A stretch of 64,000 nt of DNA, from positions 32,962,064 through 33,026,063 of the forward strand of contig OX459095.1 in assembly GCA_949775045.1 (NCBI GenBank), given 5' to 3'. A program made the translations under genes and the position numbers. Below are positions 1 to 64,000 of this stretch, piece by piece (within the stretch, counting starts at the first letter, position 1; the number at the start of each line of letters is the position of its first letter). The stretch comes from Metridium senile (Eukaryota; Cnidaria; Anthozoa; Actiniaria; Metridiidae). The notes under the pieces were generated by a model. It had not been told where the DNA came from. It ran no database searches and saw nothing but the letters and a program-made list of their open reading frames with translations.

Positions 1-45
1 CAAATGTAGTTCACCCACTAGTTTCCATTTATTGTATAAAGTAAG
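1..45. repeat. Possible 3' end of a dispersed retroposon-like repeat
   Basis: The stretch holds 'actagtttccattta', which matches the terminal part of the repeats at 26521-26647 and 38090-38290. The match is short, so this is probably a truncated end of that family lying in a MUL1 intron. Confidence 0.3.
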
Positions 46-213
46 TTACTAACCCTCATGATTAAATTATTAAGAAAAACCTCATCAATCTACAAATAAA
101 TAGACCATTTGCAGGTTTCAACATGTATTAATTCTGCAGGTTCATTTCACATGAACCTAAAGAGAATTTGAAAGTATGCTTTATAATATAATCTCCATAT
201 CATTTTTCTTCAG

Positions 214-3200
214 AGTGCTGTGAAATTAGAGTTTGGTCCAGAATTGACTACTGCCTTAGAGGCGTCCCAAGACCATACATTACCATATGTTGCTATTGTT
301 GGTGAAGCACAGCCTAAAAAAACTCTAGATGTATTAACAAGTGCTTATGTACCTGATTTACAAAGTCTGATAAAGAAAGTCCATGTGTATGAACTTAAAA
401 GTGAGTGGAGCGAATCAACAAGAGCATGGTAAGTCAGCAAATAACTAAAATGTAAAAATGTGCTTCAGCCTAAAGGTGCTGTTACACTGTGTGATTTTAT
501 CAGCAACTTGTCTCACAATGCTTGAAAACTGGTGCAAGTTGCTGAGTTCGGTTTCGAAAGTAAAACTGAAATCTACTTTGTGCAATGCTGTCTACAGCAT
601 AAACAAATTGGAAGACTGCCTAGAAATATTACACTATGCAATATAAGTATAAATACACCGGTGATTATATTATAGTGCTGATTGGATCAAGAACTTCAGA
701 CTATTTTTGATATTCACCTACAGAGGTTTGCATATTTTTAGAAATGAGAAATAAACAGTTCTTTCTTCAAAAAAGGTTGGTTACGTTATTTTAACCTTCT
801 GAAATAATCACTTTTGTATTTTATACTTACTGTGCGACTCGCCGTACCGTAGTCACTTACAAAAACATTTGATGAATTTTTGACATTATTTTAACATTTT
901 TTCATCTCAATCGGACCAATCAGATACACGTTTATATCGAGGGGCGGAGTTTATATCGAGAGGCTGAGTTAATATCGATCAGAGGCGGAGACTTTAGATA
1001 CTTTGATGTCTGTAATTGGTCCAATTGAGATGAAAAAATGTCAAAATAATGTCAAAAATTCATCAAAAGTTTGTGTAGGTGACTACGATACGGCGAGTCG
1101 CACTGTAAACAACTCCTCAGGCTCGATGACTATCAATGAATATTAATTCGGAAATAATTGTTAAATATTCTTCAGCAACTTGCGCTGATTTTTTAATTAG
1201 AAAGGCTCTCATTTAAGAATTTGCATTGTGGATATTTCTTCTTCTATTTAAATCTGTACTTTCCCATTTAAATCTGTACTTATGCAAATTTTGTTGATGT
1301 GTGCTAAACACACAGATCAACCAATCAGAGAAGTTCACTTCAGAAATAATATACTCTGATTGGTTGATCTGTGTGTTTAGCACACATCAACACAATTTGC
1401 ATAAGTACAGATTTAAATGGGAAAGTACAGATTTAAATGGGAACCTGTTTTAGTAAAAAAATGACCTACAAGATACAATGTAGCATGTTTTTAAATCAGT
1501 TCAGCTGAGCTTATTGCTGTTAATTGTTCCTAATTGGTTAACAAACAATCAACTTTCCTGAAATATTTTATTAGATTAGAAATATTAGATTTGGTGTTTT
1601 TTGGTTATAAGCCAATGTGAATAAGAACAGCTGATATGATTTAATTACTCGGGCTACCTGTGGTAGCTCGAGTCTAAAAATGCAAACGGTTCTTCGTCGT
1701 CGTCGTCGTCGTGGTCCTCAAATTGGAGGGTCAGGTCCCAGGCGTTCCTAGTAGTGCATGACAGTGCATGGGCAACGATCGCTGACCGAAGGTTAATACG
1801 AACGAATAAATATCGATCGAAATGAAAACTTGTTTTTATTTTTGATGTGATTGACGAGACTGACGATGATTATGACGAATTAATTGTTCGATCGAATAAC
1901 GACTCTCGTTTACTCGTTTAACTCTGATCCCGCAGAAAGTAATGGCTATATGTTTTGGACTGATGATCGACAAGACATTACCTCAAATTGTTAGTTGCTG
2001 TACTACAGGGTTGACTCCCGAAATATAGCTTGCTATTTTCTTTTTTATAAAGACGAGGATATCTTGGCCGGAATGGTCCGCCGTTAGCGAAGTCCTTTCT
2101 AGCACAAACAGAAGATGTGCCACGCCAGCAGAATTGCATTCGCTTCGGTATATTATCAAGCACTTTCAAACAGAAATCTTGAGTTTATATTGATTAATGT
2201 GCTATATTTGTTCTTCATAATGTCAAAGAACGTGACTTCCTTCACGAAGCCTACAAAGCGAACACCGTCAACACGAAATAAAAACATTCAGATCGGCCTG
2301 TCTAAAAACCACTCTCAACAGCCCAAATTGCCTCAAAAATTATACAAATTGCTTAAATAACTACCTATCTTTCTTGTTCTGACGTTGAATTTTCAAGAAC
2401 AACTTCAAGTTTTCGAAGCATTCAAGTTTTCGAACTCTATATCCATTATCGCATACTCAAATCTTCGTAGCGGCGCTTTGGGGGGAGGGGACAGGATGAA
2501 ATGTCAACACTTTGTAACACAGGCATCCCGGTACATAGAAATATATGTCGAACAGATTTATACAGCCCAAAATCCATCTTTATTTTCGTGACGTTTATTT
2601 CTCAAAAGGTTGATCTTGATAATAATGTTTCTGAGATTTAGTTTTCATTTTCTCAATAAAAACATTATGAAATGTGGAATAAGGACATTTCTCATTAAAA
2701 TAACCTAAAATTAGTCATAAATGATTTACGTGCATATGTTTATTTTTGTGCACATTTTATACATTTTGTAAACATTAATCAACCAATTTAGTTCCTCCTC
2801 ACCCTCGGGACTTTCCAAAGTAGCTGGGTTGGCCGCAGAAAAGAGGTATAGAATAGGTATATAGGAATAGATTTGGAGCTTTTTATTCTGACCACCTAAT
2901 AGAGGGTGATCACTTAATGGGTGACCGTTTGATAGAGGTACCACTGTATATGTATTGTGTATGATCTATGTATGATACATTATGAATAGCTGTTATTACA
3001 GTTATATGCAAATGATTTCAAACAATGGATTCAAATTGAGGCTTTCGGGCAAACCTATTGTTTTCGCCTGAAAGCCTCAACTTCAACCCATTGTTCAAAA
3101 TCATTTGCATATAACTGTAATAACAGCTATTTCAATCCCTCAGAATCCCTTCTGTTCAGTAGCCCGAGTAATCGCTCACAGAGCGTCTAGTTATTTTACG

Positions 3201-4031
3201 CTTTGGTTATATCAAACTCAAACAGCTTTTGTTGCCACAGCCCTATTGTTCTTGCTATTGTTTTTAGAGGATCATTACTTAAACCAATAAATCAAGATTA
3301 AAATGAGGTAGTTATACTAACTTAGAACTCTAACTCTCAGGTATGATGCCAAGCACCTTCTCAACTCAGTTGTACAAACTGTACCATTCAAGTTGTGCTC
3401 ACCAAATGGATGTGCACTTGTCACTGAACCTCTTTCAGCCAATAATCTTGAATTACAAAATGTTTTCGACAAGTTTGAGCCTATAGCTCACAATACAGCA
3501 CAAACTATAATACAATGGGCTGGTGGAGAAAGAACAAAGGGTTTTCAAACTGTTGAAGAAGTTCTCCCAATAGGAACTACAGTACTTGGCATTGGCAAAC
3601 TATCTCTCACTAAGGATGGCATGGTTTTGAGTCCTCCAACAAATGGAAAGCATTATTTTCTCTCAATGTCAAGCATGGAATCCCTTATACGTGATGCTCA
3701 ATCCAATAAAGGATTATGGAAAGCTTTAAGCATCATTTTAGCGTGTGGTAGTGGCATTCTGTTATGTGTTGCTCTTTACAAGTTCTATAAGAAGAAAAAG
3801 CAAGAGTTTGAAAATGAACAGCTAATGAGAAACCTGAGAGAGCAAGCAGAGGATCCTAATGCGGAGAACATTGCTAATGAACCATGTGTTATTTGCCTGG
3901 ATAAACCAAGAGATGTAGTCATTCTTGAATGTGGGCATATCTGTATTTGTAGATTATGTAGCATGCAGATCACTGAGTGTCCCATGTGTCGTGGAGATAT
4001 TTCACGCCTGGTGTCTACCTATTCAAGTTAG
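214..4031 (+). CDS. MUL1: MUL1, mitochondrial E3 ubiquitin ligase (last two exons; 5' part outside window)
   Basis: MUL1 (MULAN/MAPL) is an outer mitochondrial membrane RING E3 ubiquitin/SUMO ligase that acts in mitochondrial dynamics and stress signalling. Two exons are visible. The first is 214-428, after a pyrimidine tract ending in cag and before gtaagt. The second is 3341-4031. The splice rebuilds a Trp codon and gives the continuous segment TRAW-YDAKHLLNSV. The protein aligns with the intermembrane BAM/GIDE domain (ALEASQDHTLPYVAIVGEA; GGERTKGFQTVEE), then a transmembrane segment (about LWKALSIILACGSGILLCVA), then a basic KFYKKKK stretch. A C-terminal C3HC4 RING follows (CVICLDKP, ECGHICICRLC, CPMCR), ending in YSS as in the family. 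The N-terminal transmembrane segment and start codon lie upstream of the window. The 2.9-kb intron is full of short transposon relics. Identification is secure from domain order and motif spacing. Confidence 0.95.
646..829. repeat. Short dispersed repeat, also at 36044-36226
   Basis: The segment starts near 'agtataaataca' and ends near 'aataatcacttttgtattt'. Most of its length is matched at 36044-36226, including the middle 'gtgattggtcaag'-like block and 'aaaggttggtta'. The ends are near-inverted (agtataaataca versus tgtatttatact in the second copy), so it is probably a MITE. It abuts the next element directly. Confidence 0.65.
830..1105. mobile_element. 276-bp MITE with TA flanks
   Basis: The ends are inverted: CTGTGCGACTCGCCGTA on the left and TACGGCGAGTCGCACTG on the right. 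The inverted repeat continues inward for about 100 bases (tttgatgaatttttgacatt against aatgtcaaaaattcatcaaa). TA dinucleotides flank both sides (828-829, 1106-1107), as expected for a Tc1/mariner-type target. No coding capacity is present. Confidence 0.85.
1241..1448. mobile_element. Palindromic MITE, family of the copy at 12460-12668
   Basis: This is a near-perfect palindrome. Each arm carries a tandem pair of 'cccatttaaatctgtact', followed by 'tatgcaaatt' and 'gatgtgtgctaaacacaca'. The same structure recurs in ARPC3 intron 3. The left terminus is diverged here, while the right end is gggaacctgt as in the second copy. Confidence 0.85.
1683..1712. repeat. (CGT)n microsatellite
   Basis: Several perfect cgt triplets follow 'cttcgtcgtcg'. 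They lie inside the MUL1 intron beside an 'actcgggctac' motif that recurs inverted near 3161-3173. Confidence 0.8.
2886..2951 (-). mobile_element. Possible pogo/Tc1-like transposon end
   Basis: Read on the minus strand, this begins TA-CAGTGGTACCTCTATC. That resembles the CAGTGG-type termini of pogo/Tigger elements. It is followed by degenerate repeats of 'ggtgaccgttt/gatcacttaa' type. No second end was identified. Confidence 0.35.
2983..3134. mobile_element. 152-bp palindromic MITE
   Basis: The arms 'tagctgttattacagttat' and 'ataactgtaataacagcta' are inverted. They extend through 'atgcaaatgatttcaaacaa' and 'gaggctttcgggc' to a small centre. The element lies in the last MUL1 intron, about 200 bp before the final exon. 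Confidence 0.85.
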
Positions 4032-4161
4032 AAGTTCAGAATTGTGTTTCAATACTTATCATATAGGGACATTGCAAAGACAATCCAAATTTTTACTGTT
4101 AAAAAAATGTAACTCCTATTTTAAACCTTATTGCTAGAAAAAAAACTAAGAATGAGAATCA

Positions 4162-4167
4162 AATAAA
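4162..4167 (+). terminator. Probable MUL1 polyadenylation signal
   Basis: AATAAA lies 131 bp past the MUL1 stop codon. Another AATAAA-like site is near 4547, so 3' end choice is uncertain. Confidence 0.45.
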
Positions 4168-4690
4168 TACGGACTTGAAGGGAGATTCTGTTAAAATCAG
4201 TGTTGGTTCATACCAACCAGAATGTCAAGGCAAGCTTGAAAGGTTGACCACTTTTTTCAGTTGGAAATACCGAAAAATTGATTGTTCCATTTGTTCTCCA
4301 ACAGAAATTATCATCATGGGTTTTTTTTTTTTTTTTTTTTGTACAAATAGTAAGCACCCAAGAACATCATCCTGAAAGGAATTAATCAAAATACAAAAGA
4401 AGATCTCTACAGTAGAGCTGAATTTTCCATTTTGTCATTCCTTTCTTACTAAATTTGATTTTAATTTATAATGTGACAACATTAGGTTATAACAAACTTT
4501 AGGGTGGTACTTGTTAGTGAACTAGTTTGAAAAAAAAAAAGAAGAAAAATAAATTGTGTGTAATGTGACTAATGGATTACGACATCTTTTATCTTTTCCC
4601 TGGCTGATTGGGTGGATGAGAAAGACAAGGACATTAGGGTACATGGTTATGTAATAATATGAACTGTATATTAGGGTGACAGTATATCGA

Positions 4691-4971
4691 ATACAGCTAT
4701 TTCAAAAATGTTGAATACTGAATAATGCATTCCAAGACCAAAGGGCATTGTGGGTCTCATTACAATTAGAAATAGATATACAGCGATATTTGCTTCGCAT
4801 ACTGAACTAGCTCATATATTGTTTTGAATGGAATGCACTAAGAATAAAATAACTTATAATGAAATAATCTATTATACTCTAACCAATATTAAATGCCTCA
4901 GAATGCATTTCACGGTCTTGGAATGCACTAATCAGTATGCAGTTCTTTAAAATAGCTATATACATGACTCT
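4691..4971. mobile_element. MITE-like inverted repeat ('tacagctatttc' family)
   Basis: The left arm begins 'tacagctatttcaaaaatg', then 'gcattccaagacc' and 'gggcattgtgggtctcat'. The right arm has 'ggtcttggaatgcactaa' and ends 'aaaatagctatata'. Relatives are at 39259-39521 (full) and 58875-58946 (one arm). Confidence 0.75.
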
Positions 4972-7760
4972 TTTGACTCAATATGATGTTTGGTCATAAA
5001 TCGTCCTTAGCCTCACATTCATGCAGCTTATTGAATATGCGCATATTCATTAAGAATCGCCTATAGTTTTATTTACCAATCCTTTGAATAACTTGCTCTT
5101 CTTCAGGGTAGACAGTTGGCAAAACAGGGCAAGACTGAAAACATCGCATGTTTTTTTTTCATAACAATATACCTTGAAGAAAAATAAGTTGATCAAAAGC
5201 TTGGAAGAAAAAAAAGCCAAGAATGGCTAATATAAAGCAAAAATGTCGGTCTGAAATTGGCATATAGGTGAGCGTAGTGTTTACATGTAATTGTTGCACA
5301 ATGGATTTTGTAATTTTCTTTGTTCTAATAACAATGGTTGGTTGGCAAAACCATAACAAAACGCATCGCTGTACGTCGGTCTATAACATCTTTTGAATGA
5401 ATGAATGAATGAATGAATGAAAACTTTATTTAACGAGGAGACCTCATCACACTAAAGGGCTCTTCATGAGGGACCTCAAAAAAAAAAAAATTTAATTTTC
5501 AATCATGTCTACTTGTTTGATTGGTTGTATGTATTAATGAGATGTTATCATCATGATCATGGCAAGCTGCTGCAGAATAGAATATTAACAGAATATTATG
5601 GAAAAAAGCCTCAAATGAAATTAATATAATCAAAACTTGATAAAATTACCGACATCCTTTGCGGCTTTAGGAGTGTTGACTGTACGTAGCTGCGACGTCT
5701 GCATGCGACAACGTTTTTGAGATCTCCACTATAGCTGAAATAATCCAATTTTCTTGATCAAAGGATTAACGTTCATAATTGATTGATAAGTCCAACTGTT
5801 AATTCGTAGATCGATCATTAAAACACTAAAACCATGAAATACAAACAAAATAGTTAATTAAAACCAATAGTTTCTTAGTCACTCACTCATCCAGAAACAC
5901 TGAATCAAATACAAAGGAAACAATCATCGTTACAACTTGTCGGTGACGGTGACTAAAAGTCACTAAATATAAAAAAATATTACACATTAGCAATTTGATT
6001 TTATATCATATGGATTACTAGTGCTTTTCCTCTAATTATTCCCTTATAGAAAACAGCTGATTCATTATCTGGTCATTTTAAAGTGTAAGAATATTTAAGT
6101 GCATTTCACGGGTTAAAATTGGATTCAATCAACCTGCGAATTAGCATTAATTTGAGTGCAATGTAACAGTCGCCCAGATATAAACACGCACACAAAGACA
6201 ATAATGTGAATTGAAGTAGTGGTGAGCAATGCACTTCGCAAATTTATTCGAATTACACTTTCAGATCAGGTCCATAGGCTTGGGGGAGGGGTGTTACAGG
6301 CAAATCTCAACTTGCAGATTGAAACACGCGCATTGCGGGTCTCTAAACATATCAAGTAATCCGTTAAATATGAAGGTAATAGAGCGAGCCGATACAGCTG
6401 ATTCCACTTGACTAAAGCTTACAACGCGTTATGGGATTAACAGCAAGACTTCTAAAAGCAAAACATTTAGAAGCGGATGTTGGTAAAATTAAATGCTCTC
6501 AATTCACAACTTGTACATTTTGGACGACATCTTTAACCGGACTGAAAATAAACATCCTTTTTCAGATTAAGAGGGATTCAACTCAGCGGTGAATTTATAT
6601 AACGCATTCAACTACACTATATAAATGCAATTTGTTTGTTATTTAAATTCGTTGAATATCTCAGGGGTCATTGCGCGAATCATTTTGATTTAAGTTCTCT
6701 GTAATATCTGATTTCTATAAAATTGTTGTCTGTGCGAATGTTTTCTTATTTACTTCACCCATGAAGTAAACTGATAGATCCTCACTCATTCTATAAAAAT
6801 GTGTCTTTCTACTTTTAATTAAAACTGATTCATTTTCTGTTTGAAAACAGAATAAACGGCTTCTTTTCATTAAAAAGTCTGAATCAAAAGTTTTGGGATT
6901 GGTCAAAGCTAGCGTAAAAACCGCCCTAAATCTGTAGCAACACCGCGACACTTTATTTCTTCGCTTGGACACTTCTAACGTTTACTATAGTGATTTCTTT
7001 CGGGGGAGGGGTGGTGCATTTCGTAATCGACCCTTTACGGGTCAGTACTGGTAGAACAGTCGAGCCACCAGAATATGTTTTTCAATTAATTAAATCACCT
7101 GGCACTAAACTAAAACAATATAACATTCAACCAAATTCCTTTTTTGTCAAAAATAAAATGGTACAAATTTTCAAATACGAGTATTTAAAGTAACTGTATG
7201 TTTTTATTTACTGTCGAGATACAGAGACTTATAAGAAAGCAGTTATCTTTCTTAACAACGCAGTTCCTCTTTAGTTCAGTAGATCGGGTTTTTCGATTGG
7301 TTAGTTCAAAATAGACTATGTTCGTTTACAGGGACAATGATATATCTTTTTATTAACCCATCAGATAAATTTTCTAATCTTCTTATATAACTAAGAATAT
7401 TAAAATTCGATGATATTATATGAATTCGATGTCGAATCGATGAAAACTATGAAGCATAAAAATCGATTAAAGATATAGCTCACGTGCGACTTTCCAACCA
7501 ATGAGAACGGTCAATCTTGGTAAGTTTGACGACGATTTGTTGATAACAGGGCGTACAAGCACGTGGTCTTATGACGTGGCGCGTGTTTTTGTGGCGGGTG
7601 AGCAAACGCTCTCCTGATCACACTCAATGGATGAGTCACCATGCAATCAGTTTATAGCACAACTATCTTAAAGAAAAATGAAAGGGTGCACATAGCATTG
7701 TCTTAGTAGTGAAAACAACAACATAAAGAAGAACTAAGCAATCGTGACGGCTTTGTGAAA
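4972..7760. other. Intergenic region between MUL1 and the first GPCR
   Basis: No gene is recognisable on either strand. Short open stretches lack family signatures. The region holds the microsatellite at 5395 and a poly-A run near 5480. The last few hundred bases should contain the GPCR promoter and 5' UTR. No clear TATA box or other core element stands out. Confidence 0.6.
5395..5421. repeat. (GAAT)n microsatellite
   Basis: About six tandem gaat units are followed by aaaactttattt. Confidence 0.9.
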
Positions 7761-7764
7761 CACA

Positions 7765-7803
7765 ATGGATTCTTCGCCATACGATTATGTCCGGCTTCAA
7801 TGA
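7765..7803 (+). promoter_or_regulatory. Upstream ORF overlapping the GPCR start codon
   Basis: ATG at 7765 opens a 12-codon frame (MDSSPYDYVRLQ) that stops with TGA at 7801-7803. The main GPCR ATG is 7800-7802, so the two overlap as ATGA in a different frame. Such start/stop overlaps in eukaryotic leaders usually lower translation of the main frame or make it depend on reinitiation. The overlap is read directly; its regulatory effect is inferred. It would be irrelevant if transcription starts downstream of 7765. Confidence 0.5.
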
Positions 7804-9047
7804 AAAATGGATTGATTGACGAGAAGAAAATGGAGGACGAAAGTCTAGTTATTGGTAAAACCGTCATATTGGTCTTAATCTTTGTGGTCAGTGTAACTGG
7901 AAATGCTTTGGTATGTTATTGTGGACTTCACACACAGAGAATGTCTGCTATGAACCACATTATAGTGAACTTAGCCGCCAGCGAGATTTTAATTGCATTT
8001 CTTGTTATTCCAATTAAAATCGAGCGCGAGCTAACTGGAGATATCTTATTAGGTGGTACTCTTTGTAAGCTAATGGAATATATCCAAACAGTAGCTCTTG
8101 GTGCTGCAATGATGTCTTTGATAATGCTAAGCGTTGATCGATATTGTTCAGTGTTCCATCCATTGTCGAAGATAACTCGCCGACAAGCTAAACATATGAT
8201 GGTGTTTTCATGGTGTTATCCTCTCTTGTGTGCAAGCCCTGTGATGTACTACGTTCTTGGCACGTCTCACCAGCCTAACGCCTTACTACTTCAGTGTCAA
8301 CATGGCCATGGGCATTCTCTCACCCAACTCGACAGACTTTATTCTTTAATTCAACTCTGGTTAGTGTTCTTGCTACCTGTTTTAGCAGTAACAATGGTAT
8401 ATGCAGTCATTCTTACTCGCCTTCTACGAAGTGGGTCACCGTCAAGAGGGAGGGTGACGAACGTAGGACCATCTACTAAACCGATCCAATACCCCGGCCC
8501 CATACACCGTAGCTACACTACAGCCTTTGATTCAAATATCGTGCCGCTAGCAAAACGACGTTCAGTCGTAATGAACCTGATCGTAATGTCCACATACTTA
8601 TTCTGTTGGACTCCGTTAGCAGCGCTTGTTGTAATACAAAACATCAAGACTTTTAAGTATGACTTGGGATTTCAAACAATGCATGATCTTTCTTCGTTTC
8701 TAGCGCTGGCAAAGCTATGCCTTAACCCTGCAATATACAGCTTCTTCGATAACGCTATTCGAGAACAATTATGTCGATGCAGGCGTAAAAGCGCTAACGA
8801 ACAAGTCGCAGTTTATCCGGAAAAATGCGTACGAGGAAAGTTGAGTGAACTCAGTGTTAGTAGAATTGGGTACTCGAGTTTCGTTGGTACAACACCGAGC
8901 AGTGAGCCTTTGCTGTGCTCAGAATCAAATCAACCAAACTCTTATAGAGCTACAAGCTTTAATACTGAAAAACTCGCGCAAATGATTGCCAATACACGAC
9001 GATATCGAAGTTTTGGGATGTTTACATCGAGAAGTTCTAATATTTAG
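7800..9047 (+). CDS. Class A (rhodopsin-like) GPCR, peptide-receptor type, single exon
   Basis: The 415-residue protein has seven membrane segments. TM1 is about TVILVLIFVVSVTGNALV, with the conserved GN. TM2 (NLAASEILIAF) has Glu where most family members have Asp 2.50. TM3 ends in the DRY motif (SVDRYCSVFHPL). TM4 is around SWCYPLLCASP. Two extracellular cysteines (TLCKLMEY and LLLQCQHG) can form the usual disulfide. TM5 is FLLPVLAVTMVY and TM6 is YLFCWTPLAALVV. TM7 has an intact LNPAIYSFF. A CRCRR cluster after TM7 suits palmitoylation. The C tail is long and Ser/Thr-rich. The overall look is that of neuropeptide-type receptors coupling to G proteins at the plasma membrane; the ligand cannot be inferred. 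I take ATG 7800; an in-frame GTG upstream at 7755 is unlikely to be used. ATG 7830 (MEDESLV) is an alternative start. Confidence 0.9.
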   Translation: MKNGLIDEKKMEDESLVIGKTVILVLIFVVSVTGNALVCYCGLHTQRMSAMNHIIVNLAASEILIAFLVIPIKIERELTGDILLGGTLCKLMEYIQTVALGAAMMSLIMLSVDRYCSVFHPLSKITRRQAKHMMVFSWCYPLLCASPVMYYVLGTSHQPNALLLQCQHGHGHSLTQLDRLYSLIQLWLVFLLPVLAVTMVYAVILTRLLRSGSPSRGRVTNVGPSTKPIQYPGPIHRSYTTAFDSNIVPLAKRRSVVMNLIVMSTYLFCWTPLAALVVIQNIKTFKYDLGFQTMHDLSSFLALAKLCLNPAIYSFFDNAIREQLCRCRRKSANEQVAVYPEKCVRGKLSELSVSRIGYSSFVGTTPSSEPLLCSESNQPNSYRATSFNTEKLAQMIANTRRYRSFGMFTSRSSNI

Positions 9048-11147
9048 GAGAAACGCGTTCACATGGGAAGAAGAACAAAACATAACAGTTTGAACAAATG
9101 AAAGGTTGAATAGCTAGAATGTTATTCATTTGTCTCACGAATGTCGAAGTTTTGGACTGCGACGTTTCCACTGCGAGTGCTTACTGCCAGTCTTTATCAG
9201 GCGGCGATGAGTAGACTGTGGAATGCTCTATGAATGACGTTACTAAATACAAAAATAGATACACACAAGGAAGTAGATATCGACCAATATTGACATTTAA
9301 GTCATTTACCAAGAGAGAATTTTTTATAATTAAATGCATTCTTGCATTTACTCAATAGGCGGAGCTCGAAGAAAGGTTTTGAACCTCTGAGGAAGACTGA
9401 ACCTCGTCAGTCGATATATTAAATATTGTTGATATTCTAACGATAATCAAATTAGTGAAGATTTGTTTTATCATATCAATCGTGTCATAATTTTTCAGCT
9501 TCTATGGTAAGCAGTAAACTCAACATGATATATATAGCAAGTATATGGTAACTTTGTTACCCTCACCAAAATACTATAGAACAAGTTCATGGTGTAAAAC
9601 ACTTGAAAGTAAAGAGCCTTAAGTCATTGTTTTTAGAATTTGTATTACAATATCAACATTTTATGTAAGAAAACAACAGAATATATTAAAAATATAATAT
9701 CAAAACAGGGACTTTGGTCACTACTAGTAGACTAGTAAATAAAACAAAAACATATTATATAATTTTTGGTCATTTTTGATTTTAAGATTTATCTAAAAAA
9801 GTATGTAAATAATATGAAACAGTAAAAATGTTTTAGCTTGAACTGAAGTTGTTCAACATTGAGATCCCACTTGTCAAACGCAACGCTAAACAAACAACAG
9901 GTCTATAAGGGGCCGACCATTTAACCTTTGAGGGGGGAGGGGTGATTTTGAAAATAAATTTCTTGCAGCACAAATGGAATAAAAAAAATATTTCCTGCAG
10001 TATTGTAAGGGGAGGAAAATTGTTGCAAATTATAGAAATACATATCCTGCAGAGCATTGAGAAGGAAAAAAAATAACCTGTCCACCAAGACGTAGGGAAA
10101 AAAATTTCTTGCTGATCGGAAATCAACCCCCCACGCCTCAAAAGTTAAATGGTCGATTGATGTCATGTGTTGTGTGTGATTGTTTAATTTAAATTATGTT
10201 GCCCTTCTGGGGAAAATAATTCCATAATTACGATGCAATGTGAAAAGAAGCTGGGTAGTTGACGATCTCTCTGAACGACCACTCAATCTCAATTTCCCGT
10301 TTTCTTTTCCCGTATAAACTCTGTAATAAATCTCTCTCGTAAGCGACTATCAAGAGCCTTCAGAGACTTCTGACCTTTGGAAAACAATATTTAAAACAGC
10401 TTTAGAGTTACCGTTGGCAGAAATAAGTATGTCAAACAAAGAGTTAAGATCGGCAGTAATTTTGAAATTCGTTGAAAATTCGACCATGATCTTGCCTTGG
10501 GAAGAATGTTGGATGACGTTTAATCGCTTCTAGTATTGTTGTTGGTCTATGAATCAAGGATTTTGCGAATTTATATAAATAGATCATGCAATGCAATCAA
10601 TTGCAATCAATTAATCAGTCGATCATAATCAATCAATCGATCAATTATAATCTAACTACCAAATCGATAAAAAAATCACTTTTCTTTTTTTAGCCCGTGA
10701 ATAATTGGGGAGACTCAGACTCACGTTAACTACCTTCTACGTTAAATATTTTAGCACACAACTCTGCTCACAAGTTCATTTTTGCGACAATCATCCGACA
10801 ATGCAAATGAATCAGTACCAGCAACGATCATAATCATTACTATACCCATACCCATACCCCTTTCAAACCTTTAAAAATCGGACAGCCACTCCTCAAGCTA
10901 TCAGCAAATCTTTTTAATCAACCATGTCTCGTTTCTTGCATGGAAAACCGTAAATAAATAATATGATTATATAAAATGCAATTATTACGGCTAAAAAACA
11001 ATATTTTTTTGTTTTGGGCTTCCTGTGTCTTATAGCCGCAAAGTCTTATGGGACAGGCGGAAGGAAAAGGAATGCTGGGTAAACTGGGAGTTTACTTCCT
11101 CGGAAGAATCTTTTCGAATTTTGTCCTGATTGTTTGTGTTTATAATC
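9048..11147. other. Intergenic region between GPCR and ARPC3
   Basis: No gene is recognisable. It contains one palindromic element (9913-10155). The final ~150 bases, upstream of the ARPC3 ATG, should hold its promoter and 5' UTR, around 'ggacaggcggaaggaaaagg'. Confidence 0.6.
9913..10155. mobile_element. 243-bp MITE with G-rich/C-rich inverted ends
   Basis: The left end 'cgaccatttaacctttgagg' and right end 'cctcaaaagttaaatggtcg' are inverted. Internal arms share 'aaatttcttgc' and its inverse, 'ctgcag' boxes and poly-A/T runs. Apparent minus-strand ORFs of 81-102 codons here are by-products of the palindrome. Confidence 0.8.
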
Positions 11148-14100
11148 ATGCCGGTAAGTTGATATAGCTAAATTCGTTTAATGCAAGTAGTGTTATACTA
11201 TTTAATCAGTTTTTTAACTTGTTTATACGTATTTTAGGCTTATCATTCGAGTTTGGAGGGGAAATTATCGATCGGCAATATGGCGCTGTTGCCTGTGAAT
11301 ACGAACTTCAAAGGCCCTGCTCCACCAGGCGGTAAGTTAGTAAGACAGTCTAAGTCATATATAAATGAACATAGAACAGGAATAAAAGTTATTTTTACTT
11401 GTGCTTGACTTAGCAGTTGGTAGGGTTTACTATTTTAACAATGTTGGACTGCTTGAGTGAAGTGAGATACTGGTTATCCCATCGATGAAATCGATTTTCA
11501 AAAATTCAGTCGATAAATCGATGAACAATCAATACAAAAACTTTATTGATATAGATTGGTATTAGCCAATCGACGAACAGTCGATAATCACAAATATTCC
11601 GATGACAATATATATTGATGACAGATTTATCTGTTATCAATTGCAATGGTCACCGATTGTCAATTGATTAATTGATATAAATTGTCTTCAATTGTTATTG
11701 ATTATCAAATCATTGATTGGATACCGGGATAGTTTAGTGGATAATATTTTTGCTCATATTTGGGGTATAGTTTATATATGGGGATTACTGCAGTTTTCGA
11801 CTTGATGTGAACTTAGCCATTAAAACAGTTTGTTGTGAAATACATTTTTTGGGCTGCTCCTCCATGTATTGGACACAGTCAATGTCATTCAATAGAAACA
11901 CAAAAGACTCCAAGTTAAACAAAGAACGAAGCTAACAATAAATGCAATAGGTTTCCAGTACACATTAAAGGGGGAGACATTTTCTGGCTGCCGTCAATCA
12001 TAAACATAAAAGGTGCAGAGTCGTAAGCAGCAGCCAAATACATATATTTCACAACTAGCTATTCTGATGTCTGAGTTATAACCTGTTATGACCCTATTGG
12101 ATAATGTTTTATTTTTAATATGCTATTTCAATAAAGAATATATAAATAAATATAAATAAACTTTGATCGGGCAGGGTATCCCAGGTACCATTATGGGCAC
12201 CCAATTTATTGAGGCTACAGTGCATATACCTCAGTATAAGCTAATACTTTGAATTAAGCTTACATGTACATGAAAATATTAAGGTCTGACGATGATGTAT
12301 TATTATTCATTTCCCAGGTTCCAATGGCCCAGATATTATAGATGAATCATTGTACTATTTTAAAGCTAATGTTTTCTTTAAAACATATGAAATCAAGGTA
12401 TTATAGTCTATAAAATTGTTTGCCTGTAATATGATATCCACTAAACACTATTACAGTAAACAAGTTCCCATTTAAATCTGTACTTTCCCATTTAAATCTG
12501 TACTTATGCAAATTGTGTTGATGTGTGCTAAACACACAGATCAACCAATCAGAGTATATTATTTCTAAAGTGAACTTCTCTGATTGGTTGATCTGTGTAT
12601 TTAGTATCAACAAAATTTGCATAAGTACAGATTTAAATGAGAAAGTACAGATTTAAATGGGAACCTGTAATTGATGATAATTCATGGGCATAGTACTGTA
12701 CCTTGTTATAACTTTACTTTTTACATCTTATTAGTTGTGCATATATGTACTAATGCTGGCTTTGTTTTGCAGAGTGAAGCTGATAGGGTCCTTATCTACC
12801 TTACTCTTTATATTACTGAATGTCTGAAGAAACTCCAAAGGGTAATGACCGTAATTCTAATTAATAATTACATATTAATACAATATAATTAATATATAAT
12901 TACAGTATTTATGCATAAGCTTACAAATATGCATTTAAAATAGTGTCAAAGACAAGCCACTGTATATTTCATACAGATCTGAACCGATTACTGTATAGTC
13001 CGTATGAAACTCCAACGTTAGTTCTTTCATATTTTACTAAAATTGTCAAGATAAAAGTAAATCTGTCCAAGAAAATTCAAGTTGAAACTTCAAATCAGGA
13101 TGAATCTGATGAAAACAACACAATTATGAATTTAAACACGGCTTACAAACGTTTACTGGATCAGGATGAATCTGTTTGTTACTTACTACACTCATCGCAG
13201 ACATGATTTCTTTTGTCAAATGCTTAAATAACTTATTCATGAATTTTATAAGATCATCTAATATACTTACTTGGAGGCAGGAGAAAGTCCAATAATATAC
13301 ATGTACAAAAGAATGCTCATTGCTCAATAACATTAAAAAAAAGACCACTATAAGGTGCTAGATTCTTGTCCAAGTAGGTGGGTAAATAAGTAATTGTCAC
13401 CCCAAATAGTAAAGATCTGATCTTGGGTATGACATTCACTGTCAAACAACTGAAAATCTTGCACCTTTGTCTTGACTGATACATTTTGATTTTTCACAAA
13501 TTGCTTAATCAAATATTGCCAATTTAAACCAATACAAAATGATACAAAAAGAACCTATAGATAGTTGTAGTAAATGCCATGATAAACCCCTGTATTCTAC
13601 TTCAGAACTTATATGTTCATACATCCAAAAGCTCTGCAGTGTTTGATTATAGTTGTGAAGGCAGAAATAACTTTCTATATCAAATATATTTATCAAAACG
13701 ATGCGATGATGTGTTGATCTGTAGTAAACTCTTTGCTAGTGAAGCAAAGCTTGGCCCGAGAGCCTCGTTTTCATGGTACTTGTTAGAATAAAATCCAAGT
13801 CCACAGGGTATTTAGTCTCCAATCAGGTTTTATTGTAAAGGTTCAAACCCCATATAATGACTTTCACTCCGCACTCTCTCACGCTCGCTCACAACTCACG
13901 CTTTCTTAATATACCATAATAATTATGTTTTAACATGTGGGCACAGGAAGCCCAAAAACGTCAATGTCAACCAGTAAAAATGTTTCAACAGTACTCTCAT
14001 GGCGATACTGCTGGTTTGTTTGACTCACGTACTCATCTGCGATAAGAGCTATTTTAATAGCTGTTGATCAATTTAAAATATGTTAAACCAGGAACAGTTT

Positions 14101-17100
14101 TACCTTCTGTGATCATTAAATTATTATTCAAGAGTAGACATAATGGTTACTCTCTTGAATAATACACATCAATAGTACTGAACAGCAGTGCTGTGAATTG
14201 AAATCTGAAAGTTAAACAATCTTACCTTAAATATTTATGTATGTGACACCTTTAAACATTTATTGGTTAATGTCTTGCTAGGTTCAAGGCAAAGAGCAAG
14301 CTAAAAAGGACATGAAAAACCTTGCCATTATCAACTTTGATTTACCTGGAGATCCACGCTTTCCTCTGAATGCCATGTATCAGAAACCCTCAAGCAAAGG
14401 GGATGCAGGTATGAACACATAGAAACATCCTTTGCTAAAACAAGTTATAAGCAATACCTGCACACAGCACACTCCCCCAGTCTTCTATTTCTTCATTTAA
14501 GTTATTTACAGAGCCTTGTTTATATTCTTCTGTGTGAGACAAATCAATCATTATTATCATAAAAGTTGGCCATGGATATAACATAAATATGGAAAAGGTA
14601 GTAAGGTTCTTTACAATGTTCATTATTTTAAAATAGAATTATCTAGTACCCTATTCTCCTGTTAATATTTGCTTTCTATAATCCAGACCAAATGAGGGCT
14701 TACCTGTTACAACTGAGACAAGAACTTGGTCAGCGTCTAGTTGAGAAAGTTTTTGATACTGATAAACCATCAAAGGTAGAAGGCATTACTGCTGTTTTAT
14801 ATACACTTATTTCAAAAATCCTTGTCGCATGACTTAAGCAACAAGCATCAAGCCAAGACCAACATGAATGCTGGCTTTGTGCTGGTGATGTATTGAAATC
14901 ATAATTGTTATCAATAGAATTGATTATATAATATCATACAATACAGGACTCCCAGGATTATGTGATTTTTTTCAGCAAATTATGCACTATTTTTGGCAAA
15001 TTATGCACCAAAAATCGCAATTATGCGCCGATTATGCGAATTTCGCAATATTGCACAATATTTTTTAGCAAAAAAAATGTTCATGGAAATTACGAAACCA
15101 GTAAGTTTTACTTCAACAAAATTATCCATCATTGAAAACACAGCAAAGAAAGACTTTTGCCGCCAAAAAATCGATATTTTCTTTCCTAAGCTGTGATTGG
15201 TAATCTTTCATCCAATCATGGTGTGTGTTATATGAAGAACTAGAGCATAGGCCCAAACTGCCACCAGCATGTAACGCCTTGTTGATTTTCGATTTTTTTG
15301 CAAGAAAATCAATGGATTTTTGCTGTGAAAATGTAAAATTTATGGCGAAAAAGATTACATGCATCTTCTCTGGTAAGAAAAAACATAATTTTGGGAGCCC
15401 TTACAATAAAAGTATGTGAAAAAACAATTTTGTTATTAGTTTTTTTTGAAAAAAAGACTGATTTCAATGCATTACCCACACAAAACCAGCATTCATTTCA
15501 GTCTTGGCTTGATGCTTGTTGCTTGCATGCTGTGACAAAATGTTTTGAAATAGGTGTATTTTACAAACACAGCCATTCCAGAGACTAATAATGAAATATG
15601 TTTTTACATCATTTTCTGTATCTTTTATGTTTTTTATTGACAGTAGAATTAAAAATGTGTTTCACAAAATGATAGCCATTTGGAATGTCTGAGTTCAGCG
15701 AATATATGTAACAGTCAGAAACATACATTCATTTGAAAAAAACATTGTCGTGAAGCCGGTCGACAACAACGTTTTTTCAAATGACTGTATAAGTGGGTTG
15801 AAACGTGCAACCACGGTACATTTCTTTTGTTCTATGCTCCAGAATATTACATTTTTCACCATAGTTATTTAGTCTTCTTACTTAAGTCAATAAAAACTCT
15901 TAAAATGAAAGTAAGGAATAAAATATCAAGTCTCCTGATCCAATTGAAGGGCCAAGAATGAAAAGGTCCTATGTGACTTTTTTAGCTAATTCTCAAACCT
16001 TGCCCAAATCATCCCAAAATACACCAAACAACTTGTTTTAGTTGAAATATTAAGGTTTGCTATCCACTTTCAACGATTTTTGTCAAAAAAGAAGAAAATT
16101 GGCCCATAGTTACGTTATGGTTTTGCTTAACAACCGATCATTCGTCCGTGAACTTCGATTAGCGTCAACAAACGAATAAACACTTCGCTTTTTTGTTCAA
16201 AATAATAATAAAAGATATTAATATCTTCCATCAAATCAGTCACAAGAAACCAGCGATTCGATTGAGCACAAAAAAAAAAAAAGCGAAAAAACGTTATTTA
16301 AAGTTTAGCAAACAAGTCAGAAATGACCGTTGTTTTATAGTAAAATCACACTTTTTGACCTTGGATTTTTATCGAAATTAATTTTCATCAGCTAGAAAGT
16401 CTTTTTTTACAACAAAATTCAAGCAAATTTTTACTCTTTATTTCAATTCCCGAACAGAACTACGGTAATTGGATTAGAACCATCAAAATAAGCATGTGCG
16501 CTTCGTAATTTACGACCGCAAAGGACTATGGGTGATCACGGCCATCTTTCCGCGCGACATTCATAGCATCGTGCTATAAGAAACTAATATTAAGTCTCGA
16601 GTCACCTCGGATTTCTGCCAAAATTTTGCGATTGTTGTGTTTCTCTATGGTCACAACTTCGTTAAAATGCCCTGGCAGGTTCGAGAATTTGCCTATAGTC
16701 AAACTCCAAGCTTCACTTTGTTTCGTTGCAATGGCGGCCAAAACCAGTTCAAACAACAACAAAACGTTTTTCGCTGAACAAAGTGAAACGCCTCGCTGAC
16801 TTCTTTCAGAAAGTGAGTTCTTTGCTACCTTGAAGCTTAATGATGCTCTTCCAGTAGTAACTAAAGGCAAAAAATGACTCTTAACTTAACAAAATTCCGA
16901 TTCAAGCCACCTTTGAGCAAGTGCAGTCTTCAAACGATGCCTTGAACCGATTTGAAGACACTTGAGCCCTGAATTTTACAAAACAGCAGCAGCTACCATG
17001 GTTACCCAAAACATGGACTCGGGAAAAAACTTCATTTGAGCAAGGTTTGAAATTAAAATTAACTGAAAAGTGATTTAGATTGTTTTAATTTTCATCCTTC

Positions 17101-17690
17101 AGTTGTTTGGAGTATTTTTGGATGATTTGTGCAAAATTTGAAAAATAGCTAAAAAAGTCACATAGGACCTTTTCATTTTTGGCCCTTCAATTGTTCTATC
17201 TCCTCTGAATGCATGTCACCAAATTGAGCTAGAATTTTGAAGCAGCCATCTTGATTTGAACTTCAAATACCAAATAAGGTATATTGACTTCTAATTTGCC
17301 CATCCAAATATTCTGGAGCATGGTTATAGTGTTGTACTTTTCAACCCCTTATGAGTTTCTGTAACAGTGCAATGATGAATGAAATTTGACTAGCATTATA
17401 TATTCTTATTGGTGTTGTTTTTGTAATTTCTTTTTCTCATTCAATCATTTACTTATAAATGTATTTAAATAATTAGTAAGTGTAATGTAAATTCACTATG
17501 TACTAACAATTTAACTATATTTTTATCCTACACCTATCCATTCACATGTCTATCAACTTGATTATAATCATTCACCCATCCAGTCATTATATAAGCAATG
17601 TGTGCAATAACATTTTTAATATTTTAGTGGTGGATGTGTTTTGTCAAGAGAAAGTTCATGGAAAAAAGCTTATCAGGCCCAGGACAGTAA
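11148..17690 (+). CDS. ARPC3: ARPC3, Arp2/3 complex subunit 3 (p21-Arc), seven exons
   Basis: ARPC3 is one of the seven subunits of the Arp2/3 complex, which nucleates branched actin at the cell cortex. The exons, all with GT-AG borders and consistent phase, are 11148-11153 (Met-Pro only), 11238-11331, 12318-12397, 12773-12841, 14282-14408, 14687-14775 and 17628-17690. They add to 528 bases, giving a 175-residue protein; vertebrate ARPC3 has 178. Family sequence is recognised along the whole length: [89 protein letters not shown] and C-terminal KSLSGPGQ. The micro-exon 1 with a phase-0 intron is easily missed by gene finders. Introns 3, 4 and 6 are loaded with transposon relics, and intron 6 alone is 2.85 kb. 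A decayed fragment of exon 3 and its intron recurs at 23994-24092. Confidence 0.97.
12460..12668. mobile_element. 209-bp palindromic MITE in ARPC3 intron 3
   Basis: The ends 'acaagttccc' and 'gggaacctgt' are inverted. Each arm has tandem 'cccatttaaatctgtact' then 'tatgcaaattgtgttgatg'. This is the full-length relative of the element at 1241-1448. Confidence 0.88.
13005..13247. repeat. Dispersed repeat, copies at 17876-18058 and 40850-41040
   Basis: Shared landmarks in order are 'aactccaacgttagt', 'aaaattgtcaagataaaagt', 'caagttgaaactt', 'aaatcaggatgaatctg', 'cgatttcttttgtaaa' and 'ttattcatgaatttt'. The unit is not palindromic, so a SINE-like or non-autonomous retroelement origin is possible. 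This copy is the longest. Confidence 0.6.
14812..15545. mobile_element. ~730-bp TIR element in ARPC3 intron 6
   Basis: The terminal arms of about 65 bp are inverted: 'caacaagcatcaagccaaga' with 'gaatgctggctttgtg' on the left, and the inverse ('tcttggcttgatgcttgttg') on the right. The interior holds repeated 'aattatgc' blocks and no transposase. It is probably a non-autonomous DNA transposon. Confidence 0.7.
15704..17372. mobile_element. Composite inverted-repeat element in ARPC3 intron 6
   Basis: The outer inverted segments 15704-15850 and 17308-17372 share 'gtaacag..agaaac', 'gggttgaaa' and 'atgctccagaatatt'. They enclose a second element (15941-17193). The left outer arm also contains a small palindrome (about 15722-15782, 'catttgaaaaaaac' against 'gttttttcaaatg'). 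The outer match is imperfect, so the boundaries are approximate. Confidence 0.5.
15941..17193. mobile_element. 1.25-kb non-autonomous TIR element, internally related to 21218-22840
   Basis: The ends read CAATTG-AAGGGCCAA and TTGGCCCTT-CAATTG. The inverted repeat continues about 40 bp ('gaaaaggtcctatgtgactt' and its inverse). CAATTG may be a 6-bp target duplication or part of the palindromic end. The interior shares 'tcacaagaaac', 'aatgaccgtt', 'aaatcacactttttgacctt' and 'cttaatgatgctcttccagt' with the piggyBac-like element at 21218-22840. The ends of the two elements differ. A 98-codon minus-strand frame at 16574-16870 has no recognised domain. Confidence 0.75.
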
Positions 17691-17792
17691 ACAATACTAG
17701 AGGTATGATATTAATAATTTGATCATCGCTTTACCATAATTTACCATTAAACAGGCCCAACCTACATGTAGGCAAACATTTTCTTGAAATAT

Positions 17793-17798
17793 AATAAA
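17793..17798 (+). terminator. Probable ARPC3 polyadenylation signal
   Basis: AATAAA lies 103 bp downstream of the ARPC3 stop codon. A second site near 18239 (within 'gtaataaaatatg') is a possible distal signal. Confidence 0.5.
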
Positions 17799-17875
17799 AT
17801 GATCACATGTAAAATATACAATATGAGCAGCTGATCTTTAAGCGATATACAATGGCGAGTGAAATAGGACTTGAG

Positions 17876-18058
17876 TTATGAAAGTCCAACGTTAGTTACT
17901 AAAATTGTCAAGATAAAAGTAAATGTGGCTGAGAAAATCCAAGTTGAAACTTATGCAAATCAGGACAAAATCTGTACATGAGATTTCCACAACTCGTCAC
18001 GGACGTGATTTCTTTTGTAAAATTATGATTAATTATTCATGATTTTAGTTAGATATAC
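17876..18058. repeat. Second copy of the 13005-13247 repeat
   Basis: It carries 'gtccaacgttagt', 'aaaattgtcaagataaaagt', 'cgtgatttcttttgtaaa' and 'attattcatgattttag' in the same order and strand as 13005-13247. Confidence 0.6.
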
Positions 18059-18354
18059 AATTTTTTTAATTATTTCGAATAAATACGAACAATTTGTATT
18101 CTTATTTATTTCAGGAATCATAGCACTATCCAAACTCATTTCAAAGAATGATTGGTCTAACTTTTGAGTAAATGCATAAAACATGCTAGATTAATTTGTA
18201 TATTGTAGAAATCGTTTTTCTGGTAATTATAATTGTAATAAAATATGTTTTTTAATCAAAAGTTGGATTTTATTGACTAAACAAAAAACAGATTCTAACC
18301 AGAATGTCTGATTTGGTTAGGTGAATGAGTTTAGAAACCCAAAGAAATCCTTAA

Positions 18355-18517
18355 AGTCTCACTTGTTAAATTTTTAGTTGATTTGGGGTTCCTGTGTTTT
18401 CTGAAAATTTTATTGGCTGAGAACTTTCTCGTGACTCCCTTCGGAAAGCTCTTGGCTGGTATTTATTTTCGGAAAACATAGGAACCCCAATCAACTGAAA
18501 ATTTAACTTGCGAGACT
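18355..18517. mobile_element. Palindromic MITE present in block A only
   Basis: The arms 'agtctcacttgttaaat' and 'atttaacttgcgagact' are inverted, continuing through 'gattggggttcctgtgtttt'-type sequence. It lies in a part of block A that has no counterpart in block B. Confidence 0.7.
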
Positions 18518-18963
18518 TGGAGCAAGTCTATTGAAACCATTAGTTTTGCTTCCCAACCATTTGAGAACTGGTTTTCATCCCATGTGATTGAATGTGTTCT
18601 TAATGTGCATTTTCATTACCCATATATGAAAACATTTCTTAATCTACATATTATTTTGATATGGGTGGTCTCAAAACAACTAGAATTACCTAGCTGCTTT
18701 GTTCCCCTCCTTTTTTCATTTACCTACTCTCTCTCTCCTTCACCTTTGTTCGTCAGAGTAAAAGAGTTAACTGATATTTAGAATGTTTTAGAACCTGCAA
18801 CTCTTGGAGTGGAAGTCCCAGTGCTTTGCCAATCAGGTGCCGATTGAGCAGACACAAATTTCACTGGCAAAGTTGGATTGCATTTACATTTTATTTGTGT
18901 TTTTCACCACACATATGCTCAATTCATTCATCACAATTACACATGGGAAACAAATAACCTTTA

Positions 18964-19144
18964 TTGCAAAGAGCCCAAAAGTGTGACCACCACTAATGTA
19001 TTCGCATACTTTCGTCTATGCTGTTATCCAATCAGCATTACAGGATTGTCTTATCTTATCTCTGATCTAAGCGCTAATTGGAGGATGGCGCTACAAAAGT
19101 ATGCGAACACATTATCAGTGGTCACAGTCTTGAGCATCTTGCTG
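18964..19144. mobile_element. 181-bp MITE at a TA target, absent from block B
   Basis: The TIRs of about 50 bp share 'gtgtgaccaccactaatgta' with its inverse on the right. They are flanked by TA at 18962-18963 and 19145-19146. The B block reads straight through as 'cctttaatcgc', giving the empty site. This fits a Tc1/mariner-type non-autonomous element. Confidence 0.88.
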
Positions 19145-19759
19145 TAATCGCTTCTTTGCCTGCTACATTTACTTTGACACAAACTTGAAATTTACTGTAA
19201 AATGCAATGGCAGTTACTGACAATGCCACGTACCATCCGAAGGGTCTATAAATACTATGAAGCAACAATGACACTGCCCTTTCATAAAAAAGACTTTTCT
19301 TATCTTCCTTAGAGGAATACATAACATACATCATATACAAAAAAATGTGTTTAGACCTTGATTTTGTCAATACAGTTCTTACAATGGAATTATTTATTTG
19401 TTACAGAATGAATTGTGCTTCCTGTTTCATCAGGGTTTGCAAAACACTTGAAAACAATAAAAGCATCCTGCCTACACAATGCTACAGCCTCTAGCCTTCA
19501 AATGTTTTCACATGTTTGGAAACTCTGATGAAACACTCACTCTTTTTGAAATATTACATAATAACAGCTATTCTATGTTAGGATACCCATGATTGGACAA
19601 GCAAACTTTTATTACTACCAGGTTCATTTGAACACTTTTACTAGGTTAGATAACATTGTTATACTTTTATTCTGACTGATTGGTATTTTCACATGTGTAC
19701 ATACATTTACATGTTTATTTCTAAGACACCCAATTAACAGTCCCATTAATATATTATAT

Positions 19760-19978
19760 AATAGACCATTTCACAGTTCTAGTCGATCAACCTCAGCCTT
19801 AATAGAGTGTAATATATTCTTTAGAATTTGACTACGGCCCATGGAATTTTGAAGTGTATCAATTGTTTGATAAGGTGTACGTACATTTCTTAGATTACCA
19901 GGGTCTGTAGTCAAATTGTAAAGAATATATCACATGCTTTCGAGGCATAAGTTGATCGACGAGCACTGTGCAAATGAC
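19760..19978. mobile_element. MITE-like inverted repeat (copies at 25391-25610 and 51399-51622)
   Basis: It starts 'aatagaccatttcacagtt' and contains 'tttagaatttgactac' on the left with the inverse 'gtagtcaaattgtaaag' on the right. The 25391 copy is its duplicate in block B; the 51399 copy is an independent insertion. Confidence 0.8.
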
Positions 19979-20005
19979 AATTATTGTAGTTCTGTCATTC
20001 TCAGA

Positions 20006-20011
20006 TTTATT
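20006..20011 (-). terminator. PolyA signal of hydrolase copy A
   Basis: AATAAA on the minus strand (tttatt on plus) lies 14 bp past the stop codon at 20025-20027. The same site is kept in copy B. Confidence 0.55.
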
Positions 20012-22051
20012 AAGAAGACTATTTTCACTGAACAGATTTTAGCAGTAAGGCTTTAAACTGATCTACATCTACTTTCTCAATAAGGTTTACATTCTTCCTT
20101 TTTCCAAGCATATCTCTCCAGTCGACAACCATCATTCCTTTTGTCACCTTGCCCTGTAGCTCTACAGTAGCATGCAAAGCCTTCTGGGAAGTCACTATAT
20201 GTGGACAAACACATACAGCAATAACGTAAGGATCACATGGCAACCATGGTCCTCCTGATTCATACTTTTTAATACCTCCTGAAATTGACTTCACGAATTG
20301 TGACTTTGAACTAGGAATTCCAATGTACTGGTGGAAAAAACCCCAGTCAATTGGATGCTCTAAACAAAACTCCCACGAAACAATAGAAATAGGGCATTCC
20401 AATTCTTTGAGAACAACATAGGCAGCTTCAGGATCAGCACCAAAGTTAAACTCTGCTGAGATAAATACGTGGTTCCCTATACCATGCTTATTGCCTCCCA
20501 TGATATCAATGCCTTTGAGGTTTTTGGAGAAGCTTGCATCCATACGCGAGGCTAATGCTATGTTAGTTAGGGGTGCCAATGCGGTGATGGTTATCTCTCC
20601 AGGGTTTTGCTTTACTATATCTATTAGAGCTCTGACTGCATGAGTGGACTGCAGCAGATCTAAGTCAGGTTCTTTTGCATCGACATCATCACCAAGACCA
20701 TCTTCTCCATGGAATGTTGTAGGTTCAAATTCATTGCCTGTTAATGTGAGAAAAAACCACCATGTTAACATTTATAATCCACCGAACTTGAGATAATTGT
20801 AGTTCCATATAGAATCCAACTTTTCCATCATCAGAAATACATTGATTATGTATGTGGTCATGCATGCAGTCAATCTTCATAGGACGTATACTGCTCAATA
20901 TATTTGCATGTAAACGCATAATCAATGTATTTCTATTATCAAATGATGACCGAAATATCACTTTACTAGTAAAATGTTTAAAAAATGGCTTCTCGTCATC
21001 ATGCACATTCTTAATTCGAATATATGCCCAAACAAATATTTTCAATAAAAATGAAAGGTAATAGATCATGTGATAATTTAAGATCAGGTGATGCAGCGCA
21101 GCCTTTGGAGTTGTCAATTGACCATTATCGATTGGACACGTTTTGTGATTCTAATTTTATCGATTGACCAATTCCAATCGATATGAAGTACTCCTAAGCA
21201 GATATTATATCAATTAACCCTTTGACTCCTACGGCGCCCGAAACCGCCCGTAAAAAAACGACCTTGCTTTGAAAAATTCTAACTTTGAAAAAAAAGCCAA
21301 ATTTGCCCAGCCGTTTGAATGTTAGTAAGCACTAGGAAGTTGTTCAAATTTTCATAGTATATCAGTCACAAGAAACAAGCAATTTTAGCACAAAAATTCC
21401 ATATGAATTACTTTAGGAAAGTCAAAAATGACCGTTTTCCCCCCTATTTTTCAATAGTGGAAATCACACTTTTTTGACCTTGGATTTTTTATCGCAAAAA
21501 TCGTTTTTAGACGAAAAAGCCGTTTTCACAACAAAATTCAGTCCTTGTGCTATAGCTTTGGCAAGTTTTTTCCCTTTATTTCACTTCACGAACCCAGCTG
21601 CGGTCGTTTGATTACGGCCATTTTGATACGCACGTGTTTTCAAGTATTTACGACTGCAAAGCATTGTGGGTAACGATCACAGCGCTCGTCATAGAGTTCC
21701 CCCTTAGTCCCTTTATAAATTTATTAGAAGTCTAGGGTCACCTCGGTTTTCTGCCAAAATTTCGCGCTTGTTGTGTTCCTCTATCATCACAACTTCAATA
21801 AATATTATAAAATAATTGGGATAGTACGCGCGCGTTGATTGGTCAAACAACCGTGTTTCATGAGAGCATGAAACACACTTATGCCATTTTTTAGCGCGCG
21901 CGCTCATTCAACGGTCAGTTTATCCGTTGTTTTGATCTTTCGCGCGCGCTTATTGGTCAGTTTCGAGAAAAAGCAACGTAGGGAGAAATGACATCGTCAA
22001 ACGAATAAAAGGGCATTTTTTTCGTCTTTTCGCGCGATTGTTATTTTATAA

Positions 22052-22241
22052 AAGAAATGAAACACGTCTTCTGTTTTTTTCACTGGCTTATGAAAACCTC
22101 GATACGTTTGGGAGAATTCTCGAGCAGGTCCAAACACTCGACTTCGTCTCGTGTTTGGACTGATCTGCTCTCGAATTCTCCCAAACGCATCTCGGTTTTC
22201 ATTAGCGCGTGAAAACACAGAAGACTTATTTCATTTCTTAA
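22052..22241. repeat. Long palindrome inside the piggyBac-like element
   Basis: The arms include 'gaaatgaaacacgtcttctg', then 'tgaaaacctcgatacgtttg' and 'gagaattctcgagcag'. They are mirrored on the right as 'ctgctctcgaattctc', 'caaacgcatctcggttttca' and 'cagaagacttatttcatttc'. It looks like a nested MITE. Confidence 0.75.
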
Positions 22242-22480
22242 GCGCTAGCCGCGGCAGATCCGAGAATTTGCCTTTAGTCGAACTCCAAACCTGACTTTGT
22301 TCAAAACCGAATGAATCAAACATCAATCGTTTTTTGCTGACAAAGTGAGATTTCTCGCAGATTTCTTCCAGAAAGTGAGCTCTTTGCTACCTTGAAGCTT
22401 AATGATGCTCTTCCAGTAGTGACTAAAGGCAAAATATGACCCTAAAATTAACGAAATTCCGATTCAAGCCAACTTTGAAC

Positions 22481-22816
22481 CAGTGTAAACATCCAACGAT
22501 GCTTTGAAACGATCTAAAAGTCATGTGGCCTGAGAACTTGAGCCCCTGAGATTACAAAACAGCAGCACTTTCCATGGTAACACCAAATATGGAGTCAAGA
22601 AATCCTACGGATCGTTTATATCCAGAAAATTGCTCAAAAATGTCAAACCAGTGTAAATATCCAACGATGCTTTGAAACGATCTAAAAGTCATGTGGCCTG
22701 AGAACTTGAGCCCCTGAGATTACAAAACAGCAGCACTTTCCTTGGTAACACCAAATATGGAGTCAAGAAATCCTACGGATCGTTTATATCCAGAAAATTG
22801 CTCAAAAATGTCAAAA
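22481..22816. repeat. Tandem duplication, 2 x 168 bp
   Basis: The unit beginning 'cagtgtaaacatccaacgat' recurs at 22649 ('cagtgtaaatatccaacgat'). The two units are almost identical through 'atcgtttatatccagaaaat', so the duplication is recent. Confidence 0.9.
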
Positions 22817-23299
22817 AAGCCCAGTATAGTAGTCAAAGGGTTCAAGTAATATTTTATCATAGTAGAGGAACTGAAACCCGGGCTACTTCAAAGGACCAGC
22901 CTATTGATTGGTTGTACGTACCGTACCATCACGTTGCCTCGTTCCTCTATTAATTAACTCTTATATATTTTATCGATTGGATACACACAACGTGTTTGTC
23001 CAAGACTCAGTCAATTCTTATTCCTACCTAGAAGGCCACGATCAGCTCCTTTGTACACTGGGATGTCCGTTCTACCACACACTTCTAGAGTCTTTAGAAC
23101 ATTTTTAGCTACTTGATCTACACCGATGTTGCCAGCTACGCATGTTATATAGCGATCACATCGACGTCTAGAGAAAGGGCCAGTATTATTGCCTGTGCAT
23201 CGTCTATCCCAGCATCGCAATCAATGATGATTTTTTTGATTTTTTTGATTTTTTTACTCTCTGAAGACATTGTGATTTCGTGAAATCTCGTGATAAAAT

Positions 23300-23993
23300 A
23301 GGTGTTGGCTGAAAGTGAAATAAAGAACCTCAGTTGATGCGTAATAACGATTATCACAATTTGAACTCATGTATTTGTCAGTTTACGGTTTACACGTTTT
23401 CGTTTACGGTTTTAAGTACAAGACAACGAGATAACAATGTTCCTAGAACAAAATATTACAAGAATATATCAGGTTTAACAACGAAAAATAAGGACAAAAT
23501 ATAGAAAATACTTACAAAACGATGTGAGGCCGGTAGATCGATAATGAGTTGACAAAAATGCAAAAAGGTATTATTTAACGTAAACTGAATTCTCTAAGGA
23601 CAGGCGTTATAAAAAAAAACAAAGGATTAACAAGACAATTTTAAACAAAAAAGACGAATACTAAATTCACGCTGCGATGGCATTGTACTGAAATCGGCAT
23701 TTTTAAGCTTGATTTTGAATAACTTTTTATAGTCAAGTCCAATCAACTTTACATTTTACATGTGAAGAGTACACACCCAAACCAAAATTTTCTTCTTTTC
23801 ACATTTACAAATGTTACGTTTTTTGGCGGGAAAATGACGTCATCGATTTTAGTGGGAAATTGAAAACGAGGGTTATGCAAAATTTTAAAATGCGCGTTCG
23901 AAAGAACTCATTGAGATACGTTCAAAACCGTAGAGATAACAGTCAAAGTCAAATTTAATCCAAATATATGATTTTTTGAAGTTTAGAATTGTT
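23300..23993. other. Unique spacer between the duplicated blocks
   Basis: No gene is recognised and no match to the blocks is seen. It contains the presumed promoter side of hydrolase copy A. This differs completely from the promoter side of copy B, because homology ends about 30 bp upstream of the ATG. Confidence 0.55.
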
Positions 23994-24092
23994 TGCTATT
24001 TTAAAGCTTATGTTTTCTTTAAAACATATGAAATCAAGGTATTATAGTCTATAAAATTGCTTGCCTGTGATATGATATCCACTAAACACTAT
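23994..24092 (+). pseudogene. ARPC3 exon 3 fragment joined to downstream sequence
   Basis: This piece copies the second half of ARPC3 exon 3 (frame [13 protein letters not shown], with Asn changed to Tyr) and the first ~50 bp of intron 3 (12355-12448), including the 'ggtattatag' donor. It then joins, at a shared 'cactat', to sequence matching 18126 onward. ARPC3 exons 4-7 are absent. It is a by-product of the duplication and non-functional. Confidence 0.9.
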
Positions 24093-24575
24093 CCAAACTC
24101 ATTTCAAAGAATGATTGGTCTAATTTTTGAGTAAATGCATAAAACATGCTAGGCTAATTTGTGTATTGTAGAAATCTTTTTTCTGGTAATTATAATTTTA
24201 ATAAAATATGTTTTTCAATCTAAAGTTGAGTTTTATTGACTAAACAAAATCCAGGTCATGGCTTGACCAACCTACCATAATTCATATAGAGTATTGGTAA
24301 GTTACACAATGAAACTACATTTTATTGATTAATAACAACTTGCATCAAAAGGGTTATTTATGAAAAGATATTCATCTCTCACCATTTTATAGTGCAAATG
24401 CTCGAACCAGAAACAAAACTATAAATCATATTTTACTACTGTATTTTTACAAACTTGTTTCAACCAACAATCCATGCTTTAAAAGAAGATGTGATAATGT
24501 TCAACTTTTATTACAAATCCTGCATCTATTGGATTTACTTTCCATAAAGTTTGGTCCGGGAAAAAATTATTGTCT

Positions 24576-24592
24576 CCCCCCCCCCCCCCCCC
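24576..24592. repeat. Poly-C run (17 C)
   Basis: An uninterrupted C run lies in the block B stretch that has no block A counterpart. The length is likely to be polymorphic or error-prone. Confidence 0.85.
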
Positions 24593-25390
24593 TCCTATAT
24601 TTGATTTTATTTGACTAGATAAATTATGAACGCTCCCTTAGAATGTTTCTTGGCGTGGAAGTCCCAGTGCTTTGCCAAACAGGTGCCAGTTGAGCGGACA
24701 AAAATTTCACTGGCAAAATTGGATTGCATTTACATTTTATTTTTGTTTTTCACGGCACATATGATCAATTCATTAATCACAATTATACATGGGAAACAAA
24801 TAACCTTTAATCGCTTCTTTGCCTGCTACATTTACTTTGACACAAACTTGAAATTTACTGTAAAATTCAATGGCAGTTACTGACAATGCCACGTACCATC
24901 CGAAGGGTCTATAAATACTATGAAGCAACAATGACACTGCTCTTTCATAAAAAAATACTTTTATTATCTTCCTTGGAGGAATACATAACATACATCATAT
25001 ACAAACAAATGTGTTTTTAGACCTTGATTTTGTCAAAACAGTTCTTACAATGGAATTATTTATTTGTTACAGAAGACATTTTGCTTCCTGTTTCATCAGG
25101 GTTTGCAAAACACTTGAAAACAATAAAAGTCAAATGTTTTTGCATGTTTGGAAACTCTGATGAAACACTCACTCTTTTTGAAATATTACATAATAACAGC
25201 TATTCTATGTTAGGATACCCATGATTGGACAAGCAAACTTTTATTACTAAAAGGTTCATTTGAACACTTTAACTAGGTTAGATAACATTGTTATACTTTT
25301 ATTCTGATTGATTGGTATTTTCACATGTGTACATACATTTACTTGTTTATTTCTAAGACACCCAATTAACAGTGCCATTAATATATTATA

Positions 25391-25610
25391 TAATAGACCA
25401 TTTCACAGTTCTAGTCGATCAACCTCAGCCTAAATAGAGTGTAATATACCCTTTAGAATTTGACTACGGCCCATGGAATTTTGAAGTGTATCAATTGTTT
25501 GATAAGGTGTACGTACATTTCTTAGATTACCAGGGTCTGCAGTCAAATTGTAAAGAATATATCACATGCTTTCGAGGCATAAGTTGATCGACGAGCACTG
25601 TGCAAATGAC
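25391..25610. mobile_element. Block B copy of the 19760-19978 MITE
   Basis: Almost identical to 19760-19978 and carried along by the duplication, so the insertion predates it. Confidence 0.8.
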
Positions 25611-25637
25611 AATTATTGTAGTTCTGTCATTCTCAGA

Positions 25638-25643
25638 TTTATT
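25638..25643 (-). terminator. PolyA signal of the intact nucleoside hydrolase
   Basis: AATAAA on the minus strand lies 14 bp past the stop codon. The same site is present in copy A. Confidence 0.6.
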
Positions 25644-25656
25644 AAGAAGACTATTT

Positions 25657-27291
25657 TCACTGAACAGATTTTAGCAGTAAGGCTTTAAACTGATTTAAAT
25701 CTACTTTCTCAATAAGGTTTACATTCTTCCTTTTTCCAAGCATATCCCTCCAGTCGACAACCATCATTCCTTTTGTCACCTTGCCCTCTAGCTCTATCGT
25801 AGCATGCAAAGCCTTCTGGGAAGTCACTATATGTGGACAAACACATACAGCAATAACGTAAGGATCACATGTCAACCATGGCCCTCCTGATTCATACTTT
25901 TTAATACCTCCTGAAATTGACTTCACGAATTGTGACTTTGAACTAGGAATTCCAGTGTACTGGTGGAAAAAATCCCAGTCAATTGGATGCTCTAAACAAA
26001 ACTCCCACGAAACAATAGAAATAGGGCATTCAAACTCTTTGAGAACAACATAGGCAGCTTCAGGATCAGCACCAAAGTTAAACTCTGCTGAGATAAAGTG
26101 GTTCCCTATACCATGCTTATTGCCTCCCATGATATCAATGCCTTTGAGGTTTTTGGAGAAGCTTGCATCCATACGCGAGGCTAATGCTATGTTAGTTAGG
26201 GGTGCCAATGCAGTGATGGTTATTTCTCCTGGGTTTTGCTTTACTATATCTATTAGAGCTGTGACTGCATGAGTGGACTGCAGCAGATCTAAGTCAGGCT
26301 GTTTTGCATCAACATCATCACCAAGGCCATCTTCTCCATGGTATACTGGAAGTTCAAATTCATGGCCTGTTAATGTGAGAAAAAAAACACCATGTTAACA
26401 TTGGAAGCTCACGTAATCTTATAACTATATCAATATGAGAGTAAGTTATTGTACCAAACTTGAGATAATTGTAGTTCCATATAGAATCCAACTTTGATAG
26501 ATCATGTGATCATTTCAGATTCCTTTTTTACTCCGATGAAGGGCTAAAGCTCGAAACGTCAGTAAAGTTAAGTCAACATTTTGTTACCTATCGTTTATAT
26601 CAAACAACGACACGGCCTATACTAGTTTACTCACTAGTTTCCATTTCCATTTCAGATCATGTGATGCAACCCGGCCTTGGGAGTTGATTCTTTAGGTATA
26701 AGGTATAAAACCGATGACCAATAATAATGCTTTAAGTGATTATTATCGATTGAAATTGAGAGCTTGATTTGCATGTTATGATATTGCCAATTGATGATTA
26801 TCGATTGGACACGTTTTGTGATTATAATTTTATCGATTGACCAATTCCAATCGATATGAAGTACTCCTAACCAGATATTATAAATCAATTAAAGTAATAT
26901 TTTATCATAGTAGAGGAACTGGAACCCGGGCTACTTCAAAGGACCAGCCTATGTACGTACCGTACCATCACGTGACCTCGACCCTCTTATTAATATAAAC
27001 TATGATATTATCGATTGGATACACACAACGTGTTTGTCCAAGACTCAGTCAATTCTTATTCCTACCTAGAAGGCCACGATCAGCTCCTTTATACACTGGG
27101 ATGTCCGTTCTACCACACACTTCTAGAGTCTTTAGAACATTTTTAGCTACTTGATCTACACCGATGTTGCCAGCTACGCATGTAATAGCTATCACATCGA
27201 CGTCTAGAGAAAGGGCCAGTATTATTGCCTGTGCATCGTCTATCCCAGCATCGCAATCAATGATGATTTTCTGTCGACTCTCCGAAGACAT
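25657..27291 (-). CDS. Inosine/uridine-preferring nucleoside hydrolase, two exons, intact copy B
   Basis: The enzyme hydrolyses the N-glycosidic bond of ribonucleosides to free base plus ribose (purine/pyrimidine salvage, presumably cytosolic). Exon 1 is 27066-27291 (ATG at 27291). Exon 2 is 25657-26366. The donor is ctag|gtagg and the acceptor acag|gc. Together they make 936 bases and 311 residues, usual for the family. Visible motifs are IIIDCDAGIDDAQAI near the N terminus (the DxDxxxDD calcium/ribose loop), ITCVAGNIGVDQVAKN, then across the splice ADRGLLG and HGEDGLGD. Later come ITITALAPLTNIA, IMGGNK, SAEFNFGADPEAA (substrate-binding Glu/Asn and Asp) and CDPYVIAV near the C terminus. The second exon has no ATG in its first part, so gene finders may truncate it. 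No signal peptide is seen. Substrate preference cannot be read from sequence. It is divergent from the STAND gene at 27578. Confidence 0.93.
26511..26657. mobile_element. 127-bp retroposon-like insertion with 10-bp target duplication, hammerhead-like core
   Basis: The insert is 26521-26647, bracketed by perfect direct repeats CATTTCAGAT (26511-26520 and 26648-26657). Block A has a single copy of the equivalent site ('aatttaagat'), so this is a true insertion after the duplication. Inside are CCGATGA, a short stem GGGC-TAAA-GCTC, GAAA and CGTC, followed by 'agtaaagttaagtcaac'. This order resembles the CUGANGA / stem II / GAAA / GUC core of hammerhead ribozymes found in Penelope-like elements. 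Position 4 deviates from consensus, so activity is doubtful. A longer relative is at 38090-38290. Confidence 0.75.
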
Positions 27292-27577
27292 TGTGATTTC
27301 GTGAAATCTCGTGATAAAATGAAGGAGTAGACAGAAATTGCCCAGGCGTAAAAAGCTTTGTCCGTGTGAGGAATGGGTTCTGAACAGCTACACGTGATTC
27401 AAAATGGCGGAAAAGTTGAATGTGTGTGAATTTGCTTCAATTTTATCTACTAATTGTTCTATTTTAGCTGACAAATGAGCACATTTTAGACGCGTTCGGA
27501 TACGGTGAACACTCAAACAAGAATTTGGTGATTTTTGGTATTATAATTTCCTTGGTATTTGTATTTTTTCTCAAGCA
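27292..27577. promoter_or_regulatory. Shared head-to-head promoter region, hydrolase (-) and STAND gene (+)
   Basis: Only 286 bp separate the two start codons, so the 5' UTRs and promoters must share this interval. Block homology ends near 27320, so most of it is not shared with copy A. No TATA box is evident. A 'caaaatggcgg' motif around 27401 resembles a YY1-type element. Confidence 0.55.
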
Positions 27578-30500
27578 ATGTATGGACTTCGCTGCTTCAT
27601 TCAACATCGCCTCAAGTTTGAAGCGACCGGTGAAAGGCTCCTCAAGCTTGCAAGAATAAAAAGACCACGACGATTTCTTACTACTCAGGTAGAACAGAAT
27701 GCCACGAAGACTGCAGAAGAAAGTCCAAAGTCATGGCGGGAAAATCCTAACTTAAAATATTGGGTAATTGGAGTTGGTGCAATCACCGGCGTAATCTACC
27801 GATATGTCTATAAAGAGAAGGATAAGAAAAAGATTATTGTGAAGAACTTTCCTTCTTTACCTAGCCACAAGCTACAAAGTCGAGATACAGACTTGAATGA
27901 ACTCTATAACCTCTATAAGAATTCTAGAAGTAGTTCAGTGTCGACTGTGTTTATCGAGGGGTACCATGGCAGTGGGAAGACTCTGATGGCTGCTGCCCTT
28001 GCAGAAAAGTTAACCAAGGAAGAAGAAGGGAAGTATCATTTTCTTCCACGAAATTTGTTTGCTGGTACAATCAATGCTGCTAACCTCAACACTTTACTGT
28101 TTGATATCAAGAAATTTGCTGTTGCCGTAGGCTGTCAATCAAAAGACTGGTTGCTAAGGATTGACGAAGGGGTTAAGTTTGGTAACCTTAGTGATGGTGA
28201 ACAACTTCGTGTCATTGCAAATGCTCTCCAGGAAAAGCTTTCAGATAATCCTAACTGGATTCTTATTTTTGATAACTTGAACGATAGTGAACTTCTGCAT
28301 GAGGTATTTGGTGATGACTTGAGTTCATGGGGAAAAGGAACTTTAATTGTTACAACTGGGACGAACCATAATGCGGAGCATTCTCCTTCATATTGTTTAG
28401 ATAAGGGGTAAGTATATGCCATGTAAATTAAAACATATATAATACTAGTACATTAGCATACCTTCCTTTATGCAAATAGTTTGCGAATTATTTCATTATG
28501 ACACAATGTGTTTAGAGTGGGGGATAGAATCGCCGAAAACAATGGCAATTTCAATTAAATCTTCCTTTTCCTTGAAAATTGAGCTTCATATTATCTAGTT
28601 TTTATGTATGTTATGTGTCTATGGTATGTTTATACTTTCATATTTATGGCATTTTGTTGTCATTTCTTTCCTCTCCGTCTTGTAAATGCAATTTTATTTT
28701 GTATTCTTGTATTGTTGTTATGAATCTTTCCCCCACTGGCGTCCATGAACCTTAGAATGTTTTGACGTGACGTCATAGTGAAATAGGACAATTTTTACGG
28801 TTTCTTTTTTTGGTAATAGCATTAATGTATTGGAATATCTGTGTGTACTTGCTAAATCTTTATCTACACCACTATAGTACTAGCCTGCATAGCTGGCTCT
28901 TTGGGAAAAGGAGGGGGAGGGGAGGGGAGGGGGAGAGGAAAGAAAGGAGAGCCTGCAACAAACCCCCAGTAGTTTGTGTTACCGCCCCCATCTAAGATCA
29001 TATTACTTCAGCAAATCAGCGCTTACCACGGGAAGCCAGTCAAATGCAACAACAAACAACGTCGTCGTACAGTACGTTTGGTTTTATCATGAATAATCAA
29101 AACATTTTATTATCCATGGTTTTATTTTCATTATACAGTAATTACAACATTGTCAAAATGCGGTCGTGTCGCGAAAGAAGTAAATGTTAATGATTTTTCC
29201 CGCATTACTTCGATCGTCTTCTTCGAACGGCATCTAAAACAAATTTATCTTTGGGGTTTTATAAATACCTTTTGGAATAATAATAAGCTTTTATCTAATA
29301 TGAGCTACAATTTAAGAGTGAATATTGATAAACAATCAATCGTGCAAAGTATAATACAAGTTTTATTAGTACGTTTTGTATAATTTTGGTTCAGTATAGA
29401 AAACAAAAATGGTTTGCGGACAAATTTGAATTTCCAAAATCACATCACTGTAATATACAAATGGTTATAGCTTTATTAAACACACCTTTAACTGGACCGG
29501 ACCGTTGTTGCAGGCCCTCCTTTCCCTCTCTCCCCCACCCCTCCCCTTCCCCTTCCTCTCCCTAATCCCCTCCCGGGCCGCTACGCAGGCTACTATAGTA
29601 CCACAATGCTCTGCCTACTTTCTTTGGTGACAAAAGCAGTGACATATGTTTTATGTTGGGAATTATAAAATACTTTAGACACTATGCACGCTCTGTTTGG
29701 CTGGCTATCATGTTTATATCAGAGGACAGAGACAAGCTCAAAAAAGTCCAATACATGTTTTATAAAAGCAATATAAAGCATCTGCTTGTGTTTATATACT
29801 GTTATATATAAACACACTGGGAGCTGTAGAGTACTTGAGAAGTCAAAGAAACAATAGGTTACGCTTCTCCTTTTTTGCAACTTCTCTCTTGCTCTACAGC
29901 TCCCAGTGTGTTTATATAACAGTATATAGACACAAGCAGATGTTTTATATTGCTTTTATAAAATATGTTTTGGACTTTTTTGAGCTTGTCTCTGTCCTCT
30001 GATATAAACATGATAACCAGCCAAACGGAGCGTGCATAGTGTCTAAAATATTTTTAATCCCCAGACACAGGCACCAATTTGAATAATAATTAAATAAACA
30101 TTTGAATAATAAAGAGGATTCTTCAAAGCATTTTTAATAGCCAGTGCTGTATTTTCAGATGTGATTCCTAATGTTTGAAAAGTACTAAAGATAATTTTAT
30201 TGTATACCATTTTCAATACTCTGCAAACTCAGACATTGCATTGGCTTGTAAAAATGGATTTACTTTTTCAACATGCAACCAAAGAGCTCAGAGAATATTG
30301 AGACTTATTTATTGCTTTTTGGTGTATTTTACAGTTTATAATAGAATCTTTGTTTTAAAGTACATAATAATTATATAAATATTATTAGATTTAAATCAAT
30401 TAAATAGTATGATAGCTTCTTTAAAATTAGAATATTGAGACTTTATTGCTTTTTGGTGCTGTTTTACAGTTTATAATAGAATCTTTGTTTTAAAGTATAT

Positions 30501-33500
30501 ATAAATATAGATTTAAATCAGTTGAATAATATGATAGCTTCTTTAATATTAGAGTCTGGGGGCAGTTTTCTAGTTAGAACATTTCTGTAATTTTAATTCC
30601 TTTTTCTTTCAGTATGGATAAACTTGAAGCAACCCTGCTGTTAAGAGAACTAACAGGACTGCCAGATGACAAACTAGATGATGGGGAACAGATTCTCAAC
30701 AAGTTAGACTATTCACCATTTGCTATTGCTTGTGCTGGGGCTTTCATCAAATCAAGACTAGAAAACGAAAACGATTACTCATTAAAGGATTTTTCTGATG
30801 AACTGAACACTGGAATGGGGAAATTACAGGAGAGCAACCAAGATAAAAATATGTCAAAATCTACCAAGTCTTCATATGTGATTGCATCACTTTTGGTTAA
30901 AGAAACATTGAATTCATCACCACATTTTCTCCATGCATTTGATTTGATTGGAAGCTGCTCTCCAGTGTGGCCCATTCCTGTGAGCTTGCTATCAGTGCAT
31001 CTAAGATCATCAGAGTACCATCTGCCACCAGTGCCAAGAAGTGCTCCAGTCCTACCTGACATTCCAGATCAAGGCGAAATCAAACCTGTTAAACCAGAGC
31101 AAGAAGTTGATGAGTCGTTTTTCTCCATCAAAAGGCTTGCTAATAATCTGGAATCGTTTACGACAGCAGTTAAGGCCAACTATGATGCTATCAAAGAAAT
31201 GTTTAATCCTCCACCCATGGATTTCACACCTCCGTCTGATGGTGTACTAGAGCTTATGCAGACTTGTCCTTTTATTTCTGCTGAAAAAATCAACCCTGGA
31301 GGTAGGTCAGATTTGTACTGTACATGTATATACATCAAATAGATAGCAATTTCCTTGAAACTGATAGGGCAAGGGACTGTCATATTTTCTCTGTTCATGG
31401 TTTATATACATTATAATCATAGCTATTACAAATGGGTTGATTCTGATTGGTCATATTTTCTCAGTACACAGCATATAAACAATATAATTACACCTATTAC
31501 TGACAATTTCCTTGAATCTGATTGGTCAATAGACTGTCCTATTTTCTCTGTACACAGCATACATGTATAAACAATATAATTACAGCTATTACTTACAATT
31601 TCCTTGAATTTGATTGGTCAAGATTTTTCTTTTTTCTCTGTACATGGTGTATAAACATTACAATCATAGCTATTACAATTCCTTGAATCTGATTGGTCAA
31701 GGGACTGCCCTATTTTCTCTGTACATGGTCTATAAATATAATAATCAAATAGATAGCAATTTCCATGAATCTGATTGGTCAAGAGATGCCCTATTTTCTC
31801 TGTAAACAGCATATAAACATTATAATCATGCTATTACAAATTGCTTGAGTCTGATTGGTCAAGAGACTGTTCTATTTTCTTTATACATGGTCTATAAATA
31901 TAATATTCATAGCTATTACAATTCCTTTGAATCTGATTGGTCAAGAGACTCATGTTTTCTCTGTAAATGGTGTATTAACATCACAATCATAGCTATTACA
32001 AATTGCTTGAATCTGATTGGTCAAGAGACTGACATATTTTCTCTGTACATGGTGTATAAACATGTCTTTCGCCGAAAAGTGATCAAAAGCAAAACATTTC
32101 AACGTATGTTTTACGACCAAAAAATCAATGATAAAGCGAATTTTCTATCATTTTTTTCAAGCAGTGTTTGATTATATTAGGTATTAAAATTATATTCATG
32201 TGCATTTGGCGATGGAGAGTTTGGCTAGATTTTTTGCAAACGGCTCATAAATATAAACACATCTTATGCAAAATTTAACAAAAAAACTTTCAAACATTTC
32301 AAGAAAAAACAAACCTCACATATAATTTAAGGTTAAATGAACTAATTTTTGTTGGCTATAAGTGGTGGAAGCTTAAAGAATATGTACACGAAGTGATAAA
32401 ACATATCTCCTCCAGCAACTGTAATTTTCTGCAGTAACTCAAACACACTCTTTTTTTGAAAATTTGTGTGTGTGTGTGTCAATCGAAATTGATTTTTCAT
32501 ATGAAAACGAATTTCCACAATATTTTAATTATTGTCAATTTATAGGCCAATGAATAAGCACTAATTTAAAGGCAAATAGAAAATGGAGAGTTCGTCTAGA
32601 TTTTGAACTACCTCACACAAAAAAGATTTACAATGACATGTCGTTCTCTTCACAAATACATCAACAATTTCAAGTTTTCTCATTTAGTGAAAAGCATATA
32701 TTAACCCTAAATACAATGCATTAACTCACCTTTCTCCTCCCTTCATAATGCCACATATTCAGCTCCAGTGCAGATCGGCGGTGCAATTTCATCATCAAGA
32801 AAAATAAGCCAAAAACCAATGACAATGTAGAAAGCCTGTGAAAGTTTAGTGCTTGAAACTGGTACACGATCAACAAGTAATTGAAAAAATCTTTCTTAAT
32901 GGTTCTGATACTGGATATTTTTGAAGTACTAGTAGGTTAATCTAGTCACAGTTCCTTCGAAGACCAGCGTTGTCAATGGTTCAATGTCGAAAGACGGCAA
33001 TTTCATTGATTAAAAAACAACTTATTCAAAGAAAATAGCCATCGTTTTACTTGTAAAGAAATAACAAATATCAAAGATCCTCATTCAAAAACATTATCAA
33101 AATTTCCATAAAATTTTTTTTTCCCAACGAAAATGCAATTTTAATTTCGATGAAAACATGTTATGGGCTTCCTGTGATTTTGTCACGTGGTCTGATGACG
33201 TCAGGTCGTGGTCGAGTTCTGTATATTGCTGGTTCAAGACTACATAGTACACCGAAAACAAGTTATAAATCTCGCTTAAATCTCGCTTTTTTTTAAAAAA
33301 ATACCACATTGTTAGGCATATCAATTTCAAGAGATGCTCAGATAAAAGACCCAGATTAATCTTTTAATTTTTTACCTCGTCTGAATCGCTTAAACTGGAG
33401 AACAAAAAACAAAAACTTTTGACAAAATGCACTACATGTAACAGATTCAATAATATTCTTTATTTGTTAAAGTCAGCAACTGAAAGGCCGATGTAGACCT

Positions 33501-36500
33501 GCATAAATACACTTTTCAAGAGAAACTGATGAATGATAAATGTAAGCTAAAATATTTTATCGATACATTATATGATTTCAATAACACAGTAATCGGTAGA
33601 TGGCAGGCATGCAACAAGTCGTATATTTTCAGTATTTTGCTTATTTCGAGGCTAACTATTAATGTTTCCCATGTTCCAAAGCTTTGTTTTAATCGTCTTA
33701 CGGACTTTACCTTGATTCAAAATACAGACAATACGCGATGTAGCCTCCGTGAAGGCTCTTTATTATGTAGCATTTGAAACTAGAAAGTGAGTGTTTCATC
33801 GGCATGATCGGGTACGCGAGAAAACATCGGGAAGCACGACGCCGCAGGAGCATTGTTTAGCGTATTTATTTGTTCATGTGCTTATTCGTGTTTTTAATAT
33901 TCGTTATATATAGCAAGAGTTGATGTGTGTGTTCAGTAATTGTCAGTAACTAGTCATATTATCATCAGTCATAATTCGTTCGAGAAGCAGATTTATCCAT
34001 CGACCGTACGCGTGTGATAGTCTATGAAGAAAGAAGAAATATCAACCCAAGTGTAATAAACAACTTCTATAAACAACCTGAGATTGTTTTTATTCACGAG
34101 GTTTTCGTAGTTTTCATAACCCAGGCTTAGTTCAAACTTAATACAAACTAACTCAAACTCATAACTCGGTGATTAGTCGATCTCGTTTACACGTCACAGC
34201 GTCCACATACGCACCAAGATGAAACTTCTTCCGTTGATCTGCTGTTATTCTCTTTATCTTCTGATTCATCCAATTCTGACTCACTTGGTGGATTTGTCGT
34301 TTCATTTTCTGTAATGTCAGGCTCAAATTTAAATGGTAAAACCATTCATTCTGTGTCTAATTTGTTGTTTTGATAGCTGGGATAAGAACGCAACGAGCTC
34401 GACGACCACGACCTGACGTCATCAGACCACGTGACAAAACCACAGGAAGCCCAAAACGTGTTTTCATCGAAATTAAAATCGCATTTTTGGTGGGAAAAAA
34501 ATATTTTATGGAAATTTTGATCATGTTTTTGAAATTAGCATCACTTTTTACATAAAATAAGTTCAAGTCGAAAAGTATCTGAGGGTCCCTTTAACATTTT
34601 TTGTTCGCATTTCTATGGCCAGCCTTGAACACCTCGTCAAATCTTTCGAATGTAAGACATTCGCGCCTTTTTCTTTATTTTGAGCACCAAATACACGCAT
34701 GCGCAGACCAAATTCCTACCTGCTAGCTACATGTATTACAATTTCCTTGAATCTGATTGGTCAATAGACTGTCTTATTTTCTCTGTACAAGGTGTATAAA
34801 CATTACAATCATAGCTATTACAATTTCCTTGGATCTGATTGGTCAATAGACTGTCCTATATTCTCTGTACATGGTGTATAAACATTACAATCACAGCTAT
34901 TACAATGTCCTTGAATCTGATTGGTCAATAGACTGTCCTATATTCTCTGTACATGGTGTATAAACATTACAATCACAGCTATTACAATTTCCTTGAATCT
35001 GATTGGTCAATAGACTGTCCTATATTCTCTGTATATGGTGTATAAACATTACAATCACAGCTATTACAATTTCCTTGAATCTGATTGGTCAATAGACTGT
35101 CCTATATTCTCTGTATATGGTGTATAAACATTACAATCACAGCTATTACAATTTTCTTGAATCTGATTGGTCAATAGACTGTCCTATATTCTCTGTACAA
35201 GGTGTATAAACATTACAATTACAGCTATTACAATTTCCTTGAATTTGATTGGTCAATAGACTGTCCTATATTCTCTGTACATGGTGTATAAACATTACAA
35301 TCACAGCTATTACAATTTCCTTGAATCTGATTGGTCAATAGACTGTCCTATATTCTCTGTACATGGTGAATAAACATTACAATCATAGCTATTACAATTT
35401 CCTTCAATCTGATTGGTCAAGAGACTGTCATATTTTCTCTGTACACCTGTAAAACAAGTAGTACTAATTAGTACTAAATAGTGCTAATTAACCAATAGAA
35501 AACAATAGAATTAGCATAAAATATTTAGTACTATTTATGTTTCACGCTTTTAATGTTTGTACTCTGACATTACTATCATAGCTATTACAAATTGCTTGAA
35601 TCTGATTGATCAAGAGACTGTCCTATATTGTCTGTTGTTAATATACTTCAAAAATCCCTTATATTAATACAGACTAAATTGGATTCCTGTTCCCATTAAT
35701 GTACATCCCTTTTCTAGAAAGGTTGTGCTCAGGGATAGGTCATTTAAAGACAGAAAGTGTAAAACTAAAATACTTGTTTTAAAATTTGTTTGAATGGCCT
35801 TAGTTGAAGTTGAAGTTAACTGTAACATTCACCTTTTGTGAAGTTGTTGGTTTTATTTTTTTAGAACACATTTGTATTAATCATTAGTAATAGCTTAAAA
35901 AAGTGCAAAATGCATGAATACATACATGTGAGAGTCAACTTGTCTGGATGGTTAAGTACAGCTATAAATTATAAACTCTTCTTTGAAGAACAAAATGTGG
36001 AAAAGAGATATATTAAAAGAAAAAGGAATATTTATAATCAATATTAGTATAAATACACAAGTGGTTATAGAAAACCGCGCACTGTGATTGGTCAAGAAAT
36101 TCATACTATTTTTCAATAATTGCCTACAGCGTTTCACAAGCTTTTAGAAAACAAAATGAACAGTTTTTCTTCACAAAAGGCTGGTTATTTTTAGTTTTTG
36201 AAATAATCACTTTTGTATTTATACTAAAACAATTATCAACCCCTCAGTGAATATCGGTGAGTAATAACCTTAATTCCATCTCGGTTATTATTCACTGTGA
36301 ACAAAAGACCAACAGTTCCTGTTCGTCATGCAAGTAATGTTTAACAATGAGGACTGGACGGGATTTCAAGCTCGCGCAATTAGTTCCAGTCCGAGGCGCA
36401 GGCGCAGCCGAGGACTGGAACTAATTGCAAGGACTTGAAATCCCATCCAGGCCGAATTGGAGGACTTTGAACTCAAAACTCAAAACGTTTCAAAACTTTC

Positions 36501-37773
36501 TCAGTCTCAAAAATCATTTTATGAGTTTTTTCGACGTTTTCTCATACAATCTTTTAAAATATACGTATACTTTCTATTTTTAGGAGTTCAATCAATAAAA
36601 GTCAACTCTATAGTCCATGAAGTAATGTCCCAGCTCTTTATTACCAACACTGCTCATCTCCTTGAAGAACAGCATCTGATACAAGCAGAAGACAAACACA
36701 ACAACAGTTCATGGTTTAGAAGGCTTTGGGCGTTTGATCCTCAAATATCTCTTCACGAATTTCGAAACAGTCTTAAAGAGAGTGTTGCTGAAAGCACAGC
36801 AACTCAAGGCGGCCCACAGGTAGGGGATACCCTTACTGTTCCCACAATCCACTACGATATTGATGTAAGTGCTCTCTTGAAGAATGAGTCGAGTGTTGAT
36901 GATTCAAGCTACAGATTTATTCACCCTATGGTTGCTAGCGATCATTACCAGCGACATATTGGTTTAGTTCTCAAGACTATTAACAGCGTTTCATCGGTAT
37001 GCAGCCAGGACGTACAAACACGAACTCTTGCCAGGCTCATCATGCCACATTTACATCACATCTTGACCACTAACACATCCAGAAGCCTGGGTCCAAAGAG
37101 TCGTGCCCATGCTCTTCTAGCTGTAGCCTCTATCAACTCTGCCCTGGGTAACCTGGATGCTAGCATACCATCCTTAGAGCAAGCACTTGTGATAGAAGAA
37201 GAGCAGTTCGGGGAGTCGAGCCTTGAGGTCGCCGCGACGTTGACAAAGATAGCAGAGGTCTACAGCTCGCTTGATAACGCATCCAAGGCACGGCTGCTTT
37301 TGGAGATGGCTTTTAGCATCTACGAACAACAGAGAAAGAAATCAGGAGAATACAAGAAAGCTTTAGAGTTCGCTCGAACCATGGAGGCCTTAGGTGCAGT
37401 GTATGGTGCTCTGGGTTTCAAACAACAAAGTAAGGAGTACATTGAGAGGGCTTTGTCGTACATGCAAACCGCTGCCCCCACAACACCCGACGAGATTGAA
37501 GGACGACGATTCACCTGTGAAGTGGCCAGCACACTTGCTGATCTTGGGCATGCGTACTTGTCCATTGGTGACGCATTTTCAGGGCGTAAGATGCTTGAGT
37601 TGGCTGTCACTGGGCTGAAGAACATGTACGGTGAAGAGCATCCAGAGGTGGTTAGAGCCATGACTATATTAGGAACGGCCTATACTATGCAAGGTAATTG
37701 GCAAGAAGGAAAGAAGATGAGAAAAGAGGCAGGAAAACTTCAGGCAAAACTCGACACAGTAGTTGCTTTGTAA
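27578..37773 (+). CDS. STAND (NB-ARC-like) NTPase with mitochondrial-type N terminus and C-terminal TPRs, three exons
   Basis: The exons 27578-28407, 30613-31301 and 36584-37773 have consistent phases and sum to 2709 bases (902 residues). Residues 1-40 are basic and acid-poor, like a mitochondrial presequence. A hydrophobic segment at 61-76 (YWVIGVGAITGVIYRY) follows. Next comes an NB-ARC/STAND module: P-loop GYHGSGKT (128-135), Walker B WILIFD (227-232), sensor-like TLIVTT (255-260), and KLDYSPFAIACAGAFI near 307-322 (the GLPLA-type motif). A 'YRFIHPMV' winged-helix-like stretch lies in exon 3. From about 675 to the end are roughly five TPRs of kinesin-light-chain/NPHP3 type, e.g. LEQALVIEEEQFG, LGHAYLSIGDAFSGRKMLELAV and LGTAYTMQGNWQEGKKM. 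STAND proteins are nucleotide-dependent signalling switches, and TPRs bind partners. A membrane-anchored mitochondrial sensor is inferred; no named orthologue is recognised. Introns carry large repeats, including an 82-bp minisatellite. Confidence 0.85.
28870..29604. mobile_element. ~735-bp TIR element in STAND intron 1
   Basis: The left end 'ccactatagtactagcctgc' and right end 'gcaggctactatagtacca' are inverted. Next inward are a G-rich tract ('gggaggggaggggaggggga') on the left and the matching C-rich tract on the right, with 'gcctgcaacaaaccc' facing 'gttgcaggccc'. The G/C-rich arms could form strong hairpins or quadruplexes. No coding sequence. Confidence 0.8.
29666..30055. mobile_element. 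390-bp near-perfect palindrome in STAND intron 1
   Basis: The arms of about 165 bp begin 'tactttagacactatgcacg' and 'cgtgcatagtgtctaaaata'. They continue through 'tttatatcagaggacagaga', 'gcaatataaagcatctgct' and 'cacactgggagctgtagag', leaving a ~60-bp centre. A diverged, shortened relative is at 41614-41828. Confidence 0.9.
31360..32065. repeat. 82-bp minisatellite, array 1 (diverged)
   Basis: Eight or nine degenerate units each contain 'cttgaatctgattggtcaa', then 'gactgtcctattttctctgt' and 'aaacattataatcatagc'. Each unit holds an ATTGG (inverted CCAAT) box. Apparent plus-strand ORFs across it (31355-32171) are repeat-encoded. Confidence 0.9.
32066..34722. mobile_element. 2.66-kb insertion splitting the minisatellite, with an internal TIR pair
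   Basis: The two minisatellite arrays are separated by unrelated sequence. Within it, arms at 33083-33220 and 34391-34533 are inverted over about 140 bp ('tcacgtggtctgatgacgtc' on the left, 'gacgtcatcagaccacgtga' on the right; also 'cgatgaaaac' and 'gttttcatcg'). About 1.17 kb lies between the arms. No transposase is seen. The outer limits are set only by the minisatellite and may include more than one event. Confidence 0.7.
34729..35445. repeat. 82-bp minisatellite, array 2 (homogeneous)
   Basis: About nine units with an 82-bp period differ by only one or a few bases: 'ttgaatctgattggtcaata', 'gactgtcctatattctctgt', 'acatggtgtataaacattac', 'aatcacagctattacaattt'. A stray partial unit lies at about 35573-35635. 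The homogeneity points to recent expansion. Confidence 0.95.
36044..36226. mobile_element. Second copy of the 646-829 MITE-like repeat
   Basis: The ends 'agtataaatacacaagtggt' and 'atcacttttgtatttatact' are inverted. The interior 'actgtgattggtcaag' and 'aaggctggtta' match 646-829. Confidence 0.7.
36351..36451. repeat. GC-rich palindrome just before STAND exon 3
   Basis: The arms 'ggactggacgggatttcaag' and 'cttgaaatcccatccag' enclose 'gcaattagttccagtcc' and 'ggactggaactaattgc'. It ends about 130 bp before the exon 3 acceptor at 36583. Confidence 0.8.
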
Positions 37774-37879
37774 AATTCATGAGCTTACCCTCAAGAACTA
37801 ATGAAGTGCATTTACATTATGGCATCTTATACTACAACTATCAGAATGCATAAGAGTGAATGGTCTGATCCAAGGTGTG

Positions 37880-38290
37880 ATCGATGTAGATGAGGTATGA
37901 TCGTCCGGCGTAGTGTAGTCTTGGACGTCAGAGCGAAAAGCTTACTATGAATTACATCTCACTGTCTTTTCGTTTGTTTACTCTATAAAGATAACTTCCG
38001 CTCAGGTTGTCGAAACGTCAAATATCAACACCATCAGTCTTTCTGAAGACTACGCTACCCCGGACGGTCATGCCTCATCTATATATCAGAATTGTAACAC
38101 CGTACTGAAAAAATGTTGACTTAACTTTACTAAAAAAGGGCTCCGACGAAGGGCTTATGCTCGAAACGTCAGTAAAGTTAAGTCAACATTTTTTACGGTG
38201 TTACAAATTTCATTATATTACCTATCGTTTATATACAACACCGATGCAGCCTATACTAGTTTACTCGCTAGTTTCCATTTACATATCAAA
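37880..38290. mobile_element. Penelope-like/retrozyme-like repeat remnant with hammerhead-like motif
   Basis: The segments 'tagatgaggtatgatcgtcc' (37888) and 'ggacggtcatgcctcatcta' (38061) are inverted. A 'gtcgaaacgtc' lies between them near 38010. Then 38095-38215 is a hairpin: 'gttgacttaactttact' and 'agtaaagttaagtcaac' pair perfectly around CCGACGA, GGGC-TTAT-GCTC and GAAACGTC. The pairing extends outward ('tgtaacaccgta' with 'acggtgttaca'). It ends 'ctcgctagtttccatttac', shared with 26521-26647. The layout fits a hammerhead-bearing Penelope-like element terminus; the ribozyme core is not consensus-perfect. Confidence 0.6.
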
Positions 38291-38335
38291 ATGCTTTGCC
38301 TGTTTTCTTATGTCATATAGTTAGTGTTAATACAC

Positions 38336-38484
38336 CCAATCGAAATATGGCGTTTAATTTAATAATAATAACTATTGTTCTTGACTGGCTAGCCTCGCAT
38401 AGATGTGAAAATTCCATTGTGTTACAACGTGAATACGAGGCTAGCCAGTCAAGAACAATAGTTCGATTTATTTCGATTCGGTCT
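38336..38484. mobile_element. Palindromic MITE, relative at 57725-57935
   Basis: The arms 'actattgttcttgactggct' and 'agccagtcaagaacaatagt' continue to 'agcctcg/cgaggct'. The outer parts 'caatcgaaatatgg' and 'tatttcgattcgg' are also inverted. Confidence 0.85.
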
Positions 38485-38940
38485 AAAGTTCTAGTGTTTT
38501 CAATAGAATAAAGAGAATAAAAATCTAAATGAGAAAGAATAATTCGTAAAGCATTCTGGTAATTGTAGTAAAATGACGCCATCGCTGAAATGTTCCAGAT
38601 ATTTTCTGAAACAAAGAGAAAGAAACCCGAATTACGTCGGTTCGTATTCACCATATTTCATTTTTTTTGTAATACAATGCCGAGGTTAATTTGAACTGTA
38701 AATCAATATTCACTCTGTATGAACTTCTAATATGTTTAGAACTGACAAGGGTATAAGATAACCGAGAATAAAGACGGGAAAAGACGAAGGCAACGCTTGA
38801 CACAGTGATTTTGTTGTATAGTGTTCATGGCTTTTTAAACTCTTTTGTCATGAAAAACTGATTAATTTTTAGTGCGTTTGGTTTTAATATCGCAGACAAA
38901 AAAGATCATTTTTTTTAACGTCTCAATCTTATGTTCAGAT

Positions 38941-39067
38941 ATTTTTCGTCAAATTAACTCTTCCACCTTCAGTCAGCAGTGATAATATTATTATTTCACA
39001 AAAACCAAAGGGCCATCACAGCGATCCTGGCGATCGTAACGATTATATGGGAACCAGGCTTAATATT
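38941..39067. repeat. Dispersed repeat shared with 53241-53345
   Basis: Both copies share 'cagtcagcagtgata', 'ttatttcacaaaaac', 'gccatcacagcg' and 'tcctggcgatc', then 'atatgggaac'. They are in direct orientation and not palindromic; the origin is unknown. Confidence 0.6.
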
Positions 39068-39258
39068 CATTAATACTCACGCACAGTATCTCTACATTAA
39101 CTATGTTAGGACACAACTGCGCACATGTTGATTTTTGCTGAGGAAGGAAACCAGAGAAAACCCTTAAAAGTAGTTATATTTTAATTCTTATCAATGGTTT
39201 ATTCAAGAGTCTCGATGCGTTTAAACAAATGTAGCTGGAACATCGAATCGACTCACGT

Positions 39259-39521
39259 ATACAGCTATTTCAAAAACAACTTGAATACTTAATAGTGAAT
39301 TCCAAGACCAAAGGGCATTGTGGGTCTCATTTATTAAAAAAATAGAAATAGATATTTACTCCCAAAAACTTACGAATACGAGTATATTGTTTTGAATGGA
39401 ATGCTCTAAGAATAAAATAACTTATTATTATTTACTATAACCAATATGACATGACCCAAAATGCATATCGGTCTTGCAATGCACTATTCAGTATTCAACG
39501 TTTTTGAAAATATCTGTATAA
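39259..39521. mobile_element. MITE of the 4691-4971 family
   Basis: It begins 'gtatacagctatttcaaaaa', has 'gaattccaagaccaaagggc' and 'attgtgggtctcat', and ends with 'tttttgaaaatatctgtata'. Confidence 0.8.
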
Positions 39522-39893
39522 GATTTCCGCCTCACCTGCGTTATCTCGATAGAAAAATCCGGCGGCGCTTCTTTCAACCACGGGCTACCACTAGCCAATG
39601 AGATCGCTGGATATAAAATAGAGAACAATTTTAGTGCAAATCGGGATTGATAAGTCAACCTTTACTATCATCAATACTTGATAATTTTTAAAGATTCTGG
39701 CGACACCGGCTTTAATAATTGATAGCAAAATAATATATGACTTGTATTTTAATAAGTTGTTCAGATAGTGTTATTATATACAATGTTTAATAAACGTGCA
39801 TGAGTGGTTTATCAGGATTTAGAACCACGAGGCAAAGTGGTTTTAGACCAGATTAAACGCCATCTGCGAGTATATCGGCCTATAACTCAACCC

Positions 39894-40181
39894 TATACAC
39901 CCTTTCCGAGAAAGCTTGTCACCCGTGAAAAGCACACAAGCTAGTGGCGCAAAGGATCATGGATCAGTTCAGAAACTAAATGTGCATTCGGAACGCCTTT
40001 CTTCTTGTTTGATAAGTCAAAATGGACATTTCTCAATAACATATTGACAAGTGTAGCAATGTGGCCATGAAATCCCTGAGTTCTATTAATAAAGAATACA
40101 TAGGTAACTCATAATCCTCTGCGCTACTAGCTTGTAGGCTTTTCACTTCACGGGTGACAAAGTTTCTCGGAAAGGGTGTAT
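39894..40181. mobile_element. 288-bp MITE
   Basis: The ends 'tacaccctttccgagaaag' and 'ctttctcggaaagggtgta'-type sequence are inverted. They extend through 'cacccgtgaaaag' and 'caagctagtggcgcaaagga' to give arms of about 70 bp. Confidence 0.85.
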
Positions 40182-40553
40182 CTTATGAGAAAATTCAGGT
40201 TTATCACAGGATCGCGACGAGGGATGTTTTCTCGTGAATGATTCCCAATTTTTTTTTTACACAAGTTTGATCCTTGATTCCAAAAGCTCGCGTATATTAA
40301 TCCTTGATCTTTTGATCCCTGATTTCATTCATACGATCACGATCCTTTTTCTGTGATTCCTGATTCCAGCTGATTCGGACTATGTAATCCCCGATCCCAG
40401 GCATGTTATCCCTGATCCCACATCCCTGGTCACGAGCCTGTTATAAACTGTTTGTTACATAAATAATCAAGGTGATTTTTTATGTAATGTTTAATAAACG
40501 AGCAGGAGTGTTTTATCAGGATTTAAGACCACGAGACGAAGCCAAGTGGTTTT

Positions 40554-40761
40554 AGGCCTCTTCTACACGAATCCGATCCGGCTGAAACCTCATAGAAATA
40601 TATATTTGCGTCCACACGAATCCTGTTGATCGTTTCCTATTCAAAAGTATGCAGTTTCGGTGACCGGATTCACTGGATTCGTGTAGACGATAGGCCGATA
40701 TGATTCACATCAAAAAAGAATGCGGTTTCAAAAGTATCCGGATCCGTGTAGCCGGGGTCTT
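40554..40761. mobile_element. MITE-like element inserted in a repeat copy
   Basis: Motifs 'cacgaatccgatccgg' on the left face 'ccggatccgtgtag' on the right. Internal 'ttcaaaagtatgcagtttcg' and 'gcggtttcaaaagtatccgg' repeat the arm sequence. It interrupts the repeat that resumes at about 40762. Confidence 0.6.
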
Positions 40762-40849
40762 ATACCTGACAAAACACGATCTGCGAGTTTATTAAACGGC
40801 TTCAAAAATACATATATTTTAACATATATTTTGTGTTTTTGTAAAAAAA

Positions 40850-41040
40850 AAATCAAGGATTTATGAAAGTTTATTAGAGAAATTCAGGTTAAAGTTTATG
40901 TAAATTAGGATGAATCTTTATCTTCAGTTAAAACACTCTTCTCGGTTACGATTTCTTTTGTAAATATCTATATGTGATGAGCAACCTTTGCGGATTGAAA
41001 TTTAGATTTAGATCTCATGAATTATTAATGAGTTTTTAAG
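40850..41040. repeat. Third copy of the 13005-13247 repeat family
   Basis: It shares 'aaattcaggttaaagttta', 'aaattaggatgaatct', 'cgatttcttttgtaaat' and 'ctcatgaattattaatgag' in the same order; more diverged than the other two. Confidence 0.5.
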
Positions 41041-41613
41041 GTGTAGAAAATGAATGACGTGGATATTCGATATTATGTTAACCACATTGCCTCTAATCAA
41101 ATGATATTGACCTTCTTTATAAAACCTGATCTTAATATATTAGCTTTGGACGCTTTAGTTTGTATCAGTTTGGACCTTTCTAATCAAAAGAAAGTACTAG
41201 AAGGGCTAGGGAATCAAAAATATTGTTTTAAAATAAAGAAAAACACCATAAGACATCAAAATTAAGGAGAACGAAAGAAAGAGATTGAATGAAAGAAAGA
41301 AAGGAAGGGAAAAGAAAGTTATAAGAAAGATGAGTAATAGATAGAAAATTAAATAATAGAAATGAAGCAGGGAATTTTATGTTAAATAACGGTTAAAAAG
41401 GAAATTAAAAGGAAGAACAGAAATAGCAAGAAAGGAAAGAATATATAAAGAAATAGTAAAGAATAGGAACAAATAGTACAGGAATAACTACGATAAATAC
41501 ACTTCTTCTTTTATTTCGCAAACGCTCAAACACCAAGTACAAACATTTGACCTTCGTTGATGGGTTCCAAACCATAGAAAATAGATTGAGGCTATAAGGA
41601 TATATATCAGTTC

Positions 41614-41828
41614 ATAAAATATTTGAGATACTTCGCACGCTGTGATTGGCTGGCTAGCGTGTTTATATCAGAGGACAGCATATTTTTAAAAAAACATTTT
41701 ATAAAAGCAACATAAAACGTCTGTGTTTATATATTGTGATATACAAACACTCTAGGAGCTGTAGAACACTCGAGAAGTCAAAGAACACTCGACTATGCCT
41801 TCTTGCTCTACAGATCCTAACGTGTTTT
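41614..41828. mobile_element. Shortened relative of the 29666-30055 palindrome
   Basis: It shares 'gattggctggctagcgtg', 'tttatatcagaggacag', 'ttataaaagcaacataaa', 'ggagctgtagaacactcgag' and 'cttgctctacag'. The right arm is truncated. Confidence 0.75.
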
Positions 41829-42443
41829 TCACTGATCCTTCTGATAAATACCTGTGAATTGAAAGCTTTAGAAAAGTAGAATAACAACACTTATTTGTAA
41901 TGTATTTTCTATTTGAGGAGTTAAGAATTAGAAATAATTTATTTTGATACAAATCTAAACGTTTGCTGTGACTACATAAAACTTGGCTGATTTACCGCTT
42001 ACCCATACATCTTAGCGGTCTCAGCTTCTATGTTTTTGAACCCGACAATGTTTCTAGCAATAGCAAAGACGGCCTTTCCCCCAAACGTGTTTTTGTCAAT
42101 TTTAATTGTTTTGCATAAAGCAATCAGTTTTTCAGCAGATTTAGATTAACCAAACGACTGTCCTAGATAAAACTAATGAGCATCTTTCTGTCTTTCGGTT
42201 TAAAATTAATGAGTTTTTCATAAATATCACATCTTTTCATGGGGGATTTGTAATGAAACTTTTAACCGCTCTCAATTATATACAGTCGATGTCATTAAAC
42301 GTTGTCCTAGTAAAGTAGAGATAAACACTACAAGTGACATGTGATTAATTCTTTCTTTATTTTTTTCAGCAGTTGAAATTTCAAATGTATAAAACTATAT
42401 AAAAGTGTTTAACTGTGTAATGAGTTCTTTTCTGAAATGTTTA

Positions 42444-42648
42444 CAGTGCGAATCATTAAACCGTGGGTATCCAGAAATGTTTTAGAAATCATTTACAACT
42501 CAGAAACAACTATATCACCGCAAGAAGTTTGACTGATGTGTAGTATATGATAAACGTTTTGTAGTTAGAGTTGTTTGTGAGTTGTTCAACGAAAAATTAA
42601 CGATTTCTAAAGAATTTCTGGGTGCCCACGGTTGAATGATTCGCACTG
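42444..42648. mobile_element. 205-bp MITE (CAGTGCGAATC family)
   Basis: The ends CAGTGCGAATCATTAAACCG and the inverse 'cggttgaatgattcgcactg' continue into 'gtgggtatccagaaatg'. A shorter member is at 44485-44603. Confidence 0.85.
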
Positions 42649-43865
42649 CAACTGTGTAATGCGAGTAACAGCGAGCATGCAATAAGAAATATGAAATCTA
42701 TGTTCACAATTCAGTAATGCTAGTATCGAACATTTAGAGCGAACTTATGTGGCCTCGCGTGACATTTCTTAAAAAAAAAAAAAAAATTATAGTGCATGTT
42801 AATGTTCTTTTTGTTTGACAATGTTAGTGATATTTACTGTACTTAAAATAAACAAAAATGCATTACAACTGCATGAATCAAATAAATATATATATACACC
42901 TAACAAAAAAACGTTTTTCCATTATATTTATCCGTGTTTAAAAACTAACATACATTAATCATAAAGCTGTTAGTAAGCGGTAGATCAGTAAATAATTCTT
43001 CGCAAAGTACATGCTTAGCTAGGGAAAATTACTGTGTTACTATATAGTAAGGAAATAAATGATAGCTCAGAAGTAAATGTAATAGTTTTAGATTATTTTA
43101 ACACTAGATAATCATTATTTTGAGCAACAATTGATACTAATGTGTATAATGTAGAAGTGAAAAGAAAGACAAGCAAAATGCAAAATTAAAGTTGAAAAAA
43201 AGACAAAAGAAAATTGAAAATAAATTAGGAAAAAAACTAATTTCTAAGATGACGACATTTTGATTCTTAAACTTTTAAGTTAAGATAAATAAAAAAAAAC
43301 AAGCAAATCAATAAATGAATGAATGAATGAATAACAAATGAATAAATAAATAAAAATAGATAAATAAATAAACAAATAAATAGTATGTAAATAAATAATT
43401 CTAATAAATAAATATATGAATAAATAAACAGAAAATATTAAAATAATTTAGAGAAACTTAGTATATAAATGAATGAATGAATTACATAGAAAAGAAAAGC
43501 ATTAACTTTTTCTAATGAAACATTAACGTTTAAAATACCTTTTTTACAATGTACTTATGACCATTTTTAGCCGTAATTATTTCCTGTTATCTGTTGGTTA
43601 TCGTAAATACATTAGGCAAAAATAAAAGAGAAATCTTAGTTAAACGGAAATAAAAGTTTATAATTAGAGCACAAAAACAAAAACATTTGGCAATTGAACC
43701 CGGAGAAAATGACAACACTGTCCTTAATAATGAAATGGAGTGTTTTAATGAATGAAGTAAAGCCATTAAATCTGAGAACTAATCCTTTTGAATGTCATGC
43801 AAGCTGGACATTTTCAATAAGAACTACGAGTAGAAAGTTATGATTTGGCACTAAAAAGTAAAAGT

Positions 43866-44006
43866 CCTTTTCACAGTTCCGTTCAGTGACCACGAATGAT
43901 AGTTCCAAGTCGCGGTTCGAGTTACTGCACATGCCGGCAACTCTGTCCTCGACTTGGAACTATTATTCGGGGTCACTGAACGGAATAGTTGTGAATTGTG
44001 AAAAGG
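43866..44006. mobile_element. 141-bp palindromic MITE
   Basis: The arms 'ccttttcacagttccgttca' and 'tgaacggaat..gtgaaaagg' continue to 'gatagttccaagtcg' and 'cgacttggaactat'. Its right half plus ~170 bp of flank recurs at 46914-47157. Confidence 0.8.
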
Positions 44007-44198
44007 TTTATTGCTGTTCTATTTTAGCTTTGTAGTTTTTAATATTCATTCAATTTACTCTCATTTTATTTGAACTTTGCATTGATTTAAGATAAGGCTT
44101 GTTGTTTATGAAACCATTTTCAAACGCGAATAGACAAAGAAAGAAAAGAAAAGAAAAAAAGGGAACACTTCAATTGCTTTATTTCAATAATTATATTA

Positions 44199-44411
44199 CA
44201 GCGCGGACACACTAACTGGGCCCACCTGAATAAAACTGATATCAAAACTACGAACACTTGATTTATTAAAAAGCGCCAAAACTTTGTACAAATTATCATC
44301 CGAGTTCTTAACGCTGATTTTATTAGTCGGGTTTTATCGGGAATCGATTTTCTGTAGGTCGATTGTGATTGGACAGTTTTGTTCAGGTGGGCCCAGTTAG
44401 TGTGTCCGCAC
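44199..44411. mobile_element. 213-bp MITE with TA flanks
   Basis: The ends CAGCGCGGACACACTAACTG and the inverse CAGTTAGTGTGTCCGCACTG continue through 'ggcccacctgaa'. TA lies on both sides (44197-44198 and 44412-44413). A 106-codon minus-strand frame here is a by-product. Confidence 0.9.
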
Positions 44412-44419
44412 TGTAATAC

Positions 44420-44960
44420 CAAACAACTGTTAGGTCCCATCCATTAATCATTACCGTTAACTAAATTTGAAATATAAATACGTACAGTGCGAATCAAAAA
44501 CCGTGGGCACCTAGAAATATTTTAGTTGTTTGTGAGTTGTTCAATGAACAATAAACGATTTCTTAAATATTTCTAAGTGCCCACGGTTTTACGATTTGCA
44601 CTGTAAATGAAGAATGTAGATATTCATCAGTATTTTCAAGAGCTAGTGTTCTCTGGACCATTTCAATTACTTTATTTCAATAATTATATTATTACTAAAA
44701 AAAACTGTTAGGCCGGCCGGTCCCGTACATTAATCATTAAATTTGAAATATAAAAACACATTATCCCTTTAAATGAAGAATGTAAATACTCATCAGTATT
44801 TTTAGTGTTCTCTGGACCATTTTAATTACTTTATTTCAATAATTCTATTAATACCCAAAAACTGTTGTATCTCAAACATTAATCAAGCGGCACATTACAT
44901 TTGAAATATAAAAACACATTATCCCTATAAATGAAGAATGTAAATACTCATATTTTTAAT
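44420..44960. repeat. Tandem ~155-165 bp repeat, about three units
   Basis: Units run 'aactgttaggtcc..cattaatcatta..aaatttgaaatataaa..aacacattatccctttaaatgaagaatgtaaatactcatcag' in part, at 44427, 44703 and 44867. The first is interrupted by the MITE at 44485-44603. The same A/T-rich motifs ('ttactttatttcaataatt') lie between units. Confidence 0.75.
44485..44603. mobile_element. 119-bp MITE inserted in a tandem repeat unit
   Basis: The ends CAGTGCGAATC and 'gatttgcactg' carry 'ccgtgggcac' and 'gtgcccacgg' inside. It is flanked by TA at 44483-44484 and 44604-44605. Neighbouring tandem units lack it, giving an internal near-empty site. Confidence 0.88.
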
Positions 44961-45834
44961 AGTGTCAACAACTGGACATTTGATTTAATTCATTACTTAA
45001 AACTGTTACAAATTGAGTTTTTGAGGCAAGTGGATGCATGAAATGAATCAACAATATGACAATAACAAAACGATTGCGTTGTGGTTTTTAGGAAAAAATT
45101 GGTGCAAAAGCAGCTTTATATAGCAAACTAACTTGACTAATTTGCTTACATTTTGTATACGTTCGTTTTTAAAAAAATGTTAAAACGATTGAAGAAACGA
45201 TAAGTTTCGGAAGTGACTTTATAAAAGCATGCACTCCAATTTCGCCAGAATTGAACTTAAAATAGCAAATAATTCATTTGTTTGTTAAAATTACAGCAAA
45301 TAACAACCAAAGGACCTCATTCTACAAAATATAAGTCGAAAGGAGTTTATTTTCCCTTATTTCTTGCATAGTTTTATTTCGAGGTAAATTTGTAATAAAA
45401 CCGTATCAGGGATTTTTGATTTATGAGTTTGAACAATTTCATTCAAAATCAATGTCATAAAACTGTTTGTTTTTTTGTCCAATTTTTGATAAAAAATCTA
45501 AAAAAACTTTTTGTAATTTATCTCAAAATTAAACTATGCAAGAAATGTTGAGGAAAAGTAAATTTCGTTTGACTTTTATTTCGTGGAGTGAAGTCCTTTC
45601 ATCTCGATCCATTGGTGATTTAATAACATATTTTGGTTTGTACTTATTGTAAATTTGTAAACACCTTTATTATGCATGATATATAGTTTGCTATTTTACA
45701 TACAATTCTGACGAAATAAGAGCGTCTTTCCTAAACTGACACTGCAAACCTATCGTTCATCTAGGTATGCCATTCAACAAAATCGAACGGATGTTGAAGC
45801 AAATGTTGAAACCATTTGCCCGGGCCTTAAGGGC

Positions 45835-46018
45835 CTCCTTAAACGGGCCCAACATGTTGGATCAATACTCTTGCTCCAACATATTGGGCCCGTTTAAACA
45901 CCCTGTTGAACGATGTTGGATGTGACATCATCCAATATTTCTTTTGTTATCATGTTCAACAAACCGTATTGCAACAATGTTGGGCCAACATATGTTGGGC
46001 CCGTTTAAAGAGGCCCTT
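45835..46018. repeat. Inverted/direct repeats of 'gggcccgtttaa'
   Basis: 'cttaaacgggcccaacatg' faces 'catattgggcccgtttaaac' about 60 bp away. A third block, 'catatgttgggcccgtttaa', lies at about 45989. Several 'atgttgg/ccaacat' palindromes lie between. It is probably a MITE with a partial duplication. Confidence 0.65.
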
Positions 46019-46067
46019 TTACTGGTTGCTGTGGAATATTTTAGCCTTTATAATAGCACTGCACGCG

Positions 46068-46700
46068 TTTAATGTTAAAGTTAATGACAGTCAAATTTGT
46101 GCGATAATTATTCAACGTAATTTTAAAAAATGACAAAATGATGTCAACGAAAATAATTTCATTTCTAACAAATACAAATAATTTAATAAATGACAAAATG
46201 GTGGCAAAGAGAATAACTTCAAACTTTCTTTTGGAACAAATACAAATTTTTCAAACAAAAATGGATTTGACTATTAGAATACTTCTTGAAGTACACTGTG
46301 TCATTCTTTCTAAGAAAACAATTCCAAAAAACAAAGTTAACTGAGCTATACACGTGCAACTTTAGACGTTAATTGAGTGGGAAAACAGGAACAGGAAAAT
46401 AGAATTGTGCCTTAATGTTAAAGTTAATGACACAGTAAAACTTGTGCAATAATTATTCAATGTAAATTAATAAATGACAGAATGATGACAACGAAAATTT
46501 CTTGAAAGTTTCCTTTATAACAAATACACATTTTTCAAACAAAGATGTATTTGATAAGATTTGACTATAAGTAAACTGTATCATTGCTTCTAAGAAACCA
46601 ATACTGATTTCCAAACAAAGTTAAGCTTTTCACATGCAGCTTTAGACAATAATTGAGTTGAAAAAACGAACAGCAAAATAAGAAATAGTGTTAAAAGAGG
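46068..46700. repeat. Tandem duplication, two ~340-bp units
   Basis: 'aatgttaaagttaatgacag' at 46071 and 'aatgttaaagttaatgacac' at 46415 start collinear units. Both share 'ataattattcaa', 'gacaacgaaaat', 'tttttcaaac' and 'gcaactttagac'/'gcagctttagac'. The units are diverged and AT-rich. Confidence 0.7.
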
Positions 46701-46913
46701 AAATATTTTCCTTGGTCGTGAAGCCGTTCCTGTTTTGATTTAGTAAAAATAAACTTTGAAAGCTATTACGTGTAAAGAAGGCACAAATGGATAGCTTTTA
46801 TTCATTAATTATGGCAAATTGAGTCGGTTTGCACAATTAATCAAAATCAATTCAACATTTTGTTGTGTTTTTTTTTTTTCTGTAAATAGATTACAAGATT
46901 ACATGTGTTTGCT

Positions 46914-47157
46914 ATGTGTGCCGGCAACTCGGTCCTCGACTTGGAATTATTATTCGTGGTCACTGAACCGAGGAATTGTGAAAAGGTTTATTGCTGTTCT
47001 ATTTTAGCCTTCTAGTTTTTAATATTCATTCAATTTACCCTCATTTTTTTTTAACTTTGCATTGATTTAAGATAAGGCTTGCTGTTTATGAAACCATTTT
47101 CAAACGTGAATTATAGACAAAGAAAGAAAAGAAAAGAAAAAAAGGGGAACACTTCAA
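46914..47157. repeat. 240-bp duplicate of 43932-44175, flanked by ~20-bp direct repeats
   Basis: It matches the half-MITE and downstream flank at 43932-44175 ('ccggcaactc', 'tcctcgacttggaa', 'aaaaggtttattgctgttct', 'gcattgatttaagataaggc'). It ends in an A/G-rich tail. The copy is bracketed by 'ttacaagattacatgtgttt' (46891) and 'ttacaagattacatgttt' (47158), which look like a target-site duplication. Confidence 0.75.
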
Positions 47158-50100
47158 TTACAAGATTACATGTTTGCTCATAAATTTTCCTCTCTTCATT
47201 TTGTTATCGATTTCTTATAGTATAGCTTTTATTCATTTTCTGAACCGACATTCAGTTCTTCAGAAATCATTTATAGGTATAAGATTAATTAGATTCCCAC
47301 TTCTTCTTCTTATTATTAGTTAGTTTTCATTTTAATTCTTCTCCTTCAGTTTTTCTTCTCTCCTTGATTAACGACAAGTTATTCCAGATATACTACACCT
47401 AATATTCAGACTAAATTATTTAACAAATTACACATATATATGTATTTTCTTTTTGCAAAAGTATTTTCATTTATTTATCTACATTCTACCTTTATAATTA
47501 TATTGCTTCTCGATGTATGTGTATATACTTGTATGCTAATATAGTATATCATAGTATATTATAGTATATTATAATATTATAACAATTTACAAGGAGCAAA
47601 ATAAACAGTTTAACTTTGTCTTCTTCATTATTTTACTTTGTCTTCAATCTAGTTGTTATTTTTTTTTTTCATTTTCAGGTTCTGAAATAACACGTTGAAC
47701 ATATGCATATCAGTAAAATGTACATTGTTCATCAAATAACGTAGCTGTTTGTTAACATAGTCGACTTCTTATAATGCGTTGTTTGTATAAATATAAATAG
47801 ATAGAATCAAATGATATAAAATGAAACGAAATAAACGAGTGGGATAAAATGAGATGACATATAATAAAACAACACTAAATAAACAAAACTATAAATATTC
47901 ATAAATAAAACGTTATATCTTTTTTTCCCCATTATATTTAATTATTTACGATGTTTGGGTGCATAAAAACCATTTAAAAAAATCGTTAATATTATTGTAC
48001 ACCCAAAAATCAAATCTTTAAATAATTAAAGGTAATGTTTTCACAAAAATATATAAAAGCAATAAAATACACAAATATAATAAAATATTTTTTGCTGTGA
48101 TCAAAAACTTTGCATCAAAGAATAAATTGTGAAAGTCTACAGTGTGAAAACGGAGAATGTATTTTATTTTAATTAAATCTGAATTGGATCAGAACTCATT
48201 CTCCTTAATGATCAATAAATGAAATGCATGTCATTTCTGCTACAAAACAAAAATAGTTAGTTATTCTAAATGTATTTTAGTACTCAATACATGCGCTTCG
48301 TGCATTGAACATTCTAGATTCTCTTTTTAAACTCGGATATTGGATGTTTTCGATTCGAAATATATCAAGAATACTGATACCGCGAGCTGTGGCATCACAA
48401 GTTACAGCTGCTAAAACAGCAGTATCTCACTATTCGATGTAAGAGTGCATTAATATTGAAAAGATTACTATGATAACTCATGATTATCAAATTAAATTTC
48501 ACGCGCCGTCAGTTAATAATGAAGCCGAAATGAAAATATCAAAATAAGAAAAAAAAATCAATCCTTTTAGTAAATCCAAATCTAGAATAGTTTATGTTTC
48601 ATGTTTTGGTTTTGAGTAGATGTTATTTAAATATCCGTGTATATATAGCTGAAATACACAATTTAAATGATATTGTATCGAATACGAATGACTCTTTTGT
48701 ACTTTATCAAATTAATTCCCAAATATTGTACCTTTTGGCGGCTGTAGATAAGTTCTGGGTTCTATATTGTTTTTCAAATTGAATGTGTGTATTGGTCTTC
48801 GGAAGGAACCATCGTTTAAATTCTAAGTATGTGCTATTTCATTACTAAGTGACTCAACCACAAAAATAATGAAATCGAAAATATCAAAAACAACATTCTG
48901 CATCCAAAGTGATTTTCATTTCCTTAGCAAAGCTGTATATATAATAAACTTCCTCACAGTTATTTCAAATAGGATTTCAACAATGTAATAAGGAAATGTG
49001 ACAGAATTTCAATTTGGATTTGATTGAAAAGCTCAACAAAAAAAAAACCAAACTGTTTTCTAATAATTAGTTGCAGTTCAAATTGGCTGTCGTGGACGAC
49101 AATACATCTCAACTCAAATGAAATGACAGCTTTTATTAACACTAATCAATGGGTTTTCATTGCGTGTTCAACCCAGTTGAATTGAAACTAAGAAATTGAA
49201 ACAGAGGGAACAAGTTCATTTCAAATGAATTTGATTGGATATTATACTAAAGAGGTCGTTAGTGTTGCTAAGCTAGACTCACTGGGGACAGAAACGAAAT
49301 TTCAACGACTGAATACATCTCTGCAGCATATATGAAAGACGTCAACCTAGCGCGGAAATCAAATGACAAAATGAAAAATTGAGATAATATTGACTTAGTG
49401 GTGTTTGCCAAATCTACAGCTAGTGCAGATATAGAATGGTGCACTTGTCCAATCGATGATCAGAAAGCTGTCAACCTCATCGCATTCTTAATTTCCATCT
49501 ATCCACTGCTAATGTTGTCAGTACAGGCTGCAAAAACAACTGATTATCAGAGATAGTGGATACCCCACAACGTTATGTTCATTGATAGCGACAGCAAAGA
49601 TATATTAAGGTTGTATTATGTCCTCTTTGGCTACCTTAAGCTCTGAACAAAAGTCTATTTAAATGCACAATTTGGGGGAAAACCATTAAGAGGTGTGGGA
49701 AAAGACACACTTACTACCAGGAAAGAGCCAGCTGGCTGACACAAAGTGCTACACCAGTGATTGACGCTTCACCAGAACACTGGAATTATTTGACTTTAAT
49801 TTAGTCCATCCTTGGCTGAGTTATCGATCAGACAAAACAGTGAAGCTTTGATGCAAAGCACGATACAACCCTTGCATTTGGTAGAAATCATTGAAGAAAA
49901 CGATCAACTACCAAAGCTAACGAAGACTATCGATTCTAATTCTACTGTCTCAGTCCATTGAACTCCTTGGGGGATACTTGCCTGTGATATTCACCGATGA
50001 ACACTGTGACAAGGATTTGCTATTTGAAGACTGGCATTCTTTTTAAAAGACGAACCGAATAGCTATCATTTTGACAAGAAACTGAGGTTTTTCGTGGTTA

Positions 50101-50355
50101 ATTTTTGAAACCTTAGTTGAACTATTGCTCATATATAGCCGGAATCACAATTTTTACAAACTAACAACATCTGGTGACTTGTCAAGAGCCATTGCCCACA
50201 TCCATTCTTAATTGATTAGTACCTAAGTCAAAACATTTCTTGTTGAAATTACTGAAAGTAGAACAACGCTCAATCTTTAATTCATTATTGAAAAAGGACA
50301 AAAAACGTGTTTATTTAGTAACAATACGCCAAACCTGACTATCTTAAAAGTCAAC

Positions 50356-51387
50356 ATGATGAATGGCATAAATTCAAGCTTCCATCCAAACTTAACCGAC
50401 ATGATCTTGAAAAACATCTCTTCCTCTTACCAACAAGAAACCCTCGAATTAATCCAGCTTTATTTCAAGTTTGAGTTCTCTTCAGTGATTATACTCGTAT
50501 TACTCGCTGCTGTGACGATCCCAACAAATATCTTACTGCTAGTAATGATTTGGATGGATCCGCTGAAGTGCTTCAACAAGCCCACGACACCTTTCATTGT
50601 AGGACTGGCAGTAGCTGATTTAGTAACTGGACTAACTACCGAACCTTTCTTTGCTATTTACTACTACTTTCGTTATAAGAATTCAGGGTTTGTCAGCTCT
50701 GATCTCATCAATCTCTATAGTGCTGGTCAGTATGTCTCTACCGTGGCCATCAGCTCGTCGTTTCTGATTGTCTTAGCTCTTTCCTGGTCCCAGTTCATAG
50801 CTGTTGCCTTCCCTCATCGCTACTCTGCATTAGTAACACGTAGAAAAGTCACAGTGTGCGTTGTAATTATTTGGCTGTACTTTGTTGCATTTTCACTTCT
50901 TCAGCTTACAAACATTGACATAAAGAACTATCTTCGCGCTGATTTAATACTACACCCGACCTTAATCTCAGTAGTTCTTCTAGTCACAATAGTTTTCTTA
51001 TACCGCTCATTCCAAAAAGAAATAGTAAGAAAAAAAAGTATTTTGAAATATAAAAGTGATCGTAGGAACATTGTGGAGCGCCAGTTCACAATAGTCACTA
51101 TCTATTTGGCTGGTATCATCTTGGCCTCTGCCCTGCCTCATGTTATAGTACAATATGTGTTCCTTGAGCTCTATGGATCGTTGTCTACTCATGGTCAAAT
51201 CTACGTCTCAATGGCAATGCGTGTGCGCGACCTGCTGCTGTTTTTGAAGGTTGCGCTAGATGGGTTTATCTACGCTTGGAGGCTGAAAATCTATAGGGAC
51301 ACACTAAGAAAAACGTTTAGCTGCTGCTTTATGTCTATAAGAGAGCCCACGACGCAATCGCTGGATGCAGAACTAGTTGAGCGTTGA
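50356..51387 (+). CDS. Atypical class A-like GPCR, single exon
   Basis: The 343-residue seven-helix protein has an N-terminal tail with likely N-glycosylation sites (NSS, NLT, NIS). TM1 is about VIILVLLAAVTIPTNILLLV, with Asn kept but Gly-Asn replaced by Thr-Asn. TM2 is LAVADLVTGLTTEP, with the conserved Asp. TM3 is followed by SWSQFIAVAFPHRY, where DRY is replaced by WSQ. TM4 is VCVVIIWLYFVAFSLL. TM5 is LISVVLLVTIVFLYRSF. TM6 is FTIVTIYLAGIILASALPHVI, lacking the CWxP motif. TM7 is LLLFLKVALDGFIYAWR, where NPxxY appears as LDGFIYA. A CC motif follows TM7. Such altered motifs occur in expanded orphan GPCR families of cnidarians and other invertebrates (general knowledge; no specific match claimed). 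Two adjacent ATGs open the frame. The ligand is unknown. Confidence 0.85.
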   Translation: MMNGINSSFHPNLTDMILKNISSSYQQETLELIQLYFKFEFSSVIILVLLAAVTIPTNILLLVMIWMDPLKCFNKPTTPFIVGLAVADLVTGLTTEPFFAIYYYFRYKNSGFVSSDLINLYSAGQYVSTVAISSSFLIVLALSWSQFIAVAFPHRYSALVTRRKVTVCVVIIWLYFVAFSLLQLTNIDIKNYLRADLILHPTLISVVLLVTIVFLYRSFQKEIVRKKSILKYKSDRRNIVERQFTIVTIYLAGIILASALPHVIVQYVFLELYGSLSTHGQIYVSMAMRVRDLLLFLKVALDGFIYAWRLKIYRDTLRKTFSCCFMSIREPTTQSLDAELVER

Positions 51388-51398
51388 ATACAACTCCG

Positions 51399-51622
51399 AA
51401 TAGACCTTTTCACGGTTCTCGTCGATTAACCTCAGCTTCAATAGCGTGAAATATATTCTTTAGAATTTGAATACAGCTTGCGGTACTTCAAGAAATGTAC
51501 ATATTCAAACAATTGAAACATTTAAAAATCCCACTGGCTGTAGTCAAATTTTAAAGAATATATTACAATACACCGGCTATCGAGGCTGAGGTTGAACGGT
51601 AAGAACAGCGAAATGGTCTATT
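51399..51622. mobile_element. MITE of the 19760-19978 family
   Basis: The ends 'aatagaccttttcacggttc' and 'gcgaaatggtctatt' are inverted. Inner arms share 'atattctttagaatttgaat' and 'caaattttaaagaatat'. It begins 12 bp after the GPCR stop codon, so it may lie in the 3' UTR. Confidence 0.85.
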
Positions 51623-52391
51623 GAAATTACAAATTTACTTTTTTCTGTCATTTCTATTTTTGGTACCGTTTTCTAAACCATACCAAAAACCATTTTACCA
51701 TTCTATTTAACCATTTTATGAGTAGAATTCATTTTCTCTCTTTTAAGCAAAGTAGCGGCTTAAAATGCCTGTACATTGTGATTATCGCTAACCATGACAT
51801 TTAATACTTTTAGGTTTTTAATTTGATAAACAACTTGACGCTTCTAAAAACTGAAAAAGCAAAGGTCTTCTAAATTTCATAATTAAATATTCCAAAATAT
51901 TTAATTCAACAACAGTACACTATGAAACATCTAAATTGAGTTTTTTGTTGCATGTCGGAACTATTAATATTTTAAAAGATCATTAGTTGATTCCGCTGAC
52001 GTTGTCAACTACGACTGAAATAAAAACGAATTATTGTGATTTTATTGTCGTTAGTATTTAAATGAAAAAAACTTGCTAAACAATAAAATCCAAAAGCAAT
52101 TGAAAAAACCCCAACCAACCAATCAACCAACCAACCAACCACCATTAAAAACAAATAGAAATATAAAAATTGTCAAAAAATCAAAAAATTCGACAAACAA
52201 ATAAATAAACAATCAATCAATCATTCAAATAATTAAATCAACAAGCAAACATACAAACACTAAATAACAATACAATAATAATAATAAAAAAACAATAAAA
52301 AATCAAACAAACATAATTGAAAAAAAAAACCGTGGGTTCGAGTCCTCCCAAGGGCATATGATATTTTTCTCATTTATCCTTATTTCACTTA

Positions 52392-52510
52392 TTAGACTCC
52401 GAGCAGTCCCTACTTTTCCCTCCAGATTCAGAAAATTTTAACTTTAATGCTCATTTTTCTCTCGTTTTCCTCGGAATCTGGAGGGAAAAGAAGGGACTGT
52501 TCGCAGTGTA
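52392..52510. mobile_element. 119-bp MITE
   Basis: 'ctccgagcagtccctacttt' and 'tccctccagattc' face 'gaatctggaggga' and 'aagaagggactgttcgcag'. A B-box-like 'gggttcgagtcc' lies about 50 bp upstream. Confidence 0.8.
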
Positions 52511-53240
52511 TTCACTTATACACCGAATGCATTTCAATTCAATTAAATATACAATAAAAAAAAATCAAGCAATAACACAAACAAACTAAAATTTTTAACC
52601 TTTGTTGGATAATATTGCCATAAGTACATCAACAAAATAAAAAGAATTCCTCACTCTTCCTTCGGAGATAATATTTACATCAACGGCATTTACATTGGTC
52701 CGTTCGTTCGCCATCTTGAATAGCAAGAGAAAAATAGGTACTACGTTTATGTTTGTATCACGCTTGAAAAATCGTTTTCAAATATTCAACTGTATAGATC
52801 AAACGTGAATAAGCATCCTTGTTGGTCATTATTCATCGTGCATTCTAACAACGTCACAGAAACGACATTATAAATCATCACTTTATGTTTTTCTAGCAAC
52901 AAATAGTTGTCACTATTGTCTCATTTAGTACACTCTTCGAAGACGTTTCAAATAAACATGCGACAAAGTGCTCTTAATCATTATTAAGTGATGATTAATT
53001 GGTTATAAATATAATGAAGAGGTGTTTAATTAAATACACTGACATGTGCTCCAAGCCTTACCATTTGATATATTATAGGAGGGGGAGGGGGAATGGTTTT
53101 TAAACCATTCAAAGTATCGAGCAAGCTTATTGCACAATGTCGTGCAACTGACTTTATGCCTGGTGTGATGGCATGTTTGGCTATCAGAATATAGCTCAGA
53201 GGTTTTTGTGATTAAGCAAAATCGACACTGATTTTTTATG

Positions 53241-53345
53241 TTTAGATTTATTTCGTCAGTCAGCAGTGATATTTCAATTATTTCACAAAAACGAAAGCGC
53301 CATCACAGCGGTCCTGGCGATCATATGGGAACAAGAATCTAGGAC
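53241..53345. repeat. Second copy of the 38941-39067 repeat
   Basis: It shares 'gtcagtcagcagtgatat', 'tcacaaaaacgaaagcg' and 'cggtcctggcgatcatatgg' with the first copy. Confidence 0.6.
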
Positions 53346-54061
53346 TAATATTACTAGAAATCTTAGAATTGGCTCACGCGTACCCCCATCAAATATTAAG
53401 TTCCGTATCTTATCAATGAATAGACTATCATATATTATTATACATTTCCTGTTCCATAGTTTATCAACGACTTTATAACTATATCAGGATACTTTCAAGA
53501 CTTGAAAACTATAATCTATTCAGAAAGCGTATCGTTAATTATAATTTAGTCTTTTTCTATTTTTTACAAATATGATTTGTTATTATTGTTCAATTTTAAT
53601 TGTTGTAAATAATCTACAGCGCAGCTGGACATTTATATGATAAACTATTATATATATATACATATAAATGTAATCTTCATTATTATTATTTTCTACTTGT
53701 CGATTTAATTAATAGGGGTCGCATTATATTAACGCCTTTTGGTACTTCACAAACAAATGAAATTTAATGATATGTAATTTATTAATCATTTAAAATACTT
53801 GTTTTTAGAATCACCACCCTCACGTGACAACTAATTTTCAATTAAAATAATATTCCTTTTATTCTGCTGTTCATTAAATTTCCTTCTGTTTAATTCTCTT
53901 AAGAAAAACACTTCTTCTAATCATTTCGTTACGAATATGGAATATAGTATAGACAGAATGCCAATATTGCCGCCACTTCGTTATTCTATTTTTAAAAAAT
54001 TCATATTTTAATTCACCACTACATTAAAATTATAGATTAGAATGACATCAACAAAGGTGAT

Positions 54062-54261
54062 GGAAAGCGAGAGAAAAATGGCTCTGCCGACTCCCGATAA
54101 TTACATCCAAACTTCTGGATGTAAAAAGTATGGGCTATCCATCAAGTAAACTGGTTCGCCTACGTCACCAGCATTTGTGAATTTCCGTTGACATTTGACC
54201 TCACGCATGCTCAACAGGGTAATTATCGGGAGTCGGCAGAGCCATTTTTCTCTCGCTTTCC
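54062..54261. mobile_element. 200-bp MITE with perfect 43-bp TIRs
   Basis: 54062-54104 and 54219-54261 are exact inverse copies ('ggaaagcgagagaaaaatgg' outward, 'gactcccgataattac' inward). Identity of both arms over 43 bp indicates recent activity or correction. Confidence 0.92.
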
Positions 54262-54747
54262 GGCGGGGAAGAAAGGTGGCCCTGTTCGCAGAGTACAAAG
54301 GTGTTTGTTTGTTTACTTTGTATTTTATGTTTATTACATACAATTAACCGCGCGTTGTGTACGATGTAATTTTATTTTTTTAAATATGATATGTATAACT
54401 AGTTAGCTCGCACGGTCCTTTGTCATTCTTTACAGCCCTTAGGATGGACGATTAGTGCGAAAGCTCGGCTTATTGAAATGTTAGCTTTTAATACGTTGTG
54501 GATACAAATTTATTTTCAATATTCAACAGTTATTCGCAAAAGGCGAGGTGAATATTCATCGAGCCTGAGAAGAATAATTGTTTAAGTATAAATTAAAATT
54601 AATATTTCAGCGAAACGCTGCAGGTGACCATCGATAAAAATAATAGTCTGAAGTTCTGGAACAAATCAGCGCACGCTATTTTCTATAAACCCCTACGCAT
54701 TTATACTAATTGAAATTAATAAAAAATGAACGAGTAAAAGACTAGTA

Positions 54748-55261
54748 CACCTATTTCAATTAACGTTGTCCATCTGGAATGGTTGATCTGAGACCGATAG
54801 GAATTGTGGGAGCTCATTAAACTGCAAATGCACTATTATAATCACGCTTGAATATTAATGTTAACTTCTGAAATACTGTTATCTGTAATTCAGCACCATT
54901 CAAGTGTGATTAAAGCAATGTATTTGAAATTTAATGAACTCCCACAATTCCTATCGGTCTGAGATCAACCATTCCAGATGGACAACATTAATTGAAATAG
55001 GTGTACACCTATTTCAATTAACGTTGTCCATCTGGAATGGTTGATCTGAGACCGATAGGAATTGTGGGAGTTGATTAAATTCCAAATGCATTGTTTTAAT
55101 CACACTTGAATGGTCCTGAATTACAGATAACAGTATTTCAGAAGTAAACATTAATATTCAAGCAATACTATAATAGTGCATTTGCAGTTTAACGAGCTCC
55201 CACAATTCCTATCGGTCTCAGATCAACCATTCTAGATAGACAATGTTAATTGAAATAGGTG
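54748..55261. mobile_element. Two 256-bp MITEs, tail-to-tail, sharing one TA
   Basis: Unit 1 (54748-55003) and unit 2 (55006-55261) both run CACCTATTTC to GAAATAGGTG. TA flanks occur at 54746, 55004 and 55262. Unit 2 is unit 1 in reverse orientation, so the whole 518 bp is one large palindrome. The arms contain 'ccatctggaatggttgatct' and 'gaccgataggaattgtggga'. Confidence 0.93.
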
Positions 55262-55293
55262 TATACACAAGAACATTTTCCAACATCTGTGAC

Positions 55294-55508
55294 AATAGTC
55301 CCCTTTACAGTTCCCTGCCCAGACTTGAAAGGTAGCCGGGCTTTTGTATCGAAGCGAGACGAACGATGAGCATGCAATGATAGGCCTTTTAACACCTTGC
55401 GGGACAATTATTGACGTGTCTATATCATTGCAAGCTAAACGTGTCATCGCTTCGATGCAAAGGCCCGGCCACCTTTCAAGATGGCGCAGGGAACTATGAA
55501 GGAGACTG
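55294..55508. mobile_element. ~215-bp MITE
   Basis: The arms 'agttccctgcccagacttga' and 'tttcaagatggcgcagggaact'-type sequence share 'ggtagccgggcttttg' and 'tcgaagcga' inverses over about 50 bp. Confidence 0.82.
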
Positions 55509-55710
55509 TGTACTTTTTATACCTCATAAAACACGTGCTGCAAGTTTTCAATAGTAATTCATGACCATTTTGTCCAATATCGATGAAACAAAAGGAAAAG
55601 GAAGGTTGTTTGTTTTTGGGAATATACTGATTGACCTACAGTAATAATAGATGAATGCTAACGAACTTAATAGCTAACGAACTTGATGACATTTTGTTGC
55701 AAACTTTTCA

Positions 55711-55810
55711 TCGGTTGACTCAGAAATATAATGGCTTAAAGTGCGGATAAACCAATGCAGAAGATCTCGGTTCGGATCCTAGCATTGGTACTCAAAGACT
55801 TTTTTTTTTT
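55711..55810 (+). repeat. tRNA-derived SINE-like element, copy 1
   Basis: It shares with 58645-58754 'ttgttgcaaac', 'catcggttgactc', 'tataatggcttaaag', 'gatctcggttcg' and 'agcattggtactcaaagac'. B box 'ggttcggatcc' has one change and the A box is degenerate. A run of ten T follows, a strong Pol III terminator. Confidence 0.65.
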
Positions 55811-57223
55811 AACTTTTTCCACATAAAATATGACATAGGTAGAGCTCAAAACTGAAATAAAAAGGGGGTCACCGTATTCGTTTTAGAACTGTAAGGGGTG
55901 GTGTAAGGCACTTTTTTGCCTAATCTGGTTCTAAAATATGCTCACTAAATTCGTTAGAAATAAAATTACTACAATAACCATCAATGTCTTTACTCAAATA
56001 TTACGACAGATTCTCACAAAATAGGTATTTTACTATTGTTATCATATCTTCTAGCCTTTGAAAGGCCAAAGATTTGGCTATTTAATGAACGATTCAAAGT
56101 AGTACCAGAGTCATTTTGTGTGGTCATGATCCTACAAAAGTTAAAATTACTATAGAATGCTCACGAAAACGATATTAATTTTTTTAAGATTCAAAAAGAT
56201 TATCATATGAGCAATGTGAAAAGCGAAAAACGATTGGGGGTCACCGTACTAATAGGCGAGTTATAAGCGACCGAATCCAATTTTTCTTGTCAAAAATAAC
56301 GGCAACGGTCCGCTCAGGACTGGGTTCTAGTACTTTAAACATCTGCTTGAAACTTGTCATTGTCATCTCCAGAAACCCTAAAACCTATTTTGTACTAGTT
56401 TTATGACTAAAGACGTCAAAATTATATTTTATTTATTCATTTTTACAAAGTCGTAAATTTGTTGTTTTGAGACTAAACAGCGACCATAAAACATAATAAT
56501 ATGAAATAACATAATACTTTCTTAGGTTATAGATAAGGATTCAAGTCAAGATATTATTTAGATAAATTTTCAAAAAAACGCAAATAAATGATGAAAAACG
56601 AGATGCGCGAAATGGATGCGCAGTAGCAAGAGTCCGGAACTACCTTAAAAGTAAATTGTTTCTAAGTCTGATGACTGGTGGAGACGAGGGAATTATGGAC
56701 ATGAAGCATTATATAATGACACGTGCCATTTTATAATGCTTCATGTTCATTTGCATTCCATTGTTTACGCAACCCCATCATTCCTCTGGGCCGCATTCAA
56801 ATACAAACCTGGGCTTTAAATTTCAAACATGGACTATGTGGTATAACATGCTTTCCTCGTGACCAGAGAGGAGCATCGGATTGGGGAATATCATTGAGAA
56901 TAAACTGCACGACAGTAGTATGAAAAAGAATATATTTCTAAATAATAACATATATATCTATATAAAACTATAGTGAATTAAAGTATATTACAAATTATAA
57001 AAAGCTACTAAAAACTGTAGAATACTGTATCAAAAACCTATATCTATAGACTGCTAAAGTCCTTGTTCAAACGTCGCACTTCGCAGAAGGCAAGGTGAAT
57101 ATCTATAAAAGTTCTTGAACCAGTCGGCACGTGTAATTTTCAATAATCAGCTGCATGTTTATACTAATACAGGTTTTCATTTCATAAACAATGAAACAGC
57201 ATGTTTACTTTAAATATAACTTT

Positions 57224-57397
57224 CGTTATCTAGTACTATTTGACAAAAGGCGCATTCGCACAGGCAAAGCCTCGATATGTTGTTAAAATATTCACAAATC
57301 CCAACCCAAGAACTGAACACATTTAAATTTACTCCGAATCGAGATTATCCATGTGCAAATGCGGCTTTTGTCAAATTGTACAGCAGTGCTAGATAAC
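57224..57397. mobile_element. ~174-bp MITE
   Basis: 'gttatctagtac', 'atttgacaaaaggcgcattc' and 'gcaca' on the left face 'tgtgcaaatgcggcttttgt', 'caaat' and 'gctagataac' on the right. Confidence 0.75.
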
Positions 57398-57724
57398 AGG
57401 AAACTGGAGTATTTGAGTCTAATAAATCAGCAAACAATGATTACACACGAGAAAGAGTCAACTTTTAAAGCTATCAGTACTGGACATTAAAGAACCACCG
57501 AGGACGCTGGTATGCCCATTCTTAGTGCCTGTGCTTGACCCTATAACACAGGGTGTATTCAAGCACTAACCATATCACTACAAAAATATAAGCTGCCTGC
57601 AATTGCAAAGTTTACAGACACTCATTCTTTTTATTGACCGAATAGCAATATAGACCGGATGGGAATATGTTGAACTAGTGTTGTTTTTGACGGTCCAGCA
57701 CCTTACCCACGTTCGAACACAATA

Positions 57725-57935
57725 GAATTTTTACATGTATGAGCCAGTCAACAACAACAGTTATTCAAATTGGTCAACATATTGCGATTGGCGGTGTATG
57801 GCGACCTGCTATTGTTCTTGACTAGATAGCCTCGAACTCATGTTGGAACGCAATGGATTTTTCAGATGTATTAGAGGCTAGCCAATCAAAAACGATAGTT
57901 GTTCAAATTGGTCGCCATATCTCGATTCGGTGTAA
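57725..57935. mobile_element. MITE of the 38336-38484 family, with a partial extra copy
   Basis: 'ctattgttcttgactagata' and 'gcctcgaactc' face 'gaggctagccaatcaaaaac'. Outer parts 'attgcgattggcgg' and 'atctcgattcggtg' match the 38336 family. Confidence 0.75.
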
Positions 57936-57943
57936 CTCTAAGA

Positions 57944-58052
57944 GTTACATACCGAGAATGGAGGCAACAATAAGCCATATATATCCCGCGGGCCGCAGGC
58001 CCAAGGGATTACGGATATATGGGCTTATAGCCGAACATTCGAGGTATGTAAC
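57944..58052. repeat. 109-bp palindrome
   Basis: 'gttacataccgagaatg' faces 'cattcgaggtatgtaac'. Inside, 'ataagccatatatatcc' faces 'ggatatatgggcttat' around a GC-rich centre. Confidence 0.82.
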
Positions 58053-58644
58053 TGTTTTATTTCACACTTAGTAAGGTTTTCTCACAAAAAACAATGATTT
58101 TAATCCTATTCTAACAAAAAATATGATTTGAGTTAAGAAATAAAAGAACTTACGGCTTTCGAAATCTCACTGATTAGATGTTTAAATTAAAAGCTTATTG
58201 ATAGAACACAATTGAAAGAGGTTGTGCTATCTTAGTTTTCATTCCTTAATTAAAAGTCTAAATTACTCAATACCATTGAAACTAATGACTAAGGTGAAGT
58301 GCTGTTAATATTTTTTCATACAATAGTTTTCTCTTGATTGAAGTGTATTGAAAGTTTTATATTTTGTCATAAAAAATACTATTGACACAATTTAAACCAT
58401 TTGGCTGAAATCTGACTCGACACTTTTGATAAGTTTTCTGAAAAGAAAACAATTATGATTTTGAGCGTATTCCAAAAAATAAAACCAATCCTCAAAAGAT
58501 ATCAATATTCTGTTCATAATTTAATGTTCATTTTCAATAAATTACCATAAGGAAATATTAAACAATCTCTTTTTAATTCTATTCAGAATAAAAATAACGA
58601 ACTTGAATGCTAACGAACATGCTGATGACATTAAACAAGTTTTT

Positions 58645-58754
58645 GTTGCAAACTTTCCATCGGTTGACTCGGTGGTATAATGGCTTAAAGCGCGGATACA
58701 GCAATGTAGAAAATCTCGGTTCGAATCCTGGCATTGGTACTCAAAGACTTTTTT
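58645..58754 (+). repeat. tRNA-derived SINE-like element, copy 2
   Basis: A perfect A box TGGTATAATGG (58673-58683) and B box GGTTCGAATCC (58718-58728) are 34 bases apart, as in tRNA genes. A T6 Pol III terminator follows at 58749-58754. No 7-bp acceptor stem can be formed with the flanks, so it is a tRNA-derived repeat, not a functional tRNA. Confidence 0.75.
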
Positions 58755-58874
58755 CGCCAAAAATCGATATTTAGTAATATCCTATCTAGGAATAAGATAT
58801 ATCCCTATGAATAACAAAGAAAACCGTGTCAAGTGTAAAATAATCGCGGTTTAAACATTTACATCAGATTTATA

Positions 58875-58946
58875 ATGTATTTCGGTCTAGGAATGCACTA
58901 TTTTACACTCACCAGAAGTCAAACGTTTTTGAAATAGCTACACATG
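58875..58946. repeat. Single arm of the 4691-4971 MITE family
   Basis: It contains 'ttcggtctaggaatgcacta' and 'acgtttttgaaatagct', like the right arm of 4691-4971 and 39259-39521. Confidence 0.6.
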
Positions 58947-59212
58947 AAAAGGTTGGTTAAAATGATAATTCCATTTGTTAGGACTTTGGTGTAAAATCCC
59001 GTGGGAGGGAGATACTCGGGGTAAAAGCATCGGGTGTCAAAATTGAAAATATCGAATTGCGACATATTTTGGTATATTAAACGGGATAGTAAAAAGAAAA
59101 ATCCCATCATTTTCCACGCTTTTTTCGTTTTGTGTGCCACGCCCTTTAGAAAGGACTTCGGATATCTTTTAGGGTTGTTCTTGCAATCCCGACGAGCATA
59201 TACCCGATACGT

Positions 59213-59280
59213 TTACCTCCGAGTCCTCTCCGAGTCCTTCCGAGTCCTCTCCGAGTCCTCCCCGAGTCCTCCCCGAGTCA
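59213..59280. repeat. ~11-bp minisatellite (CCGAGTCCTCT/C)
   Basis: Six tandem 'ccgagtcctct/cccc' units with small length changes. It creates a short Ser/Pro-rich open stretch that I do not regard as a gene. Confidence 0.85.
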
Positions 59281-59601
59281 TACCAAAGTATTGTCTTGTA
59301 AAATGAAGATTTTCTCTTTTTATACGTCAGCAAGAAATTTTCTTTCGCTTATAACATTATTAGCTTTTATTAGCAAAACTTAACAGATAATCAGATATAT
59401 AGAGTACTAAGTACTGTAAATTCAAGTTTAGAAACAGATTTTGGGGTTGGATTTCACTCTTACTAGTGTCAATTCTCAAGTGCAATTGCTAATTAGTCAA
59501 CGTCGTAATATATTCAACTGATGCATGGCGAGAATTATTACGCAAGATTACTGACTTTTTTAATTATTTGACACAGAACTTTCGTTAATCTTTATTAAAC
59601 A

Positions 59602-60036
59602 TTAAACATTGTTCTCAGAGATTTGAGATTTGCTATTGAAAGACTCGAGACTTGTCCTATAAGAGAGACTTGTGCTAGACTCGAGTCTTGTGCGAAAAGA
59701 TTCGAGTCTTGTGCAAAAAGATTCGAGACTTGTGCGGAAAGACTTGATATTTGTGCGAAAAGACTTGTGCCAAAAGACTTTTGTGCGAAAAGAGCGGATA
59801 CCGACCTGGAAGAAGTCGAAGAATAATGGCGGGTTTTCTGCTTTATCGTACGATCGATCCTCCTTAGGTAAACAATCAACTTCTTTCGGGAAGAGAACCA
59901 TGAACAACGCTGTCATCATCCTACACTGAGCCATACATCTCTGTACGAAACCATTTTTCATGAAATTACAGTTTAAAACTCGAAAGTGACGGGCCGAAAT
60001 CTCCGTGTAAACTAAAAGTAAACACACCAAAATCAT
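59602..60036 (-). CDS. Weak candidate: small secreted-like protein with a 7-residue repeat
   Basis: The 144-residue frame opens with a hydrophobic stretch (MILVCLLLVYTEISA) resembling a signal peptide. It ends in a repeated SFRTxLE-type segment encoded by the 21-bp tandem repeat at about 59638-59790. No known family is recognised. A precursor peptide was considered, but no dibasic cleavage sites separate the repeats. Both strands stay open across the repeat, since 21 is a multiple of three, so the open frame may be accidental. Confidence 0.2.
   Translation of the reverse strand: MILVCLLLVYTEISARHFRVLNCNFMKNGFVQRCMAQCRMMTALFMVLFPKEVDCLPKEDRSYDKAENPPLFFDFFQVGIRSFRTKVFWHKSFRTNIKSFRTSLESFCTRLESFRTRLESSTSLSYRTSLESFNSKSQISENNV
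59638..59790. repeat. 21-bp tandem repeat
   Basis: About seven units of 'tgtgcgaaaagattcgagtct' type occur with substitutions and some shortened units ('tgtgcgaaaagact'). Confidence 0.85.
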
Positions 60037-60202
60037 CAGACATTCCTCGTCTAATTAAATCCGCGCGGGCTTTTCACTGTTAGCGCATGTGTTAATCGAT
60101 TCACCGAATTAAAGGAAGTACATAGTGGGCTCACAGCCGGTAAAAAGCAGTACTGATACTAGATGACAGTGAGTCGAACAAAACTTAAAGTGACGTGGGT
60201 TT

Positions 60203-60208
60203 TTTATT
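60203..60208 (-). terminator. Possible polyA signal of the LRR gene
   Basis: AATAAA on the minus strand lies about 275 bp after the stop codon. Position is plausible but unverified. Confidence 0.3.
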
Positions 60209-60480
60209 GATCTAGTTCATAATAAACACACCAAATTAAAGCTAAAACATTAAAGATTAATAAACCGTGCGGGCATTTTAACTTTTTCAGTTTTAAATAT
60301 AAGAAATCCAGGTTTAAAAACTACCTCACAGTCATTTTCTTGTAATTTGGGCGAGACCGGAAATGACTCGGAGATCATAGTCGACAATTGGATACTGACT
60401 ATTTCTTAACACATATTTTGCCATGTTCCATTGGTGTAAAAGGAGAAGCTTTTTCGATCTGTCCCCGTTATATATTTTCT

Positions 60481-63400
60481 TTATGTACGAGTTGACCCAG
60501 GATTACTCTGCAAGAGAGGTTGCCTTACTTCCTGTGGAGTTGTACTGCAGCATAGATTGATAATCACTGCAGGAATTGCAACAATAAAAGCAACAATAAC
60601 ACCAATATTGAGCGCAATAACAATATAGACTATTACTTTACTGGACTCTACGTCATATGACGCAAATCGAAGCATGATAAATGATTGATGTAGAACGGCA
60701 AGTGTTAGCACCTCCAGGAAGTTTTCAAACGACCTTTCACCATCTTGTACATAATACGGCTCAAACTTAAGTTGGTAAATCAAAGAGATTATTAATACAA
60801 TCGAAACAGTTAATGTCTGCATGGAGCTTGTGTGAGGGAAAACAGCCAAAAATACTGCAATAAAGAGTTTGCGTAAAAGTTTCAGTATTTCAAAGTACCA
60901 TTGAACGTTTTCCTTATATGGTTGATAGATAGCACCAAGCCAAGAATTACATAGATTTCTATTTTCCTCAGAAAAATTATCTCTATTCCACTTGTACCAA
61001 ATAAGCAAAGACTGCAAAAGTACAGGGACGCCAATGATATACAATATCACCCCAAGCCAACCTAATAGTTGCAGCATTAGGTATATCGGATCATCTTCAG
61101 AGCATTGTACCCATGGTGCTATGCGCAAATACGAGATCTCGTCATCATCTTCACATGGTGCTAGGATTGTAATAATTTGCTTGCTTACAGGAAAAAACGT
61201 AAGACATAGGCATGTGATGCTAACCTTTTTACATGAACTGCGAAAGTCTCTAAGAGGGTCACCAGCTTCTGTGGTTCTGCTAACTATGACTGCACGAAAG
61301 CCATAAATCATCCATATCAACAGCAAACAGGCAATTGGAAACATAAACACGAGAAGATAGTTGTATAATGGTGTGAACAAAATAGGATACTGACAAGAGA
61401 TTCCAGTGAAGTCCAGATTCATTATACTGCTCATATAATGCTGAACCGATACGACAAACTTAGGAATAGGACTATTGTTCGCTGAAATCATTGCATCAAG
61501 AACTTGAATGTAAAATACCAGTATTGAAATGATACCACGAGTGTTCTCTGATATTCCAGCGACATAAAAGAACAAAAGAACTACGCTAACTTCCAGAAAC
61601 CAACCAGTAATCACATCCACTAGTCTGAATGTCACTAAAAAGACCAGCTCAACAAAAGCGATGATGAATCGAGCTCTGATTGAATTGCTGCACAAATATG
61701 CAGCACTCAACATAGCCAACAAGCAAATAATGATCACTGGAGTGAACACATATGCACTGATCTGCGTTGATTGTGTTTGGCAGCCAATACATAGCGACCC
61801 AGACTTGTAGTACCCGTCAATGCACATTGAGCACAGGCGGTTTGTACTACCAGAGTGACAAATACGCGATTTGTTACACACAGTGGTGTGACTAGTAACA
61901 TTGAACCAGCATTGACAGTCTCCGTGTGGGTTACAAGCCCAGTCTTTTTCACTAGGAAAACTAGGGCACTCTACAAGGTGAGTCACGTTATTTACTGATG
62001 GTGAAGGCCAGTAACCACGTGCGAGCGTCATTACGATCTGCGGCACGTCATTATCGAGTAGGCTAGTCGACTTTGTTTCCCCGGAGCAATTCCCATTAGG
62101 CATGCACTTTTTGCACTGAGCCAAGCTCCCATAGTACCCCTTCCCACAAACACAAAATATGTAACCATAGTAACTTTCATCCATTAAAGCGCTCCCATTG
62201 GTGGACGTTAGTGTTGCAAAGGGACAACTGTACTCGACATTTTTCTGACGAAAGTTTGGAGTTACGCGCATGATGTTTTGGATATCTCCACTAGTTACAT
62301 TTATCTTGGAAACAGGAGCTCTCATTTTGGGATTACCTCTAATATCTATGAACATCAAAGATTGTAACAGTCTGAAATTACCAGGAATTTCACCTTCAAA
62401 TTCATTGTGTGATAAATCCAGCGTGTTTAAAAACATATAATCATTATGGACTTCCGGTATCGAACCCCCGATTTTATTTCGGTTTAGATTTAGTTCAATG
62501 AGACTTGTCAACGCCCAGATTGACGTATCCAGACTCCCATTGAAGACACAGTTACTGATATCTAGAATCATAAGCGAAGCAGTCGGCGTTAGTGCTGTTA
62601 TAAGTGTACTTACATTGACAGAAAGCTTCTGATTGTTTCCCAGTAGAAGTATCTCTAATCCAGGCGATCCTTTGAACGTTAATTCACTATGGATTCCTTG
62701 GAAATGATTATTGGAAAGATCAAGGATCCTTAAGTGAGGTAGATTTCCTAATTGCTTTGGAATTGTCTGTTGTAACTCATTAGAGTGCATAATGATGGTG
62801 GTCAAATTGGTCATTTTATCAATGCTTGAAGGTATAGGCCCACTGATGCCAGGGTTTAGGGGCAACATAAGTTCTATTAAATGAGGAAAACAATCACCAA
62901 AGTCGTCCGGTAATACACCATATATGCCTGCACTGGACAAGTGCATTTTCTTTAGTGACGTCATTCCCAAGAAAATGCTAATATTTCCATTAACAGACAA
63001 ATACTCCAGGTCCAAAAACCAAACTTTCTTAAGTTTTCCAATGCCTTGAGGTATTTCCCCATCGAGATCATTCTCACCAAGACTAAGAACTTTCAAATTT
63101 AACAGATTGGTAATGTTTTCAGGGATCGAGCCATTTAGTCGTTGATTAGATTTTTGACAACAGAGCTGGATCTTCTGTAAGGATTTGAAAGATGCAAATA
63201 TATTCTCTGGAAGTCGCCCAGAAAAATAACAAAATGACAAATCAACGCGCAACAGTTTTGTCATATTAGGAAATATAAAGTCCTTCAATTCACCAGACAA
63301 GTTGTTACTCGGGAGACAAAATGCTCTCAAATTTCGAAGTTTCCAGAGGCAACTTGGTATTTGTCCTGAAAGATTATTTTTGTTGAGTGTCAAACCAATC

Positions 63401-63641
63401 ACATAGCCATCACGGCATGTGACCCCTGCCCAAGAACAGTGATCGATAGTTAAATTGGATTGACGACCTGTAGATGACCATCCACTTTGCTTTGTCCAAT
63501 TATGACCTCGGGTCTCGATAAAAAGTTGTTGTAAGACAGCTCTTTCGACACTACGGTTAAATGTAGTGTCCAATGACTCGTCTGGAACTGTAATGCCATC
63601 GAAACACTTGAGATCAAGTGGAGCTTCAAATTCATTATTTA
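60481..63641 (-). CDS. Plant-type LRR / cysteine-rich / multi-pass membrane protein (large last exon)
   Basis: This exon starts after a minus-strand acceptor (ttcttccacag) at 63641 and encodes 1052 residues to TAA at 60481. The start and probable signal peptide are in an upstream exon outside the window. From the exon start there is an LRRNT_2-like cap (RAVLQQLFIETRGHNWTKQS, CSWAGVTC). About 13-14 LRRs follow at residues ~78-437, many with the plant-type LxGxIP consensus (NNLSGQIPSCL, NDLDGEIPQGIGKL, NEFEGEIPGNF). A Cys-rich stretch (~472-620) has EGF/GCC2-GCC3-like spacing (CVCGKGYYG, CSMCIDGYYKSGSLCIGC). Some nine to eleven hydrophobic segments (~629-1032) come next, e.g. FTPVIIICLLAMLSAAYLC and IVLIISLIYQL, then a short C tail. 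There is no kinase domain. Role inferred: cell-surface receptor or channel-like protein. I know no named metazoan family for it. Confidence 0.85.
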
Positions 63642-64000
63642 CTGTGGAAGAAAATGAAGAGGTTATTCATTAAAATGATTAATGAGCATGCACTTCAGGT
63701 AGGAGTACACAAACCATACAATAGCATAACATAGCAATCACTTCATTTAGTAACAACAAAACTATTTATTTATTTATAAACAATATTTAGGCAGAGATGC
63801 CCAGTTCAGCATAGCTGGTTTAAATGGGGCTCTGCACAAAACATACATCACATTGGGTTTACATACATCGAGATATAACTATAACTATTAATTATGATAT
63901 TGATTATTATTACATACATAGAGATATAACTATAACTATTAATTATGATAAATGTATATAGATAAATATATACTAATGAAAATATAAGAACTGTTTAATT
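63642..64000. other. Upstream intron of the LRR gene (partial)
   Basis: AT-rich sequence. A ~43-bp direct repeat ('gagatataactataactatt' then 'aattatgata') occurs at about 63870 and 63919. No further exon is recognised on the minus strand before the window ends. Confidence 0.55.

Follow-up and report, generated by a model that had tools for sequence, protein, structure and literature searches.

The described proteins closest to the membrane half of the one considered here belong to the PF06011 family, which includes Aspergillus TrpR, S. pombe Trp1322 and Pkd2, and FLC. The fungal members pair an ML/TRP_N domain with nine membrane helices. Polycystin-1 joins N-terminal leucine-rich repeats (LRRs) to 11 membrane helices, with PLAT and GPS domains expected in or beside the membrane part. 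Plant LRR receptor kinases and receptor-like proteins (GSO1, FLS2, PEPR1) present LRRs of the plant-specific (PS) class on a single membrane helix. Fungal PF06011-type proteins are described as Ca2+-permeable in the available part of one paper (PMC8618638), and excerpts of another describe Pkd2 as opening under membrane tension, with nine helices in its membrane domain and a tail that steers its internalisation (PMC11277609).

How does an anthozoan exon with features of all of these compare with them? The exon lies in a 64,000-nucleotide stretch of the Metridium senile genome (contig OX459095.1, positions 32,962,064 to 33,026,063), hereafter the window. It probably shares with the PF06011 family a membrane fold, going by a match to a giant-virus protein named as a TRP ion channel, and, in its C-terminal half taken in isolation, the Pfam match; like Pkd2 it would have an extracellular N-terminal domain and a sorting-type tail. 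Unlike the fungal members, it carries an LRR and cysteine-rich ectodomain rather than ML/TRP_N (PF02221, for which the exon gave no match at E<=1), is modelled with 11 helices rather than nine, and is found in an animal. It resembles the plant receptors in its PS-class LRRs and in what looks like a related N-terminal cap, but it lacks a kinase, has 11 helices instead of one and possesses an additional 16-cysteine module. LRRs and 11 membrane helices are also shared with polycystin-1, from which it differs in having no PLAT, GPS, PKD or REJ domain at E<=1 in this exon; unseen 5' exons may carry domains. We tentatively propose, at not quite an even call, that the gene encodes an anthozoan (coral-type) cell-surface or endosomal receptor, in which a PS-LRR ectodomain and a disulphide-rich stalk are mounted on a membrane domain of the PF06011 kind with 11 helices, oriented N-out/C-in and opened by ligand.

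The terminal exon and its ectodomain

The open frame, on the minus strand, begins at 63641, ends with a stop at 60483-60481 and encodes 1052 amino acids. Because a pyrimidine-rich stretch and an acceptor-like AG (63643-63642) lie just upstream, we take the frame to be the final coding exon of a spliced gene (60481..63641, minus strand; 1052 codons plus stop, with two bases, TA, preceding the first whole codon). The exon itself encodes no signal peptide, and inspection by eye of the 358 bases left in the window beyond it showed no 5' exon that could supply one together with a start. A tblastn search found no second copy of the LRR gene within the window. Three protein searches yielded at least 76 relatives.

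The first-pass annotation of this DNA had proposed plant-type LRRs with an LRRNT_2-like cap, followed by a cysteine-rich module and about ten membrane segments in place of a kinase. The cap region (residues 1-79; 63403..63639, minus strand) contains Cys68 and Cys75 within CSWAGVTC. Its LRRNT_2 score of 14.8 bits lies below the Pfam cutoff of 20.7, which the relative P0017 exceeds (22.2 bits) and P0005 narrowly misses (18.3 bits). The plant-type repeats are borne out. Residues 80-451 (62287..63402, minus strand) hold about 15 of them, identified by Pfam (LRR_8, E 2.2e-18; LRR_14, E 5.4e-14; and LRR_1, all above cutoff), by a list of the units and by phmmer against PDB sequences. The available text of the paper that defines the PS class gives repeats of 23-25 residues with the variable part SGxIPxxLxxLxx (PMC4030839). 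The 15 window units are 23-28 residues long, 13 of them 23-25 and two of them 28, with the consensus G in 12 (shifted by an insert in two) and IP or LP in nine, counted by eye. In a tabulation of ten LRR units over 31 sequences, G is the most frequent residue in nine (19-30 of 20-31 sequences) and occurs in 8 of 31 in the tenth. Judged from sequence, the window LRRs conform to the published repeat definition. Plant receptors lead the phmmer matches, with GSO1 best at 296 bits, then FLS2, PEPR1 and others, and the first animal protein among the best 60 of 152 PDB matches is SHOC-2 at 65 bits, the plant or animal source being assumed from the protein names; such bit scores depend on the style of the repeats and not on descent alone.

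The cysteine-rich module, recognised by cysteine count and family alignment, is likewise present: 16 cysteines fall within residues 472-620 (61780..62226, minus strand), and each of the 16 is conserved in 95% or more of the 40-51 sequences available at its position. The Pfam family DUF7630 matches the window at 25.8 bits, just under its cutoff of 27. At Arg592 (61864-61866) the window lacks a cysteine found in 49 of 51 sequences, the other exception being P0048; drift of this copy or a sequence error may account for the change.

The membrane domain, the tail and a possible mechanism

The expectation of a multi-pass domain of about ten segments was confirmed. Hydropathy gives 10 membrane segments and the AlphaFold2 model 11 long helices in residues 628-1025 (60565..61758, minus strand). 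The membrane part was modelled with 36 sequences at pLDDT 85.1 and pTM 0.83; inclusion of the cysteine-rich module gave 70.4 and 0.67. Structure prediction had been suggested in the first-pass annotation, and Foldseek matched the model best to A0A5J6VHI1 (E 2.9e-5, probability 1.00, TM 0.50/0.51, rmsd 7.1 over 390 columns, 13% identity), a giant-virus protein whose structure is itself predicted and which is a 'Transient receptor potential ion channel' by database name only. A second match, A0A5J6VI06, scored E 2.8e-4, the next stood at E 0.23, and no PDB entry matched the fold at E<=0.001.

Pfam TRP (PF06011) matches residues 894-1042 (60514..60960, minus strand) with 34.4 bits against a cutoff of 28.5 when residues 472-1052 are scanned in isolation; in the longer protein the score is 23.2-23.7. 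None of the 22 relatives scanned reached the cutoff. Matches below it were found in P0002, P0010, P0015, P0016, P0053 and P0055 (19.7-28.0 bits), and most other relatives gave no match, including P0001, which is 67% identical. Among eight distinct C-terminal halves trimmed in the same manner, the window's alone matched at E<=0.1, and P0016, which scores 28.0 bits in the longer protein, lost its match on trimming. Precomputed annotation with a newer Pfam assigns PF06011 to P0002, P0015, P0016, P0053 and P0055. The sequence link is therefore fragile, and most of the weight falls on the fold match; from the model, the membrane half is probably PF06011-like, of the fungal Pkd2/FLC kind. All 59 sequences that cover the domain, the window's among them, have Q712 and D715 (helix 4) as well as C749 and C846; C829 is present in 58 of the 59, and N1011 (helix 11) in 57 of 57. 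An arrangement with the N-terminus outside and the C-terminus inside would place the loop cysteines 749, 829 and 846 on the outside. The loop charges fit it weakly (six K/R in the inside loops and tail versus two in the outside loops), and the sequon N888 runs counter to it, falling in a loop placed inside.

Could the protein instead be a drifted LRR-bearing GPCR or a polycystin-1-like protein that signals via G proteins or with a PKD2-type partner? The LRRs and 11 membrane helices do recall polycystin-1, and the accessible part of a paper on the Acropora digitifera annotation includes several LRR-GPCR entries (PMC3750612). We consider this very improbable, as no 7tm, GPS, PLAT or PKD_channel family matches at E<=1, no GPCR fold matches at E<=0.001, and the two GPCRs encoded in the window score as 7tm_1, not as TRP. 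An LRR-GPCR of the LGR type was rejected: no 7tm family, 7tm_1 included, matches at E<=1, and the model has 11 helices. Nesting within the metazoan LRR-GPCRs, which the first-pass annotation had named as a finding that would overturn its view, did not appear.

The absence of a kinase also holds, with no kinase family at E<=1 and a predicted cytoplasmic tail of 27 residues (60484..60564, minus strand) in which Pfam detects no enzymatic or adaptor family. The tail contains a dileucine-like EVRQPLL, one residue off the strict motif. Among 59 tails including the window's, [DE]xxxL[LI] occurs in 24, YG[TS]F in 27 and either in 51, compared with shuffled-tail means of 3.9 for the first motif (maximum 12) and 0.01 for the second (maximum 1); these counts include related sequences, and merging identical tails leaves 45 of 53 with either motif. 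The window and P0001 are among the eight sequences with neither.

The sorting-type tails, present in 51 of the 59 sequences, are what an endocytic or adhesion receptor might display, in which the LRRs capture ligand, the tail internalises it and the membrane domain serves as an anchor or as a module resembling a lipid/flavin transporter, rather than as a channel. The lack of any enzymatic or adaptor family in the tail would suit such a receptor, as would the proposal, in the available portion of one paper, that the fungal FLC relatives are FAD transporters (PMC8618638). Eleven helices with fully conserved intrahelical polar residues exceed the needs of an anchor, and we regard this alternative as somewhat unlikely.

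The protein is most likely a TRP-like channel that senses a ligand, or a channel-like receptor. In such a receptor the LRR arc would bind a peptide, a glycan or a partner protein, the cysteine-rich stalk would relay the change to the membrane domain, and that domain would open a path for cations, probably Ca2+. The short tail, through endocytic or lysosomal sorting signals, would set where the receptor works; against this stands the window's own tail, which fits neither strict motif, and since the cysteine at 592 is missing as well, this copy may be degenerate. A further proposal, speculative and on balance unlikely, is that fusion of an LRR sensor to a TRP-like channel lets recognition open the channel without a kinase or adaptor, and that the expanded coral family reads microbes, algal symbionts or self from the cell surface and endosomes. 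If true, corals would join a plant-style recognition module and a channel-type output in one chain, the family would be a concrete candidate for cnidarian sensing of microbes or symbionts, and a PF06011-like membrane domain would be present in an animal with a new ectodomain. No description of an LRR ectodomain combined with a TRP-like membrane domain was found in the open-licence papers searched.

Coral relatives, shared history and origin

The organism is known for four of the 76 relatives, all Scleractinia. Oculina patagonica ACROYT_G039345 (P0013) has the LRR, cysteine-rich and membrane parts; the Pocillopora meandrina protein (P0036) has the cysteine-rich and membrane parts and the last LRRs; Desmophyllum pertusum OS493_037734 (P0048) has part of the cysteine-rich module and the membrane part; and the Pocillopora verrucosa 'putative leucine-rich repeat-containing protein DDB_G0281931' (P0068) has the LRRs, the cysteine-rich module and a quarter of the membrane part. 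If our reading is correct, the last name, given automatically after a Dictyostelium LRR protein, masks a distinct animal family. All four come from coral assemblies, where their contigs range from 156 kb to 38 Mb; their membrane parts are 24-35% identical to the window where covered, and no characterisation of them was found in the open-licence papers searched. The Oculina protein differs from the window in belonging to a separate clade and in a tail that ends in the YGTF kind, not the dileucine.

Of the 76 relatives, 23 cover over 50% of the LRR, cysteine-rich and membrane parts alike, and all 41 relatives of at least 700 amino acids have LRRs together with the cysteine-rich or membrane part. 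P0057 has LRRs and the membrane part without the cysteine-rich module. In 21 of the 76, hardly any LRR sequence accompanies the membrane part; these may be fragments. Separate phylogenies of the two halves, a check proposed in the first-pass annotation, recovered the same three clades from 19 sequences covering both: the window with P0002 and P0004; P0005 with six others; and nine including the coral P0013. The LRR tree supports them with 100/100, 100/100 and 85/91, and the membrane tree, where the meeting of long branches calls for caution, with 100/100, 100/99 and 100/100. LRR and membrane pairwise distances correlate with r 0.958, a value reached in none of 2000 permutations. The shared clades and correlated distances indicate that the halves have been together since before the clades split. 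Between clades, mean LRR/membrane identity is 0.42/0.33, 0.31/0.32 and 0.34/0.35; within clades it is 0.59/0.54, 0.70/0.76 and 0.67/0.71. There is no clear excess of change in the LRRs, which leaves an arms-race receptor neither shown nor excluded. The longest contig is exactly 2,025,683 bases in each of the P0032, P0039 and P0067 clusters and exactly 1,353,165 bases in each of P0031 and P0051, which suggests several gene copies per contig and, probably, gene clusters.

Where did the two halves come from? On the PF06011 score and the Foldseek match, the membrane half more likely derives from an old eukaryotic family. Transfer from an alga or protist was among the histories raised at first; a recent transfer from an alga finds no support, since the family comprises three diverged clades and has members in coral assemblies. 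An older event, in which the ectodomain or the whole gene entered the anthozoan ancestor from an alga or protist and then expanded, would agree with LRRs far nearer to plant receptors than to the first animal PDB match listed (296 versus 65 bits) and with the restriction of the four relatives of known organism to stony corals. No donor was found, the LRR and membrane halves share one history, and searches of prokaryote genomes and IMG/VR confirmed no relative. The part available of a study of LRR receptor kinases beyond plants (Monosiga, Chlorella, Ectocarpus and oomycetes), in which the LRR class is unstated, holds that these gained their LRRs independently (PMC3268121), so plant-like LRRs need no transfer. 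We judge the older transfer quite improbable. Convergent drift of the LRRs is possible, because repeat similarity is a poor guide to descent.

Genomic setting

Six of the seven neighbouring open reading frames scanned have Pfam matches. Four are to a GIDE/RING ligase (MUL1-like), two rhodopsin-class GPCRs and a nucleoside hydrolase, and the two further frames are parts of a nephrocystin-like AAA/TPR gene. Judged by these families, the neighbours look animal, and together with the coral relatives this is why an animal host was assigned. The possibility that the contig is a contaminant, acknowledged in the first-pass annotation, did not materialise: contamination is unlikely given the animal-looking neighbours and the stony-coral relatives, one of them on a 38-Mb contig.

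Several other features were observed in the window. Two nucleoside hydrolase-like copies on the minus strand (20025-20771, the copy scanned with Pfam, and 25657-26208) are identical at 174 of 184 residues, the second lacking one Val, and look like a recent duplication. On the plus strand, the frames with AAA_16/NPHP3_N and TPR matches (27578-37773) are probably exons of one nephrocystin-3-like (NLR-like) gene. Two tandem arrays with an 81-82 bp unit, at 31450-32063 (7.4 copies) and 34734-35445 (8.7 copies), sit between the frames of this gene and contain the stretch CTGATTGGTCAA. Palindromic, MITE-like elements of about 200 bp lie in opposite orientation at 1242-1442 and 12460-12662, and the repeat at their ends, AAGTACAGATTTAAATGGGA, has eight matches with at most two mismatches versus none in shuffled sequence. 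Downstream of the LRR gene are the short tandem repeats CTCCGAGTCCT (59217-59279) and AAAGACTCGAGACTTGTGCGA (59639-59765).
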